Source: Elusimicrobium minutum Pei191 (GTDB lineage: Bacteria > Elusimicrobiota > Elusimicrobia > Elusimicrobiales > Elusimicrobiaceae). Taken from it: a stretch of 64,000 nt of DNA. Position numbers and translations under genes: made by a program. Positions 1 through 64,000 of the stretch are shown one piece after another (positions within the stretch are counted from its first letter, which is position 1; each line of letters opens with the position of its first letter). The stretch is taken from the NCBI RefSeq assembly GCF_000020145.1, contig NC_010644.1, positions 1,426,001 through 1,490,000 on the forward strand, in the 5' to 3' direction. The notes below the pieces were generated by a model that made no database searches, was not told the DNA's origin, and was given only the letters and a program-made list of their open reading frames with translations.

Positions 1-1361
1 GTTATGCCAAGTTCAAAAGTATGTTTTTCAAATCCGCCGTTACGTATGTTTGACGTGGTTTTATTAAACGAATAGTTAAAAGTAGGCGTAAAGCCTAAAA
101 TATTTATCTGCCTGTTAAGCAAACGCACGTCAATCCCGTAAGAATTTTCTATACGTTTTTTTATTTCATAACTAAAATCTTGAATCCAGCCTCTCTTTGT
201 TTTTGAGGATGAATAAAAAGGCTCCGCATACAAAGATATGCCCAAGGGCAGCTCGGTTCCTAAACCTACTCCGTATCTGTAAATGTCACGGTCAGTCCAT
301 CTGTTTTCGGTTCTTATAAAATTGGCCGAAGGCTTTAAAATAATATATGTTTTGGAGTTTATACCTATATAAAGCGAAGGCATTACTAAAACGCTGTGCC
401 CGTCAAAATGTTTATGTATGTCCTGCTCATACTCATTTTTCTTTAAAGCGCCGCTTAACCCAATTCCCAGACGGCGGGTAAGGTCATAACTGAAATCCGC
501 TATAGGGCCGTAGCTGTTTAAAAACCCTTTCCCGCCGTACCAAACACGCTCGGCCGAGGCGTATGCGCCCGCGCTTCCGCGCTTAAAATTATAAAGGGGG
601 CCTGTGGAAAACGAAAGGGAATATATATCAAATTCTTTACCCGCAAAATCGGAAATGCCGCCGCTTAAAGTGCTTTTTAAACGCAGGCTTCTGTTTAGCC
701 TTAAATAATTTTCTATACCCGCGTAGCCGCTAAGCCCTATGGAAGAACGCTTTTTTTCCAACTCTCTGCACATGGGGATAATCCAACCCCCGAAATCAAC
801 TTCTATACATTCAATTTGAGCGCCCGAAACATTGTTAATATTATTTGTAGGCGCAATGCCCAAATTCAAATAATAATCCCACCTTTTGCGGTAGCGTATT
901 TGGTAAAGAAAATAGCCTATTTTTTGTTTAACTTCCAAAGGTAAATCTCTTGAAGCCCACACCAGACGGAAATGATAATCCGCCTTTTCGTTGCGGCCTG
1001 TTTCAAAATATAAAAGGGCAAGTTCTAACCTTACGCGGGAAAGAGAAGGCTGGTTTCTGAGTATCCTTCTAAAAATCCACTCGGCTGTGGCAAAGTCTCT
1101 TTTTTGCATGCTTGCCATACCCAGCAAAAATTCAATCTGTGTTTTTTGTTCATTATTAAAAACTTTGGGAAACAACTCCAAAAGCAGGGTGACGGCCTCC
1201 TCCGTTTTCTTAGCGGAAACAAGTTCTTCGGCTTTCTCGATATTACGGTCCATAAGGTAAACGGGATCGTCAAACAAATATTGCGCGCGGGCCGTAGTAA
1301 GCAGAAAAAAACAAAAAAGCGCCGTAAAAAGGCGCTTTTTTGTTTTTTTGCCGGGAAACAT
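1..1361 (-). CDS. Slam-like (DUF560) outer-membrane beta-barrel protein, 3' end beyond window
   Basis: An open frame runs without a stop from ATG at 1361 to the window edge (453 codons). Residues 1-26 form a signal peptide: lysine-rich n-region, Leu/Phe core, ARA cleavage site. Residues 30-135 are helical and repeat-like (AEELV.., EAVTLLLELFP, ATAEWIFRRIL, ARxELALLYFE-like), as in TPR domains. From about residue 150 the sequence alternates in beta-strand fashion (YYLNLGIAPTNNINN, then many Gly/Tyr-rich strands) to a final visible THTFELGIT-type strand. TPR plus barrel, with the NNINN motif after the repeats, is the plan of Slam (surface lipoprotein assembly modulator), the type XI translocon. 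Length fits the family, so only a few residues are missing. It begins 19 nt after the stop of an MntP-like gene. Family call is by eye; another TPR-barrel protein is possible. Confidence 0.62.
   Translation of the reverse strand, partial: MFPGKKTKKRLFTALFCFFLLTTARAQYLFDDPVYLMDRNIEKAEELVSAKKTEEAVTLLLELFPKVFNNEQKTQIEFLLGMASMQKRDFATAEWIFRRILRNQPSLSRVRLELALLYFETGRNEKADYHFRLVWASRDLPLEVKQKIGYFLYQIRYRKRWDYYLNLGIAPTNNINNVSGAQIECIEVDFGGWIIPMCRELEKKRSSIGLSGYAGIENYLRLNRSLRLKSTLSGGISDFAGKEFDIYSLSFSTGPLYNFKRGSAGAYASAERVWYGGKGFLNSYGPIADFSYDLTRRLGIGLSGALKKNEYEQDIHKHFDGHSVLVMPSLYIGINSKTYIILKPSANFIRTENRWTDRDIYRYGVGLGTELPLGISLYAEPFYSSSKTKRGWIQDFSYEIKKRIENSYGIDVRLLNRQINILGFTPTFNYSFNKTTSNIRNGGFEKHTFELGI
1305..1349. 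terminator. Perfect 19-bp inverted repeat, terminator-like, inside signal-peptide codons
   Basis: Arms 1305-1323 and 1331-1349 are exact reverse complements with a 7-nt loop. Each strand has a GC core (GCGCC/GGCGC) followed by a T-run, so it reads as an intrinsic terminator both ways. On the minus strand it lies 32-76 nt after the stop of the MntP-like gene and covers codons 5-19 of the Slam-like gene. Confidence 0.7.
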
Positions 1362-1380
1362 TATAATACCGCTTTTAAAA

Positions 1381-1956
1381 TTAATAATAAGTTAACAGAA
1401 TTCTTACCGCAAGAACTATCATTATAAGCCCTGCGATGGATTCAAATATTTTTGAAGATATTTTTTTAGATTCGGGTTTGCCTGTTAAAAAACCTATCAT
1501 TGACATTATCATTGATATGGCAAAAAGCGAAAACGCGGGCCAGAACAACTGATACTCAACGGCCATAACACACATGGCAAAACCTATCATTAAAGAATTA
1601 AGCGCCAGCAAAGCGCTTGTTTTCAAAAGTTTCGGATTCATGTCTTTGTCCGCCACGGAAAAGCTTGGGCTTTTTTCAACAGTCTCCATTAAAAGCCTTA
1701 TTCCTATAAGAAGGATAAAAGCAAACGCTATCCAGGCGCCTGCTATCCAAGTGTGCGGATATGGTTTCAATAAAGCCGCAAAACCGTAACCTACAAGGAA
1801 AAAAAGCACATGAAAAATGGAAAAAGATAATGATATCCTTAAAGACAAAGAACTTCTTACGTCATTATTTTGCGGCTTCATGGCTGACATATTGGCCATA
1901 ACCATATTATCAACACATAAACATATAAACATTATAAAGACTGCCCAAAATTCCAT
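1381..1956 (-). CDS. MntP-family membrane protein, divergent paralogue
   Basis: A 191-residue, six-helix membrane protein of the MntP (DUF204) manganese efflux family. The first repeat keeps an acidic motif (CLCVDNMVMANMS, near residue 16). In the second repeat the MntP aspartate in SMDALAVG-type motifs is replaced (LALNSLMIG), so the metal site looks altered. It follows a canonical MntP gene by 51 nt on the same strand and precedes the Slam-like gene by 19 nt, so the three may share a transcript. A Shine-Dalgarno-like GAGAGG precedes the ATG. It could be a second transporter with different specificity or a partner of the canonical protein. Confidence 0.75.
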   Translation of the reverse strand: MEFWAVFIMFICLCVDNMVMANMSAMKPQNNDVRSSLSLRISLSFSIFHVLFFLVGYGFAALLKPYPHTWIAGAWIAFAFILLIGIRLLMETVEKSPSFSVADKDMNPKLLKTSALLALNSLMIGFAMCVMAVEYQLFWPAFSLFAISMIMSMIGFLTGKPESKKISSKIFESIAGLIMIVLAVRILLTYY

Positions 1957-2007
1957 AATTGCCTCTCTGTGTCACTTTAAAGTATCTACTTGCCATTGCA
2001 CCATTTT

Positions 2008-2565
2008 TTACATCATAGCGTCAAGCAGAATTTTTAAGGCTATGCCTATAAGCACGATTCCGCCAAATATTTCAGCCTTTATTCCAAGCTTATCGCCAAG
2101 TTTGCCGCCGATTTTAAAACCAAAAAAGGTTGTTATAAGAACAAAAAATGATATCGCCGCTACGGATAAAACAAAATGAACGCCCGCTAAACTTAAACTT
2201 ATGCCTACGGCCAAAGCGTCCATGCTCGTGGCTAAAGCGATTAAAAGCAAACGGCTAAAAGTTTCCGTAATATTAACGCATTCCTGCTGCCCTTTTTTGG
2301 CTGCGGCTTCTTTTATCATTCTTAAACCGATAAAAACCAAAAGGCCGAATGATATCCAATGATCATAAGCGTCAAAACGCTCAGCTATAACACTGACGCC
2401 GAACCAGCCTAAGGAAAACATTACTAAATGCGCAGCAACAAATAACAAAGCGGCTTTGGAAATATCTTTAATTTTTATATTGGGGTTGCAGCCTGAAGCT
2501 AAAGAAACGGCAAAATTATCCATAGAAAGACCGGCGGCTATCATTAAAAGCGTAAATATATCCAT
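2008..2565 (-). CDS. mntP: Manganese efflux pump MntP
   Basis: A 185-residue inner-membrane protein with six predicted helices and the internal duplication typical of MntP. Both halves carry the conserved acidic motif: GLSMDNFAVSLASG near residue 15 and ATSMDALAVGISLS near residue 115. MntP exports Mn(II) to relieve manganese toxicity. Length matches the family (about 180-190). It is the first gene of the minus-strand group mntP, mntP-like, Slam-like, and is divergent from serine dehydratase with only 54-66 bp between. A TAAAAT six nt before the ATG and no Shine-Dalgarno suggest a leaderless or near-leaderless transcript. The short intergenic space has no room for a yybP-ykoY Mn riboswitch. 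Confidence 0.88.
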   Translation of the reverse strand: MDIFTLLMIAAGLSMDNFAVSLASGCNPNIKIKDISKAALLFVAAHLVMFSLGWFGVSVIAERFDAYDHWISFGLLVFIGLRMIKEAAAKKGQQECVNITETFSRLLLIALATSMDALAVGISLSLAGVHFVLSVAAISFFVLITTFFGFKIGGKLGDKLGIKAEIFGGIVLIGIALKILLDAMM

Positions 2566-2615
2566 TTTGTTATTTTAACATTTAGCGGGCATTAATGCCA
2601 ATTCTCTTTAAGTGC

Positions 2616-2621
2616 TATAAT
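2616..2621 (+). promoter_or_regulatory. -10 box placing sdaA mRNA start at or next to its ATG
   Basis: TATAAT with a TGC extension just upstream (extended -10). Ten nt separate it from ATG 2632, so the transcript should begin within about 4 nt of the start codon. No Shine-Dalgarno is present. Confidence 0.55.
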
Positions 2622-2631
2622 GTTAATTAAT

Positions 2632-3852
2632 ATGAAAACATTGAGAAGTCTATACCGTATAGGAATGGGGCCTTCAAGCAGCCACACAATGGCGCCGAGG
2701 AGAGCTGCCCAGGAATTTGCCGCGGAAAACGAGTCCGCCTGCTCATTTAGAGTTACTTTGTACGGCTCGCTGGCTTTAACGGGCCGCGGACATTTAACCG
2801 ACCATGCTATTAAAGACGGAATGTCCCCCAAAACAGTTGAGATTATATGGCAAGGCGATACTTTCTTACCCTTCCATCCCAACGCTATGAAGTTTGAAGC
2901 GCTTGACCAAACAAGCAAAGTATTAAGCGAAAAAACGCTTTACAGCATAGGCGGCGGGGAAATATCCGACGGAACTATACCTAAAGAAGATGAAAAATCA
3001 ATTTATCAGCACGGGTCGATGGAAGAAATTTTAAAATATACGGCTCAGCAAAAAATTGCCCTTTGGGAATATGTGGAGGAATGCGAAGGTAAAGAGATTT
3101 GGCCTTTTCTTTATACAGTTTGGGAGCAAATGCAGGCCGCTATAAATAACGGCATTGAGAGACGTGGTATTTTGCCCGGCGAACTTAATTTGGAAAGAAA
3201 GGCCCGCAGGTTTTTTAAAAAAGCGGAAACCGCCCCCAGATACGTACGCCGCATTAATACCGTTTTTGCTTACGCGCTTGCCTGCGCGGAAGAAAACGCC
3301 AACGGCGGGCAGGTTGTTACCGCCCCCACTTGCGGAAGCTGCGGCGTTGTGCCCGCTGTACTTCGCATTACAAAAGAAATTTATGATTATGATGATAAGG
3401 CTGTTGTCTGCGCTTTAGCAACAGCCGGCCTTATAGGAAACCTTGCTAAAACAAACGCATCAATATCAGGCGCTGAAGTAGGCTGCCAGGGTGAAGTGGG
3501 CGTTGCATGCGCGATGGCCGCCGCCGCAGTATGCCAGCTTGAAGGCGGCGATAATAAAAGCGTAGCGTACGCGGCCGAAATGGGCATTGAACACCATTTG
3601 GGACTTACGTGCGACCCTGTGGCCGGGCTTGTGCAAATACCCTGCATAGAAAGAAATGCTTTAGCCGCCGTACGCGCCATAGATTGTGCTACGTTTGCCA
3701 TAACCTCTGACGGAGAGCATAGCGTCTCTTACGATGAGATTTTGCAAACCATGATGCAAACCGGCAAAGATATGAAAAGCGATTACAGGGAAACATCTTC
3801 CGGCGGACTTGCGAAGTTTTTTAAAAATAAATTTTTTAAAGGAACTGAATAG
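2632..3852 (+). CDS. sdaA: L-serine dehydratase (iron-sulfur type, single chain)
   Basis: Converts L-serine to pyruvate and ammonia using a [4Fe-4S] cluster. The N-terminal beta-domain signature GMGPSSSHTMAPRRAA is at about residues 10-25. Cluster cysteines appear in APTCGSCGVVPA (about residue 235), in the GCQGEVG segment, and in LTCDPVAGLVQIPC (about residue 330). At 406 residues it is slightly shorter than E. coli SdaA but fuses both domains. ATG 2632 is preferred over ATG 2620, because the latter overlaps the -10 box. Twelve nt later the nitroreductase gene begins with a strong Shine-Dalgarno. The role fits amino-acid fermentation, with the glycine cleavage genes elsewhere in the window. 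Confidence 0.93.
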   Translation: MKTLRSLYRIGMGPSSSHTMAPRRAAQEFAAENESACSFRVTLYGSLALTGRGHLTDHAIKDGMSPKTVEIIWQGDTFLPFHPNAMKFEALDQTSKVLSEKTLYSIGGGEISDGTIPKEDEKSIYQHGSMEEILKYTAQQKIALWEYVEECEGKEIWPFLYTVWEQMQAAINNGIERRGILPGELNLERKARRFFKKAETAPRYVRRINTVFAYALACAEENANGGQVVTAPTCGSCGVVPAVLRITKEIYDYDDKAVVCALATAGLIGNLAKTNASISGAEVGCQGEVGVACAMAAAAVCQLEGGDNKSVAYAAEMGIEHHLGLTCDPVAGLVQIPCIERNALAAVRAIDCATFAITSDGEHSVSYDEILQTMMQTGKDMKSDYRETSSGGLAKFFKNKFFKGTE

Positions 3853-3863
3853 GAGGTAAAGAT

Positions 3864-4376
3864 ATGGAAACATCAAAAGCTATTTTTGGCAGAAGAAGCA
3901 TAAGAAAATATATAGCGGACATTCCCGTTGATGAAAACCAGATAAAAATTCTTTTAGCCGCCGCCATGGCCGCACCTACTGCGAGGAACGCGCAGGAATG
4001 GGAATTTTTGGTAGTAAGAGAAAGGGAAACTTTACAAAAAATAGTTGAAACGCACCCTTACGCTTCTATGTTAAAAGAAGCGCCTTGCGCGATTATCGTA
4101 TGCGCTAACTTAAAAAAAGAACTTATACCCGGCTACTGGATAGGCGACTGTGGCGCGGCAACACAAAATATTCTGCTGGCGGCTACAAATTTGGGACTTG
4201 GGACAGTATGGCTTGGCGTGCAGGCGGTTAAGGAACGTGTTGACGCCGTAAGAAAAATATTTAACCTGCCCGAACATATAATGCCTTTTTCTATAGTAGC
4301 GGTCGGAACGCCCGCGGAAGAAAAGGACCCGCAAGACAGGTATGACGAAGCAAAAGTGCATTATGGAAAATGGTGA
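3864..4376 (+). CDS. Nitroreductase-family flavoprotein
   Basis: A 170-residue FMN-dependent oxidoreductase of the nitroreductase fold. Visible features are the N-terminal RRSIRKY (phosphate-binding Arg/Ser), AAPTARNAQEWEF (about residues 36-48) and the GDCGAATQNILLAATNLGLGTVWLG segment (about residues 93-117). AGGAGGT stands 8 nt before the ATG. It is 11 nt downstream of sdaA, so probably co-transcribed, and is followed by an intrinsic terminator. The physiological substrate cannot be told from sequence. Confidence 0.88.
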   Translation: METSKAIFGRRSIRKYIADIPVDENQIKILLAAAMAAPTARNAQEWEFLVVRERETLQKIVETHPYASMLKEAPCAIIVCANLKKELIPGYWIGDCGAATQNILLAATNLGLGTVWLGVQAVKERVDAVRKIFNLPEHIMPFSIVAVGTPAEEKDPQDRYDEAKVHYGKW

Positions 4377-4395
4377 TTTTAAAAACCTTTAAAAC

Positions 4396-4424
4396 AAAAA
4401 GCCCAAACGGCGTTTGGGCTTTTT
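4396..4424 (+). terminator. Intrinsic terminator after sdaA-nitroreductase
   Basis: Arms 4396-4407 and 4413-4424 (AAAAAGCCCAAA/TTTGGGCTTTTT) around a 5-nt loop, ending in a T-run. The -10 box of hydE starts 2 nt later. Confidence 0.85.
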
Positions 4425-4425
4425 A

Positions 4426-4431
4426 TATAAT
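4426..4431 (+). promoter_or_regulatory. -10 box of hydE, leaderless arrangement
   Basis: TATAAT ends 6 nt before ATG 4438, so the expected +1 is the A of the start codon. There is no Shine-Dalgarno, and the terminator of the preceding gene occupies the -35 region. Confidence 0.6.
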
Positions 4432-4437
4432 TTAATT

Positions 4438-5478
4438 ATGCGTGAAATAATAAAAAAGGCCGCCAAAACAAATAACCTTACGGAAGAAGAAATAACGCTG
4501 CTTTTAGAAAATTCCTCTTTTAACGGGGAGCTTTTTGCCGCGGCCGATTTTACGCGCAAGCAAAATGTGGGTGACGGCGTGCATCTGCGCGCTTTAATAG
4601 AATATGGGAATATCTGCCAAAACAACTGTTTTTACTGTGGCATAAGGGCCGCTAAAAAAGATGTAAAAAGATACCGCCTGGACACGGAAACCACGCTAAA
4701 AGCCGCCGCTTTGGCAAAAAACCTGGGTTACAAAACAATTGTTTTGCAATCAGGTGAGGAAAACGCCGCTCCTTTAAATGAATTTTTGCAAATTATAAAA
4801 GAAATTAAGAATATGGGCCTTGCCCTTACTTTAAGCATTGGTGAAAAAACTTACCAAGAATATCTTGCTTACAGAGAAGTCGGCGCGGATAGGTTTTTAC
4901 TGCGTATTGAAACAACGGACGAAAATTTGTACCAAACACTTCACCCTGGTATGAATTTGCAAAACAGGCTGCGCTGCCTTAAGGATATAAAAAAGCTGGG
5001 TTATGAAACAGGCACAGGCATAATGGTAGGGTTGCCGGGCCAGACGGCAAAATCAATAGCGAAAGATATTTTATTTTTTAAAGAGCTAGACGCCGACATG
5101 CTTGGCATAGGGCCGTTTATCCCATGCCCCGGCACCCCTTTGGAAAATGAAAAGGGCGGCAGTTTGGAAACAGCTTTAAAAGTTATGGCGATATCACGCC
5201 TTATTATGCCAAAAATAAATATCCCGGCCACAACAGCTATGGAAGCTATTGAAAAAAACGGACGGATAAAAGCATTGCAAAGCGGAGCAAATGTAATAAT
5301 GCCAAATGTTACACCACAAAACGAGCGCAAAAATTACGCCCTTTATCCCGGAAAACCGGGCATTTTGCAAACTCCTGAAGAGTTCTTAAATAGCCTTAAG
5401 CAAACGCTTAGCCAAATAGGCCGTTTTGTATCGCAAGACGCGGGCATGAGTTTAAACTACCGTCCTATAGAAAAATAG
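4438..5478 (+). CDS. hydE: [FeFe]-hydrogenase maturase HydE (radical SAM)
   Basis: A radical SAM enzyme that helps build the H-cluster of [FeFe] hydrogenase. The cluster-binding CxxxCxxC motif is CQNNCFYC at about residues 61-68. LQSGEE (about residue 102), SIGE, the GTGIMVGLPGQT glycine-rich strand (about residue 195) and GIGPFIPCPGTPL are characteristic of HydE and the related BioB/PylB group. Length 346 is standard. ATG 4438 is chosen over the TTG at 4414, which lies inside the upstream terminator hairpin. HydG is 4 kb downstream in the same orientation, separated by unrelated genes. HydF and the hydrogenase itself are not in the window. Confidence 0.9.
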   Translation: MREIIKKAAKTNNLTEEEITLLLENSSFNGELFAAADFTRKQNVGDGVHLRALIEYGNICQNNCFYCGIRAAKKDVKRYRLDTETTLKAAALAKNLGYKTIVLQSGEENAAPLNEFLQIIKEIKNMGLALTLSIGEKTYQEYLAYREVGADRFLLRIETTDENLYQTLHPGMNLQNRLRCLKDIKKLGYETGTGIMVGLPGQTAKSIAKDILFFKELDADMLGIGPFIPCPGTPLENEKGGSLETALKVMAISRLIMPKINIPATTAMEAIEKNGRIKALQSGANVIMPNVTPQNERKNYALYPGKPGILQTPEEFLNSLKQTLSQIGRFVSQDAGMSLNYRPIEK

Positions 5479-5484
5479 ATTTAT

Positions 5485-5513
5485 TTGACAATTTAATCCG
5501 TAAATAATAAAAT
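5485..5513 (+). promoter_or_regulatory. Promoter of tRNA-Asp
   Basis: Consensus TTGACA (5485-5490), 17-nt spacer, TAAAAT (5508-5513). Expected start is near 5520, about 14 nt before the mature tRNA. Confidence 0.8.
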
Positions 5514-5533
5514 ATAACAGTTGATTGATTTTT

Positions 5534-5611
5534 GGAGTCGTGGTGTAGCCCGGTCAACACGCCCGCCTGTCACGCGGGAGATCGCGGGTTCAAATCCCGT
5601 CGACTCCGCCA
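5534..5611 (+). tRNA. tRNA-Asp (anticodon GTC)
   Basis: Acceptor GGAGTCG (5534-5540) pairs with CGACTCC (5601-5607). The anticodon stem CCCGC/GCGGG encloses CTGTCAC with anticodon GTC at 5569-5571. The T-arm GCGGGTTCAAATCCCGT is standard. Discriminator G is followed by an encoded CCA. Confidence 0.97.
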
Positions 5612-5616
5612 TTTAG

Positions 5617-5656
5617 AATCCCCTTTTAGAGTAAGTCTCCTCCAAAGGGGGATTTT
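5617..5656 (+). terminator. Terminator of tRNA-Asp
   Basis: AATCCCCTTT pairs with AAAGGGGGATT across an 18-nt loop, followed by a T-rich run. Confidence 0.75.
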
Positions 5657-5816
5657 GTTTTTATTTGTTGACAGAAGTTTCAAGACATTCCTATCTGCCA
5701 GCATTCTCTGGGGCACTTTAGGGTAAAATAAAACTCCCCGAAAGCAAAATTGTTTGATTCTCTTTTCTTTTTAATTTAATATACTGTTTAAAAATTAAAA
5801 TAAGGAAAATAAAACT

Positions 5817-6431
5817 ATGATATTAATATTCTCTCCAATTTTATTAACTGCTTTAATAAGCTGTTTTTTAGCATTTCGCGCTTTAGAATATCTTTCTCAA
5901 ATGAAAAAAAATTCTCTTCAAAAAAATTCAAAAGAATATCGTTATTGGAAAACATATACAGTATTATCTTTTTTATTGCCTTTAATTATTGTGAGCATCT
6001 TCTATATAATCATGTTAGCCACGGACCCTCAGGAAGCCATTTTTGTAATTGCCGGTTTTTTACTATTTGCCATATTTATTTATATAACTGCTTTAGTAAA
6101 TGTAGTTAAATGTATACTGTATTTTAATAAGATAAATATAGAATACACTAAGCAAAATATTGAAAAACAAAAAAACAGTAAGACCTTTACCCCGCTGCAG
6201 ATAATTTTGCTTGTACTTAATTTTATTTGCGCTATAATATTTACGAACAGACTTATAATGGCATTTCTTTATTTCATAGATACTTGGGCAAAGAGTTCTC
6301 AGCGAACAGACGGACAATCTGGCATGGGTTTATTATTTTACTTGATTATGATATTGTTTTCAGCAGGTGTATTGGCTGCTAATATAATAGTAATAATATT
6401 GATATTCAAAAACAGAAAAGAACAGCAATAA
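5817..6431 (+). CDS. Unknown integral membrane protein
   Basis: A 204-residue protein I do not recognise. Four or five hydrophobic segments are visible: about residues 3-24, 52-75, 82-105, 128-150 and 176-198, the last followed by a basic tail. The Lys-rich loop at 105-125 is probably cytoplasmic. Start support is AAGGA 13 nt upstream. The gene is AT-rich relative to its neighbours. A second frame of 87 codons follows immediately with an overlap of the stop codon (see 6428-6688), suggesting the two were once a translationally coupled pair. Confidence 0.6.
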   Translation: MILIFSPILLTALISCFLAFRALEYLSQMKKNSLQKNSKEYRYWKTYTVLSFLLPLIIVSIFYIIMLATDPQEAIFVIAGFLLFAIFIYITALVNVVKCILYFNKINIEYTKQNIEKQKNSKTFTPLQIILLVLNFICAIIFTNRLIMAFLYFIDTWAKSSQRTDGQSGMGLLFYLIMILFSAGVLAANIIVIILIFKNRKEQQ

Positions 6432-6688
6432 AGAAAGTCCTTTTACCTTTATTTAGCATTGTTTACACGATAGTTACAGGATTAGGCTTTTACAATATTT
6501 TTGTTAAAAAAATTAACAAAACGAAGTATGGAATATTGGATGTTCTTATTACTAATAGTAAAGGTACACAAGACAATAACAACAAAGCTATTGAATATTA
6601 TGAGAAAGCTGTGCCTAACAAGAATAATAACAACCTTTTAGAACTTGCAGATACCATAATCAAAAATTTTTATGCTACTGTTTTTTAA
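6428..6688 (+). pseudogene. Possible start-less remnant: open frame beginning at ATA, overlapping previous stop
   Basis: An open frame of 86 codons lies in a different phase from the preceding gene. Where an ATGA stop-start overlap would be expected the sequence is ATAA. From that ATA it reads IKKVLLPLFSIVYTIVTGLG, a convincing N-terminal membrane anchor, then a polar region with NNNKAIEYYEKAVPN resembling one TPR helix, and ends at TAA 6686-6688. No ATG, GTG or TTG lies in this frame before the upstream stop. Either the start was lost by ATG-to-ATA change, or translation uses a non-standard start or a frameshift from the upstream gene. Function unknown. Confidence 0.4.
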
Positions 6689-6735
6689 TTTTACGGGTAG
6701 GCAAAGAATAAAAACTATTTAATTAACATTAACTT

Positions 6736-6769
6736 CAAAAGCCCGATTCTAAACAGGAGCCGGGCTTTT
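6736..6769 (+). terminator. Intrinsic terminator
   Basis: AAAGCCCG (within 6737-6745) pairs with CGGGCTTT (within 6761-6768), followed by T-rich sequence. It closes the 5817-6688 unit. Confidence 0.7.
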
Positions 6770-6780
6770 GGCCTTTTTTA

Positions 6781-6786
6781 TATAAT
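6781..6786 (+). promoter_or_regulatory. -10 box of the MscS-type gene
   Basis: TATAAT, 9 nt before ATG 6796, with no Shine-Dalgarno between. Confidence 0.5.
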
Positions 6787-6795
6787 TAATTGTAA

Positions 6796-8421
6796 ATGAA
6801 AAAATATTTCTTTGTATTTTCTGTTTTTTTAGTTTTTTTTGCCTGCCTCCCTAAGCAGCCGCAAATTAAAACTACTTTGCCATCCGAACAAAAAATGCAA
6901 GCCAATGACGAATACGCCGTTTTAGAACAATCAAAAAACATATCGAACAAGGATAAAGAAGCACCTGCGCAAACAATTTATACTAGCAAATCACAAAAAA
7001 AGGAAAATGAACAAGATGCATTTTCCCTTCCGCAAAAAACCCAAACTTTAAAGAAAACAGATAAAGAGGAGCCATTTAAAGAAGCGCACTCTATAAAAAA
7101 TGAAAAAGGTTTTACTCCTGAATACACCAAAGAAAATGAAATCATTTTCCCAATTGACCCAATCAATAATCCCTCCGAAAACATAGCTAACCAGGAACAA
7201 AAAAAAGCGCCCTACACAGCAAAACCTCAGGATTTTAATGCTGTACAAAACACCGCAGACCCGCCAGGCGGCCCGGCCGCACAAAATTATAAGCAAGAGC
7301 CGCTACACTATAAATTAAAACCGTACTACGGTATTATTGCGGAGCTCTTTCTGTTATCATTATTATTTGTTTTGTTTTTTACTTTATCTCAAAAAATATA
7401 TAAGAAAATCAGGGAAAAAGCAGAAGAACATAAGACTTTTTTTGCTAAGTATCCTAATTTAAAAAATATAATTATATGGGTTTCTTTACTTCTTTTTTTA
7501 GTTTTGGCGCTTTTTGTCATTCAGTTTATTTTTAACGACGGATATTTTAAAAACATAAAACAATATAAAGAAATAATGGCGGTTTTAATTTCTTTCATAA
7601 TTGCTTTTATTATTAATTACACACTTAACTTTATAAAGAATTTTTATTTTAAAAATACTCCTTATGAAAAATATTTTAAAGCGTTAAAAGCGGCAGTAAT
7701 AGCCGGGTTTTTATTATTTATCGCGGCATTCTTTTTTAGCAATCATCCCAAATTAATCATAACGTTTGCCTCTATAGCGGTCCTTGCGGTAACCTACATC
7801 TTTTCAAGCACGGTTTTGGATTTTTTTGCCGTTCTGTGGCTTAAAAATAACGACATGATTAAAGAGGGCGACTGGATTGAAATGGAAAAAAGAAATATTG
7901 ACGGCGTAGTAACCGAAATAACCATAACAATGGTAAAAGTACGGCATTGGGATAAAACGGTTTACTCCGTGCCTGCTTACGGGATGCTTTCTGATTCTTT
8001 TAAAAACTGGTCCCACATTTTAGAAAAGCAAAACAGACGTATAAAAAGATCCGTTAATATTAATTTTAACAGCATATTTATAATTGACGATAATTTTTTA
8101 AACAATCTTCCCGAGTATATTGATAAAAAATATTTTCAAAATGTAAAATTACAAACAAATTTACAAGCTTTTGTACATTATTGTTCGGCAACGGTAAAAG
8201 AATTGCCCGTTTTTTATCCCGATGATATTTTTATGATACGCCAGCTTCAGCCTTCCGCAAAAGGTTTACCGCTGGAGTTATACTTTTTTATTAAAACACA
8301 TTCTTGGGAAGATTATGAAGTTAAGCAGGCCGATATTTTTGATTATATTTTAACTTTAATGCCTTTATTTGGCCTTAGAATGCACCAAAACCTTACCGGA
8401 CCTGATTTAAAATCTTTGTAA
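6796..8421 (+). CDS. MscS-family mechanosensitive channel, YbdG-like, with long extracytoplasmic N-terminus
   Basis: A 541-residue protein. Residues 1-17 are a signal peptide ending in FFAC, possibly a lipobox although Phe at -3 and -2 is atypical. Residues 18-175 are polar and low complexity. Hydrophobic segments follow at about 177-200, 222-245, 256-282, 295-318 and 325-352. The MscS beta domain is clear at about 345-410: FSSTVLDFFAVLWLKNNDMIKEGDW, then GVVTEITITMVKVRHWD and VPAYGMLSDSFKNW, the last strongly reminiscent of E. coli YbdG. Probable role is relief of osmotic downshock. The 3' end overlaps the convergent gene by 15 bp. Confidence 0.8.
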   Translation: MKKYFFVFSVFLVFFACLPKQPQIKTTLPSEQKMQANDEYAVLEQSKNISNKDKEAPAQTIYTSKSQKKENEQDAFSLPQKTQTLKKTDKEEPFKEAHSIKNEKGFTPEYTKENEIIFPIDPINNPSENIANQEQKKAPYTAKPQDFNAVQNTADPPGGPAAQNYKQEPLHYKLKPYYGIIAELFLLSLLFVLFFTLSQKIYKKIREKAEEHKTFFAKYPNLKNIIIWVSLLLFLVLALFVIQFIFNDGYFKNIKQYKEIMAVLISFIIAFIINYTLNFIKNFYFKNTPYEKYFKALKAAVIAGFLLFIAAFFFSNHPKLIITFASIAVLAVTYIFSSTVLDFFAVLWLKNNDMIKEGDWIEMEKRNIDGVVTEITITMVKVRHWDKTVYSVPAYGMLSDSFKNWSHILEKQNRRIKRSVNINFNSIFIIDDNFLNNLPEYIDKKYFQNVKLQTNLQAFVHYCSATVKELPVFYPDDIFMIRQLQPSAKGLPLELYFFIKTHSWEDYEVKQADIFDYILTLMPLFGLRMHQNLTGPDLKSL

Positions 8422-9387
8422 ACTAACGGATTTAAATTTTCCCCCTTTAAATTCAAGCGTGCTAATCATATAGTCCAATATAGGGAAATACCGCTCATTA
8501 AAAGTATTAAGCATTATGTGGTAGGTTATGCCGTCTTTAACAAAAATATATTGTTTGGATTTCCAGCCGCCTTCCAATTGGGCATATTTTTCTATATATG
8601 GAAATCCTTGATAATCGTCAAGCGTAACCTGCTGGTAAACAACATCTTTCACAGGGCTCATAAGCATGTTTTGGTAAGCGTCTAACCGGCGGGGGCTCAT
8701 TTTATCTAAATCTTGTTTAAAGTTATATACCGCGCCTACCTCTAAGTAAAAATCGTCATCTTTATAACTGGCAAACAAAACAAAATCCGTATCCTCCCCA
8801 AGTTCCATTTCAACATATGCTGGGTAGGACACTTTAAAACCTATCACATCGTTAATTATTGAATTGTCCGATATATATGTATCCTTTCCCATGCTTATTG
8901 TTTTAGAAACAGGTCCGCTTGCAAACACAATAAAACACGCCAAAATAAACCCAATAAAAACACTGGCCGCGTCAGAAACTTTTAACTTTATTTCGGCGCC
9001 GCCGCCTAATGGTAAAATTTTATTTATATACGCTTGGAAAAACAACATCATAAAGGCGCTAGCAACACTCAAGATTAATAGAACATAAATATTAAAACAG
9101 AAAATAACAGCCAAAACTTTTAAACAAATGTTTAAAACAGGCACGACTAACACAGTTGACGGTCCGCCGCCCTCTCTTTTGGCAAAAGCGGCCTGGGGGA
9201 ACATGAAAATATCTAAAAATACGGCTCTGAAAAACGGAATTATCTTTTTATATTCCGAGGCGCTTATTTTAGCCGCATCCCACTGCCTGTAAGCCCATAT
9301 ATAGGAATAAAAGCCCGCGCTCAGCAAGGTAAGGAAAAACACTTTTATAGGATTAATTTTTAAAAATTTATATTCTGCTGTTTTCAT
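8407..9387 (-). CDS. Unknown membrane protein with soluble C-terminal domain
   Basis: A 326-residue protein. The start KINPIKVFFLTLLSAGFYSY resembles DUF4234-like membrane modules that place a Gly-Tyr turn before a Trp. Hydrophobic segments lie at about 12-31, 83-118 and 140-160. From about residue 185 a soluble domain begins (SDNSIINDVIGFKVSYP...FVLFASYKDDDFYLEVG...MISTLEFKGG) that looks like an exported beta-rich PsbP-like fold, but I cannot assign a family. AAGGCGGC precedes the ATG by 2 nt. Convergent with the MscS-type gene, 15-bp overlap. Confidence 0.6.
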   Translation of the reverse strand: MKTAEYKFLKINPIKVFFLTLLSAGFYSYIWAYRQWDAAKISASEYKKIIPFFRAVFLDIFMFPQAAFAKREGGGPSTVLVVPVLNICLKVLAVIFCFNIYVLLILSVASAFMMLFFQAYINKILPLGGGAEIKLKVSDAASVFIGFILACFIVFASGPVSKTISMGKDTYISDNSIINDVIGFKVSYPAYVEMELGEDTDFVLFASYKDDDFYLEVGAVYNFKQDLDKMSPRRLDAYQNMLMSPVKDVVYQQVTLDDYQGFPYIEKYAQLEGGWKSKQYIFVKDGITYHIMLNTFNERYFPILDYMISTLEFKGGKFKSVSLQRF

Positions 9388-9480
9388 ATGCCGCCTTAAG
9401 GTTAATTTAATTAATTTTATCTTATTTGGCCAATTGTAGTAAGGAGGATAATTTAATAAAATATATAAAGAGGTGGCAGT

Positions 9481-10857
9481 ATGATAATAAACGACGCCGA
9501 GCTTTCCGAGCTTATAAAAAACTCCAAAGCCCCTACAGAAAAAGAATTAAACAAAATCCTTTTAAAAGCAAAAAAATTAAACGGCCTTAATAAAGACGAA
9601 GTTTTAAGCCTTCTTAATGTTGAAGACGAAAAACAGCTTGAACAAATATATAGTACCGCAAAATTTATCAAAGAGGAAATTTACGGCAACCGCATGGTTT
9701 TGTTCGCGCCTCTTTATATTTCAAATTTATGTTCTAATGAATGCCTTTACTGCGCTTTCCGCGTTTCAAACAAAAGCCTTGTAAGAAGGGCCCTTCCGCA
9801 GGAAGAAATTGAAAAAGAAGTAATTGAACTTTTAAAACAAGGCCACAAAAGAATACTGCTTGTAGCGGGCGAGTCTTACCCCGGCGGCGGGCTTAAATAT
9901 ATTTTTGATTCCATAGACACCGTTTACAAAACAAAATGGAACGGACAAAACATAAGAAGGGTAAACGTTAACATAGCCCCCCTTACGGAAGAAGAATTTA
10001 AAGAATTGTCCAAACACAATATAGGCACGTTCCAATTATTTCAGGAAACGTATCATAAACCCACTTATTCGGGCCTTCATATAGCGGGGCAGAAAAAGAA
10101 TTTTGAATTCCGCCTAAACGCTATGGACCGCGCCCTTAAAAACGGGATTCACGACGTGGGCATAGGCATATTGTTTGGTCTTTATGACTATAAATTTGAA
10201 GTTATGGCCATGCTTGAGCATATATCCCATTTGGAAAAGACTTACGGCATAGGCCCGCACACAATTTCCGTTCCCCGCATTGAACCGGCGGACGGCTCTG
10301 ACCTAAGCCTTAAACCGCCGTACCAGCTTTCGGATTTGGAGTTTAAAAAAGTGCTGGCTATATTAAGAATAGCCGTTCCTTATACGGGAATTATTTTAAG
10401 CACGCGCGAAAACTCCCAAATGAGAACGGCGGCCATTGAAATGGGCGTGTCACAGATGTCGGCAGGGTCAAAGACCAATCCCGGCGGATATGAAGAAGGA
10501 TCCGCGGGCGCGCAATTTTCTTTAGGCGACCACAGAACCTTAGAACAAGTGATTTTAGACTTAGTTAAGCATAACCATGTGCCGTCTTTTTGCACGGGAT
10601 GCTATCGTTTAGGCCGCGTGGGCAAAGATTTTATGGATCTGGCTAAACCCGGGCTTATAAAACACCATTGCCTGCCAAACGCCATTTTTACTTTTGCCGA
10701 ATACCTGCATGACTTCGCGGGTGAGGAACTTAAACAAAAAGGTTTTGCCTTAATAGAAAAAACCGTTAATGAGGAAATCAAGGACGAAAACCTAAAAAAA
10801 CTGGCCCTTAAAAACCTTCATGACATAAAAAACGGCAAAAGAGATATTTACTTATAA
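9481..10857 (+). CDS. hydG: [FeFe]-hydrogenase maturase HydG (radical SAM, tyrosine lyase)
   Basis: Cleaves tyrosine to provide the CO and CN ligands of the H-cluster. The radical SAM motif CSNECLYC is at about residues 84-91. The HydG-specific C-terminal auxiliary cluster is visible as CTGC followed after 22 residues by C (about residues 371-396). This second site separates HydG from ThiH. Length 458 is typical. AGAGGTGG stands upstream of the ATG. A strong bidirectional terminator follows. Together with hydE it implies an active [FeFe] hydrogenase elsewhere in the genome. Confidence 0.93.
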   Translation: MIINDAELSELIKNSKAPTEKELNKILLKAKKLNGLNKDEVLSLLNVEDEKQLEQIYSTAKFIKEEIYGNRMVLFAPLYISNLCSNECLYCAFRVSNKSLVRRALPQEEIEKEVIELLKQGHKRILLVAGESYPGGGLKYIFDSIDTVYKTKWNGQNIRRVNVNIAPLTEEEFKELSKHNIGTFQLFQETYHKPTYSGLHIAGQKKNFEFRLNAMDRALKNGIHDVGIGILFGLYDYKFEVMAMLEHISHLEKTYGIGPHTISVPRIEPADGSDLSLKPPYQLSDLEFKKVLAILRIAVPYTGIILSTRENSQMRTAAIEMGVSQMSAGSKTNPGGYEEGSAGAQFSLGDHRTLEQVILDLVKHNHVPSFCTGCYRLGRVGKDFMDLAKPGLIKHHCLPNAIFTFAEYLHDFAGEELKQKGFALIEKTVNEEIKDENLKKLALKNLHDIKNGKRDIYL

Positions 10858-10863
10858 AACACA

Positions 10864-10892
10864 AAAAAAGCTCCTTTAAAAGGAGCTTTTTT
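10864..10892. terminator. Bidirectional terminator between hydG and the thioesterase gene
   Basis: AAAAAAGCTCCTT and AAGGAGCTTTTTT form the arms, with T-runs on both strands, between convergent genes. Confidence 0.88.
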
Positions 10893-10894
10893 AT

Positions 10895-11368
10895 TTAATA
10901 TTTTGGGGCCGTCTTTTCCCATTCCTCTTCTTCTTCCTTCCAACCCGATAATATGTTTTGAGGCGGTTTCATAATAATTGCCGTGCAGCAAGCGCTCACG
11001 CTTCCGTCGGGAAGCACAACTTCCCCCTCAACAACGGCTTTTGTTTTCCCTGTTCTTTTAACGCGTCCGATAATTTGTATTTTGGTATTAGTGGGAGTAA
11101 CTTTTTTGTACACAACTTCTAATTTTAAAGTAACCATTAAAGAGTCATACCCGTTATCCATTAAAATGGCTCTGCCCGATGTTTCGTCAAGCAACGCGGC
11201 AACAATACCGCCATGTACTATCCCGGGATATGAGCGGTAATCTTCCGAAATTGAAGTTTCGCAAACAACGCGTTTGTTTTCAAGATCCTCAACCCAGTGG
11301 ACTTTCATGCCTTTCGGGTTATCTTTGCCGCACAGGAAGCACCCCAGCGAAGTAGATTGTTTCTGCAT
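10895..11368 (-). CDS. PaaI-family hotdog thioesterase
   Basis: A 157-residue hotdog-fold acyl-CoA thioesterase. The family core HGGIVAALLDETSGRAI sits at about residues 52-68, with the catalytic-type Asp/Glu in the DE pair. The N-terminal GCFLCGKDNPKGMKV with two cysteines is common in this subgroup. ATG 11368 is supported by GGGAGG 4 nt upstream. Longer in-frame starts would run into the divergent CYTH gene. Substrate unknown. Confidence 0.82.
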   Translation of the reverse strand: MQKQSTSLGCFLCGKDNPKGMKVHWVEDLENKRVVCETSISEDYRSYPGIVHGGIVAALLDETSGRAILMDNGYDSLMVTLKLEVVYKKVTPTNTKIQIIGRVKRTGKTKAVVEGEVVLPDGSVSACCTAIIMKPPQNILSGWKEEEEEWEKTAPKY

Positions 11369-11432
11369 AAAACCTCCCTTTGCGCTAAAACATTGTGTGT
11401 TACAGCGTCTGTATTTATTATAGAATTTTATT

Positions 11433-12011
11433 ATGCAAAAGGAACGGGAGTTCAAATGGGCAGCCAAAAGCCCGGACGATTTTAAAGTTTTTTTAAGCGT
11501 GTTTAAAGAATTCTACACGCCGCCCAAACCCGTTGTTTTAAAAATTACGGATAACTATTTCGATAGTGAAGATAAATATTTTTCAAAAAACAAAATTTCC
11601 TGCCGCATAAGAAAACAACAAAATAAATATATTTTTACATTAAAAGGCATGAGTAAAATTGTTAACGGTTTTGCAGTGCGTGAAGAAAAAAATATTAATC
11701 TTAAACAAACTAATTTACGCGCGGCAATTTCCTTTTGCACAAAAAAATTAAAAACAAAAAAACTTATAAAAAAATTTTCAATATCAAACAAAAGGACCGT
11801 TTATAAAATAAAAAAAGATTTTATTTTTGAAATCTGCATGGATAATTTTTTAATAAAAAAAGGCTCAAAAAAATTACGCATGTATGAAATTGAAATGGAA
11901 CTTTTAAAAGGAAACGAAAAAAAGTTTTGTAAACTGGCGCAAAATTTAACTAAAAAGTCTAAATTAAAATTTGCCAAAATTTCAAAGGTAAGCGCCGCTT
12001 TAAAAATGTGA
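11433..12011 (+). CDS. CYTH-domain (triphosphate tunnel) protein
   Basis: A 192-residue protein beginning with EREFKW, the ExExK signature of CYTH/TTM phosphohydrolases. Further family features are DNYFDSEDKYF (about residue 35), the basic strand CRIRKQQNKYIFTLKG (about 53-68), REEKN and EIEMELLKG near residue 150. TTM enzymes act on triphosphates such as thiamine triphosphate, tripolyphosphate or ATP; the substrate here is not deducible. The protein is very Lys-rich. It is divergent from the thioesterase gene, with TATTAT 11 nt before the ATG and no Shine-Dalgarno. Confidence 0.75.
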   Translation: MQKEREFKWAAKSPDDFKVFLSVFKEFYTPPKPVVLKITDNYFDSEDKYFSKNKISCRIRKQQNKYIFTLKGMSKIVNGFAVREEKNINLKQTNLRAAISFCTKKLKTKKLIKKFSISNKRTVYKIKKDFIFEICMDNFLIKKGSKKLRMYEIEMELLKGNEKKFCKLAQNLTKKSKLKFAKISKVSAALKM

Positions 12012-12104
12012 TTTTACTTCTAAGAAATTATAAAAATAATTCGTTTTTGAAACAAAGCGCAAAAAGCTGTTTTTTAAATGCCGTGTTTTGTAAATACAAA
12101 CAAC

Positions 12105-12133
12105 TTGCTTTTTAAATATTTTTGTTGTATCAT
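12105..12133 (+). promoter_or_regulatory. Promoter of the histone H1-like gene
   Basis: TTGCTT (12105-12110), 17-nt spacer, TATCAT (12128-12133). Leader of about 33 nt carries AGGAG ahead of ATG 12173. Confidence 0.6.
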
Positions 12134-12172
12134 TTTCTTGAGGTTAAAACTAATTATCTTAGGAGAAAGAAT

Positions 12173-12382
12173 ATGGCTGTTAAAAAAGTTGCTAAAAAAG
12201 CACCTGCTAAAAAAGCAGTAAAAAAAGTTGCAAAAAAAGCTCCCGCTAAAAAAGCAGTAAAAAAAGGATGCGGCTGCAAAAAAGTAGCAAAAAAACCCGC
12301 CGTTAAAAAAGCTGCGGCAAAAAAACCGGCAAAAAAAGTAGCGAAAAAAGCTCCTGCTAAAAAAGCCGCAAAAAAGAAATAA
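12173..12382 (+). CDS. Histone H1-like Lys/Ala-rich DNA-binding protein
   Basis: A 69-residue protein built almost entirely of AAKKA/PAKKAVKK-type repeats, as in eukaryotic H1 tails and bacterial H1-like proteins (Hc1/Hc2 of Chlamydia, AlgP, BpH1). It probably binds and compacts DNA through charge. A short GCGC segment near residues 37-40 interrupts the repeats and places two cysteines in the middle, which is unusual. ATG 12173 is chosen because AGGAG stands 8 nt upstream; the longer frame from 12122 starts inside the promoter. It has its own promoter and terminator. Confidence 0.85.
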   Translation: MAVKKVAKKAPAKKAVKKVAKKAPAKKAVKKGCGCKKVAKKPAVKKAAAKKPAKKVAKKAPAKKAAKKK

Positions 12383-12399
12383 GTTTTTTCTAAACGCAT

Positions 12400-12428
12400 A
12401 AGGCCCCGGGCATCCGGGGCCTTTTTTT
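12400..12428 (+). terminator. Terminator of the H1-like gene
   Basis: AAGGCCCCGG/CCGGGGCCTT with a 4-nt loop and eight T residues: a very strong hairpin. Confidence 0.92.
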
Positions 12429-12577
12429 TGAAAGAATAGGGCCGGTTTTTAATTTCTTATATTCTTTTATCCCAAAACGCTGATTTTATCTTATCTTCTT
12501 TTGTCCGGCACGGCCAAAAATTAATAAACCCGGTCTTTATATACGCTCAACAAACAACAAAAAAACCCTATAAAAAG

Positions 12578-12583
12578 TATAAT
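12578..12583 (+). promoter_or_regulatory. -10 box of the histidine kinase gene
   Basis: TATAAT, 8 nt before ATG 12592, with no Shine-Dalgarno. The remaining 150 nt back to the previous terminator shows nothing else. Confidence 0.5.
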
Positions 12584-12591
12584 GATATCAT

Positions 12592-14307
12592 ATGACAATA
12601 TTCGCAAGGCTTTTTAAAATGTTTTTATGGGTTGTTTTTATACCGCTTATCCCGGTAAGTATGCTTGTGTTCTACTACCAGGGATACGCTAAAAATAATA
12701 TTTTGGAAACGCATGATAATTTAGCCAAAATGGCGGCTTCCGCCGTTACTCAGCATATAGACAATATAACTTGGCGTATGTCCTTTACCGACGGATTGGA
12801 AAAAATAATTAATAACAAAAACGCCGTAGAACGCAAACTTGAGGAAGTGCTTGCTTCTAACCCGGATTTTCTTATGCTGGCCGTATTGGATTCCGAAGGG
12901 CGGGAAAAATATAAGGTAGGCCCTAAATTTATTACCGACAATGTGGGTGTTATAGATTTATCTTCGGAGGGAACTTTATCTGAAATAAGAAAGCAAAACC
13001 GTTTAAACGTAAGCGGGTTTGACGTTCACCTTAATTTACCGATAGCTGAAATTATTTACCCTTTACAAGACGGAAATTTTCTTTTTGGAATTGTAAGTTT
13101 TTATAAACTCTGGTCCAGGATTTCAGCGCAAAGAATAGGCAACAGCGGCCGCATTTACCTTGTTCACAGCAGTGGGGAAATATTTATGTCTTCCCCGGGG
13201 GAAGAGCAGGCCGTTTCCCCATACTATCTTAACACGGCTATTGTAAGCGGACAGCCGCTTCAAAAAAACCTTAAAGGCTCAAACGGCGTAAATTATATAG
13301 GCGCGATAGAACCTTCACCCATTTTAGACGCGTATATAGCAGTGCTCCAAACTAAAGACGAGGCTTTTACTTCTATTAATTCAATAACGGCATTTCTTAT
13401 ATTTTTTATATTAGCTATTGCGCTGCTCGCTTATTTTGCCGCTTATTCTTTCGCGGGCAGCATAGCAAACCCGATAGGCGAACTTATTGCGGGGGCAAAA
13501 CGGGTTTCTAAAGGTAATTTTGACACTCCCGTTTTAAAGGACAAAGAGTGGGGTGAGTTTAACAGCCTTATAAATTCTTTTAACACCATGATGAAAGATT
13601 TGAAAGACTACCGCGACCTGCAGATAAAACAGCAAGTAAGCGAAATGAAGGAATTTGTTTTTAAAGCCGTGGCGCATGATTTGCGCGCGCCGGTATTTGG
13701 CCTGCAGGGATATGTTGAACTTTTGCAATCGGGCAAGATTTCCGAAGAAGAAGCCAAAAACTATATCGGCATTATGAAAGAATCTTTGGAAAATCTTTCC
13801 TCTCTGCTTGAAAATATTTTAGATGTTTCTAAATTAGAAGCGGGTATGTTAAAACCTGAAAAGAAAACATTTGACGCGGCCCAAATGATAGAAAAATGCG
13901 TAAACCTGCTTAACCCTTCAGCCAAAGAAAAGGGGATATATCTTACAGTGCATATTGAAAGCAACAAAGAAGCGTTTGGCGATGAAAAACTTTTAGAAAG
14001 AGTTATAACTAACCTGCTTTCAAACGCTATTAAATTTACGGACAAAGGTTCCGTTACGGTTACGTATAAAACAGATGAAAAATATTCTGTTTTTGAAGTG
14101 GAAGACAGCGGCAAAGGCATAGCGGAAAATGAATTAGAGCAAATTTTCAAAAAATACCATCAAACCGATAACTCCGTCAAAGGCTACGGTTTGGGCCTTG
14201 CCATTAGCAGGGAAATAATTAACTCGCACGGCGGCGCTATAAAAGCGCAAAAAACTAAGAACAATGAACACGGCGCATTAATAGAGTTTAAAATACCTTT
14301 TAATTGA
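12592..14307 (+). CDS. Membrane sensor histidine kinase (orphan)
   Basis: A 571-residue kinase. A transmembrane helix at about 9-28 is followed by an extracytoplasmic sensor region of about 230 residues, probably dCache-like. A second helix is at about 263-287 and a HAMP linker at about 290-340. HisKA phosphoacceptor is His362 in AVAHDLRAPVFG. The catalytic domain has the N box (NLLSNAIKF), G1 (EDSGKGI) and G2 (GYGLGLA). No response regulator gene is adjacent, so the partner is elsewhere. The next gene, 13 nt downstream, is a DUF3307-like membrane protein that could share its transcript. Confidence 0.92.
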   Translation: MTIFARLFKMFLWVVFIPLIPVSMLVFYYQGYAKNNILETHDNLAKMAASAVTQHIDNITWRMSFTDGLEKIINNKNAVERKLEEVLASNPDFLMLAVLDSEGREKYKVGPKFITDNVGVIDLSSEGTLSEIRKQNRLNVSGFDVHLNLPIAEIIYPLQDGNFLFGIVSFYKLWSRISAQRIGNSGRIYLVHSSGEIFMSSPGEEQAVSPYYLNTAIVSGQPLQKNLKGSNGVNYIGAIEPSPILDAYIAVLQTKDEAFTSINSITAFLIFFILAIALLAYFAAYSFAGSIANPIGELIAGAKRVSKGNFDTPVLKDKEWGEFNSLINSFNTMMKDLKDYRDLQIKQQVSEMKEFVFKAVAHDLRAPVFGLQGYVELLQSGKISEEEAKNYIGIMKESLENLSSLLENILDVSKLEAGMLKPEKKTFDAAQMIEKCVNLLNPSAKEKGIYLTVHIESNKEAFGDEKLLERVITNLLSNAIKFTDKGSVTVTYKTDEKYSVFEVEDSGKGIAENELEQIFKKYHQTDNSVKGYGLGLAISREIINSHGGAIKAQKTKNNEHGALIEFKIPFN

Positions 14308-14320
14308 TTAGGAGATTTTT

Positions 14321-15049
14321 ATGATAGTTTTTTGGAGAATGCTTCTTGTTCTTTTGCTTACCGATTTTGTGTTTCAGCCTAAAAATTTTTACATATGGAA
14401 AGCGCGTTCCTGGGTAGGCCAAATGGCGCATTTGGCAATATTTTTTACGCTGGCCGTATTATTAACGCGTGATTACCTGCACCTTGTATGGTTTAACTGG
14501 TTTGGACTAAATCTTACGGGCATTCCGACAATACTTTTCTTTTCATTATTACACTTATGCATGGACAAACTTTTTTACAGTTCCTGTATTTCTAATGAAT
14601 ATTGCGGAATAAAAAAAGATATTCCTGTTATGTATAAGTTTTTATGGCATGAATTATTTGTTCTTATGGCTATTTTTGTAATGTCTCCCCATATCGAAAT
14701 TACCCAAGGGCATAATATGTTCCCGGAGTGGTGGGTTATAGCTCTTGTAGGATTAATCTTTGTATCGCAAGCGGTTAATATGTTAATAGCCACTTATGAA
14801 ACAAAATGGTTTCAATCCGTTACGTTTACCGACTACAATTATATAACCGCCCTGCAAAGAGTTGTTTTTTACGGCCTTTGCCTGTTGCCCGGGTACAGTT
14901 GGATTTTATTTATAATCGTATGGTTTTGGCTGTGTTATTACTTTAGCAAAACAAAAGTTTTAGACATTTCCAAAGTTAACCTTTACTTAGGTTCCGCGCT
15001 GTCCGTTGTTACAGGGCTGCTTGTAAGGGCTGTTATTTATTATTTATGA
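14321..15049 (+). CDS. DUF3307-like integral membrane protein
   Basis: A 242-residue protein with about seven hydrophobic segments. The start LLVLLLTDFVFQPKNFYIWKA, a following H in GQMAHLAIF and a later HLCMDKLFY match the Asp-Phe-x-x-Gln ... Lys ... His ... Asp layout I associate with DUF3307, whose function is unknown. AGGAG precedes the ATG. Its stop overlaps the start of the exonuclease gene by 4 nt (ATGA), indicating translational coupling. Confidence 0.55.
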   Translation: MIVFWRMLLVLLLTDFVFQPKNFYIWKARSWVGQMAHLAIFFTLAVLLTRDYLHLVWFNWFGLNLTGIPTILFFSLLHLCMDKLFYSSCISNEYCGIKKDIPVMYKFLWHELFVLMAIFVMSPHIEITQGHNMFPEWWVIALVGLIFVSQAVNMLIATYETKWFQSVTFTDYNYITALQRVVFYGLCLLPGYSWILFIIVWFWLCYYFSKTKVLDISKVNLYLGSALSVVTGLLVRAVIYYL

Positions 15050-15651
15050 TATTAAGAGAAAAACTCATTCACGAAGTAAAATTTGCCTTCCTTGATACTG
15101 AAACAACGGGCCTTTCCCCTTACGACGGCGCCAGATTGTGCGAAATAGCCGTTATAACAAACGGCGCGCTTATCGCTAAAAGCGAGTATGGCACCATCAT
15201 TAATCCCCGTTGCGTTATATCCCAAGAGGTAATTAATATACACGGCATAACCAATGAAATGGCGGCCCAAGCCCCTTATTTTGAGGATATCGCCCCGCTC
15301 TTAATCGGCCTTCTCACAGATTCTGTGATAGTCTGCCATAACGCGGATTTTGATATTCCTTTTTTGGCTGCGGAATTCGCCAGATGCGGGCTGAGAATGC
15401 CGCAAACCGTGATTTTAGACACTCTTAAATTTGCCCGTAAAAACGGTAACTTTAAGAAAAATAACCTTGGCTTTATAGTCAGCGAGCTTGGACTTAGCAA
15501 TGAAGGATGGCACAGGGCTATGGCCGACGCCAAAATGACAGAAAAAGTTTTTTACCATTTTCTTGCCGCATTCAAACAAAAAGGCGCGGCCACTATAGGC
15601 GATTTGGAAGAGTTTCAGGTAAAAAGAATTTGCGGAAGCATAAGAAGTTAA
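15046..15651 (+). CDS. DnaQ-like DEDDh 3'-5' exonuclease
   Basis: A 201-residue exonuclease of the DnaQ/PolC-epsilon family. Motifs are ExoI FLDTETTGL (about residues 17-25), ExoII CHNADFDIPFL (about 97-107) and ExoIII HRAMADAKMT with the DEDDh histidine (about 157-166). NIHGITNEM is also typical. It may proofread replication or act in repair; no polymerase domain is attached. It starts inside the stop of the DUF3307-like gene and ends 15 nt before gpmI. Confidence 0.88.
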   Translation: MILREKLIHEVKFAFLDTETTGLSPYDGARLCEIAVITNGALIAKSEYGTIINPRCVISQEVINIHGITNEMAAQAPYFEDIAPLLIGLLTDSVIVCHNADFDIPFLAAEFARCGLRMPQTVILDTLKFARKNGNFKKNNLGFIVSELGLSNEGWHRAMADAKMTEKVFYHFLAAFKQKGAATIGDLEEFQVKRICGSIRS

Positions 15652-15666
15652 ACGTTAGGAGAAATT

Positions 15667-17223
15667 ATGAAGAAGAAAGTAATGTTAGTAGTACGTGACG
15701 GCTGGGGCAAAAGAGAAGAAGTAAAATATAACGCCGTACGCCAGGCAAAAACACCCAATATAACAAGCTATTTGGAAAATTATCCAAGCACATTTTTAGA
15801 AGCCGCCGGAGTTATGGTCGGCCTGCCTGCCGGGTACATGGGCTCATCTGAAGTAGGGCATTTAAACATGGGCGCGGGCAGAATTGTAGTGCAGGAACTT
15901 AAAAGACTTAAAGATACTATTGAAGACGGTTCTTTATTTAATGCCAAACCTTTTAAAGCGTGCATTGATAACGCCGCGCAAAATAACAGCGCGCTGCATT
16001 TAATGGGCCTTGTTCAAGATGAAGGCGTGCACGCGCATCAGGACCATTTGTTCGCAATTATTGAACACGCCGCTAAAAAAGGCGTTAAAACAATTTACGT
16101 ACATTTTTTTGCCGACGGGCGTGACACACCTCCCAGGAGCTCTATAGGTTTTGTGCGCGAGCTTGAGGCAAAAATTAAAGAATACGGAGCCGGGCAAATT
16201 GCCACCGTTATGGGCCGCTACTACGCCATGGACAGAAGCGAAGACTGGAATTTAACAGATAAAGCCTACGCTCTTATAACGGAAGGCAAAGCGGTAAGGT
16301 CCGCCAAATCCGCTGAAGAAGCCGTTCAAATTTCTTACGATACGGACAAGACCCCCGACGGCACAGAAATGACCGATGAATACGTGGCCCCCGCTGTTAT
16401 AAACGGCTACAAAGGCGCTAAAGACGGCGACAGCGTTATTTTCTTTAACTTCCGCCAGGACAGAGCCATACAGCTTACCCGCGCGTTTATAGACGCAGAT
16501 TACCCCGGTAAAAGAGAAAAATTTGTTAAAGTGGTTTTCTGCGGGCTTACAAAATACTATGACGCTTTTGAATTTAACGCCCTGCCCTCAATGACTGACG
16601 GCGGGAGCATGAATAATTTGCTGGGCCAGGTTCTTGCCGACAACGGCAAAACGCAGTTAAGAATTGCCGAAACGCAGAAATTCAAACACGTAACATCTTT
16701 CTTTAACGGTAAACTAATTAAACCTTTTAAAGGGGAAGACAGAATTGAACTTAAAGGCCGTTTTGACCCCGCCACCTTCGCCGAACATCCGGAAATGGAA
16801 GCCTATCTGGTAGCGGACGAAACAGTTAAGCAAATTAATTCGGATAAATATGATTTTATCTTAGTTAACTTCGCCAATTGTGACATGGTCGGTCACACAG
16901 GCAATATGAAATCGGTTATTAAAGCGGTTGAAGTGGTTGACGAATGCACCGGCAAAATAACCAAAGCCGCCCTTGATAAAGGATACACCGTTTTAATCAC
17001 GGCGGATCACGGCAACGCCGAAACAATGTGGGACGTAAAAACAAATATGCCTAAAACGGCGCATACCTGCAGCCTTGTTGAACTTATTTATGTGTCTAAA
17101 GACGCGGAAAATATTAAACTTGAAGAGCTTGGCTGCCTTGGCGATATAGCGCCCACAATACTTGACATCCTTGGAGTTGAACAACCCAAGGATATGGACA
17201 GAAAATCGCTTGTTTCAAAATAA
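15667..17223 (+). CDS. gpmI: 2,3-bisphosphoglycerate-independent phosphoglycerate mutase
   Basis: Interconverts 3- and 2-phosphoglycerate in glycolysis. The metal/phosphoserine signature is visible: VVRDGWG at the N-terminus, GSSEVGHLNMGAGR with the nucleophilic Ser near residue 61, HFFADGRDTPPRS, and the C-terminal VNFANCDMVGHTG and TADHGNAETM metal ligands. Length 518 is normal. A TTAGGAG Shine-Dalgarno precedes the ATG. Terminator follows. Confidence 0.97.
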   Translation: MKKKVMLVVRDGWGKREEVKYNAVRQAKTPNITSYLENYPSTFLEAAGVMVGLPAGYMGSSEVGHLNMGAGRIVVQELKRLKDTIEDGSLFNAKPFKACIDNAAQNNSALHLMGLVQDEGVHAHQDHLFAIIEHAAKKGVKTIYVHFFADGRDTPPRSSIGFVRELEAKIKEYGAGQIATVMGRYYAMDRSEDWNLTDKAYALITEGKAVRSAKSAEEAVQISYDTDKTPDGTEMTDEYVAPAVINGYKGAKDGDSVIFFNFRQDRAIQLTRAFIDADYPGKREKFVKVVFCGLTKYYDAFEFNALPSMTDGGSMNNLLGQVLADNGKTQLRIAETQKFKHVTSFFNGKLIKPFKGEDRIELKGRFDPATFAEHPEMEAYLVADETVKQINSDKYDFILVNFANCDMVGHTGNMKSVIKAVEVVDECTGKITKAALDKGYTVLITADHGNAETMWDVKTNMPKTAHTCSLVELIYVSKDAENIKLEELGCLGDIAPTILDILGVEQPKDMDRKSLVSK

Positions 17224-17229
17224 AAACAT

Positions 17230-17262
17230 AAACAGCGGCGCCTAAAACGCCGCTGTTTTTTT
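17230..17262 (+). terminator. Terminator after gpmI
   Basis: AAACAGCGGCG/CGCCGCTGTTT around a 7-nt loop with a T-run. It ends 8 nt before the next start codon. Confidence 0.88.
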
Positions 17263-17269
17263 ACAGACT

Positions 17270-17485
17270 ATGTATATAAAAGTAAAAGTTCACGCTGACG
17301 AAAAACAAAACAAACTCATTAAAAAAAATGAGGATACTTTTGAAATTTGGGTTAAAGCCCCCGCCGAACGAGGTTTGGCCAATGAAGCCGTGCGGGAAAT
17401 TTTAGCCAAAGAGATAGGCGTTGGGGTAAAAAAAATACGCCTTATAAAGGGCGCTACATCGCCTTCAAAAATATTTGAATATTAA
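17270..17485 (+). CDS. DUF167 (YggU-family) protein
   Basis: A 71-residue protein of the UPF0235/YggU family. Typical signature: IWVKAPAERGLANEAVREILA (about residues 26-46) and IRLIKGATSPSK (about 56-67). Function is unknown in bacteria. It stands alone between two terminators, so how it is transcribed is unclear; the start is 8 nt after the gpmI terminator and no Shine-Dalgarno is obvious. Confidence 0.82.
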   Translation: MYIKVKVHADEKQNKLIKKNEDTFEIWVKAPAERGLANEAVREILAKEIGVGVKKIRLIKGATSPSKIFEY

Positions 17486-17518
17486 AAAAGGCGGCTCTTA
17501 ATAAGAGCCGCCTTTTTT
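17484..17518. terminator. Bidirectional terminator
   Basis: Arms of 16 nt (17484-17499 and 17503-17518) with A/T runs on both sides between convergent genes. Confidence 0.92.
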
Positions 17519-17521
17519 ATT

Positions 17522-18694
17522 TTATCTTACCTGCAGTAAAGCGAAATGTAAGTATTCCGTTTCAGGCATACCCACTAAAACAGGATGGTCTTTAGCCTGG
17601 CCGCGAAGCTCAAGCATAACGACCCTTTTGCCCGCTTTATAGGCGGCCTGCCTTATAATATCAACAAAAATTTCCCTTGATATATGGTGCGAGCAGGTGG
17701 AAGTGGCCAAATAACCGCCGGGCTCCAACCCTTCCAAAGCCATACGATTGAGTTTAACATACAAGTTTATTGCTTGCGGCAGGCTTTTGCGGTTTTTTAC
17801 AAAAGCGGGCGGGTCAAGCAAAACAAAATCTGGTTGGTCGGGTAATTCTTTTTTGCCCATGGCTGATAAAAGTCTTTCGGCGTCGTCACGTTTATATGTA
17901 ACAATATCCTCAACGCCGTTTAATTTAGCATTTTTATTGGCGTATTCAACCGCTAGAGCAGAAGAGTCCGTGCCCCAAACCTGGGCGGCGCCGTTTTTAG
18001 CCGCGTAAATGCCGAAGGCGCCTATATACGAATATAAATCTAAAACAAGTTTGTCTTTAAAATAAGGTTTTAAAAACTCCCTGTTTTCACGCTGGTCAAA
18101 ATAGAAACCGGTTTTTTGCCCTTCGCTTAAAGGCACTTCATATTCAACTTTGTTTTCCTCAATAATGACGCTTTGGGGAACTTCGCCCATAATTTCAGGA
18201 TTAACGGGAAGATTTTCCATTATTCTAAAAGAACTGTCATTTTTATAAATTATTCCTTTAGGTTTAAATATTTTTTTAACCGCTTTTGTTATATCTTCTT
18301 TTAAAAGTTCCATGCCGGCGGTTAAAATATCTATAACCAAAATATCGCCGTAACGGTCAATAATAAGGCCGGGAAGCATGTCAGACTCGCCGTAAACCAT
18401 ACGCCCGTATTTCCTAAGTCCAATCTCTTTGCGGTAGCCGTAGGCCGCGTCTATATAATCTTGTATAAAAGATTTTTCCAAAGGTTCTTTACCACGTTTA
18501 AGAAGCCTTACGGATATTAAACTGTGCGGATTAAAATATCCGTACCCCACAGTATCCCCTTCCGCGCTAAGCACACGGCATAAAGAGCCGGAAACAGCGG
18601 TTTTATCTAAATTTTCAATTTCGTTTGAGAAAATCCAAAGATGCCCCGCGCGGACTCTTTTATCTTCCCTTGCTTTAAGTTTAATATCTAACAT
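17522..18694 (-). CDS. RlmI/RlmK-type 23S rRNA (cytosine-C5) methyltransferase-like protein
   Basis: A 390-residue enzyme with an N-terminal PUA-like domain (KAREDKRVRAGHLWIFSNEI, residues 6-25) and a C-terminal Rossmann methyltransferase. SAM-binding motifs are VLDLYSYIGAFGIYAA (about 219-234) and GTDSSALAVEYANKN. The catalytic LLDPPAFVKNRK is at about 298-309, and a later STCSHH supplies the Cys motif. Closest known function is E. coli RlmI (m5C1962). The start overlaps the last base of pyrE's stop (TAATG), so the two are coupled. Confidence 0.85.
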   Translation of the reverse strand: MLDIKLKAREDKRVRAGHLWIFSNEIENLDKTAVSGSLCRVLSAEGDTVGYGYFNPHSLISVRLLKRGKEPLEKSFIQDYIDAAYGYRKEIGLRKYGRMVYGESDMLPGLIIDRYGDILVIDILTAGMELLKEDITKAVKKIFKPKGIIYKNDSSFRIMENLPVNPEIMGEVPQSVIIEENKVEYEVPLSEGQKTGFYFDQRENREFLKPYFKDKLVLDLYSYIGAFGIYAAKNGAAQVWGTDSSALAVEYANKNAKLNGVEDIVTYKRDDAERLLSAMGKKELPDQPDFVLLDPPAFVKNRKSLPQAINLYVKLNRMALEGLEPGGYLATSTCSHHISREIFVDIIRQAAYKAGKRVVMLELRGQAKDHPVLVGMPETEYLHFALLQVR

Positions 18695-19272
18695 TATTTT
18701 TCCTCTTTAGTTTTTAGGGGTATTTTATTTTTGCAAAGCGGACAGTCGTCTTTAATATAAGTTTTTAAAGGGTATGAAACAAGCGCCCTTAAGGGTGCTT
18801 TAACGCTTAAAATCCCCGAAGACCTGTCTACAATAACAGAAACTCCTATAACTTTGCCGCCGTGCTTTTTAACTAAAGCGACGGCTCTTTCTATTTTTTT
18901 GCCTGATACGGCCACATCATCTACGATAAGAACCCTTTCTCCGGGTTTTATAATAAAATTTCTTTTTAAAACAAGGCGGCCCTTTTCGCATTTTTCAGCA
19001 AACATGGCGCGCACATTATCGCGCACTCTGGCAACCTCCTGCGCTATTACGGAAGTTTCCGGACTGGGAGATAAAACAATATCCGTTTCTTTTGCAAATT
19101 TGTCCGACATTGCCTGCGCCACTTTTTGCGCTATATGCGGGCGCGACATTATTGAGCAGGCGTGAATATAAATTTGGCTGTGACAACCCGAAGGAAGGGC
19201 AAAATGACCAACCTCAAACGCGCCGTGCTCTTCTAATATCGAAAGAATATCTAAATTTTTTGTTCTTCCCAT
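18694..19272 (-). CDS. pyrE: Orotate phosphoribosyltransferase-like PRTase
   Basis: A 192-residue type I phosphoribosyltransferase. GAFEVGHFALPSGCHSQIYI (about residues 17-36) matches the orotate-site start of PyrE. The PRPP loop is VLIVDDVAVSGKKI (about 123-136). The C-terminal CPLCKN pair is also seen in the TIGR01367 subgroup of PyrE. Probable role is OMP formation in pyrimidine synthesis. It lies 11 nt after the AsmA gene stop and upstream of the RlmI-like gene. Confidence 0.8.
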   Translation of the reverse strand: MGRTKNLDILSILEEHGAFEVGHFALPSGCHSQIYIHACSIMSRPHIAQKVAQAMSDKFAKETDIVLSPSPETSVIAQEVARVRDNVRAMFAEKCEKGRLVLKRNFIIKPGERVLIVDDVAVSGKKIERAVALVKKHGGKVIGVSVIVDRSSGILSVKAPLRALVSYPLKTYIKDDCPLCKNKIPLKTKEEK

Positions 19273-19283
19273 AAAAACTCCCG

Positions 19284-21614
19284 TTATTTTTTAGGCCTGA
19301 ATTTTTCCGCTGCGGAAAAGTCCGTCCTTATACCTCTGTTTATGGCTTTCCTTATTTCAGCTCCGCTGGTTCTGGGTTTTAGCATTTCCACCTTAGGACT
19401 TGACATAGAGTCATGCACTCTAAAAGCAAGCGCGGGCGCGCCGGAGGCGTCAGTCAAATTTTCAGCCAAAGCGCCTGAACGCGAAGTATTTTTAAATATG
19501 GTCCAAATAGTCGCGTTAAGCCTTTCGGCCAGCCAGTTAACCTCGCCCGTAGCGGCAAAAGCTAATGTCGAGCCGTCGGAAAAAAAGTTAACTATATCCA
19601 TTGTACCGTTTTTAAAATCAGTTGAAAGAGATATTTTATTGTAATTAACGTCTTTTAATACGCGTCCTACCCTGAACGTTCCCGCTTTTTCCATTCTGTG
19701 CATGACGATAAATGGCTGGAAAGCCACACCCAAAACTTTTTCCTCTTCCGCTTTTCTTTCAAGCTGGTATATTACGCCGTTAGAAACTTGCGCGTCCAAA
19801 GTGCCGCTTAATTTACTGCCCGGAGGTATAAGTCCGGTTAAATTAAATTCCGTATAAAAATTATTTCCGGAAAGCACGGGGGATGTAAAGGTATCAGCCA
19901 CAATAAATCCGTTCAAATTCGGCATAAACGCAGGCAAACCGTTTTTAATTACTCTAAGCCATGCCATGTTGCTGTTATCCGTGTTTTTGCTTTTTACAGG
20001 TCCTACTATTGTAATAACAAAATCAAATATAGTGTCATAAAAACCCACAATATCAAAATTTTGCATATAGAGATTAGCCTCAACCTTTCTGCGGGTTTTA
20101 TGTCTGAAATTGCTAATTGTAGTGCCCACTTTCATAGGAACGCCGTTTAATTTGGCGCTTGAGACAAGGCCTGTAAGTTTATTTGCTTTTGAACTGTATT
20201 CACAATCACCTTTCACTTCGCTAAATACTTGCTGCCCTATTTTTAAAATACCTGTGGAAACTTTTGTTCCCAAAGTTTTAAATCCGTCTTTCGCGTAAAG
20301 TACGCCGGTAGCGTCAGATATATTCCATCCGCCGTTATAATTACCTATTTTAGCGGCAGCATTTTTAACTGAAACCTCCACTTCCGGAAAGGTTACCTTT
20401 TTATCTTTAAAAACACCTTTTAAATTTACAGCTCCGTTGCCCTTAAGATTAAACTTTTTTATGCCCGCGTAAATTGTTTCCTTACCTTCCATTTTAAAGA
20501 AATCCGTTTTAACGTTAAAATCCCCTTCAAGCCTGTCTAAATACAAGTTGCCGCTGGCGTCAGCCTTAATATCGCCTGATGTAAGCTGCAGTTTATTTAC
20601 GGAAAAATGATGGTATGATCTTTTTAAAACTGTATTGGCGCTTATTTTCATTTGTGGAAAATTGATATTTAAAGGTTTATTTAAAAATAAAGAAAGGTCA
20701 GCGTCCGTTAAAGGCGGAATATCCGCCGTAAAACTTAAAAAAGGAGTATAAACATTATCAACGTCAAGCCTGATTTTAATAGGTTTGTCAAAAAAAGCTA
20801 GTTCAACATTTGTGTTTCTTAAATTAAATCTGCTCCAGTCAAAATTGGAAAAATTAACGCTGCCACCGGCTTTTACCGCCACTTCTATCATTTTATCCTG
20901 CCAAACATTACGCATTAAAAAGCCTGTTTTAAAATTGGACGGTGCATTAAAATTCAAATTCCTAAACTCCATATCCACGTCGTAAAGCGCATGTACGGTA
21001 TTTTTAAAATCATCACGCAGCATAAACGTACCGTTCACAATTTTCCAATCGTCAATTCTTACTTTAAAAGATTCTTCTTTATTTGTTCCGGGCGTTTTTG
21101 AAACAATCTGGCGGGCTGAAGAAATATCAATTACAGGCATATTTAAACTGCCATCCTCATTTTTACTTATAATTATTTTCGGATTTTTAAGGGTAACTTC
21201 CTCAATATGAATTTCTTTTTTTAAAATGTCCCAAATGTTGTATCTTAAGGAAACTTCCTCAGCTTCAAGCAAAGGAGGGGCATTGGGAATCTCGGTGTCT
21301 AAAATGAGCATTTTTTTAATTTTGGCTGAGTTAAAAAACTGCAGTTCCAAAGAGCCTATAACAACAGGTCTTGCAAGAGCGCTTTGCATTTGGTCGGCAA
21401 TCAGCTGCGAAACATCCTGCGCGTTAAAATATTTAATAAACATAGCCCAGCCCAAGGCAGCCAAAAACACCATAAAAAGCATAAAAAAGGTAAGCGTTTT
21501 AATGGAAAGTTTGATAGTGCCTTTAACAAACTTTTTTAACGCTTTATATAACTTGGAAAAAAAACTTTTAATTTTCCCTTTTTTATTCTTTTTTTCTGCT
21601 TGTTTTCCGCTCAT
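19284..21614 (-). CDS. AsmA-family envelope protein
   Basis: A 776-residue protein with a Lys-rich cytoplasmic start, one signal-anchor helix at about 37-62, and a long periplasmic repeat of beta strands. Diagnostic AsmA features: an ARPVVIGSLELQFFNSAKIKKMLI segment (about 87-110), DILKKEIHIEEVTLKNPKIII (about 132-152) and DGSLNMP. The C-terminal AsmA_2-like region ends with SPKVEMLKPRTSG. AsmA/TamB/YhdP relatives are proposed bridges moving phospholipid to the outer membrane. Its start overlaps the stop of the HEFTH gene by 4 nt (ATGA), so the two are coupled. Confidence 0.85.
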   Translation of the reverse strand: MSGKQAEKKNKKGKIKSFFSKLYKALKKFVKGTIKLSIKTLTFFMLFMVFLAALGWAMFIKYFNAQDVSQLIADQMQSALARPVVIGSLELQFFNSAKIKKMLILDTEIPNAPPLLEAEEVSLRYNIWDILKKEIHIEEVTLKNPKIIISKNEDGSLNMPVIDISSARQIVSKTPGTNKEESFKVRIDDWKIVNGTFMLRDDFKNTVHALYDVDMEFRNLNFNAPSNFKTGFLMRNVWQDKMIEVAVKAGGSVNFSNFDWSRFNLRNTNVELAFFDKPIKIRLDVDNVYTPFLSFTADIPPLTDADLSLFLNKPLNINFPQMKISANTVLKRSYHHFSVNKLQLTSGDIKADASGNLYLDRLEGDFNVKTDFFKMEGKETIYAGIKKFNLKGNGAVNLKGVFKDKKVTFPEVEVSVKNAAAKIGNYNGGWNISDATGVLYAKDGFKTLGTKVSTGILKIGQQVFSEVKGDCEYSSKANKLTGLVSSAKLNGVPMKVGTTISNFRHKTRRKVEANLYMQNFDIVGFYDTIFDFVITIVGPVKSKNTDNSNMAWLRVIKNGLPAFMPNLNGFIVADTFTSPVLSGNNFYTEFNLTGLIPPGSKLSGTLDAQVSNGVIYQLERKAEEEKVLGVAFQPFIVMHRMEKAGTFRVGRVLKDVNYNKISLSTDFKNGTMDIVNFFSDGSTLAFAATGEVNWLAERLNATIWTIFKNTSRSGALAENLTDASGAPALAFRVHDSMSSPKVEMLKPRTSGAEIRKAINRGIRTDFSAAEKFRPKK

Positions 21615-22306
21615 AACCTAAAAATTTCCACAATACCCCCGAATATATAGTTTAGCAGTTTTTTCCAAACTAGTAGAGTGCGGGCAAAAATGTCATAAAA
21701 GAAACTTAAAAGTGATATATCCGACGGAAAAACAACCGCTAAGAAAATTAAAATAAATATTATGTTTGAAAGTGTTATCACCACAAAAGAAAATATGCGC
21801 CCGCCCGCCATTTTAACATCCGGCTGAGATACCTCGAATAAGGTTTTTAATGTGTGCGTAATATGGAAACAAAATAAAAAACCAAAGATAAAGGAATAAA
21901 TATTTCTGTAAATTACGTTATCAAGCCCGTTGTATATCAAAATTAAGGAAATTAAAGCAAAAACTAAAAAATATAAAGGAATAACATAAGGAGCAAGCAC
22001 CACAATTTCGTTAAAACCGTCTAACTTAACATTGCCGCTGTCTTTACTTATTTTTAAACCTTTAACCTTATAGCCGAAAAACAATGCCACAACAGCGTGC
22101 GTAAATTCATGCGCCGCAACATAGAAGCGTGAAAAATTATAAACAAAAAAATGAAATGTTAAGTACAGCGCCGCCCCGCCTAAAAAACAAAACGCCGGCA
22201 AACCGCTAAAAAGCAGCCGCCATAACAAAAAAAACAAATGTTCCGCGGCAAAAAACACTAACGGCAGCAGTAATATGGAACAAATTACCTTTAAAATATT
22301 TTTCAT
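21611..22306 (-). CDS. Membrane protein with HEFTH metalloprotease-like motif
   Basis: A 231-residue membrane protein with five or six hydrophobic segments. HEFTH at residues 66-70 (AAHEFTHAVVALFFGYKVKGL) is a zinc-binding HExxH inside a predicted helix, and is followed by a Gly-Tyr turn, as in M50 site-2 proteases and DUF3267-type relatives. No PDZ domain or clear third ligand motif is visible, so activity is uncertain. It begins at the last base of the lipoate ligase-like gene's stop and overlaps the AsmA gene start: a tight three-gene unit. Confidence 0.65.
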   Translation of the reverse strand: MKNILKVICSILLLPLVFFAAEHLFFLLWRLLFSGLPAFCFLGGAALYLTFHFFVYNFSRFYVAAHEFTHAVVALFFGYKVKGLKISKDSGNVKLDGFNEIVVLAPYVIPLYFLVFALISLILIYNGLDNVIYRNIYSFIFGFLFCFHITHTLKTLFEVSQPDVKMAGGRIFSFVVITLSNIIFILIFLAVVFPSDISLLSFFYDIFARTLLVWKKLLNYIFGGIVEIFRL

Positions 22307-23022
22307 TAAAATTTCCTAATCCATTCTTCCGCGGTATATTTAGAAACCGCTTCTTCTTGCGCTTTTTTAATAAAAACACTTCCGTGTGAAAACTGTTTTA
22401 GATTGACGTTCCAATAGTCCGCCACGGCATTTTTTAAAGCGTGAATATAGTTTTTGTTTGCTCTGGCCGTTGCAGTCTGCAAAGAGCCCTGGTATAAAAC
22501 AATATTATCCCAGCGTCTTATCGCACCGCCTAAAATTTTATTGCCTTCGGAATTAAGAATATCGCTTTTTACCGGATTAGAAAAACAAGCATTAGCGCCG
22601 CCGTCAACCGAGGGCGCGTAAAGCGCTGTCGCGCTTTCTTCTTTTGACACCGAAAGACCTTTCTCCTCAACAGCTAAATGTTTATTTATGGCACCGTGTA
22701 TATTGTCATATAATTCCTGCACTCTTTTAATTTCGGACCTAAACACTAAACTAAATGTTAAATCACAGTTGTGGTAAACAACCCCGCCGCCGGTAGGCCT
22801 GCGGGTTACGTCTTTGCAGGTTTTAAAAGAAGACTCTTTTTGTATATCTGAAAAGAACTGCGCGTAACCGAAAGTCATTGCTTTGGCGGCGTTTTCACCC
22901 CAATTGTAAAACCTTAAAAAAACCTGGTTTTTATCTTTAGGCAGGCTTGAGGCAAGAAGCTCATCATAAGCCATATGCCCAAAAACATTTAACACGTCCG
23001 TTTCAACAATAAATCCGCTCAT
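22306..23022 (-). CDS. Lipoate-protein ligase / octanoyltransferase family protein
   Basis: A 238-residue member of the BPL/LplA/LipM cofactor transferase family. RRPTGGGVVYH is at about residues 72-82, and NACFSNPVKSDILNSEGNKILGGAIRR holds the conserved catalytic Lys (about residue 163). The ACF cysteine is as in LipM-type octanoyltransferases, whereas LplA lacks it, so the exact reaction is open. A target is in the window: the glycine cleavage H protein. First gene of the unit with the HEFTH protein and AsmA. tRNA-Phe and its terminator lie upstream. Confidence 0.78.
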   Translation of the reverse strand: MSGFIVETDVLNVFGHMAYDELLASSLPKDKNQVFLRFYNWGENAAKAMTFGYAQFFSDIQKESSFKTCKDVTRRPTGGGVVYHNCDLTFSLVFRSEIKRVQELYDNIHGAINKHLAVEEKGLSVSKEESATALYAPSVDGGANACFSNPVKSDILNSEGNKILGGAIRRWDNIVLYQGSLQTATARANKNYIHALKNAVADYWNVNLKQFSHGSVFIKKAQEEAVSKYTAEEWIRKF

Positions 23023-23064
23023 AATTTATTTTACAATTTTAGATATAAACAGGCATATTAATAT

Positions 23065-23094
23065 AAAAAAGCCCCGCGTTTACGGGGCTTTTTT
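23065..23094. terminator. Terminator after tRNA-Phe
   Basis: AAAAAAGCCCCG/CGGGGCTTTTTT with a 6-nt loop; T-runs on both strands. Begins 7 nt beyond the tRNA 3' end. Confidence 0.92.
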
Positions 23095-23100
23095 AAAAAG

Positions 23101-23172
23101 TGCCGAGGGACAGGATCGAACTGTCGACACCTGGTTTTTCAGACCAGTGCTCTACCACTGAGCTACCTCGGC
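23101..23172 (-). tRNA. tRNA-Phe (anticodon GAA)
   Basis: On the minus strand GCCGAGG pairs with CCTCGGC. The D-arm is AGCTCAGTGGTAGAGC. The anticodon loop CTGAAAA in CTGGT/ACCAG gives GAA. The T-arm CAGTTCGATCCTG is standard. Discriminator A is followed by CTT, so CCA is not encoded, unlike the tRNA-Asp gene. Confidence 0.96.
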
Positions 23173-23189
23173 TGATCTAAATATACTAT

Positions 23190-23218
23190 ATGATATCAAA
23201 AATAAAAACTTCGGGCAA
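23190..23218 (-). promoter_or_regulatory. Promoter of tRNA-Phe
   Basis: On the minus strand TTGCCC (23218-23213), 17-nt spacer, TATCAT (23195-23190). Start expected about 10 nt before the mature tRNA. The -10 hexamer matches that of the H1-like gene. Confidence 0.65.
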
Positions 23219-23231
23219 ATGTTTAAACGTT

Positions 23232-24395
23232 TTAAGACGTAATTTCCTCATGCGAATAATGCCTTGCGTTAACAAAACTATGCTTTAAGTTAAATTCTTT
23301 ATCAATAATATTTAAGTTCGCTTTAAAACCTTTTTCAATCCGCCCCATGTTTTTTAAACCTAAAAATATCGCTTGGTTATATGCGGACGCCATAAAAGCG
23401 TTTTGCGCGCTAAAGCCAAAGGAAACCAAATTTTTTACTCCCCCCATCATAGTTAAGGCGGATCCCGCTATAACATTATCGCTTACTCGTTTAAAAACGC
23501 CATCTTTAAAGGACACCGCCTCTTTATTGGCAAATAAAGAGCCTTCCGTTTGGGACACCGGCTTTAAGGCGTCTGTTATTAAAAAAACCTCCTTAGGGTT
23601 TTTTACCTTGCTTAAAAAGTTAACAATGGCGGGATGCACGTGCACGCCGTCGGCAATTATTTCAACGCTGAAATTTCCCATTAAAGCCGCTCCTGCGGCG
23701 CCGGGCTCACGGTGGTTAAAAGGCGACATGGCGTTAAATAAATGCGTTACATGGCTTACGCCTTTTTTAAGCGCGTCCGTCATTTGCGAGTAAGTCGCAT
23801 TAGTGTGGCCGATTTGTAAAAAAACACCGTTTTGTCGGGCAAAATCTATAAGAGCAGAAGAGCCTTCAAGTTCCGGCGCAAAAGTCATTATTTTAATTTT
23901 ACCCTGCGCGGCGGCGCAAAGTTCTTTCATAAATTTTATATCTACGGGGGTAATATCTTGCGGCTTCATTACGCCGGGTTTTTGTGGTGATATAAAAGGC
24001 CCTTCTAAATGAAATCCCAAAATTTCCGCCCCTTCTTCTTTGCCGAAAGCGGGTAAAAGTTTTTCTATATTCTCAACCATTGTTTTTTTATTGGAAGGAT
24101 ACAATGTCGGACAAAAAGCGCTTACGCCCATTTTAGCAAGAAAAAGAGACATTTTTAAAAGCGACTCGGCGCTCATATCCTCGGTGCCAAACCCGCCGCT
24201 TCCGTGGATATGCAAATCTATAAAACCGGGCGCGAGATACGCACCTTTAGCATCAATAATATCATACCCCGTAAAATCTTTCTTAACCCCGTCGCTGTCA
24301 ATCAAAATATCTAAAATTGAGTCCCCGTCAATTGTTACGGAGCCTCGTTCTATACTCCCGGGAAAAACAATATCGGCGTTTACAATAACTTTCAT
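23232..24395 (-). CDS. nagA: N-acetylglucosamine-6-phosphate deacetylase
   Basis: Removes acetate from GlcNAc-6-P. Amidohydrolase metal site: APGFIDLHIHGSGGFGTED (about residues 53-71), the HLEGPF acidic site, IGHTNATY, HLFNAMSPFNHREPG and the catalytic Asp in LITDAL. Length 387 is typical. Last gene of the minus-strand run nagF-nagE-nagB-nagA, starting 15 nt after nagB. A short gap then leads to the tRNA-Phe promoter. Confidence 0.95.
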   Translation of the reverse strand: MKVIVNADIVFPGSIERGSVTIDGDSILDILIDSDGVKKDFTGYDIIDAKGAYLAPGFIDLHIHGSGGFGTEDMSAESLLKMSLFLAKMGVSAFCPTLYPSNKKTMVENIEKLLPAFGKEEGAEILGFHLEGPFISPQKPGVMKPQDITPVDIKFMKELCAAAQGKIKIMTFAPELEGSSALIDFARQNGVFLQIGHTNATYSQMTDALKKGVSHVTHLFNAMSPFNHREPGAAGAALMGNFSVEIIADGVHVHPAIVNFLSKVKNPKEVFLITDALKPVSQTEGSLFANKEAVSFKDGVFKRVSDNVIAGSALTMMGGVKNLVSFGFSAQNAFMASAYNQAIFLGLKNMGRIEKGFKANLNIIDKEFNLKHSFVNARHYSHEEITS

Positions 24396-24410
24396 ACCCC
24401 GCTCCTTAAA

Positions 24411-25196
24411 CTAATTAATGTTTTCCAATTCTGAATATTCGTCTTTTAAGTTCTTAAAGTATTCAAATGTGGCAGGTTCTAAATTAGCGCAAGCGGCCGA
24501 ATCCGCCACTATAACCGCCTTCTTATGCAGCTGCAAAGCGGATATCACCCATTTGCTTGACACCGCGCCTTCAAGCGCGGCTCTTACCGCTTCAGCCTTT
24601 TTAAAACCGGTAGCTAAAATAACCACTTCACGCGCGGACATTATTGTCCCCACGCCTACGGTAATGGCGGTTTTGGGTGTTTCTTCTTCCGAATTAAAAA
24701 AACGTGAATTAGCTTTTATTGTGCATTGCGTTAAAAAAACTTTATGCGTTTGGCTTTGTAAAGAAGAAAACGGTTCGTTAAAAGCTATATGCCCGTTTTC
24801 ACCCACACCGCCAAAAAATAAATCTATACCGCCGGCATTTTTTATTTTTTCCTCATAAGCAAAACATTCTTTTTCAATATCTTTGGCGTTACCGTCAGGA
24901 ATATTAATGTTTTCGGGCTTAATGTCCACATGGTCAAACAAATGCCGCTTCATAAAAGAAATGTATGACTGCGGGTGCGAAGCCGGCAAACCAAAATATT
25001 CATCCATATTAAAAGTAACCACGTTTTTAAAACTTAAATTCCCTTTGGAATATTCTTCCCTAAACGCGGAGTACATATCAACGGCGGTGCCGCCTGTGGG
25101 AAGACCTAAGACAAACTTTTTGCTGTCCTTAAGCCTTTTTTTAAGCAGCCGCGCGGCGTAAGCCCCGGTGTTAATTTGCGGTACTATAAGACGCAT
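24411..25196 (-). CDS. nagB: Glucosamine-6-phosphate deaminase
   Basis: Converts GlcN-6-P to fructose-6-P and ammonia. Motifs: GLPTGGTAVDMY (about residues 34-45), VVTFNMDEYFGL with the catalytic Asp (about 61-72), and FFGGVGENGHIAFNEPFSS (about 127-145) with the active-site His. Length 261 is standard. It begins 3 nt after nagE's stop, and its product feeds glycolysis, where gpmI acts. Confidence 0.95.
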   Translation of the reverse strand: MRLIVPQINTGAYAARLLKKRLKDSKKFVLGLPTGGTAVDMYSAFREEYSKGNLSFKNVVTFNMDEYFGLPASHPQSYISFMKRHLFDHVDIKPENINIPDGNAKDIEKECFAYEEKIKNAGGIDLFFGGVGENGHIAFNEPFSSLQSQTHKVFLTQCTIKANSRFFNSEEETPKTAITVGVGTIMSAREVVILATGFKKAEAVRAALEGAVSSKWVISALQLHKKAVIVADSAACANLEPATFEYFKNLKDEYSELENIN

Positions 25197-25199
25197 AAA

Positions 25200-26645
25200 T
25201 TAAAATTCCTTCCTTATTTCGCCCGCTATTAAATCAGCCTCAGGCCCTATAATAACCTGCACAAGCCCATCGCCCGGTCTTAAAACTCCCCTGGCGCCCA
25301 AAGCTTTTAAATCCACGTCTTTTACTTTGGAAGAATCAACAACCTCAAGCCTCAGTCTTGTGGCGCACGCGTCAACAACTTTAAGGTTTTCTTTACCGCC
25401 AAGAGCAGTCATATATTTATATCCCCTTGTATCTCTGGCGGGCGCGCTTGTTGGGGCCGCCTCAACAGCTTTAGAATTCTGCCCCGGTTCACAGGTTTCT
25501 TCCGATTCAACAACGTCATCTTCCCTGCCCGGGGTTTTTAAATCCCAAAACTTAATAGCAAAATAAAATACGACAAAATAAAGTACCGCATACACACCGC
25601 CCACTATAAAGAAACGGGCGGGATTGGTGGCCTTACCCCAATTAAGAACAAAGTCAAACGCACCAGCTGAAAAAGTAAAACCCAGCTTAATGTTCATCAA
25701 ATCCATAACAACCATTGATATCCCTGTGAGCAAAGCGTGTAAAACATATAACGGGAATGCAAGAAACATAAAACTAAATTCAATAGGCTCTGTAATACCT
25801 GTTAAGAAGCTTGTTAAAGCCATGGAAAGCAAAATGCCGGCGGTAGCTTTTCTTTTAGCGGTTTTAGCGGTAAGCATCATTGCGAAACAAGCCGCCGGAA
25901 GGCCGAACATCATAACGGGGAAAAACCCCGCCATAAAACTGCCCGCCGCAGGGTCGCCCGCAAAGAACCTGGCGATATCACCCTGGTAAAGCACAACCGC
26001 GCCTTCTTTAACAACTTCAAAATTACCGAATAAAAACCAAACCAAATTATTAAGAACATGGTGTAAACCTAAAGGTATTAAAAGCCTGTTCGCGAAACCG
26101 AAAATGAATAACCCTACGCCTTTAGATCCTATAATCCAAGTGCCCAAAGAATTAATAGCGTGTTCAACAGGCGGCCAAATAACGCTGGCCGCTAAAGCCA
26201 GGAAAACAGCGCTTGTGCCGGTAATAATGGGCACAAATCTTTTACCGCCGAAAAAGGCTAAATATGAAGGAAGCTGTATATCATGAAATCTGTTATAAAA
26301 ATAACCCGCCATAACACCTATTATGATACCGCCGAATACGCCCATGTTAGTTTCCGGATTTAAAACTTTAAGCCCTGCTGTTAAAACAACATAACCCACA
26401 TAAGCAGATAACGGAGCGGCACCGTGGTTGTCTTTGGCAAAACCTATGGAAACGCCCAACGCGAATATTGTGGGCAGGTTTTTAAAAATAGCGTCCCCCG
26501 AATCAGCCAGGAACGCTATATTAAGCAAATCAGGCTGGCCCAGCCTTAATAATAAACCCGCTATAGGAAGCACGGCTATGGGGAGCATTAAGGCTTTGCC
26601 TAAAGTAACAAACGCTTTTGTAACGGCGGAAAAGTATTTCTTCAT
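25200..26645 (-). CDS. nagE: PTS N-acetylglucosamine-specific EIIBC component
   Basis: A 481-residue sugar permease: EIIC (residues about 1-370, about ten membrane segments, with GITEPIEF at about 288) followed by EIIB. The phosphorylated EIIB cysteine is in VVDACATRLRLEV (about residue 426). An Ala/Ser/Pro-rich linker (about 375-410) joins the domains. The EIIA domain needed for phosphorelay is on the preceding gene product. GlcNAc specificity is inferred from the nagA and nagB neighbours and the NagE-like sequence. Confidence 0.92.
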   Translation of the reverse strand: MKKYFSAVTKAFVTLGKALMLPIAVLPIAGLLLRLGQPDLLNIAFLADSGDAIFKNLPTIFALGVSIGFAKDNHGAAPLSAYVGYVVLTAGLKVLNPETNMGVFGGIIIGVMAGYFYNRFHDIQLPSYLAFFGGKRFVPIITGTSAVFLALAASVIWPPVEHAINSLGTWIIGSKGVGLFIFGFANRLLIPLGLHHVLNNLVWFLFGNFEVVKEGAVVLYQGDIARFFAGDPAAGSFMAGFFPVMMFGLPAACFAMMLTAKTAKRKATAGILLSMALTSFLTGITEPIEFSFMFLAFPLYVLHALLTGISMVVMDLMNIKLGFTFSAGAFDFVLNWGKATNPARFFIVGGVYAVLYFVVFYFAIKFWDLKTPGREDDVVESEETCEPGQNSKAVEAAPTSAPARDTRGYKYMTALGGKENLKVVDACATRLRLEVVDSSKVKDVDLKALGARGVLRPGDGLVQVIIGPEADLIAGEIRKEF

Positions 26646-26653
26646 TTTTTCTC

Positions 26654-29161
26654 CTATAAATTAAACTTTTGTTTAACCAGCTCTCTTACATTAACGCTGC
26701 TTCTAAGGCTAATAGCCTCTTTGGCAAACGCCTCGCACTCTTTTACGCTTAAAGTTCTTATTAAAGCTTTAATATTTGCTATTTCAGGCGCTGATACCGC
26801 AAGCTCGCGCACACCCAAACCTATAAGCAGCGCGACGGCGTTCATTTGGCTGGCCATACCGCCGCAAACACCCGCTTTTTTACCAGCTTTATTCGCGGCC
26901 GTACTTGCCATATTTATAAGCGTTAAGACCGCGGGGTTAAAACTGCTTGAGAATTTAGCCAGTTGGGCGTTGCCCCTGTCTATGGCAACGGTATATTGTG
27001 TTAAATCGTTTGTACCTATGGAGAAAAAACTTATTTTTTCTATAAATCTGTCCGCCAATATAGCCACGGAAGGAACTTCAACCATAATACCCAAATTATA
27101 ATCTTCTTTTAAGCCCATACTTTTCTTTTCCTCATCGAAAACATTAATCATATGGTCAAGTTCTCTGGCCGACGAGATCATGGGTATCATAATACGCACA
27201 TTAGCCTGGGGTTTTAAACGTAAAAGCGCGCGTATCTGATTGGTAATTAACTCTTTGTTCGCTTCATAATTACGCACGCCTCTTAAACCCATAATAGGAT
27301 TTTCTTCCTTAGGGAGATTCATGTAAGCCACGGGCTTATCGCCGCCTACGTCAAAAGTTCTGAATGTAACGGGTTTGCCGCCCATGGCGTTTAAAATATC
27401 GCTGTACGCTTTATATTGTTCCTCTTCTGAAGGAATTGTTTTGTTGTTGGCGAAAATAAATTCCGTTCTTATAAGGCCTATGCCGTCCGCTCCGCTTTGG
27501 GCGGATTTCACGGCTTCGTCCAAACTGCCTATATTGCCTTCAACCGATATCGCTACTCCGTCAATGGTTACTGCGGGTTTAGAGGCGTTTAATAAATTTT
27601 GCTCATGCGCTTTTTTATCCGCTTCAACCCTTGTTAAAGCTTCTTTTTTTACAGAATCTGAAGGATTAAAAACCGCGTAGCCTTCCGCAGCGTTCAATAT
27701 AACCTCCTCACCGCCTTTAAGCTGCTTTAAAACGCTGCCGACAGCCACTAAAGCGGGCATACCCGCGTTTCTTAGCATAATGGAAGCATGGGATGTGGCT
27801 GAACCGCCCGCCGATATCACTCCCAAAACATTGGCGTTTAATTTAGAAATATCATTAGGCAAAAATTCCTGTCCCACAAGCACGCTGCCCGCAGGCACGT
27901 TTAAAATTTTGGGCTTGGCGCCGGTTATTGTCATTACAACTCTTCTTTGTAAGTCTTTATAATCCGCTATACGCTCTTTAATTAAATTATTTTGGGCGGC
28001 GTTTAATATCTCAACGCTTTTTTCCACGGCGTTTACAAAGGCTTCGGCGGCGTTTTTGCCCGCGCCCACAAAGGAATTAGCGTTATCAATTAAAAAATGG
28101 TCTTCTAAAATTCCCAAATGGGTTTTTAAAATTTCCTCAAAACTGTGTTTGCCTTTATTTTCCTTAATTTCTTCTTTTATATTATTTTTTACGGAAGCTA
28201 AAGCTTTATCTAAAATTTCAGCTTCTTTGGCGGGGCCTTGGTTTGTTGAGGGGATTTCAATTGTTTCCTCAGCCATTAAAAACACTTTTCCCGTTACAAA
28301 ACCGGCGCTGGCACTGATACCCGTAATTTTAGTTTCTTTAGATAAATCTGCACCTGTGTTAGCGTCCGAGGCCACGGTTTGCAAGGCGGGATGATGCTCC
28401 TCTTCAGTTTCATTAAGACCTTCTTTAACAGCAGGCATAAGCGCTTTTAAGGCTTCTTCCGCGTCCGGGCCGGAAGCTAAAATGGTAATGCTGTCTTGGT
28501 ATTCTATGCCAAGCCCCATTATTGAAACAATGCTTTTTGCGCTTGCTTTTTTACCGTTTTTTTCTATTTCTATTTTTGATTTAAATTTGTTGGCTATATT
28601 TGCCAAAACGCCTGCAGGCCTGGCGTGAAAACCGTTTTTGTTAACAATTTTAATGGGGGTTGAAATAATTTCCTCGCCTTCAAGCTCCAAAGCCGAGGGC
28701 TCTCTTCTTTCGCCTATATTTAAAAGAAAACTTTTGCCGGCTTCAACCAAAGACGCTTTTGTTTTAAAAACCTCAACGTCCATAGGATTTGTAATAATTG
28801 TTATAACAAGGCCGCTTGGCGCGTTGGCAGTGATAAAATCAACGTCAAACTCAATTAACTTATCGCCTTTTTTTACTTTATTATCCTGCTTAACAAAAGC
28901 TTTAAAACCTTTGCCTTGCAGGTTAACAGTTTCAACGCCTATATGAATAAGAACTTCAGCCCCGCTTTCGGAAGTTATAGACACGGCGTGCAAACTTTTA
29001 TGCAGGCTTGATACAACCCCGTCAATAGGCGCCACAACCATTCCGTTTGTAGGATTTACGGCAAGCCCGTCGCCAAGCATTTTTTCCGAAAACGCCGGAT
29101 CCGGCACCTGCTCAATAGGAATAACGGCTCCGCTTACGGGGGCTAAAATTTCCAAATTCAT
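26654..29161 (-). CDS. nagF: Fused PTS EIIA-HPr-Enzyme I phosphotransferase
   Basis: An 835-residue multiphosphoryl transfer protein. EIIA-Glc-like domain, residues about 1-150, with EVLIHIGVETV carrying the phosphorylated His. HPr domain, about 167-255, with NGFHARPAGVLA (His15 equivalent) and SIVSIMG (regulatory Ser region). Enzyme I, about 275-835, with GGSATSHASIMLRNAGMP as phosphohistidine site and a PEP-binding C-terminus (RTFDVGGDKP, GTNDLTQY). One chain therefore carries phosphate from PEP to EIIBC. This domain order is known as NagF in other GlcNAc operons. It begins 27 nt after gcvPB. Confidence 0.94.
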   Translation of the reverse strand: MNLEILAPVSGAVIPIEQVPDPAFSEKMLGDGLAVNPTNGMVVAPIDGVVSSLHKSLHAVSITSESGAEVLIHIGVETVNLQGKGFKAFVKQDNKVKKGDKLIEFDVDFITANAPSGLVITIITNPMDVEVFKTKASLVEAGKSFLLNIGERREPSALELEGEEIISTPIKIVNKNGFHARPAGVLANIANKFKSKIEIEKNGKKASAKSIVSIMGLGIEYQDSITILASGPDAEEALKALMPAVKEGLNETEEEHHPALQTVASDANTGADLSKETKITGISASAGFVTGKVFLMAEETIEIPSTNQGPAKEAEILDKALASVKNNIKEEIKENKGKHSFEEILKTHLGILEDHFLIDNANSFVGAGKNAAEAFVNAVEKSVEILNAAQNNLIKERIADYKDLQRRVVMTITGAKPKILNVPAGSVLVGQEFLPNDISKLNANVLGVISAGGSATSHASIMLRNAGMPALVAVGSVLKQLKGGEEVILNAAEGYAVFNPSDSVKKEALTRVEADKKAHEQNLLNASKPAVTIDGVAISVEGNIGSLDEAVKSAQSGADGIGLIRTEFIFANNKTIPSEEEQYKAYSDILNAMGGKPVTFRTFDVGGDKPVAYMNLPKEENPIMGLRGVRNYEANKELITNQIRALLRLKPQANVRIMIPMISSARELDHMINVFDEEKKSMGLKEDYNLGIMVEVPSVAILADRFIEKISFFSIGTNDLTQYTVAIDRGNAQLAKFSSSFNPAVLTLINMASTAANKAGKKAGVCGGMASQMNAVALLIGLGVRELAVSAPEIANIKALIRTLSVKECEAFAKEAISLRSSVNVRELVKQKFNL

Positions 29162-29188
29162 ATATTTCCTCTTTAAAATAAAATTAAA

Positions 29189-30637
29189 CTACCATCGTAA
29201 ATTAGGTTCGCGCGCGGCGCTTACTTCATCTATACGTTTAACAGGCTGCGTTTGCGGGGCGTTTGTAACAAGCTCCGGTGTTTTAACAGCCTCTTCATAA
29301 ATAGAAATCATGGCATCCGCAAACCTGTCAATTGTGTTTTTAGATTCTGTTTCCGTAGGTTCTATCATCATAGCTTCAGGCACTATGAGCGGGAAGTAAA
29401 TCGTGGGCGCGTAAAAACCGTAATCCAAAAGTCTTTTCGCAACGTCTAATGTTTTAACGTTTTTAAATTTTTCTTTATTAATAGTTAAAACGCATTCGTG
29501 CATGCACACGCTGTCAAAAAAAGAAGGATAAAAATCTTTAAGTTTTTCTTTAATGTAATTAGCGTTAAGAATAGCGTTTTGTGCTATTTCTTTTAAAGTG
29601 TCGCCGTCATGCTGCTTGATATAACAGTAGGTTTTAACAAGCACCGCTATATTGCCGTAAAAAGCTTTAACCCTGCCTATGCTTAAAGGACCCGGACAGG
29701 CAAGAGTGAAAAATCCGGTCTTTTCATTTTTAACCACAATCGGGCCTGGCAAAAATTCAGCCAAATGCTCGGCAACGCCGACAGCGCCCGAACCTGGCCC
29801 GCCGCCGCCGTGCGGCGTGGAAAATGTTTTATGCAAATTAAGGTGCAAAATGTCAGCGCCTATTTCACCCGGTTTGGCAAGGCCTATTAAAGCGTTAAAA
29901 TTAGCCCCGTCCATATATAAAAGTGAGCCCGCGTCATGCACCATATCGGCAATTTCTTTTATATCTTTTTCAAAAAGACCCGCAGTGTTGGGAACCGTTA
30001 ACATAACCAAAGCTGTTTTAGGGCCAAGGACTTCCTTTAAGGCTTCTAAATCAACGCAGCCGTCCGCGCCTGATTTAATGTTAACCACCTTAAGGCCCGC
30101 CATATTGGCCGTTGCCGGGTTTGTACCGTGGGCCGTGTCCGGAACAATTACTTCCGTTCTGTTAAGGTCATTATTTTTAGCGTGATAAGCCTTGGCTATA
30201 AGCACACCTGTCCACTCACCGTGCGCTCCGGCCGCGGGCTGTAACGTAAAAGAATGAAAACCGCAAATTTCGCTAAGCCCTCTTTCTAAGTTATACATAA
30301 GCTCCAAAGTACCCTGCGCCAAATTTGCGTCGGCAAAAGGATGCGCGGAAGAAAAGGAAGGTTCCGCCGCGGCGGCTTCATAAGCTCTGGGATTATATTT
30401 CATGGTACAAGAGCCGAGCGGATAAAAATGAGTGTCTAAAGAATAATTTTTACGGGAAAGGTTGGTAAAATGCCTTACAACCTCAAACTCGCTCATCTCA
30501 GGTAAAACAGGTTTTTCTTTTCTCATTAAATTTTCGGGCAAAAATTTGGAAGCTTCTTTACAAAGCTCTGGTAAGGCAACGCCTTTTTTGCCTTCTGTTG
30601 ATTTTTCTATGGAAAGCTTGCTTTGCGGTTTAATCAT
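29189..30637 (-). CDS. gcvPB: Glycine dehydrogenase (decarboxylating) subunit 2
   Basis: PLP-bearing half of the two-subunit P protein of the glycine cleavage system. The PLP lysine is in LNLHKTFSTPHGGGGPGSGAVGV (about residue 270). SCTMKYNPRA, AHGEWTGVL and the DTAHGTNPA motif are family-typical. Length 482 matches the split bacterial form. It follows gcvPA by 2 nt. Confidence 0.96.
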   Translation of the reverse strand: MIKPQSKLSIEKSTEGKKGVALPELCKEASKFLPENLMRKEKPVLPEMSEFEVVRHFTNLSRKNYSLDTHFYPLGSCTMKYNPRAYEAAAAEPSFSSAHPFADANLAQGTLELMYNLERGLSEICGFHSFTLQPAAGAHGEWTGVLIAKAYHAKNNDLNRTEVIVPDTAHGTNPATANMAGLKVVNIKSGADGCVDLEALKEVLGPKTALVMLTVPNTAGLFEKDIKEIADMVHDAGSLLYMDGANFNALIGLAKPGEIGADILHLNLHKTFSTPHGGGGPGSGAVGVAEHLAEFLPGPIVVKNEKTGFFTLACPGPLSIGRVKAFYGNIAVLVKTYCYIKQHDGDTLKEIAQNAILNANYIKEKLKDFYPSFFDSVCMHECVLTINKEKFKNVKTLDVAKRLLDYGFYAPTIYFPLIVPEAMMIEPTETESKNTIDRFADAMISIYEEAVKTPELVTNAPQTQPVKRIDEVSAAREPNLRW

Positions 30638-30639
30638 AA

Positions 30640-31962
30640 TTAGAACCCTCCCATAATTTGCGCAAATTTTTTAATTTCTTCATCAGTTTTAGTTTCCGTA
30701 GCGCAGACAAGAAGGGCGTTTTCAAACCCTCCGCCAAACTCTTTTAAAGGATAGCCCGCCGCTATACCTTGATTGGCAAGTTCTTTACAAATTTCTTCAG
30801 CCGGTTTGGGACATTCAATAACAAATTCATTAAAGAAAGGCTGTTTAAATTTAAGCTTGCAGCCTTCTTTTGAAAGAAGATCTTTAAGTTTATGCGATTT
30901 TTCCAAATTTAAAGAAGCCACCTTCACCATACCTTCGGGCCCTAAAAGCGTCATATAAACAACAGCGTTTAAAGCGCACAAAGCCTGGTTTGAACAAATA
31001 TTGGAAGCCGAGCGCTCGCGTCTTATATGCTGCTCTCTGGCTTGCAAAGTAAGCACAAAAGCGCGGTTACCGTCTTTATCTTTAGCTATGCCTACAACCC
31101 GGCCCGGCAAACTGCGCACATATTCTTTTTTGCAGGTAAAAATGCCTAAATGAGGCCCGCCGAAATATACGCTGTTGCCTAAAACCTGACCATCACCAAC
31201 GGCAAAATCCGCGTCATATGAGCCGGGCGTTTTTAAAACACCCAAACTTAAAGGATTAACGCACGCTATAAGTAACGCGCCCGCTTCTTTAACAACCTCG
31301 CTTATTTCGTCAACTTCCTCAACAACGCCGAAAAAGTTGGGGTTTGCCAACACAAAAGCTGCCACATTGGTATTTTCAAGTTGTTCTTTTAAATCTTCTA
31401 TATCGGTAGAACCTTCTTCACAGGAGACTTCAATAAATTTTATGTCGGCGTATTTAAAATATGTTTTAAGCGTTTGCTTATAATGCGGATGCAAAGCCGC
31501 GGGTATTAAAACGGTATTTTTATTTTTAATTTTTACCGCCGCCCCCACAGCTTCCGCCAGCGCGGTAGCTCCGTCATAATGGGAGGCGTTTGATATGTCC
31601 ATATCAAATAAAGCACAAATACTGCTTTGGTATTCGTAAATAGCTTGCAGCGTTCCTTGGCTGGCTTCAGCCTGGTAAGGAGTGTATGCCGTCAAAAATT
31701 CACCCCTTGAAGAAATAGCGTTAACTGCCGCGGGGGTAAAATGCTCATAAGCGCCCGCGCCGATAAAATTAAGCGCTTTTTTATTTTTAGAGGCAAGCTG
31801 TCCTATATGCTTTTGAAGTTCCAGTTCGCTTAACGCGGCGGGCAAATCAAAATCAGCTTTGCCTATGCCGGGAGCGGCGTCTTTAATAAGCTCCTCTATA
31901 TTTTTATAACCTAAAAAAGACAACATTTCCTGTTTTTGTTCTTCACTGTTTGATACAAACAT
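30640..31962 (-). CDS. gcvPA: Glycine dehydrogenase (decarboxylating) subunit 1
   Basis: N-terminal-type half of the split P protein. FIGAGAYEHFTPAAVNAI (about residues 65-82), TAYTPYQAEASQGTLQA (about 91-107) and GPHLGIF are characteristic. Length 440 is normal. It pairs with gcvPB directly downstream. A 47-nt gap with a small GC-rich inverted repeat separates it from gcvH. Confidence 0.96.
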   Translation of the reverse strand: MFVSNSEEQKQEMLSFLGYKNIEELIKDAAPGIGKADFDLPAALSELELQKHIGQLASKNKKALNFIGAGAYEHFTPAAVNAISSRGEFLTAYTPYQAEASQGTLQAIYEYQSSICALFDMDISNASHYDGATALAEAVGAAVKIKNKNTVLIPAALHPHYKQTLKTYFKYADIKFIEVSCEEGSTDIEDLKEQLENTNVAAFVLANPNFFGVVEEVDEISEVVKEAGALLIACVNPLSLGVLKTPGSYDADFAVGDGQVLGNSVYFGGPHLGIFTCKKEYVRSLPGRVVGIAKDKDGNRAFVLTLQAREQHIRRERSASNICSNQALCALNAVVYMTLLGPEGMVKVASLNLEKSHKLKDLLSKEGCKLKFKQPFFNEFVIECPKPAEEICKELANQGIAAGYPLKEFGGGFENALLVCATETKTDEEIKKFAQIMGGF

Positions 31963-32009
31963 ATTTTTTCCTTTGTTTACCGCCGCCGTATTAGCGGCGG
32001 CTTAAAATT

Positions 32010-32387
32010 TTATTTTAAAGAAGCTTCGTAGGCCGCAAAGTCAAGAAGGGCGGCTTCTTCGGTTTTATCCGCTATTTTAATTTTAAATAACCAGCCGTTA
32101 CCGTGCGGCTCTCTGTTAATGACGGAAGGATCGTCCGCCACGGCACTGTTTACTTCAATAACCTCACCGCTTAAAGGAGCGTATATATCGGACGCGCTTT
32201 TAACAGATTCTATAACGCAGCAAGATTTCCCCGCGTCAATTTTAGCACCTATTTTAGGAAGTTCGACAAATACTATGTCGCTTATTTCATGCTGGGCATG
32301 GTCGCTTATACCGATAACGGCGTTGTCGCCTTCCACAAAAGCCCATTCATGTGTTTTGGCAAATTTGCAATTTTCTTGGTTATACAT
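32010..32387 (-). CDS. gcvH: Glycine cleavage system H protein
   Basis: A 125-residue lipoyl carrier. The lipoylation lysine is in CVIESVKSASDIYAPLSGEV (Lys at about residue 64). THEWAFVEGDNAVIGISDHAQ at the N-terminus is typical. It shuttles the aminomethyl group between P, T and L proteins. Lipoylation could depend on the ligase-like gene at 22306-23022. Confidence 0.97.
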   Translation of the reverse strand: MYNQENCKFAKTHEWAFVEGDNAVIGISDHAQHEISDIVFVELPKIGAKIDAGKSCCVIESVKSASDIYAPLSGEVIEVNSAVADDPSVINREPHGNGWLFKIKIADKTEEAALLDFAAYEASLK

Positions 32388-32403
32388 TTCAATTCTCCTG
32401 GTT

Positions 32404-33489
32404 TTAAACTCTGTTCTTGTAAAAACTTTTTACTACTTTCGCGGTCATTTTGCGCGCGCCTGATTCTATTTCAACTTCATCGTCAATTTCTAAAATTCTA
32501 TTTACATAGCCTTTTCCGATACCTTTAAAAATGGGGGAATACGTTCCGCTTGTTAAAGAACCTATTTCCTCCCCTTTAAAAAAAACTTTGCAATGTTCTC
32601 TAGGTACTCCCGGCCCGGTAAGCTGGAAAGAAGTTAATTTAATTTTTACGCCTTCTTCCTTTTGTTTGGCCAAAATAGCTTTTGCCACAAAGTCCGGTTT
32701 GTCAAGCTTAACAACCCAGCCGCAGGAAGCCTCGTAGGAGGTATGTTCGTCATCAACGTCAACGCCGTACAAAAGATAACCCGCCTCAAGCCTTAAAACG
32801 TCCCTCGCGCCTAAACCGCAGGGAGCCGCGCCTAAATCAATAAAAAAGTTCCATATATCAACAATTGCTTTATGAGGAGCCATAATTTCCAGTCCGTCCT
32901 CACCTGTATAGCCTGTACGGGTAATAAGACAGCGCTGCCCAAATAAAACAACTTCTTTAATATTAAACCTGGGAAGTTCAGATATGCCGGGCACAAGTTT
33001 TTCCGCGTGAGACATAGCCTCCGGCCCTTGCACGGCAACCATGCCAAACTCGGAGCTGAGGTCCTCAACAACAACGTCAAAACCCGCAGTCATTTTTGAA
33101 AAGTATTTAAAATCTTTATGAGTTGTGGCTGAATTTACCACAACAAGGAATTTACCTTCTTCTTTACAAAAGGCCACAACATCGTCAACAACGCCGCCCT
33201 TTTCATTTAGGACATGTGTGTAAGTGCCCTGAGAAGGACTGTTTTTTATTTTATTAGACGTTACGTATTCTAAAAATTTATGCACGTCGCGCCCGGTCAT
33301 TAAAAGCTGGCCCATGTGGGAGACGTCAAAAATCCCCGCGTGTTCGCGCACGGATTTATGTTCAGCTATTATACCTGCAAATTGTATAGGAAGTTCCCAA
33401 CCGTGAAAATCAACCATCTTGCCGCCCGCTTTTACGCAGGCTTTATGCAAAGGAGTCCTTTGTAATTGTATATCTGTTGAGTGTGCCAT
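32404..33489 (-). CDS. gcvT: Glycine cleavage system T protein (aminomethyltransferase)
   Basis: A 361-residue tetrahydrofolate-dependent aminomethyltransferase. Motifs: TPLHKACVKAGGKMVDFHGWELPIQ-type start, GIFDVSHMGQ (about residues 54-63), TRTGYTGEDGLEI (about 187-199) and GLGARDVLRLEAGY. ATG 33489 is chosen because GGGGGC stands 5 nt upstream and the family start follows. The longer frame to 33606 has no homology-like sequence. First gene of the gcv run; the upstream region has several palindromes. Confidence 0.96.
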   Translation of the reverse strand: MAHSTDIQLQRTPLHKACVKAGGKMVDFHGWELPIQFAGIIAEHKSVREHAGIFDVSHMGQLLMTGRDVHKFLEYVTSNKIKNSPSQGTYTHVLNEKGGVVDDVVAFCKEEGKFLVVVNSATTHKDFKYFSKMTAGFDVVVEDLSSEFGMVAVQGPEAMSHAEKLVPGISELPRFNIKEVVLFGQRCLITRTGYTGEDGLEIMAPHKAIVDIWNFFIDLGAAPCGLGARDVLRLEAGYLLYGVDVDDEHTSYEASCGWVVKLDKPDFVAKAILAKQKEEGVKIKLTSFQLTGPGVPREHCKVFFKGEEIGSLTSGTYSPIFKGIGKGYVNRILEIDDEVEIESGARKMTAKVVKSFYKNRV

Positions 33490-33552
33490 TAAGCCCCCAT
33501 ATTTATGTGGTATAAACATTCTATAATATAACTCCAAAATTAACAACCTGAA

Positions 33553-33643
33553 AAATGTATATATGTTTACATTTAAATGTATCACTATAAAAATGTATTT
33601 AAACATAAGATTTTAGAACATGGTTTGATAATGTTTAAAACAT
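33553..33643. promoter_or_regulatory. Cluster of ATGT/ACAT palindromes upstream of the gcv genes
   Basis: ACATTTAAATGT (33569-33580) is a perfect palindrome. ATGTATTTAAACAT (33593-33606) is a near palindrome and ATGTTTAAAACAT (33631-33643) is a perfect one with a single-base centre. AAATGTAT also repeats at 33553, 33575 and 33591. These look like operator half-sites 64-150 nt before the gcvT start codon. No glycine-riboswitch-like structure is seen. Confidence 0.35.
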
Positions 33644-33677
33644 AAATCTCCCCTACTTTTTAAGGCTTAAAGCATAA

Positions 33678-33709
33678 AAAAAGGCCCCGCCGTACGGCGG
33701 GGCCTTTTT
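33678..33709. terminator. Terminator after rplI
   Basis: AAAAAGGCCCCGCCG/CGGCGGGGCCTTTTT with a 2-nt centre; 11 nt beyond the rplI stop on the minus strand. Confidence 0.93.
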
Positions 33710-33720
33710 ATTAAAAAATC

Positions 33721-34179
33721 TTATTTAGCTTCAACTACTACGGGCTCAATTTTAACTTTGATTACAGCTGAAACTGTAGGTTTAAAGTAAATATTGACGT
33801 CTGTTTCGCCAAGTTTTTTAACGGGCATATTAAGTTCGATATTTTCCTTTTCGATTTCATGTCCGAGTTCTTTAAGAGCTTTGTATATATCGGCTTTGTT
33901 AACTGAACCGAAAACAACGCCTTCCGTATTGACGCTCTTTGTAAAAGTAAGAACAATATCTTTAAGCTTAGAAGCTGCTGCTTGAGCGGCTTTAAGTTCG
34001 GCTTCAATTTTTTTGGCTCTTCTTTCCGCGCCAAGCTGCCAGTTTTTAACTGCGCCTTCGGTGGCTACTTCCGCCAAGCCCTGGGGGATTAAATAGTTTC
34101 TTCCATAGCCGGGTTTAACTTCAACAATATCGCCGACCATGCCTAAATTTTTTACGTCTTTTCTCAAAATGACTTTCAT
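33721..34179 (-). CDS. rplI: 50S ribosomal protein L9
   Basis: A 152-residue L9. The signature [13 protein letters not shown] is at about residues 24-36, after [22 protein letters not shown]. The long connecting helix and C-terminal domain are present. Last gene of the minus-strand unit rpsF-ssb-rpsR-rplI, the conserved bacterial order, with its own terminator. Confidence 0.98.
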
Positions 34180-34278
34180 TTAATTCTGTCTCCTTAAAAG
34201 ATTAGGTATTGCACTGTTTGAAAAATTATTTTTCAAACCGCCCGGCAATGCCAAAATTATACGCGGGCAAATATATTT

Positions 34279-34620
34279 TTATTTTTTAGGTAAAGAATAA
34301 GGCAAGATAGCCAAGTTTCTGTCCCTTTTAACAGCTGACGCTATTTGGCGCTGATGTTTAGCGCATGTGCCGGTAATTCTTCTGGAAAGGATTTTACCCG
34401 AATCCATTGTAAATGATTTAATGAACTGAAAGTTCTTATAATCAACATTTTCAATTTTTTCAGCGCAGAGTTTGCAGACTTTTCTTCTGCTTTCAAAGCG
34501 TTTTTTTCCAAAAGGACCTTTAGCCGGCCTTTCTGGTCTTTCTGATCTTTCTGCTCTTGCCGGCCTTTCTGCGACGGCTTCGGGAGCAGCTTCTGTATTA
34601 ACAATCTTTTCTTCTGACAT
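34279..34620 (-). CDS. rpsR: 30S ribosomal protein S18 with acidic/Arg N-terminal extension
   Basis: The S18 core occupies about residues 40-113 (KVCKLCAEKIENVDYKNF; ILSRRITGTCAKHQRQI). The CxxC plus later Cys suggest the zinc-binding (C+) form. An N-terminal extension of about 40 residues rich in Glu, Ala, Arg and Pro (AERPARAERSERPERPA) makes the protein 113 residues, versus about 75 in E. coli. Start support is AGGAAG upstream of the ATG. S18 pairs with S6 from the same operon in the 30S platform. Confidence 0.96.
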   Translation of the reverse strand: MSEEKIVNTEAAPEAVAERPARAERSERPERPAKGPFGKKRFESRRKVCKLCAEKIENVDYKNFQFIKSFTMDSGKILSRRITGTCAKHQRQIASAVKRDRNLAILPYSLPKK

Positions 34621-34651
34621 TATAACTTCCTCTTAGTTTTTGTGTAAATTT

Positions 34652-35086
34652 TTAAAACGGGACATCATCATCAATAGCTTCATTGTCAACCGGGGTATCA
34701 TTAAACGAGGCGCCGGAGCCTGAAGCCGATTCAGAAAACGCAGACTGTAAAATCTGTATTCTTCTGCAATTAACCTGAAGATTTTTGTGCGCAACGCCGT
34801 TTTTATCCGTATATTCGTTAAGCACTAAACGGCCTTCAACGTGCACGGGCACGCCTTTTTTAAGCCTGTCCTTAGACCTTTCGGCCGCGGGACCCCAAAG
34901 GGTTACGGGCACAAAGGTTGTTTCGTCCTGCCAGCTGCCGTTAGCGTCCATATACCTGCGGTTGACCGCTATGTCAAAACGGCTTACAGCGGCGCCCTTT
35001 TGGGTAAAAGCCGTGTTCGCGTCTCTGGTCAGTCTGCCGGTAAGAAGAACAAGGTTCTGTTCAGGTAATCTTATTTGTGATGCCAT
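34652..35086 (-). CDS. ssb: Single-stranded DNA-binding protein
   Basis: A 144-residue SSB with one OB fold (LPEQNLVLLTGRLTRDANTAFT... RYMDANGSWQDETTFVPVTLWGPAAE). The C-terminal tip DDDVPF is the conserved acidic tail that recruits repair proteins. It sits between rpsF and rpsR as in many bacteria. Confidence 0.97.
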   Translation of the reverse strand: MASQIRLPEQNLVLLTGRLTRDANTAFTQKGAAVSRFDIAVNRRYMDANGSWQDETTFVPVTLWGPAAERSKDRLKKGVPVHVEGRLVLNEYTDKNGVAHKNLQVNCRRIQILQSAFSESASGSGASFNDTPVDNEAIDDDVPF

Positions 35087-35096
35087 TTTTATTTAC

Positions 35097-35411
35097 CTAT
35101 TTTACGGTTTGCGCTTTAGCTTTTATTTCGATAGAAAGCATTACTATTGAGCGCAGTATTTGTTCGTTAAGCTTGGCCATTTCATCCCAGCTTTTTACGA
35201 ATGCAGGAAGAGCTCTGAATTTTAAATACACATAAAAACCGTCACGAACGTGATCGATTTCATGAGTAAATCTTCTTCTACCAAGCTTTTCTTCGGAGAC
35301 TATTTCCCCGCCTGCTTTTGTAATAAACTCTTTCGCAGAGTTTAAAAACTCAGCCACTTCATTATCTGAAAGCTGAGGCTTAAGTATTGTTACTGTTTCG
35401 TAAGTTCTCAT
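35097..35411 (-). CDS. rpsF: 30S ribosomal protein S6
   Basis: A 104-residue S6: MRTYETVTILKPQLSDNEV start, GRRRFTHEIDHVRDGFYVYLKF centre. First gene of the operon, preceded by a 110-nt leader with a possible S6:S18 regulatory structure. AAAAGGA stands 4 nt before the ATG. Confidence 0.97.
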   Translation of the reverse strand: MRTYETVTILKPQLSDNEVAEFLNSAKEFITKAGGEIVSEEKLGRRRFTHEIDHVRDGFYVYLKFRALPAFVKSWDEMAKLNEQILRSIVMLSIEIKAKAQTVK

Positions 35412-35528
35412 ATTCCTTTTCTTTATTTTAGAATAAAAAAACCCCTACAAGAAAACCTTACTTTGGTTTCTCGTGGAGCACTAAGCAATTTTTGGCAATT
35501 TCACCGAAAGCCACGGCCTGCTTTTTCC
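35412..35528 (-). promoter_or_regulatory. Structured 5' leader of rpsF, candidate S6:S18 autoregulatory element
   Basis: Reading the minus strand from the predicted start near 35529, a CGTGG/CCACG stem closes a region containing GGTGAAATTGCC. The GGCCGTGG element includes the CCG trinucleotide that I associate with known S6:S18-binding rpsF leaders. The fold is proposed by eye only. Confidence 0.4.
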
Positions 35529-35535
35529 TATAAAA

Positions 35536-35564
35536 ATATTATCATAATTAAAAAGAACAGTCAA
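35536..35564 (-). promoter_or_regulatory. Promoter of rpsF-ssb-rpsR-rplI
   Basis: On the minus strand TTGACT (35564-35559), 17-nt spacer, TAATAT (35541-35536). It gives a leader of about 115 nt. Between it and the purA terminator (35565-35695) I see no gene. Confidence 0.75.
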
Positions 35565-35695
35565 ATCACAATGTTTGTATACCGTTATTAATATTATAAG
35601 AATAAACTTTTTTAATTCAACTAAACTCTCAAAAATAATTTTCCTCGAATATAAATTCTACTTTACCCGCCGAAAAACAAACAATTTCCAACAAA

Positions 35696-35723
35696 AAAAG
35701 AGCCGCTTTAAAGCGGCTCTTTT
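35696..35723. terminator. Terminator after purA
   Basis: A 28-nt perfect palindrome (14-nt arms around GCCGCTTT/AAAGCGGC) with flanking A/T runs. Confidence 0.88.
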
Positions 35724-35738
35724 AACAAACAAAACAAA

Positions 35739-36755
35739 TTACCTTACTATAACGTCTTCCAATTCGGCGCCGTGTGAAATAAGCGCAACTTTGGGGAAAG
35801 GATATACATCTTTCATCATATCCTCTATATTAAAAATGAAGTTTTTAGCTTCGTCGGTAAGGTCTTCAAACTTTTTAACATTATCATTGCCTTTAAACAT
35901 ATCAATGTGGGTAATGGCTATTTTATTACCGTTATTAATTGCGATAGCGCGTTTTGCGTAGTAAGGTTCAAAATCGCCTATTCTTCTTAACCTTTTGCTT
36001 ACGGAGCCTACTTCGCCGCCTTTTGTATGGTAAACTTCCAAATCTTCTTCTTCGGTAATTTCACCCTTTAAAGGACCGGGGCCGACACGGCTTACATAAG
36101 GTTTAAAAATAACGTAAACGTCTCTTACCGCTTTGGGGCCTAAACCCGCTTCGGCCAAAAACGTGCAGGCGGTAGTATCGCGTGAAGTAACAAAAGGGTA
36201 TTCCCCGTGAAGCAAAGAAAGTTTGATGCCTTGTGTTCCTTCAAGCAAAATATCCTCATTCTTACCAAGAGCCTTGTTAAGAAGTTCAGGTACTTCCCGT
36301 ATATACTCTTTAAGCAAAGGCTCGTCTTTGGCAAAGGTAATCTGGCGGCGTTCAATTCTGTCCCTGACAGCCTGCCCCAAACCCGTGCCGACGCTTCCTA
36401 TACTTTGCATAAAATGCGCATTTTCTTTTTCGGCCGAGGTCTGTGCGTCGTTAATTAAAACGGCAAAAGGGTCAACTATAATTCTGTCCCTAACGCCGGT
36501 AGCTTCAACTTCCGCCATAAACCATTCAAGTTTTGTATAAGCCCCCGGGCCTAAAACTAGTTTTGTTTTAGGGTTTAAAAAGCCCGAAGGTATGTTTTTT
36601 AAAGTGTATTTTTTACCGTCTTTGATAACAGTATGTCCCGCGTTCGGACCGCCGACGCGCACACAGTAACTGTAATTGCCTTTGTATGAAAGGTAGGCGG
36701 AAATTTTGCCCTTTCCTTCGTCTCCGGCTTGACCGCCGCTAACTATATCTATCAT
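35739..36755 (-). CDS. purA: Adenylosuccinate synthetase, short (archaeal-length) form
   Basis: Makes adenylosuccinate from IMP, aspartate and GTP. Motifs: GGQAGDEGKGKI (residues about 7-18) keeps the catalytic Asp, although the usual Trp before GD is Ala. VGGPNAGHTV (about 33-42) keeps the catalytic His. LLEGTQGIKLSL, TSRDTTAC and the C-terminal SVSKRLRRIG are present. At 338 residues it is about 90 shorter than E. coli PurA (about 430) and similar to short archaeal enzymes. The retained Asp argues against PurZ. It lies 12 nt after purB on the same strand. Confidence 0.9.
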   Translation of the reverse strand: MIDIVSGGQAGDEGKGKISAYLSYKGNYSYCVRVGGPNAGHTVIKDGKKYTLKNIPSGFLNPKTKLVLGPGAYTKLEWFMAEVEATGVRDRIIVDPFAVLINDAQTSAEKENAHFMQSIGSVGTGLGQAVRDRIERRQITFAKDEPLLKEYIREVPELLNKALGKNEDILLEGTQGIKLSLLHGEYPFVTSRDTTACTFLAEAGLGPKAVRDVYVIFKPYVSRVGPGPLKGEITEEEDLEVYHTKGGEVGSVSKRLRRIGDFEPYYAKRAIAINNGNKIAITHIDMFKGNDNVKKFEDLTDEAKNFIFNIEDMMKDVYPFPKVALISHGAELEDVIVR

Positions 36756-36767
36756 ATTAACCTCTTA

Positions 36768-38159
36768 TTATTTCAGCCCTTTGGCCAATTTTGCCGCTAT
36801 TCCGGTGTATTGCTCTAAAGAAAGCTTTTTTAGTTTGTCTTTTACTTCTTTGCTTACATCTAAATCCTCAATAAATCTACGTAAAACTTCATTATCAATC
36901 TTTTTGCCTCTGGTTAAAGCTTTAAGCTTTTCATACGGGTTTTGAATGCCACAGGCTCTAAGTATTGTTTGAACACCTTCGGCAAGAACTTCCGGGTGCT
37001 CATGCAGCGCCTGGGCACACTTTTGCGTATTTACGCTTATTTTGCCAAGGCCTTTAAGTATGGCTGAGTAAGCCACAACAGAGTAACCGAAAGCCACGGC
37101 GAAATTGCGGGAAACCGTGGAGTCTGACAAATCCCTCTGCAGCCTTGAAACAGGCAACTTTGAGGAAAAATAGCCGAAAAGCGCGTTGGCAAGCCCTATA
37201 TTTCCCTCGGCGTTTTCAAAATCTATCGGATTAACTTTTTGAGGCATGGTGGAAGACCCTACCTCCCCTTCGACCGGACGCTGCTTAATGTAATCGTCGC
37301 TTATATAACGCCACATATCCTGGCAAAAATCCAAAAGTATTGTATTGGCTCTTTTTACATTATCAAAAAGCTCCGCGTAAGTATCATGCGAATCAATTTG
37401 AGTGGAAACTTCATTTAAAAATATCTTTACGCCGCGGCCTTTGTTAAAGCCCGAAATAAATTTTTTGGCGAAAGAATGCCAGTTTACTTTATCAAACGCG
37501 GCAAAATGCGCGTTAAAGTTGCCCACGGCTCCGCCGAGTTTGCAAGATATCTGCTGTTTTTCAAGCTGTTTTATCTGCCTTCTTAATCTGTATTCAAAAA
37601 CTTTAAATTCTTTACCGAAAGTGGTAGGAACGGCCGCCTGCCCGTGCGTTCTTGCCAAAATAATCGTTGAGGCGTATTTTTTGGAAAGATCCGTCAATTC
37701 TTTATGTATTTTTTTAAGCTCTGGAAGCAAAACATTTTCAACCCCGTCACGAAGCATAAGCGCGTAAGAAATGCTGTTAATATCTTCCGAAGTTAAAGCA
37801 AAATGTATCCATTCCAAACGGTTTTTAAGGCTTGAAGCGCCGAGCCTTAATTTTAAAAAGTATTCTATGGCCTTAACGTCATGGTTGGTGGCCTTTATTT
37901 GGCGGTATCCCCTAAATTCAATATCTTTTATTGTAACAAGGTCCGCTTCGGAAAGGGGCAAAATGGAATTTAAAATTTTAACTTCACTTTCTTTAAGTTT
38001 GGGAAAGTTTTTTAAACCCAGGCCTGCTAACGCTTTAAAATATTCTATTTCAACATTAACTCTTTGTCCGCTTAGCGCGGCTTCCCCCATATAATGGGAG
38101 AGCGCGGAAAGTTTGCTCTTGTAACGCCCGTCTAAAGGGCTTATGTGTGATTTTGACAT
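36768..38159 (-). CDS. purB: Adenylosuccinate lyase
   Basis: A 463-residue fumarase/aspartase-superfamily enzyme. It resembles E. coli PurB: SPLDGRYKSK start, LTSEDINSISYALML and the mobile catalytic loop GSSTMPQKVNPIDFENAEGN (about residues 303-322). It acts twice in purine synthesis. ATG 38159 is preferred over TTG 38165: a TATAAT lies 10 nt upstream and there is no Shine-Dalgarno. It heads a purB-purA operon, the second enzyme making the substrate of the first. Confidence 0.95.
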   Translation of the reverse strand: MSKSHISPLDGRYKSKLSALSHYMGEAALSGQRVNVEIEYFKALAGLGLKNFPKLKESEVKILNSILPLSEADLVTIKDIEFRGYRQIKATNHDVKAIEYFLKLRLGASSLKNRLEWIHFALTSEDINSISYALMLRDGVENVLLPELKKIHKELTDLSKKYASTIILARTHGQAAVPTTFGKEFKVFEYRLRRQIKQLEKQQISCKLGGAVGNFNAHFAAFDKVNWHSFAKKFISGFNKGRGVKIFLNEVSTQIDSHDTYAELFDNVKRANTILLDFCQDMWRYISDDYIKQRPVEGEVGSSTMPQKVNPIDFENAEGNIGLANALFGYFSSKLPVSRLQRDLSDSTVSRNFAVAFGYSVVAYSAILKGLGKISVNTQKCAQALHEHPEVLAEGVQTILRACGIQNPYEKLKALTRGKKIDNEVLRRFIEDLDVSKEVKDKLKKLSLEQYTGIAAKLAKGLK

Positions 38160-38169
38160 AACCAAACCT

Positions 38170-38175
38170 ATTATA
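38170..38175 (-). promoter_or_regulatory. -10 box of purB, near-leaderless
   Basis: Minus-strand TATAAT ending 10 nt before ATG 38159. It is preceded by TTTG, like the pilin promoter at 46963. Confidence 0.5.
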
Positions 38176-38227
38176 CAAATTTTAATTTTTTTTGAAAGGC
38201 CGTAAACCCTTTTATTAGTCCAAAAAA

Positions 38228-38253
38228 TAAGGGAGGTTGTTTATTCCTCCCTT
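38228..38253 (-). terminator. Terminator after the TbpB-like lipoprotein gene
   Basis: GGGAGG/CCTCCC stem with a 9-nt loop; the minus strand continues TTATTTTTT. Confidence 0.78.
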
Positions 38254-38278
38254 TATCTTTATAAAAACTAACTGTTTT

Positions 38279-39331
38279 CTATTTTTTAACTCCGAAAGCC
38301 CCGCTTACCACAGGCCTGAACCCGGCGCCGTTATACCCTTGGAAATTTATGTTAAAAATACCCAAAGCCTCGTCAGGGATTTTCCCGTCCTCACCGTAAA
38401 AATTGCCTTGAAAGCTTGATGTATAACTTCCGGTAGATTCATACTTTGAATCAATGCCTGAAGGCGTTGACGTAACTTTCAAACTTCCGCCCGAATTGTT
38501 AAAAGAACCGTCCGCCAAATTCAGATTTTGCGAAGTATTGTCCGTTTCAAAACTGTACCATTTGTGACCGTCAACATTTAAATCCATAGAGGCGCTTACT
38601 TTTTGGTCTTTGAAATTAGCGCTTAAAGTGATGCCGCCGGTTAAGTCAGCGTAACCTGCCGCCGTTTCCGGGTTAACTCCGTTATCTTTCATTAAAGTAA
38701 CGCTGCCTAAAACATTACCTTTAAAGCTGTGATTGGAATCGTTATTGTTAAGGGCTGTTAAATCAGGTTTTTTGGTTGAGTCGGCAATTACAAAAGCGTC
38801 TGTAAAAATATAATTTCTGTCATAATGTGTGCCAACGGCAGAGTTATTAATATTAGCGGTTACAACCTCCCTCCAATAACCGAAATCACCGTGCTTAAGT
38901 CCCATTTTAGCGCCGCCTACGGCAAGTTTATTTTTGGCGGTATAAACAACACTTCCGCCCGTTGAAATAGCGGATGTGCCGCTGAAATCGGAAGTAAAAA
39001 CAAAAGCCGTTAAAGGATAGCTTGATAAATTGTCTTTTTGAAAAATAAGAGGAGTGCTCATTGTTATAAAGGCAACATCGCCGTTTGCATCCAGCGTTAC
39101 GGTCGGGGCCAGTTCTTTGGCGTAAACCGCTATTCCGCCTTTACCGTCAGTTGTTGTAGTGCTGTCCAAAGACATAATTTGCGTACCGTTAAGCGTAATA
39201 GTGTCACCGGCGGGCAGCGCGTTTAAAACAGAAAAAATTTGTGCTGAAACCGGTTCGCTTTTACTGTCGCACGCCGTTAAAACAAAAGCCCCGGAAAGTA
39301 AAATAAATAAAATTTTTGTAATTTTTGACAT
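38279..39331 (-). CDS. Lipoprotein with TbpB/HphA-like C-terminal barrel, candidate Slam cargo
   Basis: A 350-residue lipoprotein: signal peptide with lipobox LTAC, Cys21. An N-terminal handle-like region (about 50-190) includes LKHGDFGYW (about 146-154). A C-terminal eight-strand barrel region (about 215-350) follows, with the family-typical end FQGNFYG...EALGIFNI...SGAFGVKK. These features match the transferrin-binding-protein-like group (TbpBBD, PF01298) that includes TbpB, HpuA and HphA, whose surface display depends on Slam translocons. A Slam-like gene lies at 1-1361. Residue +2 is Asp. GGAGG precedes the ATG. It stands alone with its own terminator. Ligand unknown. Confidence 0.68.
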   Translation of the reverse strand: MSKITKILFILLSGAFVLTACDSKSEPVSAQIFSVLNALPAGDTITLNGTQIMSLDSTTTTDGKGGIAVYAKELAPTVTLDANGDVAFITMSTPLIFQKDNLSSYPLTAFVFTSDFSGTSAISTGGSVVYTAKNKLAVGGAKMGLKHGDFGYWREVVTANINNSAVGTHYDRNYIFTDAFVIADSTKKPDLTALNNNDSNHSFKGNVLGSVTLMKDNGVNPETAAGYADLTGGITLSANFKDQKVSASMDLNVDGHKWYSFETDNTSQNLNLADGSFNNSGGSLKVTSTPSGIDSKYESTGSYTSSFQGNFYGEDGKIPDEALGIFNINFQGYNGAGFRPVVSGAFGVKK

Positions 39332-39435
39332 TAAGTCCTCCGCTAAAAAAGTTAAATCTTTATACAGTAAACACTAATAAATATAATTTGTCTTGTCCAG
39401 TGGGAAATGATAATAAAAAAACCGCAAGCCGGAAA

Positions 39436-40122
39436 TTATATCTGGCTTTTCGCGCGCATGCTGTAATAACCGCCGCGCACAACAATAATATGGTCATGCA
39501 CCATTATGCCCAAAATCCGCGCGGCCTGCGCAACTTCTTTGGTAAAAGAAATATCTTCCATAGAGGGGGAAGGGTCCCCCGAAGGATGGTTATGCACAAG
39601 CACTATCCCCACGGCTTTTGCCTTTAAAGCGCCTTCAACCACTTTCCTGGGTGATATGCTGGCGCGGTCAATAGCGCCTACGGAAAGTACTTCCGTACCT
39701 ATAACAGTGTTTCTGACAGTAAGATAAATTACTTCAAAAACCTCATCCTTGTGTTCGGCCAAAGAAGCCCTGCAATAGTTAGCCACATCCTCAGGCGTTC
39801 TTATAATATCGGCCTTTTTTAATTTGCTAAAAGCGTATTTTTTATAAACGCCGCGCACCACTTTTAAAAATAAAGCCGTCTCCTTTCCTACGCCTTTAAC
39901 TTCCATAAGTTCCTGGGGTGACGCGTCCAACACCCCGCTTAAAGAGCCAAATTTTTTTATAAGCTCCCAAGCTATGGGTTTTGTGTCTTTACGGGGTATA
40001 GAATAGGTAAGCAAAAGCTCAAGCGTTTCGTGCTCCATGAAACCGTCCAACCCGTTTTTGGCAAACTTGTTTTTTATTCTTTCCCTGTGTCCGGTATGGC
40101 TTGGCTTTTCTTTTTCTTTCAT
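39436..40122 (-). CDS. radC: RadC-family JAMM-domain protein
   Basis: A 228-residue RadC: helix-hairpin-helix N-terminus (SGVLDASPQELMEVKGVGKETAL) and a JAMM/MPN+ domain with LVHNHPSGDPSPSMEDISFT (about residues 173-192). The family was once tied to DNA repair, but its real role is unsettled. ATG 40122 is chosen over the longer frame at 40182: TATAAT lies 7 nt upstream and the KEKEKPSHTGHRERI start is family-like. It is divergent from lpd. Confidence 0.93.
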   Translation of the reverse strand: MKEKEKPSHTGHRERIKNKFAKNGLDGFMEHETLELLLTYSIPRKDTKPIAWELIKKFGSLSGVLDASPQELMEVKGVGKETALFLKVVRGVYKKYAFSKLKKADIIRTPEDVANYCRASLAEHKDEVFEVIYLTVRNTVIGTEVLSVGAIDRASISPRKVVEGALKAKAVGIVLVHNHPSGDPSPSMEDISFTKEVAQAARILGIMVHDHIIVVRGGYYSMRAKSQI

Positions 40123-40129
40123 ACTTGTT

Positions 40130-40135
40130 ATTATA
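40130..40135 (-). promoter_or_regulatory. -10 box of radC, leaderless arrangement
   Basis: Minus-strand TATAAT 7 nt before ATG 40122; no Shine-Dalgarno between. Confidence 0.5.
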
Positions 40136-40193
40136 GTTTTTTGTAAGAATATTTTTAATGATAAAATATATTTAGTTTCCAATAGGGGGTTTT

Positions 40194-41540
40194 ATGAGCA
40201 AAAACATTGTAATTATAGGCGCCGGCCCGGGCGGATATCCCGCTGCGTTAAAAGCCGCTTCTTTAGGCGCGAAAGTAACAGTTATTGAAAAAAAAGCCGT
40301 CGGCGGAACCTGCCTTAACTGCGGCTGCATACCTTCAAAATCTCTTTTAGACGCGGCTCACCGTTTTGATATAGTTAAAAAAATACCCTCGCTTGCTATA
40401 GAAGAATCCATAACCGCTAATCCCGATTGGAATAAAATCTCTTTAAGAAGAAAAAATGTTATTGAGCGTTTTCAAAAAAGTATTCTTTCAATGTTTAATA
40501 CGGCGGGTATTACATATATTGAAGGCCGCGCTAAATTTAAAAATGATAGCGAAGTTGAGCTTTTAACACAAGAAGGAATGAAAATAATCCATTTCGACTC
40601 TGCTGTTTTAGCCGCCGGAACACACCCTTTTATACCGGAAATTTTTAAAGGCATTGATATTTTAGACAACAGCAATGTATTTGATATACCTAAACTGCCA
40701 CAAACAATTACTATTTTAGGCGGCGGCGTTATAGGGTGCGAATTTGCAAGCCTGTTTAATTCTTTAGGCGTAAAAGTAACAATTATTGAAATGCAGCCCG
40801 CCCTTGTACCGGGTGAAGACGAAACCTCGATAAGAACGCTCACACAATCCTTTAAAAAACGGGGAATAAATATTTTAACCTCCGTAATAGCGGACAAGGC
40901 GCGCGTTGAAAACGGCAAAAAAATTATTACTTTATCCACAGGCGAGGATATTGCCGCTGACGAAATTTTAGTTGCCGTAGGCCGCACGGCGCACCTTGGC
41001 GATATCGGACTTGAAAATATAGGCGTACCGTGGACAAGAAGGGGCGTTGAGGTTAACCCCCAAACTTTACACCTTGCCAAAAATATTTACGCTGTGGGCG
41101 ACGTAAACGGACTTTGCCTGCTTGCGCACGCGGCTTCAAAACAAGGCGAGGTGGCGGCTTCAAACATTTGCGGACATAAAGAAGTTTATAATAATAATTT
41201 AATACCGAGAGCAATGTATACCTCGCCGGAAGTTGCCTCTGCGGGTTTAAATAAGGCGCAGGCTGAAAAAGCGGGATATGAGGTTAAAATCCAGCGCGCG
41301 TTTTTTTTAGCTAACGGCAGAGCACAAACGCAAGATGAAACCGAAGGGCAGTTGCAAATTTTTTCTGACGCTAAAACTTTAAAAATTTTAGGCGCGGCCA
41401 TAGCCGGCCCGAACGCCAGTGAAATGATTCATATTTTTAGCGTGGCTATTGCCGCCGGTATGACAACAACCCGGCTAAAAGACGTTGTGTTCGCGCACCC
41501 CAGTTTATCTGAAATTATAACGGAGGCTTTGGCTAAATAA
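40194..41540 (+). CDS. lpd: Dihydrolipoyl dehydrogenase
   Basis: FAD flavoprotein reoxidising dihydrolipoamide, the L protein of glycine cleavage. GAGPGGYPAALKAASLGA (FAD site, residues 8-25), GGTCLNCGCIPSKSLL (redox disulfide, about 38-53), GGGVIGCEFASLF (NAD site) and YAVGDVNG are present. The C-terminal His-Glu pair appears as AHPSLSEIITEA. Length 448 is slightly short. A GGGGGT Shine-Dalgarno precedes the ATG. It is the only lpd in the window, some 7 kb from the gcv genes and on the other strand. Confidence 0.95.
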   Translation: MSKNIVIIGAGPGGYPAALKAASLGAKVTVIEKKAVGGTCLNCGCIPSKSLLDAAHRFDIVKKIPSLAIEESITANPDWNKISLRRKNVIERFQKSILSMFNTAGITYIEGRAKFKNDSEVELLTQEGMKIIHFDSAVLAAGTHPFIPEIFKGIDILDNSNVFDIPKLPQTITILGGGVIGCEFASLFNSLGVKVTIIEMQPALVPGEDETSIRTLTQSFKKRGINILTSVIADKARVENGKKIITLSTGEDIAADEILVAVGRTAHLGDIGLENIGVPWTRRGVEVNPQTLHLAKNIYAVGDVNGLCLLAHAASKQGEVAASNICGHKEVYNNNLIPRAMYTSPEVASAGLNKAQAEKAGYEVKIQRAFFLANGRAQTQDETEGQLQIFSDAKTLKILGAAIAGPNASEMIHIFSVAIAAGMTTTRLKDVVFAHPSLSEIITEALAK

Positions 41541-41541
41541 T

Positions 41542-41841
41542 ATGGAAATGCCCGAACTCTTTTTTTATCTTATAGTTTTGATGGTTTTTATATCAGCCGT
41601 ATTTAAAACTTTTAAGATAATGTTTATAGGCTCTTTGGCCGGCATAGTTACCATGCTTTTTAAATGGGGTGCGTTTAGCTCCTACGTTGAAGCTAACCCG
41701 GGTATAGGATTACATTCACACCCGTTCCCGGTGGAAATTATTTTTATACTTCTTATAGTAATTTTTATAGTTTCTTTTACAGGTTTGGCAAAACAAAAAA
41801 ATGATAACGATAATACTGGTAAAACCGAGAAACCCCAATAA
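41542..41841 (+). CDS. Small unknown membrane protein
   Basis: A 99-residue protein with hydrophobic segments at about 6-22, 25-42 and 63-83, and a polar Asp/Asn/Lys tail. I do not recognise it. It starts 1 nt after the lpd stop and overlaps the following methyltransferase start by 41 nt. It is therefore probably a translated part of a three-gene unit, though its polar tail lies entirely in the overlap. Confidence 0.55.
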   Translation: MEMPELFFYLIVLMVFISAVFKTFKIMFIGSLAGIVTMLFKWGAFSSYVEANPGIGLHSHPFPVEIIFILLIVIFIVSFTGLAKQKNDNDNTGKTEKPQ

Positions 41842-42478
41842 CATAGGCGCCTCCGCGCGCGCTATGGCAAATTTCGGGTTAAGCGACCTAAGAATCGCAG
41901 GCGCGCATATCCCTAATTTGGAGGAAGCGCAAGCTGCCGTCGGGGCTGAGGATTTATTAAAAAAAGCTAAAATTTTTGACAATTTGCAAGACGCTCTTGC
42001 CGACTGCAATTTTGCCTTCGCCGCGACAAGCCTGAAAAACAGAAACACACAAAAAGAAATTGTTTCGCTGCCAAATATAAACAACCATATTAAAAGGGGC
42101 AAAATTGCCGTTGTGTTCGGCTCCGAAAAAACGGGTCTTAGCGTAAAAGACATTGAACTTTGCGACGCTGTTTTAAATATACCAACAACAACAAAACAGC
42201 CTTCTGTAAATTTGGCGCAGGCGGTTAATCTTGTGTGTTATGAAACAGCAAAAACAAAAAATTTTAAAACTTTAAAACAGCAAAAAACGAACCTGCCTTC
42301 TTTTAAAGATATTGATTTGCTTACCGCTGATATTTTGGAATTATTTGACAGGAAAGAGTTTAAAAAAGAGCTTACAAAAACTGACCGGGAACTGCTTATA
42401 AAAAATATTTTAAAAAGTTCGTCATTATCAAAAAAACAGCTTTTTATTATTAAAAAATTCCTTAATTTGTTAAAATGA
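41801..42478 (+). CDS. SpoU/TrmJ-like RNA 2'-O-methyltransferase
   Basis: A 225-residue SPOUT methyltransferase. Motif 1 KPRNPNNIGASARAMANFG (residues 8-26), motif 2 VVFGSEKTGLS (about 106-116) and motif 3 LNIPTTTKQPSVNLAQAV (about 126-143) define the knot. They match TrmJ-type tRNA (position 32) methyltransferases, including the C-terminal helical tail. The exact target is unproven. The 41-nt overlap with the preceding frame is real unless an internal start is used, because the motif 1 region begins near residue 8. Confidence 0.85.
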   Translation: MITIILVKPRNPNNIGASARAMANFGLSDLRIAGAHIPNLEEAQAAVGAEDLLKKAKIFDNLQDALADCNFAFAATSLKNRNTQKEIVSLPNINNHIKRGKIAVVFGSEKTGLSVKDIELCDAVLNIPTTTKQPSVNLAQAVNLVCYETAKTKNFKTLKQQKTNLPSFKDIDLLTADILELFDRKEFKKELTKTDRELLIKNILKSSSLSKKQLFIIKKFLNLLK

Positions 42479-42517
42479 TTATATATATTCATTAGACACG
42501 GCTTGAAAAGGTGAAAT

Positions 42518-43630
42518 ATGGAACACAATATTTTAGTTATAAATCCAGGGTCAACCTCGGATGATATAGGCTATTACAAAGGCCCAAAAACCGTATTTGA
42601 AGAATCAGCAAGATATTCTCAAGAAGAGTTGGATTCATTTGCAGGCAAAGAACTTTCCGAACAAATTCCTTTAAGAAGAAAATTTTTATTAGACGTTTTA
42701 AAAAAACATGAAATCAATTTAAATGAAATAGACGCCGTTATCGGCCGCGGCGGGCTGTTAAAACATATTGAAGGCGGCATTTATACAATTAACGAAGCTA
42801 TGCTTGCCGATTTAAAAAGGGGTTATAACGGCCATCACCCGAGCAATCTGGGCGGTATTTTGGCGCGTGAAATCGCCGAATCTTTGGGCAAACCATGTTT
42901 TATAGCGGACCCTGTGGTAGTGGACGAAATGGAGCCTCTTGCCAGATACACAGGATTTAAAGAAATAAAAAGAAAATCAATTTTTCACGCTTTAAACCAA
43001 AAACGCGTGGCTATTACCGCAGCCAAAGAACTGGGCAAAAAGTATAAAGAATGCAACTTTATAGTAATGCACGGCGGCGGCGGCGTAAGTGTGGGCGCAC
43101 ATAAAAAAGGTAAAGTTATAGACGTGTCTGACGGCTTTGAAGGCGCAGGCCCGATGACTCCGCAAAGAAGCGGCGTTTTACCCAGTTTAGAGCTTGTTGA
43201 AATGTGTTTCAGCGGGCAGTATACAATACAGGAGCTGCGTAAAAAAATGCGCGGCCGCGGCGGCATGATAGCGCATACGGGCACTTCCGATATTGCGGAT
43301 TTATATAATTATATTTCCTCCGGGAAAAAGAAGCCCGGCTCAACAATCAATTGTTCAAGAGAAGCGGCGCAGGAAGCATTTGACGCCATGATTTACCAAA
43401 TCTCAAAAGAAATAGGCGCTATGGCTACCGTACTTAAAGGGGATGTTGACGCTATTATTTTAACAGGCGGGCTTGCCTATAATGAATATTTAGTTAATAT
43501 GATAAAGGAAAGAACAGGATTTATTACGGATAAATTTTTTGTGTATCCCGGAGGCGATGAAAAGGCCGCTTTAAAAGAAGCCGCCGCGCGCGCTTTGGAA
43601 AACCCTGAAATAATTAAACAATATAAATAA
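42518..43630 (+). CDS. buk: Butyrate kinase (branched-chain/butyrate type)
   Basis: Acetokinase-superfamily enzyme forming ATP from butyryl-phosphate or a branched-chain analogue. Motifs: VINPGSTSDDIGYY (residues 6-19), AVIGRGGLL (about 74-82), HHPSNLGGILA (about 108-118), MHGGGGVSVGAH and ILTGGLAYNEYLV (about 309-321). Length 370 is typical. AAAAGGTG precedes the ATG. ptb follows after 20 nt. Together they yield ATP from acyl-CoA at the end of amino-acid oxidation; isobutyrate or isovalerate could equally be the product. Confidence 0.93.
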   Translation: MEHNILVINPGSTSDDIGYYKGPKTVFEESARYSQEELDSFAGKELSEQIPLRRKFLLDVLKKHEINLNEIDAVIGRGGLLKHIEGGIYTINEAMLADLKRGYNGHHPSNLGGILAREIAESLGKPCFIADPVVVDEMEPLARYTGFKEIKRKSIFHALNQKRVAITAAKELGKKYKECNFIVMHGGGGVSVGAHKKGKVIDVSDGFEGAGPMTPQRSGVLPSLELVEMCFSGQYTIQELRKKMRGRGGMIAHTGTSDIADLYNYISSGKKKPGSTINCSREAAQEAFDAMIYQISKEIGAMATVLKGDVDAIILTGGLAYNEYLVNMIKERTGFITDKFFVYPGGDEKAALKEAAARALENPEIIKQYK

Positions 43631-43650
43631 AACTTAGGAGAATTAAATAA

Positions 43651-44568
43651 ATGAAATTCAAAAATTTCACCGACCTTATTACCCAGGTCAAAGGCAAATC
43701 GAACAGAGTTGTAGTGCCCGGCGCTAACAACTCGGAAGCGTTAGAAGCTATAAAAATGGCTGATGAAAACGGACTTATAAGCAGCGGTATTTTAATAGGC
43801 CCCGAGGCGCAGGTTAAAGAAATGATGTCCGCCATAGGATTAAAAGAAGATAAATTTACATTTATAGAATGCGCCGACGTTCCTACAATGTGCAACTTAG
43901 CGGTTGAACAAATTATTAAAGGCAACGGCGACTTTTTGGTAAAAGGTTTAGTTGACACCAAATATTACATGAAAGCTATTTTAAATAAAGAGGCCGGCCT
44001 CGTCCCTGAAGGAGCCATACTTACGCACTTTGTTTTATTTGAAGCCGCGAAATACAAAAAAATGTTCGCTGTTTCGGATTCGGCTATATTAATTTCCCCC
44101 ACGCTTGAACAAAAAGTAAAAATTATTAATAACGCCGTAAGCGTGTTTAATAAAATAGGTGTTGAAAATCCCAAAGTATCAATGGTTTGCCCCGTGGAAA
44201 AAGTTAATGAAAAAATTCCCAGCACGGTTGACGCCGCCGCCTTGGTTGAAATGAATAAAAAGGGCGATATCAAAGGCTGCGTTATTGAAGGACCTTATGA
44301 CGTTTACATGACGTTTTCAAAAGAACTTGCGGCTGAAAAAGGCATTAAAAACGCCGAAATACCGGGCGACGTTGACCTTTGCGTCCTGCCTGATTTAGAC
44401 GCGGCCAATCCGCTTTATAAAGCGCTTACATTCTTTGGCGAGGGTGTTAAAGCGGCCACAATACTTGTAGGAGCTAAAATACCGGTTATTTTACCGTCAA
44501 GAGCGGACGCTCCCAACACAAAATTAAACGCGATAGCGCTTTGTTCTTTTCTTAAAGACCAAAAATAA
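43651..44568 (+). CDS. ptb: Phosphate butyryltransferase
   Basis: A 305-residue phosphotransacylase-family enzyme exchanging CoA for phosphate on butyryl- or branched acyl-CoA. It shows VVPGANNSEALEAIKMADENG near residues 20-40, GNGDFLVKGLVDT (about 91-103) and the C-terminal PVILPSRADAPNTKLNAIAL. Shine-Dalgarno TTAGGAG. It is paired with buk in an order opposite to Clostridium (ptb-buk). A modest hairpin follows. Confidence 0.92.
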   Translation: MKFKNFTDLITQVKGKSNRVVVPGANNSEALEAIKMADENGLISSGILIGPEAQVKEMMSAIGLKEDKFTFIECADVPTMCNLAVEQIIKGNGDFLVKGLVDTKYYMKAILNKEAGLVPEGAILTHFVLFEAAKYKKMFAVSDSAILISPTLEQKVKIINNAVSVFNKIGVENPKVSMVCPVEKVNEKIPSTVDAAALVEMNKKGDIKGCVIEGPYDVYMTFSKELAAEKGIKNAEIPGDVDLCVLPDLDAANPLYKALTFFGEGVKAATILVGAKIPVILPSRADAPNTKLNAIALCSFLKDQK

Positions 44569-44581
44569 TTAATACTAAAAC

Positions 44582-44611
44582 GGCGGGGATTCTATCCCCG
44601 CCTGAAGTTTT
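44582..44611 (+). terminator. Probable terminator after ptb
   Basis: GGCGGGGAT/ATCCCCGCC with a 3-nt loop. The T-run (TTTTT) starts 5 nt after the stem, so efficiency is uncertain. Confidence 0.6.
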
Positions 44612-44619
44612 TATAACCC

Positions 44620-45924
44620 ATGAAAGAAAAAATAAAAAATACGGTTAGCTTTTGCAAAATCTGTTATTCTAAAGTAGAAAAAGGGCTTTTCTACTTAATG
44701 CTGCTTTGTATTGTTTTATGTTCCATTGCTATCTTCTTAATAATGAGAGATAAAAAAGCGCAAAGAAACGCTATTATACCGCCGCCTAATACCTCTGTAC
44801 GCGAACAGAATATGCAAAAGACGCTTCTTTATAACCACCTTGAACAAACAGGTTTAGATAAAATTCTTATTTATAACATAGTAAATAAACTTGATACTGT
44901 AATGCATACGCGTAAAATAAGACCGCAAGATTCATTTATGCTTGTTACCGGCGATGACAACGCCTTTAAAATGCTTGTGGTAACACGCGATTTAACAAGG
45001 TATTATGTAGCCGCGCTTGAAGACGGTGAATTAATCGCGGGAATTATAGACATAGAAGTAAAAACAAGGCAAAAAACGGCTTACGGCACCATATACAGTT
45101 CTTTATTCGCCTCCATGCAGAGCGAAGGAATGACTGTGCCTTTAATAGTGGCTTTTACGGACATTTTTTCTTGGAATATCGATTTTAATTCCGAAACCAG
45201 AAAAGGCGACACGTACAGCATAATTTGGGACGAAGACTACACCGTTACCGGAATGGTGGTTGACCAGCATATACTTGCCGCAAAATATGAAGGCGGTATG
45301 GCCGGCAAAAACTACGCGTTCGGCTTTGAGGGTGATTTTTACGACAAAGACGGCAAAGTAACAAAAAAAATGTTTTTAAAATCACCGATAAGTTTTAAAG
45401 GTGTAAGAATAACATCGCGCTTTAATCCGCGCAGAATGCACCCCATACTTCGCATAAGACGCCCGCATTTAGGCATTGATTACGCCGCGCCTGTGGGCAC
45501 GCCGGTTGAAACAATAGCCGACGGCGTTGTAACCTTTGTGGGCTGGAAGGGCGGTTTTGGCAATTATATAGAAGTTAAGCACGCTAACTCATTTGTAACC
45601 ACTTACGGGCATTTAAAAAGTTTTAATGTTAAAAAAGGGGAAAAGGTTAAGCAGGGTAAAGTTATAGGGTATGTAGGCTCCACGGGATTAAGCACCGGAC
45701 CGCATTTGGATTTTAGAATAAGCGAACACGGCAAATTTCAGGATTTCTTGAAAATGAAAAACAGAAATTCCGCAGTAAGCGAAATAGCTAAAGACAAAAT
45801 GAAAGAGTTTGAAGTTGCCAGAGATAAATATTTGGAAACTTTAAATAAGTTAGATGAAAAACTAAAAACCCCTGCGCATATCGAAAATGCGCCGGAAGAC
45901 ACCATCCAAGAGGGCGAGCTATGA
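44620..45924 (+). CDS. M23-family peptidoglycan endopeptidase, membrane-anchored
   Basis: A 434-residue protein with a signal-anchor helix at about 24-46, a LysM-less periplasmic region, and a LytM/M23 domain at about 265-375. The zinc-site motif HLGIDYAAPVGTPV (about 284-297) and TYGHL (about 328-332), followed by GPHLDFRI (about 364-371), are intact, so it should be an active metallopeptidase. An OapA-like middle region (AFTDIFSWNIDF...GDTYSIIWDEDY) resembles MepM/ShyA. Its stop overlaps the next gene by 4 nt (ATGA). Confidence 0.88.
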   Translation: MKEKIKNTVSFCKICYSKVEKGLFYLMLLCIVLCSIAIFLIMRDKKAQRNAIIPPPNTSVREQNMQKTLLYNHLEQTGLDKILIYNIVNKLDTVMHTRKIRPQDSFMLVTGDDNAFKMLVVTRDLTRYYVAALEDGELIAGIIDIEVKTRQKTAYGTIYSSLFASMQSEGMTVPLIVAFTDIFSWNIDFNSETRKGDTYSIIWDEDYTVTGMVVDQHILAAKYEGGMAGKNYAFGFEGDFYDKDGKVTKKMFLKSPISFKGVRITSRFNPRRMHPILRIRRPHLGIDYAAPVGTPVETIADGVVTFVGWKGGFGNYIEVKHANSFVTTYGHLKSFNVKKGEKVKQGKVIGYVGSTGLSTGPHLDFRISEHGKFQDFLKMKNRNSAVSEIAKDKMKEFEVARDKYLETLNKLDEKLKTPAHIENAPEDTIQEGEL

Positions 45925-46493
45925 AAAAAACAATTGCATTAACCGGAGGCCCGAGCGGCGGTAAAACAACGGCCTTATCAATACTTAAAGAGGCGTTCGG
46001 CCAAAAAGTTGAACTTGTTAAAGAAGCGGCTACATTAATTTACAGCGGCGGTTATCCCAGGAAAGACAATTCCCCCAGACATACGTTTCACGGACAGCGC
46101 ATAATTTATTTTGTATCCAAAGAACTTGAAGCCTTGGCGCAGGAAACTTCGAACGCTAACGTAATAGTATGCGACCGAGGAACGCTTGACGGTGCGGTTT
46201 ATTGGCCTTACGGCGTGGAAGATTTTTTAAAAGAAATGAACACCACAAAAGAAAACGAATTTAAAAGATACGACTTGGTAATACACCTTTCCCCCCCTAT
46301 GGATAAAAGTTTTTACCAGGAAACAAGCGTGCGTACCGAAACATTGGAAAAGGCGCTTGAAGTTGACCAAAAGATATTAGATATTTGGCAAGGCCATCCA
46401 AACAGAGTAGTTATAGAAAGAACAGCCGATTACTTTGAAAAAGCCAAAATCATAAAAAATTTAGTAGCTCAAATTGTAAATTCACAGGAGTAA
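45921..46493 (+). CDS. P-loop ATPase, AAA_28 (Ttd14/NadR-like)
   Basis: A 190-residue P-loop protein. Walker A is GGPSGGKTT (residues 8-16), and CDRGTLDG (about 75-82) resembles the DRG motif of AAA_28/NadR kinase-like ATPases. VKEAATLIYSGGYPR is also typical. It may be a small-molecule kinase or a phosphoinositide/nucleotide-binding ATPase; no substrate can be assigned. Coupled to the M23 gene by an ATGA overlap. Confidence 0.75.
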   Translation: MKKTIALTGGPSGGKTTALSILKEAFGQKVELVKEAATLIYSGGYPRKDNSPRHTFHGQRIIYFVSKELEALAQETSNANVIVCDRGTLDGAVYWPYGVEDFLKEMNTTKENEFKRYDLVIHLSPPMDKSFYQETSVRTETLEKALEVDQKILDIWQGHPNRVVIERTADYFEKAKIIKNLVAQIVNSQE

Positions 46494-46496
46494 CAA

Positions 46497-46904
46497 ATGA
46501 TTTGGAATCCGTTTAAGAAAAAAGAAGATGCCCAAAAGCAAAACACATCTTCGGCCGACCAGGCAAAAACCCAACCGGGAAAAAAGGAATCTATTGAAGA
46601 AAAAATAGAACGCGAATTTGCCACTTTACCGGGACCTGTAAAAAAACAAATGTCTGACCCTGCCGTTAAAGCGCGGTTTATTGAAATTGCCAAACGCATG
46701 GAAAAAGACGGCGTGGATTTTAAAAACATCAAACAGATGAAAAAGTGGATAAAAGCCCATGAATCCGAACTTAAAGAAGAACATCAAAACGGACATAAAA
46801 TACAAACCGTGGTAAAAAGCGATGATGAAAAAATAGGACGCAACGACCCTTGCCCTTGCGGCAGCGGTAAAAAATACAAAAAGTGCTGCGGATCCGCTTC
46901 ATAA
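46497..46904 (+). CDS. SEC-C motif protein
   Basis: A 135-residue basic protein. The C-terminal zinc motif [19 protein letters not shown] (about residues 114-132) is the SecA-type SEC-C finger. The remainder is helical and charged ([26 protein letters not shown]) and lacks a family I know. The finger suggests binding to ribosome or SecB-like partners, by analogy only. It follows the ATPase by 3 nt and ends the unit with a terminator. Confidence 0.8.
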
Positions 46905-46919
46905 TCACCTTATTTTAAT

Positions 46920-46948
46920 AAAATCCCGTTAAAATTTAACGGGATTTT
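46920..46948 (+). terminator. Terminator after the M23-ATPase-SEC-C unit
   Basis: Arms of 14 nt (46920-46933, 46935-46948) around a single central base, GC part CCCG/CGGG. Confidence 0.82.
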
Positions 46949-46962
46949 ATTTTTAATGTTTG

Positions 46963-46968
46963 TATAAT
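46963..46968 (+). promoter_or_regulatory. -10 box of the pilin gene, leaderless arrangement
   Basis: TATAAT preceded by TTTG, 6 nt before ATG 46975; no Shine-Dalgarno. Confidence 0.55.
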
Positions 46969-46974
46969 ATTCAA

Positions 46975-47499
46975 ATGAAAGCAAATATAAAAAAAGGATT
47001 TACCTTAATAGAACTTTTGGTGGTAGTTCTTATTATAGGTATTTTGGCCGCCATAGCTTTACCCCAATATCAAAAAACTGCGGACAAGTCACGCCTGATA
47101 GGCCTGCTGCCTTTATGTAAAGCTATTAAAGACGCCGAGGAAAGGTATTTTCTTATGACGGGGGAGTACACCTTGGATTTTGATAATTTAGACGTTGAAA
47201 TGCCCTCCGGAAGCAGTTCCTCCACAACAAGCCGCCGCTCATATTCCAACGGTGATTATTTTAACTTAGTGGCCGACACGCCAAGCACTACTTGGGCGGT
47301 TTACGGACGCAACTCAAAAGTGCTTAAGGATTTTTTATTAAGAGTAACCTTAGATAACGGAAAAAGCAACGGCAAAATATATTGTTACGCCTATAATGAA
47401 AATAAAAGGGCGCACGGGGTATGCAAATCTTTGGGTGGTAAATTATCAAGCACAGGGTGCAGTTCAACGGGACCTTGCAGTTATTATCAAATATTATAA
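46975..47499 (+). CDS. Type IV pilin-like protein
   Basis: A 174-residue prepilin. Leader MKANIKKG is followed by [18 protein letters not shown], with cleavage after Gly8 and Glu at mature position 5. The hydrophobic helix is followed by a globular domain with [25 protein letters not shown], shared with the other pilins in this window. Its unique C-terminus has four cysteines, including [22 protein letters not shown] 46975 is chosen over the in-frame TTG 46960, which overlaps the -10 box. No pilus assembly genes are adjacent, so its role (pilus, pseudopilus or other surface fibre) is open. Confidence 0.88.
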
Positions 47500-47514
47500 A
47501 AATTAGTTTTAAAT

Positions 47515-47546
47515 AAAAATCCCCCCGGTTAACTGGGGGGATTTTT
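47515..47546. terminator. Bidirectional terminator between pilin and HEAT-repeat genes
   Basis: AAAAATCCCCCC/GGGGGGATTTTT around an 8-nt centre. Confidence 0.9.
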
Positions 47547-47556
47547 ATTTCTTTAA

Positions 47557-48585
47557 CTACAATAAATTAATAAAAGCCCTTCCTGTTTGTTCGGCAATTT
47601 CGCTTACCTTCTTACTGGGGTCATTTTTCATAGCCGCTATTAAAGGAATTAAACTTTTTAAATTTTGCTTTTCCAAATCCATATCGGCAATTTTACCTTT
47701 ATATTCAGACAACGCTTTTGCTTTTACGGAAACGGCGCGCAAAGAATTTATCCTGGTATTTTCATCAGAACTCTTTAACCCTTCTCTAATAATATCAATA
47801 CCGTCCGCTTCCATAAAGCCCAGTGTTAAAGAACATCCTAAGGCAATTTTTTTGGAACTGTCCGTTGAAAGACATTTCTTTATACCCGGTGCGGCTAAAT
47901 CAGGTCTTCTGCTTAAAGAAAACGCTATATCGGAAATAATGTCTGAGTCACTTTCCGTCTTAAGCATGGCAAACAGCGCTTTTGTACTGTCCTCCCCGGT
48001 AAAAGTGCCAAGCATCTGCGCGGCGCCCTTTCTTACGGAACTGTCTTTACTTTTAGCCGCTTTTTTTACCAATTTAACAAGCTCTTTTTCTTTGTAGCCG
48101 GTTAAAGCGTTTAAAGCTTTTAAAGCAAACACTTTGTCAAAGCTGTAAAGACCGATAATCAAATCCGCATTCTTTTTATCAAGCCCGCCTAATAAAGCCA
48201 AACTTGCGGCTGCGTAACCTTTTACAATGGAGTCTTGGCTGCTTAAGCCGCTGCTTACAATATCAATAAGGTCCTTGTTGCCAGAGTCCATAGAAGATAA
48301 AATAACCGCACCGAAAAATACTTTAATAGAATCAGCCGTAGGGGAAAGAATAACGCTTAAAATATTATTTTCAAACTTAGCGGGAGGCACGGAATCAATA
48401 AGCGCGGCTGCCGAAGCAAACATAAGATTTTGGTCATGTGTTCTTGAAAAAATTGTTATAGCGTTATAGAAGTCTTGCTCGGTAGTTAAGTTGCGGGCCA
48501 TTATAGGTTTAAGCGTTTCTTTATCTTGCGCGCTCAGCCCAGCCGCGAACAAACAGATAAAAATAAATAAAAATATTTTTTTCAT
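47557..48585 (-). CDS. Secreted HEAT-repeat protein
   Basis: A 342-residue protein with a signal peptide (KKIFLFIFICLFAAGLSAQ, cleavage about residue 19). It carries many helical pairs with HEAT-like periodicity: SSQDSIVKGYAAASLALLG (about 125-143), SKDSSVRKGAAQMLGTFTG and SSDENTRINSLRAV. Such alpha-solenoids mediate protein binding in the periplasm. I cannot name a partner. GGAG precedes the ATG. It is monocistronic, ending at a bidirectional terminator. Confidence 0.75.
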   Translation of the reverse strand: MKKIFLFIFICLFAAGLSAQDKETLKPIMARNLTTEQDFYNAITIFSRTHDQNLMFASAAALIDSVPPAKFENNILSVILSPTADSIKVFFGAVILSSMDSGNKDLIDIVSSGLSSQDSIVKGYAAASLALLGGLDKKNADLIIGLYSFDKVFALKALNALTGYKEKELVKLVKKAAKSKDSSVRKGAAQMLGTFTGEDSTKALFAMLKTESDSDIISDIAFSLSRRPDLAAPGIKKCLSTDSSKKIALGCSLTLGFMEADGIDIIREGLKSSDENTRINSLRAVSVKAKALSEYKGKIADMDLEKQNLKSLIPLIAAMKNDPSKKVSEIAEQTGRAFINLL

Positions 48586-48627
48586 AAAATCTCCGTTTTT
48601 GAATATAAAGAAATTGTATCAAAAGAA

Positions 48628-48655
48628 AAACCCCTTGGGGTTTATCAAGGGGTTT
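48628..48655 (-). terminator. Terminator after the 52-residue gene
   Basis: AAACCCCTTG/CAAGGGGTTT; on the minus strand followed by TTTTTCTTTT. Confidence 0.8.
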
Positions 48656-48680
48656 AAAAGGAGGGGTTTAGGGAATAAAA

Positions 48681-48839
48681 TCAGTCCATAAAGAAAGTTT
48701 GCGCTATTCTTTTTAAGGAATTTTCTCTTTGCTTTGTATCCGGCTTGGCAGTATAAATATGGTGAGGTCCTTTCTCGTTGTCTATAATAACCATTTTTGA
48801 ATCGCCGAGCGCCAAAAGGAATTTTAAAGTATTTTTCAT
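48681..48839 (-). CDS. Small unknown protein (52 aa)
   Basis: ATG 48839 to TGA 48683-48681. GGAGAT lies 4 nt before the ATG and a clean terminator begins 26 nt after the stop, so the reading frame has proper expression signals. The product begins MKNTLKFLLALGDSKMVIID and continues with NEKGPHHIYTA and a basic C-terminal half ending FFMD. I do not recognise it. TATAGT about 14 nt before the Shine-Dalgarno may be its -10. The rest of the 48586-49008 interval holds this gene, two terminators, and an imperfect hairpin at about 48896-48926. Confidence 0.6.
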   Translation of the reverse strand: MKNTLKFLLALGDSKMVIIDNEKGPHHIYTAKPDTKQRENSLKRIAQTFFMD

Positions 48840-48976
48840 GGTATCTCCATTGCTCTACTATACTTTAATTAAATTTTGCAGGTAAAACCAGGGTCTAAAG
48901 GCCTATTTTAACGATAGGTCCTTTTTTCATTTAAGTTCTTAAATGGTTTTATGATTTTTAAAAGAAGATAAAAATA

Positions 48977-49006
48977 AAAACCCCCGTTTTAAAAACGGGG
49001 GTTTTA
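48977..49006 (-). terminator. Terminator after amiC
   Basis: AAAACCCCCGTTTT/AAAACGGGGGTTTT directly downstream of the amidase stop. Confidence 0.9.
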
Positions 49007-49008
49007 AA

Positions 49009-50598
49009 TTATTGCCATCCTTCGGCTTTAGCGTAAGAAAGTATTCCTTTATAAATACCTTCCGCCAGTTTATTCCTTACGGCCTTGGTGTTAAGCTGTT
49101 TTCTGTCTGAAGGGTTGCTTATATACCCGCACTCTACAAGTATAGCGGGTGAATCAACGCCTTTTAACACATAAAAATTAGCCTGTTTTATGCTGCTGTT
49201 GGGGTTAACTCTTATCCCTGTGCCCGCGGTTGCTTTTACACTGTTGCGCACATGCCCCGCCAGTTTGGAACTTTCATTAATATATTCATTAACCGCTAAA
49301 AATTGAAGCAGCTTATCAGCGAAAGCAAGGTTAATTTTTGTATCTTCATACTGTAAGGCTTCGTTTTCAAACGCAGCGGTTTCGGCGGCTTCGGAGTCTG
49401 TGGCTTTTTCCGAGCGGAAATAAACTTCAAACCCCTGCGCGGCAGTTTTCTTTGAAGCGTTGGCGTGTATGGAAACAAACAAATCAGCATCAAACTCATT
49501 AGATATTTTGGAACGTTGGTTCAGCGCAAGAAAAGTATCGTTATCACGAGTAAGTTTTACGTCAAAACCTTTTTTCTTGAGAAGAGCGTACAACTCTTTC
49601 GCTATCCAAAGGTTTATATCTTTTTCCGTTGAGCTGTATTTTCTTGTAGCGCCGGGATCCTTACCGCCGTGGCCGGGATCGATAACGATTTTCATTTTAC
49701 GTTTTGTGTTTTTAGAAGTTGTTTGCACGGCAGAAGGTTTTGCCCTCGCTATTACGACCGCTGAGGATGAGAAAAAACTGTCCTCCGCCAAGATTTCCCC
49801 GTCGTCGTCTTCGTCATCAGATTGGGAAATGTTGTCTTCTCGTTTAACGGCAGGTAAAGACGCGTCCGCAGCAGCGGCTCCAAACCCCTTTTCCCAAGCT
49901 TTAAAAACAAGGTTACGCCCTTCTTTTTCCAAACTCCAGCCGTCAGTCTTTGGGGAGGTTAAAAAACGTATACATTCATTATCGCCGCATTTTTTTACGG
50001 TAAAATTATTTATAAATTTATCTTTTAACCTTACTGTTCCTATACGTTTAAAAATACCGCCCTGAATTTCTACTTCCGCCACACGTTTGTTTTTAACCGT
50101 TTTTGTAAAAGGCAAATCTTTTTTCATGTCAAAAACAACTATTGAATGCGTGTTAAATGTTTCCGAATTTAAATATTCAATATTATAAAACCTTTCCAGG
50201 CAAAACTTCCCGTCTGAAAAAAGAAGCTGTCTTCCCAATGCTTCCGATAATGCTTTATGCAGAAAAAAATCAACCGGAATATAAATTTTTGACTTTGTAA
50301 TTTCAGCAGGCAAAGACAGTTTTTCCTGCTGCCCGTTAACAATGATTTCCGTTTTACCGGCGTTGATAACCGCGGTAAAAGATTTTATTTTAATACGCAT
50401 TTGTTTAGATTGGGCAAAAAACTGGCTTTCGCCGCCTAGTTTTTTGGCCATAGCCTGGGCGTCTACAAAAACAGTGGAGTAGTTTATGTATGATCTAACC
50501 GAACCTTTGCTTTTTCCGCTGTCAAAAATATTGACTTCATTGGAAAAAGCAAAAGCGGACATACATAAAAGTACAAAGCTTATTAAAACCTTTTTCAT
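49009..50598 (-). CDS. amiC: N-acetylmuramoyl-L-alanine amidase (Amidase_3)
   Basis: A 529-residue exported amidase cleaving the lactyl bond of peptidoglycan. Signal peptide ends near residue 19 (SAFAFS). Residues about 20-250 contain copper-amine-oxidase-like/AMIN-like beta regions. The zinc Amidase_3 domain occupies about 305-525: VIDPGHGGKDPGATR (first His), ARSKI-type motif, SIHANAS (His) and VECGYISNPSDRKQL at the end with the catalytic Glu. An Asp/Glu-rich linker (about 263-275) precedes it. Last gene of the mreC-to-amiC run, 14 nt after rng. Confidence 0.9.
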   Translation of the reverse strand: MKKVLISFVLLCMSAFAFSNEVNIFDSGKSKGSVRSYINYSTVFVDAQAMAKKLGGESQFFAQSKQMRIKIKSFTAVINAGKTEIIVNGQQEKLSLPAEITKSKIYIPVDFFLHKALSEALGRQLLFSDGKFCLERFYNIEYLNSETFNTHSIVVFDMKKDLPFTKTVKNKRVAEVEIQGGIFKRIGTVRLKDKFINNFTVKKCGDNECIRFLTSPKTDGWSLEKEGRNLVFKAWEKGFGAAAADASLPAVKREDNISQSDDEDDDGEILAEDSFFSSSAVVIARAKPSAVQTTSKNTKRKMKIVIDPGHGGKDPGATRKYSSTEKDINLWIAKELYALLKKKGFDVKLTRDNDTFLALNQRSKISNEFDADLFVSIHANASKKTAAQGFEVYFRSEKATDSEAAETAAFENEALQYEDTKINLAFADKLLQFLAVNEYINESSKLAGHVRNSVKATAGTGIRVNPNSSIKQANFYVLKGVDSPAILVECGYISNPSDRKQLNTKAVRNKLAEGIYKGILSYAKAEGWQ

Positions 50599-50612
50599 TT
50601 AGCTGCTCTTAT

Positions 50613-52064
50613 TTATTCTAAAACTATTTTATAGTCTTCCCAGGAAAGCTGCGCGTCGGACTGTATTTTCATGGAGCGGTGTATATTTTGCTCGATAACG
50701 CTTTGCTGGTGTTTAATTTGGTCAGCCAGTTCGGGGTGAAGAACTATTCGCAAATTACCGCCTGGGCGCCCTTGGGTTAAATCGTAAATCTCACGCTGTA
50801 TTTTAATGCGCATACTCTCGGCCGAAAGCACCCTGCCTGAACCATGGCACTGCGGGCACTCCTCTGTAAGAAGGCTGCCTGTGCTTTCTTTTTTTCTTTC
50901 TCTTGTCATTTCAACAAGGCCTAAGCGGGTAATAGGTAAAATTCTTATTTTGGCCCTGTCTCTGTGAACAGCATCGGCAAGAGCTTCTACCACACGGTGC
51001 CTGTTAGACGCCTTTTTCATATCAATAAAATCGATAACCACAATGCCGCCTATGTTTCTAAGGCGAAGCTGGTGCGCGACTTCCTGGGCGGCTTCAATAT
51101 TTGTTTGGGTAACAGTTTCTTCTTGCGATTTGCTGCCAGTAAATTTACCGGTATTAACGTCTATGGCGCACAAAGATTCGGCCTCCTGAATAATAATACT
51201 ACCGCCATTGGGAAGAGAAATTTTTGTTTTCCTTAAATTATCTATTTCCGACTCAATGTTAAAGGCTTCAAATATCGGCGTTTTGCCTTTATAAAGTTTT
51301 ATTTTATCTTTAAGTTCAGGCGAGTTTTTGGAAACGAAATCCAAAACATTCTCATAATCTTTTTTATTATCAAGGTAATAAACTTCTATATTTTCAGATA
51401 AAATATCGCGCGATACCTGCAAAACCGCATCCATATCCTCATGCAAAATAGAAGGTGAAGGTAAAGTCTCAAATTTATTTAAAATACTTTGCCACTGGCG
51501 GTATAAGTATTTAACTTCCCTTTCAAGTTCGTCTTTGGTAGCCTCTTCAGCCTCTGTGCGCACTATACAGCCCATGCCGTGAAGATATTTCTCGGCAAGT
51601 TCTTGCACCATGTCGTTTAATTTATGCCTTTCCTGGTTGTCTTCAATATTTTTTGACACGCCCACAAAACTCTGGTGCGGCGTTAAAACCAAAAATCTGC
51701 CCGGCAGCGTTACGTCCATTGTAATTTTCATGCCTTTTGTGCCTATCGCGTCTTTTACGACCTGCACCATAATTTCCTGCCCTTTCTTAATTACTTTTTC
51801 AATATTTTTCTTTTCATCTCCCAACACGTCTGAAATATATAAATACGCGTTTTTCTCGTAACCGATATTTACGAACGCGCTTGAAATGCCGGGCAAAACA
51901 TTTTCTACCGTAGCTTTATAAATATTGCCTACTATGTTTACGGCGCCTCTGCGCTCCCACATAAGTTCGGCAAGCCTTCCGTTTTCCACAATCGCAACTC
52001 TTGTTTCCTCAAAAGAGGTGTTGGCTAACACCTCCACTTTTAATCCCGTCGATGTCTTACTCAT
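50613..52064 (-). CDS. rng: Ribonuclease G/E
   Basis: A 483-residue endoribonuclease. The N-terminal S1 domain (about 38-120) contains VENVLPGISSAFVNIGYEKNAYL. The DNase I-like core has AIDVNTGKFTG (catalytic Asp, about residue 304) and VIDFIDM (about 346-352). The zinc-link CPQCHGSG is at about 408-415. Size and lack of a long tail match RNase G. The location after rodA and the DUF2344 gene is common in bacteria. Confidence 0.95.
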   Translation of the reverse strand: MSKTSTGLKVEVLANTSFEETRVAIVENGRLAELMWERRGAVNIVGNIYKATVENVLPGISSAFVNIGYEKNAYLYISDVLGDEKKNIEKVIKKGQEIMVQVVKDAIGTKGMKITMDVTLPGRFLVLTPHQSFVGVSKNIEDNQERHKLNDMVQELAEKYLHGMGCIVRTEAEEATKDELEREVKYLYRQWQSILNKFETLPSPSILHEDMDAVLQVSRDILSENIEVYYLDNKKDYENVLDFVSKNSPELKDKIKLYKGKTPIFEAFNIESEIDNLRKTKISLPNGGSIIIQEAESLCAIDVNTGKFTGSKSQEETVTQTNIEAAQEVAHQLRLRNIGGIVVIDFIDMKKASNRHRVVEALADAVHRDRAKIRILPITRLGLVEMTRERKKESTGSLLTEECPQCHGSGRVLSAESMRIKIQREIYDLTQGRPGGNLRIVLHPELADQIKHQQSVIEQNIHRSMKIQSDAQLSWEDYKIVLE

Positions 52065-52076
52065 AAAAAATTCCTC

Positions 52077-52751
52077 TTATACTTCGCTGTACCCGCCAAG
52101 AGAGTTAGCGTAATATAACTTTTGTTTAATAATTTCTACTTCTGTTTTTTTAAAACCTTCGCCCGGTAAAGGAAAATCCAAATTAAGCCACCTGGCTAAA
52201 AACAGCTCAACTCTTTGGGATTTACCGTTAACGGTTTGAAGTATTATTTTTAAAGTGTCTCCGTCTGCCAGTGCCTTATAAATATAAGGCTTAATATCAA
52301 TTTCAAGGCTGATATTTTCCTGGTTGACCGTAATAAAAATATTTTTACCGCTCAAAAATTCTTCCAACTTTACGGGGTTGTATTTTTGTATTCCCCGAAC
52401 TTCGTACTCAACCGCGTCCGTCAAATTTGCCACTGAAGGAAACTGGTACGGAATGCTTTTTACTTCCAAAATCTTTATTCCTTTATCAGAACCAAATAAA
52501 ATATTTTGTTTTACTTCGCTTTCTTTAACATTTTGCGTAAAATATAAATCCACGTATTCGGCGTTGCTTAAAACCCCTTGGGCTAGAGGCGGCCCAAAAG
52601 TAAGTCTGGGCCAGCTTTTATTAATTTTTTCCGCCGCGGCGTAAGGCAGAGCGGATTTTAAAACAGCGTCACGCCACGCAGCGCTTATTTCGCCCTGTTG
52701 CATATATTTACCGCGCGCGTACCTAATACGCATTTTATAAATTTTTAACAT
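52077..52751 (-). CDS. DUF2344 (TIGR03936) radical-SAM-linked protein
   Basis: Family core: MRIRYARGK start, AWRDAVLKSALPYAAAEKINKSWPRLTFGPPLAQGVLSNAEYVDLYF (about residues 27-72), matching the usual RALRRAxLP...P.l.fgpPLp.G..S..Eyld pattern. Normally it is fused or adjacent to a TIGR03960 radical SAM protein, which is missing here. Function unknown; the position before rng is conserved in many genomes. The start is either 52751 or the ATG at 52733, which fits the family better. Confidence 0.78.
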   Translation of the reverse strand: MLKIYKMRIRYARGKYMQQGEISAAWRDAVLKSALPYAAAEKINKSWPRLTFGPPLAQGVLSNAEYVDLYFTQNVKESEVKQNILFGSDKGIKILEVKSIPYQFPSVANLTDAVEYEVRGIQKYNPVKLEEFLSGKNIFITVNQENISLEIDIKPYIYKALADGDTLKIILQTVNGKSQRVELFLARWLNLDFPLPGEGFKKTEVEIIKQKLYYANSLGGYSEV

Positions 52752-52755
52752 ACTT

Positions 52756-54111
52756 TTAAATAAAAGTTATTCTTCTGGAATAAACCGAGTGTATTATTCC
52801 CAGCGCCCACATGCTTGCCACAAAATTTGAACCGCCGTATGAAATAAGCGGCAGCGGAATGCCCGCCACGGGAACCAGTCCTATAAGCATTCCGAAATTA
52901 ACAATACAATATATAAAAAACATGCTAAAAATACCGCTGCATACCAAATAACCGTAAAAATCACAGGCGCAATACGCTATAAACACAATACGCCATAATA
53001 TTACAAGAAAAAGCCCCAAAACGGACAAGGTGCCCCAAAGCCCTAGTTCCTCGCCCACTACGGCTAAAATAAAGTCCGTATGTTTTTCTGGCACGAAACC
53101 CAGGCGGGACTGCGTGCCTGAAAATACACCTTTGCCCAAAATTCCGCCCGAACCCATTGCTATCTGCGCCTGTAAAACATTGTAACCGGCTCCTTTAGGG
53201 TCCGATTTTGGGGCTAAAAAAACCTCCACGCGTTTTCTTTGGTAAGGCTTAATATGCTTATCTGCTATAAGCCCGCAAAGAAAACCTGTTATTATTACAG
53301 CGCCGGCAAGCAGGCAAACAGCCGCCGATACAGGCATTCTAAGTTGTTTTAATGTCCACCAAACACCCAAACAAACGGCTATCACAAAAGCGCAAAACCC
53401 TGCCATATAAAAATAATTAGTAGACATTTTCCCCACAGTAGCCCATAAAAAACTTTTTTGGGCCAGCTCCGGATACATTTGCAAATAAGTCCATAAAATA
53501 GGAAATATGCCCGCGAAAAAACCAAACAAACATATTAAAACCAAATAATAAAGATTTACGCCCGCGCAATATAAAAGCGCGAGCAATGCGGGAAGCGTAA
53601 TTACAACAGATGAAAAATCGGGCTGTTTCATAATAAGTAAAAAGATGGGCGCTACCAAACAAAAAACTCCCGCCATTACTATAGGTTCTTTTATTCTGCG
53701 GGCGTTTCTTTCTAAAAAAGCGGCGGCTATGAGAAGCGTGGCCACACGGCATATTTCAGAAGGCTGGAATGAAAAAAACGGAAAAACAAACCAAGATTTT
53801 GAACCCCTTTGGTAAGTGCCGAAAATAAGCACCGCTATTAAAAGAAACAACACAAATCCGTAAATCCATTTCCATTGCTCCGAATAAATTTGGTAATTAA
53901 AAAACCAGCCTATCAAAAAAGCCCCCAAACCCAAAGGCAGCGCTATAAGCTGTTTTCTTACGATAACAGAGCTAAGGTCCGTATCAGCAACAGCGCTCAT
54001 AATACATATTGTTCCTATGAGCACAAGCAAAAAGATAGCCCCGATAAAGAAATAATCCACACGGGTTCTTTTAATATTTTGGTCCGCTCCGTAAGAATTT
54101 TGGTTTAACAT
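52756..54111 (-). CDS. rodA: Rod-shape SEDS glycosyltransferase RodA
   Basis: A 451-residue SEDS-family peptidoglycan polymerase with ten hydrophobic segments. Signature PVAGIPLPLISYGGSNFVASMWALGI is near residues 415-440; KGVFSGTQSRLGFVPEKHTDFI is the conserved catalytic loop (about 325-345). It partners PBP2, whose gene ends 24 nt upstream. Longer than E. coli RodA (370), because of an extended central region (about 200-280). Confidence 0.94.
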   Translation of the reverse strand: MLNQNSYGADQNIKRTRVDYFFIGAIFLLVLIGTICIMSAVADTDLSSVIVRKQLIALPLGLGAFLIGWFFNYQIYSEQWKWIYGFVLFLLIAVLIFGTYQRGSKSWFVFPFFSFQPSEICRVATLLIAAAFLERNARRIKEPIVMAGVFCLVAPIFLLIMKQPDFSSVVITLPALLALLYCAGVNLYYLVLICLFGFFAGIFPILWTYLQMYPELAQKSFLWATVGKMSTNYFYMAGFCAFVIAVCLGVWWTLKQLRMPVSAAVCLLAGAVIITGFLCGLIADKHIKPYQRKRVEVFLAPKSDPKGAGYNVLQAQIAMGSGGILGKGVFSGTQSRLGFVPEKHTDFILAVVGEELGLWGTLSVLGLFLVILWRIVFIAYCACDFYGYLVCSGIFSMFFIYCIVNFGMLIGLVPVAGIPLPLISYGGSNFVASMWALGIIHSVYSRRITFI

Positions 54112-54135
54112 AAACAGCTCCGTAAAAAATAAAAA

Positions 54136-55932
54136 TCAATCGCCAACTACAAAAACCTGCTCTTTTGTTACATTTTCTTTAATGCCAAAATAAGATTTAA
54201 GCATCGCGCGCACAATAGGTCCGCCGGCGCCGGAACCGGACTTACCGAACTCAACAAAAGCAACAACCGCTATCTCAGGCTCTTTTCCTTCAGGCGCGGC
54301 AAAGGCTATCATCCAACCGTGGTCATCGCCATGCGGATTTTGCGCCGTTCCCGTTTTAGCGTAAACATCATACCCTTTTAACTTAACGCTTTTAGCGGTG
54401 CCGTTATCAACAACGCCTTTTAAAGCTTTAAAAATTATATCCCAGGTTTTTTCTTTAGCCGCAACTTCTCTTAAAAGCTTAGGTTCTTCCTGAAGAAGTA
54501 CTTCTCCTTCCGGGGAAACTATTCTGTCCAGGTAATAAGGACGCCACAGTTTACCTCTGCTCGCAACGGCTGCCGTTATCTGCGCCATTTTAATAGGCGT
54601 TACCAAAAGTTCCCCTTGCCCTATTGCAAGGTTTAAGGTATCGCCCGGAAACCAGTAAGTCCTGTTTCTTGCCCTTCTTGTAGGGCCGAATAAATTGCCG
54701 CCTCTTTCCCCCGGAATATCTATACCCGTAGGATAGCCGAACATGAACTCGCGCTGCATCCTCTCAATAGCGACAGAGCCTACCAGCCCGCCCAAAATAT
54801 AAAAATAAGTATCGCATGATTGCGCCATTCCCCGCCAAAAATCAACGATACCGTGCCTTGTCCAGCATTTAAAAACCCTTGAACCTATGTCATAATAACC
54901 GGGGCAATTATAGGTGATTTCCGTATTAAGTTTACCCGCTTCGGACGCTGCCATAGCCGTTATTATTTTAAAAGTGGAAGCAGGCGGGTAAACGCCCTGT
55001 ACGGCTAAGTTAAATTCTTTAATATCTTTTCTTAATTTTTCCGTATCTTCATGTTCGTAAGGAACAAAAATATTAGGGTCAAAAGAAGGCGCGGCGGCAA
55101 TAGCTAAAACAGCGCCGTTTTTAGGATTTATGGCTATAACCGCACCTCGTCCAGTTTTGGATGAGGCAATACTTTCTTCCGCCGTTTTTTGCAAATCATG
55201 TTTTAACGTTAAGTGGACATCAGCACCCGGACGGCCTTTTTTATCTTCAATAACGCTTTGCAGTCTTGCCATGTGGTCAACTTCTAAAAATATTCCGCCG
55301 TCCGAGCCTTTTAAATATTTCTCAAATTTCTTCTCAATACCAAAACGGCCGACTTTACTATCTAACCTGTAGTCAAGGCTTTGGTCTCTGTCACGCCAGA
55401 CCGAGCCTTCCATACTGCTCATATACCCTATAAGATGGCTTGCCATATTTTTATAAGGATATTCCCGTTTGCTTTCTTCAATAATATACAAACCGCTGTA
55501 ATGTATTTGCAGCTCTGATAAAGCTAAAATATTTCCCGCGGAAAGGTTTTCCGCTATTTTGGAAGCCTTGCCGCTTTTTACCGCTCTTTTAAATTTGTTT
55601 GTAATATCCTCGTAAGGTTGTTTTATCGCCTGGGAAACGGCCTGAGCTACCGAAGCTATATACTCATTGTCTGAGTTGTTCTTGCTCGGGAAAAAATAAA
55701 GGGAAAAAACAGGACTGCTTTGCGCTATAGCGATACCTTCAGAAGTAAATATACGCCCCCTGGGCGCTACTTGGTAAAGTGTTTGTGTTCTGTTACGTTC
55801 GGACTGCTGTTTATAATACTCGTGGCGTATTACTTGAATGTCTATAAGACGCATGGCTATAACAGCACAGGCAACCAACGCCAGCGCAAAAAATTGTTTA
55901 AGCCTGCCAGATGTTATTTTCTTCTTCGCCAT
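54136..55932 (-). CDS. mrdA: Penicillin-binding protein 2 (elongasome transpeptidase)
   Basis: A 598-residue class B PBP. A transmembrane helix at about 10-28 is followed by the dimerisation domain. The transpeptidase has SxxK in PASTFKIITA (about residue 318), SxD as SCDTYF (about 372) and KTG in YAKTGTAQNP (about 530). It crosslinks glycan from RodA. It precedes rodA and follows mreD. Confidence 0.95.
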   Translation of the reverse strand: MAKKKITSGRLKQFFALALVACAVIAMRLIDIQVIRHEYYKQQSERNRTQTLYQVAPRGRIFTSEGIAIAQSSPVFSLYFFPSKNNSDNEYIASVAQAVSQAIKQPYEDITNKFKRAVKSGKASKIAENLSAGNILALSELQIHYSGLYIIEESKREYPYKNMASHLIGYMSSMEGSVWRDRDQSLDYRLDSKVGRFGIEKKFEKYLKGSDGGIFLEVDHMARLQSVIEDKKGRPGADVHLTLKHDLQKTAEESIASSKTGRGAVIAINPKNGAVLAIAAAPSFDPNIFVPYEHEDTEKLRKDIKEFNLAVQGVYPPASTFKIITAMAASEAGKLNTEITYNCPGYYDIGSRVFKCWTRHGIVDFWRGMAQSCDTYFYILGGLVGSVAIERMQREFMFGYPTGIDIPGERGGNLFGPTRRARNRTYWFPGDTLNLAIGQGELLVTPIKMAQITAAVASRGKLWRPYYLDRIVSPEGEVLLQEEPKLLREVAAKEKTWDIIFKALKGVVDNGTAKSVKLKGYDVYAKTGTAQNPHGDDHGWMIAFAAPEGKEPEIAVVAFVEFGKSGSGAGGPIVRAMLKSYFGIKENVTKEQVFVVGD

Positions 55933-55953
55933 TAAGAACCTTACCGCACGGCA

Positions 55954-56439
55954 TTATTCTTCCATGGCCCGGAAATTCAAAGTTTTAAAAACCATAAAAA
56001 CACAGGGCGCGATAAGAGCGTTTATTAAAGCGCCTAAAAACAAACTTTTAAATCCGTGCCAGGCAGTGCCTTTTAAAAATATTATGCCTGAAAAATTGTA
56101 AAACAAAACACTGAAAATACTTAAAATAAAAATTAAAACTATTTGCGTGGGCACACTGTCTAACGCGAAACTTTTTTTGGCTAAATACATTATGCCCGAA
56201 CAAACCGTAAAAGTTAAAGCGTAAGCGCCAAACAAATTTACGCCGAAAAAATCTAAAAACAGCCCCGCGAAAAAAGCTAAAGTATATCCGTGCCATTTAT
56301 TATAAAGTGCGCATACCGCTGCAGCCACAACAAACATAAAATTAACGGCAATATTATAATTGGCGCCAAAGGAAACTAACGCCCAATGAATTACGGAAGA
56401 AATTAAAAAAACTATAATAAGCTGAATGGTTTCTCTCAT
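55954..56439 (-). CDS. mreD: Rod shape-determining membrane protein MreD
   Basis: A 161-residue protein with five hydrophobic segments, matching MreD in size, topology and position between mreC and mrdA. Visible typical piece: AFFAGLFLDFFGVNLFGAYALTFTV (about 54-78). It starts 3 nt after the mreC stop. Confidence 0.85.
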   Translation of the reverse strand: MRETIQLIIVFLISSVIHWALVSFGANYNIAVNFMFVVAAAVCALYNKWHGYTLAFFAGLFLDFFGVNLFGAYALTFTVCSGIMYLAKKSFALDSVPTQIVLIFILSIFSVLFYNFSGIIFLKGTAWHGFKSLFLGALINALIAPCVFMVFKTLNFRAMEE

Positions 56440-56442
56440 AAA

Positions 56443-57273
56443 TTATTTGTTTCCCGTTATTACAAAAACTTCCTTAATTTCAGAGGGTTTTACATACGGC
56501 ATAATATTTAGTGTTTGCGATGTTTTAAAGTCATCGCCTTTTTCCACGCTTACGACCCTTCCCGTTTTAATGCCGGCGGGAAAAATCATGCTGCTTCTGT
56601 AAGAAATAACCTCTTCCCCTTCCTGTACTTCGGTATTTAAAGAAATATACTTAAGTTTTAAATAATTACCTGAGGCCCCTTTTAAAAGACCCGCTGCGCC
56701 GCTTTTTTCAAGATATACCGCCGCGGCAAATTCTTCGTCATTAATAAGTAAAATTTTTGAGGTATTTTCACCCTCTTCAATAACCGTGCCCGCCAAACCT
56801 AAGTTTTTGCCGTCAAACCCTATAACCGCGCTCTTTAAAGTAACCCCGTTTATCAAACCCTTATCTATCGTAATAGTAGTCCATTTGGAAGGATCTCTGT
56901 AAGCTATTTTAGCCCAAACGCCTTTCCATTCTTTAAGAGGCTCCAAATTAAGAGCCTCAGTAAGGCGCGCGTTTTCTTTATGGGCTTCTTCCGCATTTGC
57001 TTTAATTAAAACAACATTTTTAATTTCTTCTTGTAAAATTGTGTTTTGGGCATGAACATTTAATAATTCTTTTACAGTTTTATTTACTTCGGATAAATAT
57101 TCCACGGATAAATGCGCCGCGCGTATTTGAGGAATAAAAATATAAGAAAGCACCGCTTTTACCGAGCTTACTACCCCCCCTAAAGGAAGTATTAAAAGCA
57201 GCACTGAAAATATTGTATAGAAAATAAAAGCTTTTTTAGACTCGTCAACCAAGTCTTCCTGAATTTTGCGCAT
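56443..57273 (-). CDS. mreC: Rod shape-determining protein MreC
   Basis: A 276-residue periplasmic scaffold with a signal anchor at about 16-37, a coiled coil at about 60-105 (VKELLNVHAQNTILQEEIKNV), and the double beta-barrel domain (ITIDKGLINGVTLKSAVIG, TSKILLINDEEFAAAVYLE). First gene of the mreC-mreD-mrdA-rodA-DUF2344-rng-amiC run. mreB is not adjacent; the divergent proB lies upstream. TATAAT directly abuts the ATG, so its transcript start is probably from a different box. Confidence 0.93.
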   Translation of the reverse strand: MRKIQEDLVDESKKAFIFYTIFSVLLLILPLGGVVSSVKAVLSYIFIPQIRAAHLSVEYLSEVNKTVKELLNVHAQNTILQEEIKNVVLIKANAEEAHKENARLTEALNLEPLKEWKGVWAKIAYRDPSKWTTITIDKGLINGVTLKSAVIGFDGKNLGLAGTVIEEGENTSKILLINDEEFAAAVYLEKSGAAGLLKGASGNYLKLKYISLNTEVQEGEEVISYRSSMIFPAGIKTGRVVSVEKGDDFKTSQTLNIMPYVKPSEIKEVFVITGNK

Positions 57274-57307
57274 ATTATATTTTAACTTATTATTGATACA
57301 ATATATA

Positions 57308-57313
57308 TATAAT
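57308..57313 (+). promoter_or_regulatory. -10 box upstream of the proB leader ORF
   Basis: TATAAT, 8 nt before an ATG at 57322, within an AT-rich 68-bp divergent region shared with mreC. Confidence 0.5.
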
Positions 57314-57321
57314 ATTTATAA

Positions 57322-57345
57322 ATGAAAAGAGAATTTTCAGTATGA
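57322..57345 (+). CDS. Putative 7-codon leader ORF overlapping proB
   Basis: ATG 57322 opens MKREFSV and stops at TGA 57343-57345. The stop overlaps the proB ATG by four bases (ATGA). The placement 8 nt after TATAAT equals that of other apparently leaderless starts here. It could load ribosomes by leaderless initiation and reinitiate them on proB. There are no proline codons, so it is not a classic proline attenuator. Translation is unproven. Confidence 0.35.
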   Translation: MKREFSV

Positions 57346-58154
57346 GACAAAACATATCTAAAAAAATGTTCCAAAAAGCCGAAATAATAGTTTTTAAAGT
57401 AGGGTCGTCATTAATAGTTGACTCGGACGGAGAAACCAGAGACTATTGGATAGACAGCCTTGCCGAGGATATAAGAGATTTGGCGTGTTTGGGTAAAAAA
57501 TCGGTTATAGTTTCCTCCGGCGCTATAGCTTTGGGCCGCAAAATTTTGGGGTTTGGCGTAAATGACAAATTAACCTTAAGCCAAAAACAGGCCGCAGCCG
57601 CCGTAGGGCAGATTAAGCTTTGCGAACTTTACAGAAATATTTTGAAAATAAAGAGAATAAAAACCGCGCAAGTTTTACTTACCCGGGAAAACGCCAATAA
57701 TGAAAAAACCTTTTTAAACGCCACAAACACCTTAAACGCGCTTTTGGCTATGAATGTAGTGCCTATAATAAACGAAAACGATACTATTTCAACAGAAGAA
57801 ATACGTTTTGGCGACAATGACAAACTAAGCGCCTTAGTATCGCAAATGGTCGACGCCGACATTTTGGTTTTGCTTTCGGATATAGACGGTCTTTATACCA
57901 ATGATCCTAAAATATCTAAAAAAGCTAAATTTGTTCCTCTGGTAAAAGAAATAAATGAAAATATTGAAAAAATGGCCGCGCCTACAAAATCCGCCTTGGG
58001 AACGGGCGGCATGGCCAGCAAAATTTGCGCCGCTAAAATGTGTGTAGCCGCGGATTGCAGCATGGTCATAACAACCGGGGCGGAATTATATCCTGTACGG
58101 AGATTAATACAAAAAGGACGATGCACATGGTTTGTGCCGGGTGATACAAAATGA
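57342..58154 (+). CDS. proB: Glutamate 5-kinase, PUA-less form
   Basis: First step of proline synthesis from glutamate. Amino-acid-kinase motifs: VFKVGSSLIV (residues 17-26), VSSGAIALGRKI, INENDTISTEEIRFGDNDKLSALV (about 146-169) and GLYTNDPK (about 186-193). GTGGMASKI binds ATP. At 270 residues it lacks the C-terminal PUA domain of E. coli ProB (367), a known shorter variant. Only a weak GAAAAGAGA-type sequence precedes the ATG. It overlaps proA by 4 nt (ATGA). Confidence 0.95.
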   Translation: MRQNISKKMFQKAEIIVFKVGSSLIVDSDGETRDYWIDSLAEDIRDLACLGKKSVIVSSGAIALGRKILGFGVNDKLTLSQKQAAAAVGQIKLCELYRNILKIKRIKTAQVLLTRENANNEKTFLNATNTLNALLAMNVVPIINENDTISTEEIRFGDNDKLSALVSQMVDADILVLLSDIDGLYTNDPKISKKAKFVPLVKEINENIEKMAAPTKSALGTGGMASKICAAKMCVAADCSMVITTGAELYPVRRLIQKGRCTWFVPGDTK

Positions 58155-59398
58155 TTGAAAAGATTGTAACCGAAATATGTAAAAACGCTAAAGAAATATC
58201 CTATTCTCTTGCCAACGCTACGACCAGGCAAAAAAATGAGGCGCTTTACTATGCGGCACAGGAGCTCGAGGATAATGTTGATGAAATTTTAGAAGAAAAC
58301 GATAAAGATTTAGACTCTTTACCAAAAGGTACGCCTAAATCATACCAGGACAGGCTGTACTTAAACGATAATAATATCGCCGCCATGGCCGACACTTTAA
58401 GAGATATCGCCGCCAGGCCTGATCCTATTAAAAAGATTCTTGATTACTGGAAGGTGCCAAGCGGTCTTCTTATTGAAAGGGTTACAACGCCGTTAGGTGT
58501 TATGGGCGTTATTTTTGAAAGCAGACCCAATGTATGTATAGACGCAGGCGCGCTTTGCTTAAAGTCCTCAAACCCGGTTATACTGCGCTGCGGGAGCGAC
58601 AGCTTTCACACCTGCAATATTTTAGTTGATCTTTTTAAACACGCTTTAAGAGACGCGGGGTTAAACCATAACGCCATACAGCTTATTCCTTTTAAAGAAC
58701 ATGAAGCCGTTGACATAATGCTTAAAATGGAAAAATATATCGACGTGCTGGTTCCACGCGGAGGCAAAAGACTTATTGAGAAAGTATCGCAAAGCCGCAT
58801 ACCGATGTTAAAGCACTTAAACGGAATTTGCCATACATACGTGCATAAAGCGGCTGATTTAAATATGGCGATAGAAATTGTTTTAAACGCTAAATTAAGG
58901 CGTGTCTCAATTTGCGGCGCCACGGAAACTTTGCTTATTGACAGAGATTGGGGCGACGATAAAATACGAGAACTGCTTGCCGCTCTTTGGAAAAAGGGCT
59001 GCGCCTTAAGAGTGGACCAATATATAAACGCTTTAATACCTCAGCTTCCTTTAGCTACCGAAGAGGACTGGGGCACGGAATATTTAGATAAAATTTTATC
59101 TGTTAAAACTGTAAACTCCGTGGGTGAAGCGGTTACGCATATAAGAACGTACGGCTCCTCCCATACGGACGCTATTGTTACCGCAAGCGCGCCCGCGGCT
59201 GAAGAGTTTTTAAATAATGTAGACAGCGCCGTTGTTATGAAAAATGCCTCAACGCAATTTTCCGACGGGGGAGAATTTGGCATGGGCGCCGAGATAGGCA
59301 TTTCCACAGGGCGCCTGCACGCGCGCGGACCCGTGGGGTTAGAGCAGCTTTGCACATTTAAATATGTGGTGCGCGGAACAGGCCAGACAAGGAGTTAA
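58151..59398 (+). CDS. proA: Glutamate-5-semialdehyde dehydrogenase
   Basis: A 415-residue aldehyde dehydrogenase-fold enzyme. VTTPLGVMGVIFESRPNVCIDA (about 114-135), VPRGGKRLIEKV and the nucleophile in NGICHTYVH (about 232-240) are typical of ProA. The C-terminal GGEFGMGAEIGISTGRLHARGPVGLEQL is family-diagnostic. Coupled to proB, and followed by proC 3 nt later. Confidence 0.97.
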   Translation: MIEKIVTEICKNAKEISYSLANATTRQKNEALYYAAQELEDNVDEILEENDKDLDSLPKGTPKSYQDRLYLNDNNIAAMADTLRDIAARPDPIKKILDYWKVPSGLLIERVTTPLGVMGVIFESRPNVCIDAGALCLKSSNPVILRCGSDSFHTCNILVDLFKHALRDAGLNHNAIQLIPFKEHEAVDIMLKMEKYIDVLVPRGGKRLIEKVSQSRIPMLKHLNGICHTYVHKAADLNMAIEIVLNAKLRRVSICGATETLLIDRDWGDDKIRELLAALWKKGCALRVDQYINALIPQLPLATEEDWGTEYLDKILSVKTVNSVGEAVTHIRTYGSSHTDAIVTASAPAAEEFLNNVDSAVVMKNASTQFSDGGEFGMGAEIGISTGRLHARGPVGLEQLCTFKYVVRGTGQTRS

Positions 59399-59401
59399 AT
59401 T

Positions 59402-60193
59402 ATGAAAATAATTTTTATGGGAGCCGGTAAAATGGGCCACGCCATTCTTTCAAGTGCCATACAAAAAAAAGCTTTAAAAAAAGCGGACGTTGTTGTAATA
59501 AAAAGAAATACAGGAGATTTAAAAAAAGAAGGTTATAAAGTTTTTAACTCTTTATCAGAGTTGCCTTCAGGTTACCTTGCCGACTTAATTGTTTACACGG
59601 TAAAACCTAATATTTTAGAGGATATTATAGAAGAATCCAAACCCTATTTAAAAGAAGACGGCTTTGTTATTTCCATAGCGGCGGGCAAAACAATAAAAAC
59701 TATGCAAAATATTTTGGGCACTAAAACAGCCGTGGTGCGCGCTATGCCGAATCTGCCCATAGCCGTAGGTTATGGAGTAACGGGCATGTACGCAAGTAAC
59801 CAGGTTAGCAAGAAACAAAAAGATTTTTGTGATAAAATTTTTAACTCTTCAGGCATATCTTTTTGGCTTAAAAAAGAGGCTGACATAAATAAAGTTATCG
59901 GCGCGGCAGGCTCAAGCCCCGCTTATATTTACGCGGTAATATCCTCGCTTGAAAAAGTGTGTTTGGGGTACGGGTTTAGCAAAGAGTTGTCTTCCAAAAT
60001 AAGTAAATATTTGCTTTTAGGCTGCGCGAAATTAATGCAGCAAACAGGCGACAGCCCCGAAGTATTAAACAAAAAAATTGCCACACCCGGCGGAACTACG
60101 GAAGCCGCTTTAAACTTTCTTGCAAAAAATAAAATTTTAGATAAACTTATATTAAAAGCCGCTAAAAAAGCGGAAACAAAATTCCCGTTTTAA
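59402..60193 (+). CDS. proC: Pyrroline-5-carboxylate reductase
   Basis: A 263-residue NAD(P)-dependent reductase completing proline synthesis. Rossmann start FMGAGKMGHAIL (residues 5-16), VVRAMPNLPIAVGYGVTGM (about 112-130), GSSPAYIYAVISSLE (about 166-180) and the C-terminal TPGGTTEAALNFL are present. With proBA it forms a complete proline operon. A pilin pseudogene starts 15 nt downstream. Confidence 0.96.
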   Translation: MKIIFMGAGKMGHAILSSAIQKKALKKADVVVIKRNTGDLKKEGYKVFNSLSELPSGYLADLIVYTVKPNILEDIIEESKPYLKEDGFVISIAAGKTIKTMQNILGTKTAVVRAMPNLPIAVGYGVTGMYASNQVSKKQKDFCDKIFNSSGISFWLKKEADINKVIGAAGSSPAYIYAVISSLEKVCLGYGFSKELSSKISKYLLLGCAKLMQQTGDSPEVLNKKIATPGGTTEAALNFLAKNKILDKLILKAAKKAETKFPF

Positions 60194-60207
60194 ATAAACA
60201 AGATTGC

Positions 60208-60686
60208 ATGAAAAAAGGTTTTACTTTAATTGAATTTCTAGCGGTTGTGTAATTATAGGAATACTTTACGCCATAGCTTTGCTTCAATATAATAAGCCGT
60301 AGCTAAATCAAGAGCTTTGGAAGCGTTTATATTAAGCAAAGCGGTAAAAGACATCCGGGAAATATACTGCCTTGCTAACGGAGTCTACAGCACGGATTTT
60401 GATGAACTCGATATTGAAATACCTGGAATAACAAGCGGAGATACCGCGGCAACAAAAAACTACAGTTTTAATATCTCCGTACAACCGCAATCGCACATTT
60501 ATGTACCCGCCGTAAAAACAACCCAATGATTTGCTTTTTGTTATGACAACATAACAACAAACTCGGTATGACGCCCAAAGAATACAATGTATTACGTATA
60601 CATTTTGGGAGATACAGAAGGAAAAAACCTTTTCTAGCAAAGCTCCTATACCCGGCGGAAGTCACTTAAGAATCCAAATAAATTAA
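60208..60686 (+). pseudogene. Decayed type IV pilin-like gene
   Basis: Starts [14 protein letters not shown], an intact prepilin leader, then loses frame. Comparison with the pilin at 63221 shows at least five lesions. These are a 1-nt deletion in the LIIGIL codons (about 60252), another after QYNK (about 60297), TGA replacing the expected Trp (60527-60529), a further TGA (about 60575) and a frame change or stop near 60633. Between them the frames still read IIGILYAIALLQY, AVAKSRALEA, DFDELDIEIPG, and end with SKAPIPGGSHLRIQIN and TAA 60684-60686. It is most similar to the 63221 gene, so probably a dead paralogue. Confidence 0.85.
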
Positions 60687-60744
60687 TTAAAATATCCATT
60701 ATATCTTTAGTTTTATTTTAAGGTTTTATATTTTATTAAAAACA

Positions 60745-60778
60745 AAAAAAGACAGCAGTTTAAACCGCTGCCTTTTTA
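60745..60778. terminator. Terminator after msrAB
   Basis: Minus strand GGCAGCGG TTTAAA CTGCTGTC with one wobble/mismatch position, then seven T residues. Confidence 0.7.
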
Positions 60779-60794
60779 TATTGTTTTTTACAAT

Positions 60795-61874
60795 TTACTG
60801 TTTATTAAATAATTTTTTATATTCTCCGTATCCTTCTTGTTCCAAATTTTTTAGCGGAATAAATTTTAAAGCGGCACTGTTAATACAATACCTTAAACCG
60901 CCTTTATCTTTAGGGCCGTCGTCAAAAACATGCCCTAAATGTGAATCCCCTTTTTTACTTCTTACCTCGGTTCTTATCATGCCTCGGGTTAAGTCCTCTT
61001 TCTCTTCTACATCTCCCACCGGCTTGGAAAAAGACGGCCACCCGCAGGAACTTTTAAATTTATCCTCTGAGGAAAACAAAACCTCCCCACTCACAACGTC
61101 GACATAAATACCCTTTTCAAAAAAATCATTATACTCGCCGCTGAAAGGGGCCTCCGTTCCGTTTTCCTGCGTTACGTTGTAGGCTACAGGCGTTAATATT
61201 TTTTTAAGTTCTTCTTTAGACTTTAACAGCTTTTTATATTTATCGGCGCCGCTCAAATCTATATGGCAGTACCCGTTGGGGTTTTTTTCTAAATATTTTT
61301 GGTGGTAATTTTCCGCCGGATAATAGTTTTCAATAGTTTTTAACTCAGTAACAATAGGCTGTGAATATTTTTTTTGTTCCTCGTCAATAACTTTTTGGGC
61401 GGTTTCCTTATCTTCAGGCAAAGTATAATAAATACCCGTTCTGTACTGCGTTCCTTTATCGCCGCCTTGTTTGTTTAGAGAAACGGGATTAATAATTTCA
61501 AAAAATATTTTTAAAAGATGTTCTAAAGAAATTTTTTCAGGGTCATATTGCACGCGCACCGTTTCCGCATGGCCTGTTTTTTGGCTGCAAACCTGCTCAT
61601 AGGTAGGTTTTTGTGTTTTACCGTTGGCATAGCCTACTTGGGTGTTTATAACGCCCGGTATTTTATCTAAATAAGCCTGCACGCCCCAAAAGCAGCCCCC
61701 CGCCAAATAAATATCTTTTAAATCCTCTCTGTGTTCAAGCCACATAGCAAACTCCTTATCTTTTTTTGTTTTGCCTTTACCCTGCATATTGTTTTTAATA
61801 CTGTTTGCCTGCTGGGTAAGAAAAACCATCAGCAGTATCATTAACGCCGCGAATATTAAGTATGATTTTTTCAT
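60795..61874 (-). CDS. msrAB: Membrane-anchored methionine sulfoxide reductase MsrA-MsrB fusion
   Basis: A 359-residue fusion. A signal anchor at about 4-23 suggests extracytoplasmic action. MsrA domain, about 50-205: [12 protein letters not shown] with the catalytic Cys (about 61), then [10 protein letters not shown]. MsrB domain, about 220-350: [34 protein letters not shown] and RYCINSAAL with the catalytic Cys (about 335). The MsrB CxxC zinc pairs seem absent. Together they reduce both methionine sulfoxide epimers. TATAAT lies 6 nt before the ATG and no Shine-Dalgarno is seen. Confidence 0.94.
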
Positions 61875-61880
61875 AATTAC

Positions 61881-61886
61881 ATTATA
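61881..61886 (-). promoter_or_regulatory. -10 box of msrAB, leaderless arrangement
   Basis: Minus-strand TATAAT 6 nt before ATG 61874. Confidence 0.55.
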
Positions 61887-61990
61887 GTAATAAATAGGAC
61901 AAAAGACCTATAGCTCTTTAGGCCTTTTGACCCTGTATAAAAAAGCACGTTTTTTATATCCTATAAATAACATTATAGAAGGAAAATAAA

Positions 61991-63073
61991 ATGAAAAAAA
62001 CCTTAACATTATTATTAGCTTTTACTGCTGTTTGTTCACATGCGCAGCAGGTTGATTTCAATAAACTGAGCAAAGAAATACAGAAAGAAAAACAGAAAAT
62101 ATCTGTTTCCTCTCCTGATTCTTTAGCCTGGTTTGTAAAAGGCTCTAAAGTAAAAAATGAAAGGGAAATAAACGAAGCGTTTGCCGGATACCGGACAATC
62201 AAAAAAAACATGTTATCCAAAGATAACATTAATAACGAGCTTGCTTTACTTTTTAACAAATTTGATGTTTTGGTAGCCGGGGAAGACCACACCCATGCCG
62301 TACCTCTTGAAAAACTTGCCGAAGCGGTAATTTTTTACAACAAAACGGCCCCCGAAAGCAAAAAAATAAAAATATTCGCTGCGGAAAGGCAGGAAGATCA
62401 TTGGACGGAATATATAAATAAACAAAAAAATATTAATCCAAATGATAATAATTTGTGCAAAAACGCAGCCCAATTATTTTATAATGGATACAAAGGAACC
62501 AATAAAATTTACAAAACTATTTTAACACATTCTTTTTGCCTGCTTGAACAAAACGGCGTGAAAGTTATTCCCGTTGATCTCCGCTACGATCAAATAAATT
62601 GCCCTGAATGTAACAAATCCTCGGCAATATTAAAAAATACTCAGGTTTCGGTTATATCCCATAAAGGTTTAAACATGCGCAATATGAATATGGCGCAACA
62701 AACTTTAAAACATATGCCAAAACAAGGAAAAGCGGTTATCTATGTCGGCGCGTTACATATTACCACTGATAATAATTTGTTGGGAGTCCCCGCAATAATA
62801 AGAAGTAAAAATCCAAATTTAAAAACAGGCAGTGTGCTTATCTCAGGCGGGAGGGAAACCGTTGATAAGACGCTTTCTTTGACCTGCGGCTGCGCTTTTG
62901 AAGATAAACACCTCCATACAATAACTATTGCTTATATCTGCGCGCAAGAAGAAGACAGCTTGTTTAATTATATATTGCATTTTGGCGACGGCAATGAAGA
63001 TACGCACCCTGTAAATTATCTTTTACATTACGATAAATATCAAGACACTTCTTTAAGGCGTTTAATGTATTAG
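61991..63073 (+). CDS. Secreted TIKI/Ere/ChaN-superfamily-like protein
   Basis: A 360-residue exported protein: signal peptide MKKTLTLLLAFTAVCSHA, cleavage about residue 18. VLVAGEDHTHAVPLEKLAEAV (about 93-113), a downstream FAAERQEDHW (about 128-137), RNMNMAQQTLKHM (about 231-243) and VIYVGALHIT (about 250-259) recall the GExH ... E/R ... N-x-x-M-A ... G-x-x-H layout of the TIKI/TraB, erythromycin esterase and ChaN group. A cysteine pair CPEC is at about 205-208. It may be a metal- or haem-dependent hydrolase. AGAAGGA stands before the ATG. Assignment is by motif only. Confidence 0.5.
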   Translation: MKKTLTLLLAFTAVCSHAQQVDFNKLSKEIQKEKQKISVSSPDSLAWFVKGSKVKNEREINEAFAGYRTIKKNMLSKDNINNELALLFNKFDVLVAGEDHTHAVPLEKLAEAVIFYNKTAPESKKIKIFAAERQEDHWTEYINKQKNINPNDNNLCKNAAQLFYNGYKGTNKIYKTILTHSFCLLEQNGVKVIPVDLRYDQINCPECNKSSAILKNTQVSVISHKGLNMRNMNMAQQTLKHMPKQGKAVIYVGALHITTDNNLLGVPAIIRSKNPNLKTGSVLISGGRETVDKTLSLTCGCAFEDKHLHTITIAYICAQEEDSLFNYILHFGDGNEDTHPVNYLLHYDKYQDTSLRRLMY

Positions 63074-63220
63074 TTGGCAAGCTGATATAAAATATAATTG
63101 GAAACGCGGCAATATTTATTAAATTTTATCACTAAACGATGAGGTTAAAAAGTACCTTAGAAAAATTATAATAATATATAATATTTAAGAGAGAATTATT
63201 ATTTACAATAAGGAGAGCGC

Positions 63221-63748
63221 ATGAGGTTTTTTTCAATTTTTTATATTAAAAAAAATAACGCTTTTACTCTTATAGAACTGCTTGTTGTTGTGCTCATTAT
63301 AGGCATTTTGGCGGCCATTGCTTTACCACAATATACAAAAGCCGTGGAAAAGAGCCGCGCGGCGGAAACGCTTCTTGTGGGAAGGGCTATTAAAGACGCT
63401 CAGGAAAGGTATTTTTTATCAACAGGTTCATATACCACTAAGTTTGAAGACTTAGATATTGACATACCGGGCACATCTTCTTCAGAAGGTGTTGTATTTA
63501 CTTTAAAAAATTATAAATACAGTTTAAGTAATACCACCCACATTTACAGCGTGCCTAATAAAAACTCTTTTAACCACTGGTTTGATTACTGCTACAATAA
63601 TATAACACCTTATAGTTCTTGCCCGCAGCCGGGCGCGACATATTGTGTTTACAACTACGGAACCGACGGGGAAAGACTTTGTAAAACTTTTGGCACATCC
63701 GCCCCGATAGCAGGCGGAAATTCAACTTCAAGAATAAAAGTTAATTAA
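63221..63748 (+). CDS. Type IV pilin-like protein with Ala at -1
   Basis: A 175-residue prepilin. Leader MRFFSIFYIKKNNA, then [18 protein letters not shown]. The residue before the cleavage site is Ala rather than the usual Gly. The conserved post-helix block KDAQERYFLSTGSYTTKFED (about 64-83) and DLDIDIPG match the pilin at 46975. C-terminal cysteines (DYCYNN, SSCPQPG, YCVYNYG, RLCKTFG) probably form disulfides. GGAGAG lies 4 nt before the ATG. The nearby pseudogene at 60208 shares its C-terminal GG...RI.(V/I)N end. Confidence 0.87.
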   Translation: MRFFSIFYIKKNNAFTLIELLVVVLIIGILAAIALPQYTKAVEKSRAAETLLVGRAIKDAQERYFLSTGSYTTKFEDLDIDIPGTSSSEGVVFTLKNYKYSLSNTTHIYSVPNKNSFNHWFDYCYNNITPYSSCPQPGATYCVYNYGTDGERLCKTFGTSAPIAGGNSTSRIKVN

Positions 63749-63846
63749 ATATAAAAAAGGAATCCATTTATAAGGCGATATTCTCTTATAAAATTCGCGA
63801 TATACGTTTGTATCGATAACAAATACGATATCCCCGCCGTTGCGGC

Positions 63847-63887
63847 AAATCGGAAGAAAAATATAAGCACTGTCCTTATTCCGATTT
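63847..63887. repeat. 9-bp inverted repeat in intergenic region
   Basis: AAATCGGAA (63847-63855) and TTCCGATTT (63879-63887) with a 23-nt loop. Apart from this and the terminator, 63749-63960 shows no gene. Confidence 0.3.
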
Positions 63888-63917
63888 ACACAAGCTGAGT
63901 TCCCTAATATTGCAAAT

Positions 63918-63949
63918 AAAAAGGCCCGCTCTTACGAGCGGGCCTTTTT
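63918..63949. terminator. Bidirectional terminator
   Basis: AAAAAGGCCCGCTC/GAGCGGGCCTTTTT with a 4-nt loop, just beyond the partial minus-strand gene. Confidence 0.92.
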
Positions 63950-63960
63950 ATTTGTTAAAA

Positions 63961-64000
63961 CTATTTTCTGCGAATTAAGGTTGAACCTTTAACGGATAAT
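63961..64000 (-). CDS. 3' tip of an unidentified minus-strand gene
   Basis: The minus strand reads LSVKGSTLIRRK then TAG at 63963-63961, with a strong terminator 11 nt further on. The basic end would suit a nucleic-acid-binding protein, but 12 residues do not allow assignment. Confidence 0.4.
   Translation of the reverse strand, partial: LSVKGSTLIRRK

What the first reader, a model, noticed from the sequence alone, without database searches (positions are those of the whole stretch)
1..1361. Slam-like (type XI) outer-membrane translocon in an Elusimicrobiota-like genome
Seen: an unterminated 453-codon frame with a signal peptide, TPR-like helices and a long barrel region. Known: this plan (about 450-490 residues, TPR then 14-strand barrel, DUF560) defines Slam, which moves lipoproteins to the cell surface and is described mainly in Proteobacteria. 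Inference: the gene is a Slam homologue, and a cargo candidate lies in the same window (38279-39331). A Slam/cargo pair in this phylum would be new to me.
Basis: partly seen in the sequence, partly recalled or inferred. Interest (0 to 1): 0.78.

Follow-up and report, generated by a model that had tools for sequence, protein, structure and literature searches.

The report
Surface-protein exporter in a gut bacterium
The gene is a real member of the Slam (type XI) family, which moves proteins through the bacterial outer membrane, and the same genome carries one matching passenger protein; such pairs were described only in Proteobacteria, and gut Elusimicrobiota appear to share this family with small gut Alphaproteobacteria by gene transfer.

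Summary
The open frame at 3-1361 (minus strand) is a 457-residue gene whose stop lies just outside the window. It passes the curated cut-offs of both Slam models: PF04575 (E 3e-21) and the TPR_Slam domain PF24575 (E 2e-9). A confident structure model (pLDDT 85.5) shows TPR helices followed by 14 strands. A profile built only from genes lying next to Slam in related genomes finds this lipoprotein as the only credible match in the genome (E 5e-18). In a PDB fold search its top 21 hits are all transferrin-binding protein B, the classic Slam substrate. Among 295 Elusimicrobiota genomes the cargo profile occurs in exactly the 14 with an intact Slam of this lineage. In most of these the genes are adjacent; in genus Elusimicrobium they are not (37 kb apart here). 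The Slam tree joins gut Elusimicrobiota with small-genome Alphaproteobacteria, one Elusimicrobiota group being nested inside the latter, which indicates gene transfer. The genome has no detectable TonB plug domain, so a TbpB-style iron-receptor role is unlikely. Translocation is inferred, not shown. I found no paper reporting type XI secretion in this phylum. Verdict: new member of a known kind.

The parts
1..1361 (-). Slam / T11SS outer-membrane translocon gene; 453 of 457 codons lie in the window, the stop is 13 bases beyond its left edge
1284..1361 (-). Sec signal peptide (residues 1-26, ...TTARA|Q)
   Evidence: read from the sequence; helix 5-31 in the model
888..1265 (-). Periplasmic TPR domain (residues 33-158); PF24575 TPR_Slam matches residues 51-131
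6..881 (-). 14-strand outer-membrane barrel (residues 161-452); PF04575 matches residues 161-440
38279..39331 (-). Cargo candidate: 350-aa lipoprotein with a TbpB-like C-terminal barrel; only credible match to the Slam-adjacent cargo profile in the genome
39269..39331 (-). Lipoprotein signal peptide with lipobox LTA|C (Cys21; +2 residue Asp)
   Evidence: read from the sequence
38279..38956 (-). Cargo barrel domain (about residues 126-350), with the shared SDFG/GDFG-type motif and C-terminal AFGVKK
   Evidence: alignments A1 and A6; model
38221..38253 (-). Hairpin followed by a T-run after the cargo stop, likely intrinsic terminator before purB
   Evidence: z -2.4

Best explanation
The gene at 3-1361 is a Slam-family (type XI secretion) outer-membrane translocon. 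The lipoprotein at 38279-39331 is its passenger. Proposed route: Sec export, lipidation at Cys21, release and carriage across the periplasm by LolA with a Skp-like holdase, capture of the unfolded barrel domain by the TPR domain, passage through the 14-strand barrel, and folding on the cell surface as a lipid-anchored TbpB-like protein. Shown here: family membership, predicted folds, cargo homology, co-occurrence, presence of LolA and an OmpH/Skp-like gene. Inferred from work on Neisseria and Moraxella: the translocation steps and surface exposure. Because the genome has no detectable TonB plug domain, the cargo most likely binds a host or gut ligand, or shields the cell, rather than feeding a TonB-dependent iron receptor.
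For: Both Slam Pfam domains over cut-off. Model with TPR plus 14 strands, pLDDT 85.5. In 12 of the 14 genomes carrying this lineage a TbpB-barrel-like gene lies directly upstream of Slam, and the cargos of L039 and of the more distant L047 pass PF01298 itself. A leave-one-out profile finds the window cargo at E 5e-18 and orthologues in both other genus members at about 1e-15. Cargo profile in 14 of 295 genomes, exactly those with intact Slam of this lineage; two relatives with a truncated Slam lack cargo. Top 21 PDB fold hits of the cargo are TbpB. The same profile finds the annotated 'transferrin-binding protein-like solute binding protein' next to Slam in Novosphingobium. LolA and OmpH/Skp-like genes present. 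Purifying selection between genus members: Slam dN/dS about 0.15, cargo about 0.24.
Against: Slam and cargo are 37 kb apart in this genome. The cargo itself misses PF01298 and NF041636. The cargo model is moderate overall (pLDDT 65.7; N-terminal third unreliable) and its TM-scores to TbpB are low (about 0.3 by query, at most 0.47 by target). Asp at +2 after the lipid Cys would hold an E. coli lipoprotein in the inner membrane. Much of the 14-of-14 co-occurrence is built in, because the profile was trained on Slam-adjacent genes; the untrained part is 2 of 2 versus 0 of 281 (p 2.5e-5), from one genus. No experiment.
Confidence: 0.84

Rival explanations
1. The gene is a Slam-family translocon, but its main passenger is another, unrecognised protein; the window lipoprotein stays periplasmic or reaches the surface by another route.
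For: Unlinked genes; Asp at +2; some proteobacterial T11SS clusters co-occur with non-TbpB candidates such as DUF1194 proteins (PMC12282271).
Against: Only one cargo-type gene in the genome (the weak second hit is an MlaEF-like transporter region). Its homologues sit beside Slam in related genomes and the pair is retained together in all three genus members examined.
Confidence: 0.1
2. A TPR-barrel exporter of another kind, such as a polysaccharide porin (BcsC, PelB, PgaA, AlgE) or the FecR/CHASE2-linked barrels of non-gut Elusimicrobiota.
For: BcsC and PelB are the best PDB fold matches (no solved Slam appears in the list). FecR-linked barrels in other Elusimicrobiota also pass PF04575.
Against: BcsC TM-score only 0.37 and sequence match only through TPRs. 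No polysaccharide synthase genes adjacent. The FecR-linked barrel tested misses the TPR_Slam cut-off (18.3 vs 35.2), whereas this gene passes it and groups with cargo-linked Slams in the tree.
Confidence: 0.04
3. The cargo is a TbpB/HpuA-type co-receptor that passes iron or haem to a TonB-dependent receptor.
For: TbpB-like predicted fold; TonB-linked cargo is common in proteobacterial cluster 1 (PMC8406197; PMC12282271).
Against: No TonB plug domain detected in this genome, while the same search rings in E. coli, Caulobacter and Bacteroides controls.
Confidence: 0.05

Closest known systems
Slam1/Slam2 of Neisseria meningitidis and Slam of Moraxella/Haemophilus (T11SS OMP, PF24575+PF04575)
   Same: Signal peptide, TPR domain, 14-strand barrel, partner of TbpB-fold lipoproteins
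   Different: Non-proteobacterial host; far from the Neisseria row in the tree; partner not adjacent; no TonB plug domain detected in the genome
Slams of small-genome uncultured Alphaproteobacteria (L091, L094, L096, L098-L102; L097 is titled only 'bacterium')
   Same: Same clade in the tree (100/99), adjacent cargo lipoproteins with the same SDFG...AFGAK signature
   Different: Pair adjacent there in most cases; about 30% identity to the E. minutum Slam
TbpB / transferrin-binding protein-like solute binding proteins (PF01298, NF041636)
   Same: Predicted barrel lobe; TbpB fills the top of the fold search; the cargo profile recovers the Novosphingobium member
   Different: 350 aa with one lobe; below the curated cut-offs; no TonB partner
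Unlipidated T11SS cargo (haemophilins HrpC, HphA)
   Same: Shows that T11SS can move cargo without a lipid anchor, as seems to occur in sister Elusimicrobiota
   Different: Sister-lineage cargos have a shared Cys-less 'MT[TA]II.ILAALGIGGG' N-terminus and glycine-rich linkers; the E. minutum cargo has a lipobox

Membership tests
Slam / T11SS outer-membrane protein | PF04575 (SlipAM/DUF560) barrel domain | tested here: met
   E 3.1e-21, 76.6 bits against cut-off 22
Slam / T11SS outer-membrane protein | Slam-type N-terminal TPR domain (PF24575) | tested here: met
   E 1.8e-9, 38.4 bits against cut-off 35.2
Slam / T11SS outer-membrane protein | 14-strand barrel after periplasmic TPRs | tested here: met
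   14 long strands by DSSP on a pLDDT 85.5 predicted model
Slam / T11SS outer-membrane protein | Cargo gene in the same genome with TbpB-like barrel | tested here: met
   single credible match at 38279-39331
Slam / T11SS outer-membrane protein | Cargo gene adjacent (frequent in the family, not required for membership) | tested here: not met
   37 kb apart in E. minutum, not adjacent in the two other genus members; adjacent in 12 of 14 sampled genomes of the lineage
Slam / T11SS outer-membrane protein | Slam-dependent surface exposure of cargo | not testable with these tools
   needs an experiment
Slam-dependent surface lipoprotein (cargo) | Signal peptide with lipobox | tested here: met
   LTA|C at residue 21, read directly
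Slam-dependent surface lipoprotein (cargo) | PF01298 TbpB_B_D or NF041636 over curated cut-off | tested here: not met
   no match for the window protein; the homologous Slam-adjacent L039 cargo passes PF01298 (29.1 vs 26). The window protein is therefore not filed as a PF01298 member
Slam-dependent surface lipoprotein (cargo) | TbpB-like fold | tested here: met
   top 21 PDB hits are TbpB, best E 1.7e-4, prob 1.00; TM-scores low, so similarity is partial
TbpB/HpuA iron co-receptor | TonB-dependent receptor partner | tested here: not met
   no PF07715 in the genome
BcsC/PgaA-type polysaccharide porin | Family sequence model over cut-off | tested here: not met
   13.2 vs 858 and 12.5 vs 1043 bits, TPR region only

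The most novel reading that the evidence does not exclude
Gut Elusimicrobiota and small-genome Alphaproteobacteria share a distinct, exchanged branch of type XI secretion that works without TonB receptors and displays rapidly varying surface proteins for gut life. In one Elusimicrobiota sub-branch the lipid anchor has been replaced by a shared Cys-less, glycine-rich N-terminus, with up to seven cargo paralogues per genome.
Probability: 0.5. Interest if true: 0.68.

Novelty: new member of a known kind. Interest (0 to 1): 0.58.

Why it matters
Published surveys searched or described Slam/T11SS in Proteobacteria only (PMC5449769 searched proteobacterial clades; PMC8406197 and PMC12282271 describe Proteobacteria). 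A paired translocon and TbpB-like cargo in a member of another phylum widens the system, shows it moving between gut phyla, and gives a setting without TonB receptors in which to ask what these surface proteins do besides iron capture.

Tried and rejected
1) A second possible cargo in the genome (C1:350222, E 0.011) proved to be an MlaEF-like transporter region, not a cargo. 2) A weak PF01298 hit in G133 lies in an M23-peptidase-like frame and was rejected on reading it. 3) PF04575 hits in non-gut Elusimicrobiota are FecR/CHASE2/CsgG-linked barrels, so PF04575 alone overcounts Slams in this phylum. 4) Sequence search of the PDB found no solved Slam and no cargo relative. 5) A first scan with all 14 Slams failed for lack of conserved stretches; a closer subset worked. 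6) Contamination was rejected: single-contig genome, GC3 like its neighbours (Slam 0.42, cargo 0.40, window mean 0.385, sd 0.041) and conserved order mntP-like x2, slam, (pilin-like frame in L087), hpt, ftsH in the other genus members.

Full report
WHAT WAS CHECKED. The frame at 3-1361 (minus) is real and open only because the window ends; in the genome it is a 457-codon gene. The genome is one contig of 1,643,562 bases, the size I remember for Elusimicrobium minutum Pei191 (memory, not a tool result; 'E. minutum' below rests on this).

FAMILY. Pfam gives PF04575 (surface lipoprotein assembly modifier) at E 3e-21 over residues 161-440 and PF24575 (the Slam TPR domain) at E 2e-9 over residues 51-131, both above the curators' cut-offs. 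Cellulose and PNAG porin models match only through TPRs and far below cut-off. An AlphaFold2 model from 24 relatives (pLDDT 85.5, pTM 0.64) shows a signal helix, TPR-type helices to residue 158 and 14 long strands ending at 452, plus a hairpin at 183-200. The PDB fold search finds BcsC and PelB (TPR-barrels, low TM-scores) and OmpG (a 14-strand barrel, TM 0.65 by target); no solved Slam is in the list.

NEIGHBOURHOOD. In E. minutum the gene lies after two mntP-like genes and before hpt and ftsH, an order shared by the two other genus members, with a 763-aa pilin-like frame inserted in L087. No cargo is adjacent. In 12 of the 14 sampled Elusimicrobiota genomes with this lineage the gene directly upstream, in several only a few bases away, ends in a barrel with the signature SDFG ... 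E..G ... FGAKK. Cargo next to Slam in L039 passes PF01298 TbpB_B_D (29.1 bits), and so does that next to the more distant Slam in L047 (43.3 bits).

THE CARGO IN THE WINDOW. The lipoprotein at 38279-39331 matches Slam-adjacent cargos (best E 3e-9 in a small 18-sequence set). A profile built without it finds it as the only credible match in the genome (E 5e-18), and finds orthologues in two further genus members (E 1.2e-15 and 2.8e-15), also absent from the profile. In the nearer one it sits in the same cargo-purB-purA order. Its structure model is poor in the N-terminal third but good over the barrel (most blocks 70-94 after residue 190). All of the top 21 PDB fold matches are TbpB, from Neisseria, Actinobacillus and Haemophilus. 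The fold similarity is partial: TM-scores are 0.28-0.33 by query and at most 0.47 by target. A hairpin and T-run after the stop suggest its own terminator.

CO-OCCURRENCE. PF04575 rings in 38 of 295 Elusimicrobiota genomes, but many of those are FecR/CHASE2/CsgG-linked barrels (three loci tested; others read by eye). The cargo profile rings in 14 genomes, exactly those with an intact Slam of the cargo-linked lineage. Part of this is circular because the profile was trained on Slam-adjacent genes. The untrained part is 2 of 2 against 0 of 281 (p 2.5e-5), and those two are from one genus. Two relatives keep only about 150 residues of Slam and have no cargo, as expected if the two decay together. 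Outside the phylum the same profiles match in seven of the eight alphaproteobacterial-type genomes and in the Novosphingobium plasmid record tested, where the match is the annotated TbpB-like protein beside Slam (the one failure is the sphingomonad L104). The Novosphingobium protein also resembles NF041636 Slam-dependent lipoprotein (E 4e-11, below cut-off).

ORIGIN. In a 43-protein tree the Elusimicrobiota Slams of this lineage and small-genome Alphaproteobacteria form one clade (100/99). E. minutum sits in an Elusimicrobiota group of nine (93/96). L033-L035, from two Elusimicrobiota families, are nested among Alphaproteobacteria (100/100). A single Elusimicrobiota clade is rejected (p 6e-89), as is a single alphaproteobacterial clade (p 7e-5). 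Serine recombinases lie near two of the transferred loci. Gene transfer from gut Alphaproteobacteria to Elusimicrobiota has been reported for other genes (PMC11257099).

MECHANISM. Slam1 alone moves unfolded TbpB into liposomes, helped by the holdase Skp (PMC9090332). E. minutum has LolA and an OmpH/Skp-like gene, so the supporting parts exist. It has no detectable TonB plug domain, which argues against the transferrin or haemoglobin piracy model. The cargo evolves faster than Slam between genus members (dN/dS about 0.24 against 0.15; amino-acid identity 68% against 80%), as expected of a surface protein. Its ligand is unknown; a role in attachment or shielding in the gut is my inference.

LIMITS. 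Export was not tested. The lipoprotein's Asp at +2 would mean inner-membrane retention by the E. coli rule (own knowledge), though that rule is not general. I could not survey other phyla. The literature held here excludes most subscription journals, so absence of a report is not proof; UniProt-based studies such as PMC8406197 may have contained this protein without discussing it.

Noticed in passing
L036-L041, L044, L081: Slam-adjacent cargos share a Cys-less N-terminus MT[TA]II.ILAALGIGGG followed by glycine-rich repeats, with no lipobox; genome G040 has seven cargo-profile matches. How these are anchored is unexplained.
   Followed up: partly
L020, L022, L024, L025, L026, L029: In non-gut Elusimicrobiota, PF04575-like TPR-barrels sit beside FecR-domain genes (and CHASE2 or CsgG domains), apparently a different system that PF04575 alone would call Slam.
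   Followed up: partly
L046:4203-4661 and L048:7220-7672: Slam remnants of about 150 residues in two relatives that lack any detectable cargo; pseudogenes or assembly cuts.
   Followed up: partly
L045:1915-4206 (same gene in L087:5246-7537): A 763-aa frame with a type IV pilin-like N-terminus inserted between slam and hpt.
   Followed up: no
window 1381-1956 and 2008-2565: Two tandem, diverged MntP-like membrane proteins upstream of slam, conserved in the genus.
   Followed up: no
L033:3770-5383, L034:12892-14511, L101:6493-7143: Serine recombinase genes or fragments near Slam/cargo pairs, possible vehicles of transfer.
   Followed up: partly
window 35739-38165 and L002:7378-7911: Cargo lies beside purB/purA and slam beside hpt (purine genes) in E. 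minutum and relative G182; probably chance housekeeping neighbours.
   Followed up: no

What the first reader, a model, noticed from the sequence alone, without database searches (positions are those of the whole stretch)
38279..39331. TbpB/HphA-like barrel lipoprotein as candidate Slam cargo
Lipobox LTAC, a handle with LKHGDFGYW, and a C-terminal FQGNFYG...ALGIFNI...GAFGVKK block are hallmarks of transferrin-binding-protein-like surface lipoproteins, the main Slam substrates. In a gut symbiont without a vertebrate host, transferrin is not a plausible ligand, so it may bind haem, a plant or termite/insect metalloprotein, or something else. The two genes are 37 kb apart, so the pairing is inferred.
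Basis: partly seen in the sequence, partly recalled or inferred. Interest (0 to 1): 0.72.

Follow-up and report, generated by a model that had tools for sequence, protein, structure and literature searches.

The report
Slam-exported surface lipoprotein in Elusimicrobium
A beetle-gut bacterium far from the Proteobacteria carries a lipoprotein with the same fold as the surface proteins that meningococci use to grab transferrin and haem, plus the matching outer-membrane exporter (Slam), so this export route is not confined to Proteobacteria, and here it seems to serve something other than iron piracy.

Summary
The gene at 38279-39331(-) encodes a 350-aa lipoprotein (LTAC lipobox) in a 1,643,562-bp genome, which I take to be Elusimicrobium minutum. 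Curated family models miss it. However, an AlphaFold model of its ortholog (pTM 0.76) has a handle plus exactly eight C-terminal strands, and all 50 best structural alignments in the PDB are known Slam/T11SS cargo or the same fold (HphA, TbpB, fHbp, HpuA, NHBA; Z 12-15). The window's other end holds the genome's only Slam: TPR_Slam and SlipAM domains, both over cut-off. The two genes are unlinked here and in both congeners. Across 340 Elusimicrobiota genomes, all 15 with this cargo family also carry Slam, and outside this genus the cargo gene sits directly beside it. This includes six genomes not used to build the model. Cargo and Slam identities co-vary (Mantel r 0.86). The genome has no detectable TonB-dependent receptor, which argues against a transferrin- or haem-relay role; a surface ligand-binder or adhesin is more likely. 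The papers I could search report Slam only from Proteobacteria. Surface exposure, the pairing and the ligand remain untested.

The parts
38279..39331 (-). Gene of the single-lobe TbpB/HphA-fold lipoprotein (350 aa), candidate Slam/T11SS cargo
39269..39331 (-). Signal peptide and lipobox (LTA|C, residues 1-21; Cys21 lipidation site, Asp at +2)
   Evidence: sequence; Cys21 invariant in orthologs
38735..39268 (-). N-terminal linker and beta-rich handle (residues 22-199; the part expected to bind the ligand)
   Evidence: secondary structure of models; PDB alignments span it
38873..38899 (-). Handle motif LKHGDFGYW (residues 145-153), the most conserved block of the Elusimicrobiota cargo family
38282..38734 (-). 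C-terminal eight-strand barrel (residues 200-350)
38282..38302 (-). C-terminal GAFGVKK; FGaKK-type end shared by Slam-linked cargo of Elusimicrobiota and of an Erwinia plasmid
38223..38262 (-). Terminator-like hairpin (AAGGGAGG, 9-nt loop, CCUCCCUU, then AUUUUUU) after the stop codon, so the gene is probably transcribed alone
   Evidence: fold z -3.04; the loop of 9 was missed by the consensus scan
1..1361 (-). The genome's only detected Slam/T11SS outer-membrane protein: N-terminal TPR_Slam plus SlipAM barrel (stop codon lies 13 bases outside the window)

Best explanation
The gene encodes a surface lipoprotein of the TbpB/HphA/fHbp fold that is exported by the Slam (type XI/11 secretion) protein encoded at the other end of the window. 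It would leave the cytoplasm by Sec and be lipidated at Cys21 (the lipobox is shown, the processing inferred). The unfolded C-terminal barrel would then be recognised by the TPR-plus-barrel Slam, the chain would pass through the outer membrane, refold, and stay tethered by its lipid (inferred from the known Slam mechanism). Outside the cell the handle would act as the ligand-binding part. Because this genome has no detectable TonB-dependent receptor, the bound ligand is probably not handed on for import, so I commit to an attachment or ligand-coating role in the insect gut (host glycoprotein or glycan, fibre, or neighbouring cells), as for the X. nematophila cargo NilC. Steps: fold, lipobox, presence of a Slam and family-wide Slam linkage are shown computationally; the specific pairing is strongly inferred; surface display and the ligand are unproven. 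The confidence given is for a TbpB-fold, Slam-exported surface lipoprotein; for the adhesin role alone I would say about 0.45.
For: Fold: window-protein model (pLDDT 46.9, pTM 0.45) gives Foldseek top hit TbpB C-lobe, E 8e-5, prob 1.00, with TbpB chains filling the first 13 ranks; 49 of 50 VIA-align rows are Slam cargo or that fold (Z up to 10.0). Ortholog model (pLDDT 68.8, pTM 0.76, eight C-terminal strands): Foldseek E 1e-5; all 50 VIA-align rows are HphA, hemophilin, TbpB, fHbp, HpuA or NHBA, Z 12.1-14.8, about 200 residues for the full lobe. Exporter: PF04575 and PF24575 over cut-off, one copy in the genome, related to annotated proteobacterial Slams (29% identity over 90%, E 1e-32). Linkage: with the window protein alone as query, the three best matches outside the genus all lie beside a Slam gene. 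An HMM made only of Slam-adjacent proteins picks the window protein out of all window ORFs (E 9e-14; hhalign 98.8%). In 340 genomes cargo occurs only with Slam (15 of 15; held-out 6 of 6, each beside Slam). Slam and cargo identities co-vary, Mantel r 0.86. Proteobacterial Slam-linked cargo is recognised by sequence too (E 9e-6). No TonB-dependent receptor.
Against: In E. minutum and both congeners the cargo and Slam genes are far apart. No curated family model reaches its cut-off. The window protein's own model has low confidence; the better model is of a 37%-identical ortholog. Genomes in the co-occurrence test are related, so its P values overstate independence. Asp at +2 after the lipidated Cys would, by the E. 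coli Lol rule (own knowledge), favour inner-membrane retention, though the congeners have Asn. The adhesin reading rests mainly on absence of a receptor.
Confidence: 0.82

Rival explanations
1. It is a Slam-exported haem or metal scavenger like HphA/hemophilin, which share its single-lobe layout, passing its ligand to a receptor.
For: The best PDB rows for the ortholog model are holo-HphA (Z 14.8, 14.2), marginally above TbpB and fHbp.
Against: Z differences of this size do not discriminate. No TonB-dependent receptor was found in the genome (Plug 0; PF00593 0), and 10 of 15 cargo-bearing genomes show no PF00593 match. No His is conserved among the three orthologs, and one ortholog has no His at all.
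Confidence: 0.13
2. It is an ordinary periplasm-facing or inner-membrane lipoprotein that shares the barrel fold but is not exported by Slam.
For: Unlinked from Slam and probably monocistronic; Asp+2.
Against: Its relatives are Slam neighbours elsewhere in the phylum; the best PDB matches of this fold are nearly all Slam cargo; the genome has one Slam and this is the only detected cargo candidate.
Confidence: 0.12
3. Unrelated small barrel (OmpX-, lipocalin- or porin-like) matched by chance, the motifs being coincidental.
For: OmpX appears among the rows for the low-confidence model; no family model passes its cut-off.
Against: Two models agree on Slam cargo, with Foldseek prob 1.00 and Z up to 14.8, far above the background of 7-8 that the tool quotes; profile homology to Slam-adjacent proteins.
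Confidence: 0.02

Closest known systems
HphA / hemophilin (single-lobe Slam/T11SS-exported haemophores)
   Same: One handle-plus-eight-strand-barrel lobe; best structural rows (Z 13.6-14.8 for the ortholog model)
   Different: HphA is a secreted non-lipidated protein with a haem pocket and a TonB-dependent receptor partner (own knowledge; PMC8406197 for hemophilin); here a lipobox, no conserved His and no receptor found
TbpB / LbpB C-lobe (PF01298, PF17483)
   Same: Lobe fold, lipid anchor, Slam exporter in the genome
   Different: One lobe instead of two; window protein not matched by PF01298; no TbpA/LbpA-type receptor; no vertebrate host
fHbp, HpuA, NHBA (single-lobe or barrel surface lipoproteins of Neisseria)
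   Same: Handle and barrel; Z 12-13 for the ortholog model
   Different: Different ligands (factor H, haemoglobin, heparin); only 10-20% identity in the structural alignments
NilC (T11SS cargo of Xenorhabdus nematophila, PMC9100927)
   Same: Lipoprotein cargo with an eight-strand C-terminal barrel in an invertebrate-gut mutualist; role in colonisation, not iron uptake
   Different: Different N-terminal domain; nilB and nilC are near each other, here the genes are 37 kb apart
Novosphingobium pLA3 'transferrin-binding protein-like solute binding protein' next to Slam
   Same: Recognised by the Elusimicrobiota cargo profile (E 9e-6); its Slam is the closest plasmid relative of the window's Slam
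   Different: Adjacent to Slam; Alphaproteobacteria

Membership tests
Slam / type XI (T11SS) cargo | C-terminal eight-stranded barrel preceded by a beta-rich handle | tested here: met
   window protein, low confidence; ortholog, pTM 0.76
Slam / type XI (T11SS) cargo | Signal peptide, SPII lipobox (or SPI for soluble cargo) | tested here: met
   LTAC at residues 18-21, Cys invariant in orthologs; by inspection, no signal-peptide predictor was run
Slam / type XI (T11SS) cargo | A Slam-family protein in the same genome | tested here: met
   PF04575 and PF24575 over cut-off
Slam / type XI (T11SS) cargo | Gene next to Slam (common, not obligatory) | tested here: not met
   37 kb apart in this genome and unlinked in two congeners; adjacent in the other Elusimicrobiota genomes examined
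Slam / type XI (T11SS) cargo | Slam-dependent surface display or secretion | not testable with these tools
   needs cells
Pfam TbpB_B_D (PF01298) | Score over the gathering cut-off of 26 bits | tested here: not met
   no match for the window protein at E 10; the congener ortholog matches positions 1-126 of 126 at 15.7-17.6 bits
NCBIfam slam_lipo (NF041636) | Score over cut-off of 80 bits | tested here: not met
   no match for the window protein; two relatives weakly (best E 0.026)
TbpB proper (transferrin-binding protein B) | Two lobes | tested here: not met
   350 aa, one lobe
TbpB proper (transferrin-binding protein B) | Partner TonB-dependent receptor (TbpA) | tested here: not met
   Plug 0 matches, PF00593 0 matches
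TbpB proper (transferrin-binding protein B) | Binds transferrin | not testable with these tools
   needs a binding assay; implausible in an insect gut symbiont
Slam protein (window 1-1361) | N-terminal TPR domain plus SlipAM (DUF560) barrel | tested here: met
   TPR_Slam 38.5 bits (cut-off 35.2), SlipAM 76.0 bits (cut-off 22)

The most novel reading that the evidence does not exclude
Elusimicrobiota possess a T11SS branch with its own cargo family that works without TonB-dependent receptors, as an adhesin or surface-coat system. In part of the family (tandem arrays of up to six cargo genes beside one Slam) the cargo lacks any lipobox and carries a conserved, uncharged N-terminal hydrophobic segment (MTTIIISILAALGIGGGVMLAS, then Gly-rich), so Slam there may export proteins that are anchored in a new way.
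Probability: 0.3. Interest if true: 0.75.

Novelty: new member of a known kind. Interest (0 to 1): 0.55.

Why it matters
[quoted passage not shown] An exporter-plus-cargo pair in Elusimicrobiota, with the cargo fold tested, extends the system to another phylum. It also separates the export machine from TonB-dependent nutrient piracy. In addition it gives a surface-protein candidate for a gut symbiont whose contact with its host is little explored, and a compact test case for what Slam recognises: seven residues are invariant across the 16 cargo sequences aligned.

Tried and rejected
Single-sequence searches of Pfam, NCBIfam, PHROGs and PDB sequences gave only chance matches. Profile searches of PDB sequences with the cargo alignment matched only Gly-rich linkers and antibodies, that is, noise. 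The first genome-contig scan found nothing; a scan with the ortholog alignment found the two congeners. The structure job could take only window and the search for related loci sequences, so the deep family alignment (16 members) was not used for modelling; a three-sequence alignment was used. No match on plasmids for the cargo by tblastn. Haem relay considered and ranked low. Chance barrel considered and rejected. A consensus terminator scan found nothing at the 3' end because its loop limit is 8, whereas folding shows a hairpin with a 9-nt loop. Weak SlipAM hits in other classes (E 1e-5 to 1e-10) were not pursued and may be other barrels.

Full report
What is there. The ORF at 38279-39331(-) encodes 350 aa beginning MSKITKILFILLSGAFVLTAC|DSKSEP. 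The genome is a single contig of 1,643,562 bases; that this is Elusimicrobium minutum Pei191 is my inference from the remembered genome size and from gene content. E. minutum appears in the literature held here together with the beetle Pachnoda (PMC2613244). Two other genomes of the same genus, one of them named Elusimicrobium sp. and both MAGs, have full-length orthologs at about 40% identity, and in all three the gene sits just upstream of purB-purA-rpsF-ssb in the same direction. A strong hairpin with a U-run follows the stop codon (z -3.0), so the gene is probably its own transcription unit.

The exporter. At 1-1361(-) lies a protein with TPR_Slam (38.5 bits, cut-off 35.2) and SlipAM (76.0 bits, cut-off 22) domains. 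It is the only SlipAM match in the genome. Its closest plasmid-borne relatives include proteins annotated 'surface lipoprotein assembly modifier' in Novosphingobium and Acinetobacter (best 29% identity over 90% of the length, E 1e-32).

Fold of the cargo. Curated family models do not recognise the window protein. The congener ortholog, however, matches the TbpB_B_D profile end to end below cut-off (17.6 bits in the genome search, 15.7 in the protein scan). AlphaFold with a three-sequence alignment gave a low-confidence model of the window protein (pLDDT 46.9). Even so, Foldseek put the TbpB C-lobe first (E 8e-5, probability 1.00), TbpB chains filled the first 13 ranks, and 49 of 50 VIA-align rows were Slam cargo or that fold, the exception being OmpX. 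The ortholog model is much better (pLDDT 68.8, pTM 0.76) and shows exactly eight C-terminal strands at 152-299 behind a beta-rich handle. All 50 VIA-align rows for it are HphA/hemophilin, TbpB, fHbp, HpuA or NHBA, Z 12.1 to 14.8. The tool's quoted background for models without a clear relative is a best Z of 7-8.

Link between cargo and Slam. The window protein alone, used as a query, found as its best matches outside its genus proteins in G014 and G010 that lie beside a Slam gene. The neighbourhoods show one to six tandem cargo genes followed by Slam. An HMM built only from 13 such Slam-adjacent proteins finds the window protein and nothing else among all window ORFs (E 9e-14 over residues 136-350), and hhalign gives 98.8% probability. 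In 340 Elusimicrobiota genomes the cargo profile occurs in 15, every one of which has Slam (35 of 340 do; Fisher P 6e-17). For the six genomes not used in building the model all six carry Slam (P 1.3e-7), and in each the cargo gene is directly next to it; at genus level P is 1.7e-5. These P values ignore shared ancestry. Two genomes with broken or partial Slam (G029, G094) have no cargo hit. Pairwise identities of Slam and cargo are correlated across 14 genomes (Mantel r 0.86, P 1e-4), and G319, from another family, shares 73% (Slam) and 62-68% (cargo) identity with G011/G099, as if the pair had moved together. The profile also reaches proteobacterial Slam-linked cargo: a Novosphingobium 'transferrin-binding protein-like' protein (E 9e-6) and, weakly, an Erwinia 'Slam-dependent surface lipoprotein' (E 0.003).

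How it most likely works. From the established Slam mechanism (PMC9090332: unfolded TbpB passes through Slam proteoliposomes with Skp as holdase; PMC9100927: C-terminal barrel as export determinant, N-terminal part as effector), the expected path is Sec, lipidation at Cys21, delivery to the outer membrane, Slam-mediated passage of the C-terminal barrel first, and tethering outside. All of these steps are inferred for this protein. The ligand is open. No Plug domain and no TonB-dependent barrel was found in the genome, and only 3 of 15 cargo-bearing genomes have such a barrel over cut-off, so relay of iron or haem to a receptor is unlikely. No His is conserved among orthologs. I therefore favour a surface ligand-binder or adhesin, by analogy with NilC.

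Membership and novelty. The protein meets the structural and genomic criteria of T11SS cargo. It fails the Pfam and NCBIfam cut-offs, and it is not TbpB proper (one lobe, no TbpA). Slam is reported from Proteobacteria in PMC5449769, PMC8406197 and PMC12282271; [quoted passage not shown] Searches for Elusimicrobiota with DUF560 found no paper, none of the ten T11SS papers found mentions Elusimicrobiota, and the two papers pairing Elusimicrobiota with 'surface lipoprotein' are on unrelated subjects. Only open-licence papers were searched, so earlier mention elsewhere is possible. I file it as a new member of a known kind, notable for its phylum and for the absence of a receptor partner.

Caveats. 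The cargo and Slam genes are unlinked here; the window protein's own model has low confidence; Asp+2 may matter for Lol sorting, especially in an E. coli test (own knowledge); nothing here shows surface exposure.

Noticed in passing
L031:6840-15366 (G014): Six tandem, divergent cargo paralogs (402-469 aa) sit beside one Slam gene, with a seventh copy elsewhere in the genome (L096:6429-7802); looks like a diversified surface-antigen array.
   Followed up: partly
L031, L032, L033, L034, L090, L092, L094 cargo N-termini: These Slam-adjacent cargo proteins share an uncharged hydrophobic start (MTTIIISILAALGIGGGVMLAS + Gly-rich linker) with no lipobox Cys and no Lys/Arg n-region, unlike an ordinary SPI or SPII signal peptide.
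   Followed up: partly
L093 (G319) versus L036/L091 (G011, G099): The Slam-cargo pair of a genome from another family is 73% (Slam) and 62-68% (cargo) identical to that of two Elusimicrobiaceae, far above other pairs; suggests joint horizontal transfer within the phylum.
   Followed up: partly
G029:C1:132237-132668 and G094:C39:4212-4751: Slam remnants (C-terminal fragment only; fragment with two stops) in genomes without detectable cargo, as if the pair were lost together.
   Followed up: no
1381-1956 (-) and 2008-2565 (-): Two tandem small membrane proteins resembling MntP-type manganese exporters (recalled resemblance, not tested), conserved next to Slam in all three Elusimicrobium genomes (L037, L038).
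   Followed up: no
39266-39271 (-): Asp at +2 after the lipidated Cys in E. minutum but Asn in both congeners; relevant to Lol sorting and to any E. coli surface-display test.
   Followed up: no

What the first reader, a model, noticed from the sequence alone, without database searches (positions are those of the whole stretch)
57308..57345. Leaderless 7-codon ORF translationally coupled to proB
An ATG 8 nt after TATAAT opens MKREFSV and its TGA overlaps the proB ATG (ATGA). proB itself has only a weak Shine-Dalgarno, so the mini-ORF could deliver terminating ribosomes to it. It lacks proline codons, so any regulation would not be by proline starvation stalling.
Basis: partly seen in the sequence, partly recalled or inferred. 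Interest (0 to 1): 0.5.

Follow-up and report, generated by a model that had tools for sequence, protein, structure and literature searches.

The report
Tiny leaderless ORF before proB
A seven-codon reading frame sits where this bacterium often starts leaderless messages and ends on the start codon of a proline-synthesis gene, so it may hand ribosomes to that gene; the trick is known elsewhere, and at this gene it was seen in this genome only.

Summary
The reported sequence is there, letter for letter: TATAAT 57308-57313, ATG 57322, MKREFSV, TGA overlapping the proB ATG (ATGA, 57342-57345); the proB Shine-Dalgarno (SD) is weak, -2.9 kcal/mol. Two results add weight. This genome has a leaderless class: 43 of 696 called ORFs with an ATG candidate start, in an 844-kb sample, begin 6-10 nt after a perfect TATAAT, well above neighbouring spacings; the mini-ORF's 8 nt fits. 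And in 5 of 5 close proB orthologues TATAAT lies 6-11 nt before proB's own ATG. So relatives probably start proB at or near the message's 5' end; here the mini-ORF holds that place and proB lies 20 nt on, out of frame. The likeliest route is leaderless initiation at 57322, termination, and reinitiation at AUGA. Against a dedicated device: 0 of 5 orthologues have the mini-ORF; 1% of shuffled leaders recreate it; coupling is not commoner at leaderless spacing (1 of 3) than elsewhere (10 of 32). The same architecture is published for mycobacteria (PMC4633059). Verdict: real, plausibly functional, new member of a known kind; direct initiation at proB is the main rival. No transcript data were available.

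The parts
57308..57313 (+). TATAAT, proposed -10 element of the proBAC promoter (no good -35, which is usual for this genome's leaderless-type promoters)
   Evidence: best -35 match 2 of 6 letters for proB; among 43 leaderless-type promoters 24 have 3 of 6, 12 have 2, 1 has 1, 3 have 4 and 3 have 5
57320..57322 (+). predicted transcription start, leader of 0-2 nt before ATG 57322
   Evidence: Inferred from the usual -10 to +1 distance (recalled); the genome's leaderless-type genes have 6-10 nt between TATAAT and ATG. No transcript data
57322..57345 (+). mini-ORF MKREFSV plus TGA
   Evidence: absent from 5 of 5 orthologous loci
57342..57345 (+). ATGA: proB start overlapping the mini-ORF stop
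   Evidence: weak SD -2.9 kcal/mol
57342..58154 (+). proB, glutamate 5-kinase type, 270 aa, amino acid kinase domain only
   Evidence: PF00696 E 5.5e-43; start supported by MRQNIS matching MNKNIS/MSKNIS at the starts of three orthologues
58151..59398 (+). proA; its ATG overlaps the proB TGA as ATGA (58151-58154), with a good SD
   Evidence: PF00171; SD -6.8 kcal/mol
59402..60193 (+). proC, third gene of the operon
   Evidence: PF14748; SD -7.8
56443..57273 (-). divergent mreC; only 68 bp separate its ATG from the proB ATG
   Evidence: PF04085 E 2.4e-30

Best explanation
The proBAC operon is transcribed from TATAAT 57308-57313 and its message begins at or within about 2 nt of AUG 57322. Ribosomes start there in the leaderless way, on the 5'-terminal AUG, translate seven codons, stop at UGA 57343-57345, and reinitiate on the overlapping AUG 57342 to make ProB; a second AUGA overlap follows between proB and proA. 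In the relatives the AUG at or near the 5' end is proB's own start. In this genome that position belongs to an out-of-frame AUG, and the AUGA overlap keeps proB supplied. Shown: the sequence, the genome-wide TATAAT-ATG class, the orthologue arrangement, the weak SD. Inferred: the transcript start, translation of the mini-ORF, reinitiation, and the direction of change from the relatives' state.
For: Leaderless class in the same genome: in-frame ATGs of long ORFs 6-10 nt after TATAAT number 24 against 4-8 in six other 5-nt bins in 464 kb, while 11 other hexamers show no comparable peak; 44 against 11-23 in seven other bins in 844 kb; one per gene, 43 genes with spacings 6:22, 7:9, 8:5, 9:3, 10:4. 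35 leaderless candidates in 464 kb have a median SD energy of +0.8, against -6.2 for the best candidate start per gene. Orthologues: 5 of 5 have TATAAT 6, 8, 8, 11 and 11 nt before the proB ATG. proB SD is -2.9, within the random range. ATGA overlaps join 23 of 255 close co-directional ORF pairs in the 464-kb sample, and the proB-proA junction is one by sequence. Published precedent: leaderless small ORFs joined by RTGA to the next gene in mycobacteria, 23 of 220 (PMC4633059, section read); strict coupling in 13 of 14 overlapping pairs tested in Haloferax and E. coli (PMC6728339 abstract).
Against: No transcript or ribosome data. The mini-ORF is absent from all five close orthologues, so no conservation supports it. 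Of 23 ATGA pairs in the sample, 16 have an SD of -4.5 or stronger and only 2 are as weak as proB, so reinitiation without SD is not the norm here. Coupled mini-ORFs are not commoner at spacing 6-10: 1 of 3 against 10 of 32 at other spacings in this genome, 1 of 6 against 5 of 12 in unselected stretches of G001, 0 of 1 against 5 of 17 in G008 (small numbers). A 22-nt A-rich, weakly structured leader could permit direct initiation at 57342.
Confidence: 0.45

Rival explanations
1. The transcript does start near 57320, but most proB is made by direct 30S initiation at AUG 57342 on a 22-nt A-rich leader with a weak SD (AAAAGAG). The mini-ORF is a chance ATG, neutral or mildly reducing proB output.
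For: About 1% of shuffled leaders recreate the arrangement and the genome has many genes. No excess of coupling at leaderless spacing. Three other genes here with an ATG at leaderless spacing that does not start them have good SDs of their own and so seem to start directly: L128 -9.5, L139 -6.4, L140 -8.6. The leader is not unusually structured (z 0.62). The mini-ORF is not conserved.
Against: The proB SD is within the range of random sequence, unlike those three genes. An ATG at the 5' end would compete for ribosomes in a genome that seems to use leaderless starts.
Confidence: 0.35
2. proB itself is leaderless, as in relatives: a second, cryptic -10 such as GAGAAT (57329-57334) starts a transcript at or next to AUG 57342.
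For: All five close orthologues have TATAAT 6-11 nt before proB. GAGAAT keeps 4 of 6 letters of TATAAT, including the second A and the last T (read). A promising second example in G002 (L203) proved to be this kind of case: a second TATAAT 6 nt before the gene's start.
Against: In this genome the peak is tied to perfect TATAAT; TATTAT, TAAAAT, TACAAT, TATACT and TATATT show no clear peak at 6-10 nt (GAGAAT itself was not counted). No TATAAT lies 6-10 nt before 57342.
Confidence: 0.1
3. The mini-ORF is a regulatory leader peptide that controls proBAC by stalling or attenuation.
For: It precedes an amino acid biosynthesis operon.
Against: No proline codon; no terminator-like site on the + strand in 56000-60500; fold no better than shuffles, 146 of 200 at least as stable; no Rfam match in 57000-57600; not conserved.
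Confidence: 0.03

Closest known systems
Coupled small ORFs on leaderless mycobacterial transcripts (Shell et al. 2015, PMC4633059; passages and one section seen)
   Same: A leaderless start opens a 5-50 aa ORF whose stop overlaps the next gene's start as RTGA; proposed to deliver ribosomes.
   Different: There, transcript ends and ribosome profiling support it, the class is enriched (23 of 220 against 32 of 1000) and some linkages are conserved. Here it is one sequence prediction, not conserved in the relatives examined, not enriched.
Termination-reinitiation at ATGA gene overlaps (Huber et al. 2019, PMC6728339; abstract and two sections seen)
   Same: 4-nt stop/start overlap, with reinitiation by the terminating ribosome.
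   Different: Those upstream partners are genes; here it is 7 codons, and the downstream SD is weak.
Leaderless genes with a -10 (TA-like) signal next to the start codon (Zheng et al. 2011, PMC3160421, passages and one section; Deinococcus-Thermus, PMC12340547, abstract and outline only)
   Same: TANNNT about 12 nt before the start codon; the orthologous proB genes and about 6% of sampled ORFs here have a perfect TATAAT at such a distance.
   Different: At proB of this genome the leaderless-position start opens a mini-ORF rather than the gene itself.

Membership tests
Leaderless coupled small ORF (Shell 2015 definition) | Transcript begins with the RTG start codon | not testable with these tools
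   No transcript data; TATAAT-ATG spacing of 8 nt lies inside the genome's 6-10 nt range
Leaderless coupled small ORF (Shell 2015 definition) | Small ORF of 5-50 aa | tested here: met
   MKREFSV, 7 aa
Leaderless coupled small ORF (Shell 2015 definition) | RTGA tetramer joins its stop to the next gene's start | tested here: met
   ATGA 57342-57345
Leaderless coupled small ORF (Shell 2015) | Coupled class over-represented in the genome (a property of the class in mycobacteria, not of each member) | tested here: not met
   1 of 3 at spacing 6-10 against 10 of 32 elsewhere; small numbers, ATGA and TRATG taken together
Leaderless gene by TA-like signal (Zheng 2011) | -10 hexamer about 12 nt before the start, SD absent | tested here: met
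   For the mini-ORF: TATAAT begins 14 nt before ATG 57322; SD energy +2.9; class peak
Termination-reinitiation gene pair | Translation of the second frame depends on the first | not testable with these tools
   Needs reporter fusions
Proline attenuation leader peptide | Run of proline codons | tested here: not met
   None in MKREFSV
Proline attenuation leader or T-box | Terminator or antiterminator RNA structure, or T-box | tested here: not met
   No + strand terminator-like site in 56000-60500, fold z 0.62, no Rfam match in 57000-57600

The most novel reading that the evidence does not exclude
In this Elusimicrobium-like lineage a gene with a directly leaderless start was rewired: a new out-of-frame AUG took over the 5'-terminal position, and an AUGA overlap turned direct leaderless initiation into leaderless mini-ORF translation plus termination-reinitiation. 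That would be a natural before-and-after pair for how ribosome-delivering mini-ORFs arise, in a group for which my searches found no report of leaderless translation.
Probability: 0.35. Interest if true: 0.45.

Novelty: new member of a known kind. Interest (0 to 1): 0.27.

Why it matters
If true, it shows how a ribosome-delivering mini-ORF can arise from a leaderless gene, with related genomes keeping the direct form for comparison. The wider by-product may matter more: a clear leaderless-type gene class in this genome and in at least one relative of its genus, about 6% of sampled ORFs with perfect TATAAT alone (43 of 696), which would affect how gene starts are annotated there.

Tried and rejected
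1) Origin by a 20-bp tandem duplication of the proB start. It would explain the ATGA overlap automatically, but the two 20-mers share only 10 of 20 letters and 35,261 of 100,000 shuffles of the 17 nt after the ATG do as well. Rejected.

2) A recurring family of coupled leaderless mini-ORFs in relatives. ATGA pattern matches in five relatives (102 matches) were parsed for frame: 57 of 60 for G001, G002 and G008 (three nested duplicates dropped; 7 coupled frames) and 42 of 42 for G018 and G022 (6 coupled frames). TGATG/TAATG matches in six genomes (84 matches): 26 of 35 for G000, G001 and G002 (9 dropped, mostly seen already as in-frame starts; 4 coupled frames) and 49 of 49 for G008, G018 and G022 (6 coupled matches). 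Flanks were looked at for some of these only. Long ORFs with good SDs (-6.0 to -9.0) stand behind L201, L202, L204, L206, L207, L208 and L249. L203 looked SD-less like proB, but a second TATAAT lies 6 nt before its start, and the G001 orthologue has the same, so it is plainly leaderless. Unresolved: L205 (93 aa behind it, SD -1.1), L253 (202 aa, SD -3.3), L251 (83 aa, SD 1.2), L258 (94 aa, SD 0.1); L248 has an in-frame second ATG behind GGAGG; L252 has no long ORF. One ATGA frame (G022:C49) and four TRATG frames were not followed. The three G000 TRATG frames lie in sampled stretches, and one search found none of them joined to a called ORF of 100 aa or more. The enrichment test gave no excess at leaderless spacing. 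Rejected as a class on present evidence.

3) Programmed frameshift from the mini-ORF into proB: no slippery heptamer seen on reading. Not tested further.

Full report
What was checked. The window is bases 1426001-1490000 of a single-contig genome of 1,643,562 bp. That size agrees with Elusimicrobium minutum Pei191 as I recall it; no call names the organism. All elements of the finding are in place: TATAAT 57308-57313, eight bases, ATG 57322, MKREFSV, TGA 57343-57345 overlapping proB ATG 57342. The genes downstream are proB, proA and proC by order and Pfam (PF00696, PF00171, PF14748); divergent upstream is mreC (PF04085). The proB-proA junction is also an ATGA overlap (58151-58154).

SD strength. 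Pairing energies with the anti-SD CACCUCCUUU (recalled; a table in PMC10783764, seen, gives CCUCCUUU for the phylum's classes) are -2.9 kcal/mol for proB, -6.8 for proA, -7.8 for proC and +2.9 for the mini-ORF. In 394 sampled genes the median for the best candidate start is -6.2, and 47 are as weak as proB or weaker; using the first start instead (median -5.1), 139 of 394 are. Random 16-mers have a median of -1.7 and about a third are stronger than proB.

Is leaderless initiation plausible here? I called ORFs of at least 100 aa in stretches of the same genome and measured the distance from exact TATAAT to in-frame ATGs. In 464 kb (403 ORFs) there are 24 at 6-10 nt against 4-8 in six other 5-nt bins, and 11 other hexamers show no comparable peak (first seen). 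In 844 kb (735 ORFs) the numbers are 44 against 11-23 in seven other bins. A one-per-gene count gives 43 genes, of 696 called ORFs with an ATG candidate start, with spacings 6:22, 7:9, 8:5, 9:3, 10:4. Like proB, most of these promoters have poor -35 elements. The same peak appears in G001 of the same genus (13 against 1-6) but is not clean in G008 of a sister genus (11, with other bins 0-12, two of them 11 and 12). So a start codon 8 nt after TATAAT fits a class that exists in this genome. The starts are computed, not measured.

Relatives. A search of 60 relatives and of 90 genomes of the family, partly the same, gave five close orthologues of this proB: two in the same genus (57-58% identity) and three in a sister genus (64-65%). 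The other 28 matches are 40-45% identical, in frames of 381-464 aa, and were not used; five of them (L007-L011) have no TATAAT in the 260 nt upstream. In all five close orthologues TATAAT lies just before proB's own ATG: 11, 8, 11, 8 and 6 nt in L002, L003, L004, L005 and L006; in L005 another in-frame ATG lies only 2 nt after the TATAAT. None has the mini-ORF. The divergent upstream neighbours differ: an outer-membrane type protein (L002, L003 by reading, a 442-aa ORF in the same place in L004) or a porin-like protein (L005, L006), named by eye, against mreC here. The proB start at 57342 is supported by MRQNIS matching MNKNIS/MSKNIS. The simplest reading is that the relatives' direct start is ancestral and the mini-ORF derived; I did not test this with a tree.

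Is the coupling more than chance? Shuffling the 28-nt leader recreates a coupled mini-ORF in 0.98% of shuffles. In the whole genome, 24 matches to the pattern TATAAT-N6-10-ATG-N2-32-ATGA contain two with the right frame, and only proB has a long ORF behind it. In 844 kb, out-of-frame mini-ORFs at spacing 6-10 are joined to a called ORF (by ATGA or TRATG) in 1 of 3 cases, at other spacings from 1 to 40 nt in 10 of 32 (three of those ten rows concern one gene, two of them one mini-ORF). In unselected stretches of G001 it is 1 of 6 against 5 of 12, in G008 0 of 1 against 5 of 17. So coupling as such is not enriched. In relatives several coupled cases exist, but those with long ORFs that I could resolve have good SDs, and the SD-less L203 turned out to be plainly leaderless.

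Mechanism. I favour leaderless initiation at 57322 followed by termination-reinitiation at AUGA, because proB has only a weak SD and the 5'-terminal AUG would capture ribosomes. The main rival is direct initiation at 57342 on a short A-rich leader, with the mini-ORF a neutral or mildly attenuating accident; three other genes with an idle ATG at leaderless spacing have SDs of -6.4 to -9.5. A cryptic promoter making proB itself leaderless is less likely, because the peak in this genome follows perfect TATAAT. Attenuation is unlikely.

What is known. The architecture is described for mycobacteria: leaderless transcripts with small ORFs of 5-50 aa whose stop overlaps the next gene's start as RTGA, 23 of 220, above random (PMC4633059: passages, the coupled-ORF section). 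A 2025 review names short ORFs that deliver a ribosome as a proposed use of coupling (PMC12548453, passages). Coupling at overlaps was strict in 13 of 14 tested pairs (PMC6728339, abstract; two sections read). The survey of leaderless genes in 953 bacteria names no Elusimicrobia in its text (0 occurrences), but has a group of other bacteria, 8 of 20 positive, that may include it (PMC3160421, passages and one section). A search of the held library for leaderless with Elusimicrobi gave two papers; in one (PMC10783764, passages) the phylum shows up in an anti-SD table and nothing in the passages shown ties it to leaderless genes; the other (PMC7448276) I did not open. Elusimicrobi with transcription start site gave four papers, none on this by title. 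PMC5397173 does not mention the phylum. So I found no report of leaderless translation in Elusimicrobiota, in an open-access library and by these searches only.

Verdict. The coupling is plausible, unproven, and not conserved. It is a new member of a known kind.

Noticed in passing
G000 sample of 844 kb (window, L108-L127, L209-L227); e.g. TATAAT at window 2616, 4426, 6781, 12578, 46963 on + and at 2115, 23866, 25826 counted along the - strand: Leaderless-type gene class: 43 of 696 called ORFs with an ATG candidate start begin 6-10 nt after a perfect TATAAT, 22 of them at exactly 6 nt.
   Followed up: yes
about 57240-57280, - strand: The ATG of the predicted mreC ORF directly abuts a TATAAT (spacing 0) on its own strand; if that is its -10, the transcript would start inside the predicted ORF and the true start may be further in, such as a TTG 21 nt after the TATAAT.
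   Followed up: no
57342-58154: This ProB shows only the kinase domain (270 aa); the other 28 family matches are 40-45% identical with frames of 381-464 aa, and 56 of 90 family genomes have no match at E 1e-20.
   Followed up: partly
L202 (G002) and L204 (G001): Similar secreted-type proteins of two same-genus genomes both have a leaderless-position mini-ORF ending on the gene start (MEIKEKNR with ATGA; MYGKEKP with TGATG), but with a strong SD inside; orthology was judged by eye.
   Followed up: partly
L219 (G000:C1:840001-860000), about 18203-18220: Two divergent leaderless-type genes share a palindromic ATTATATAAT that serves as TATAAT in both directions, 6 and 7 nt before their ATGs.
   Followed up: no
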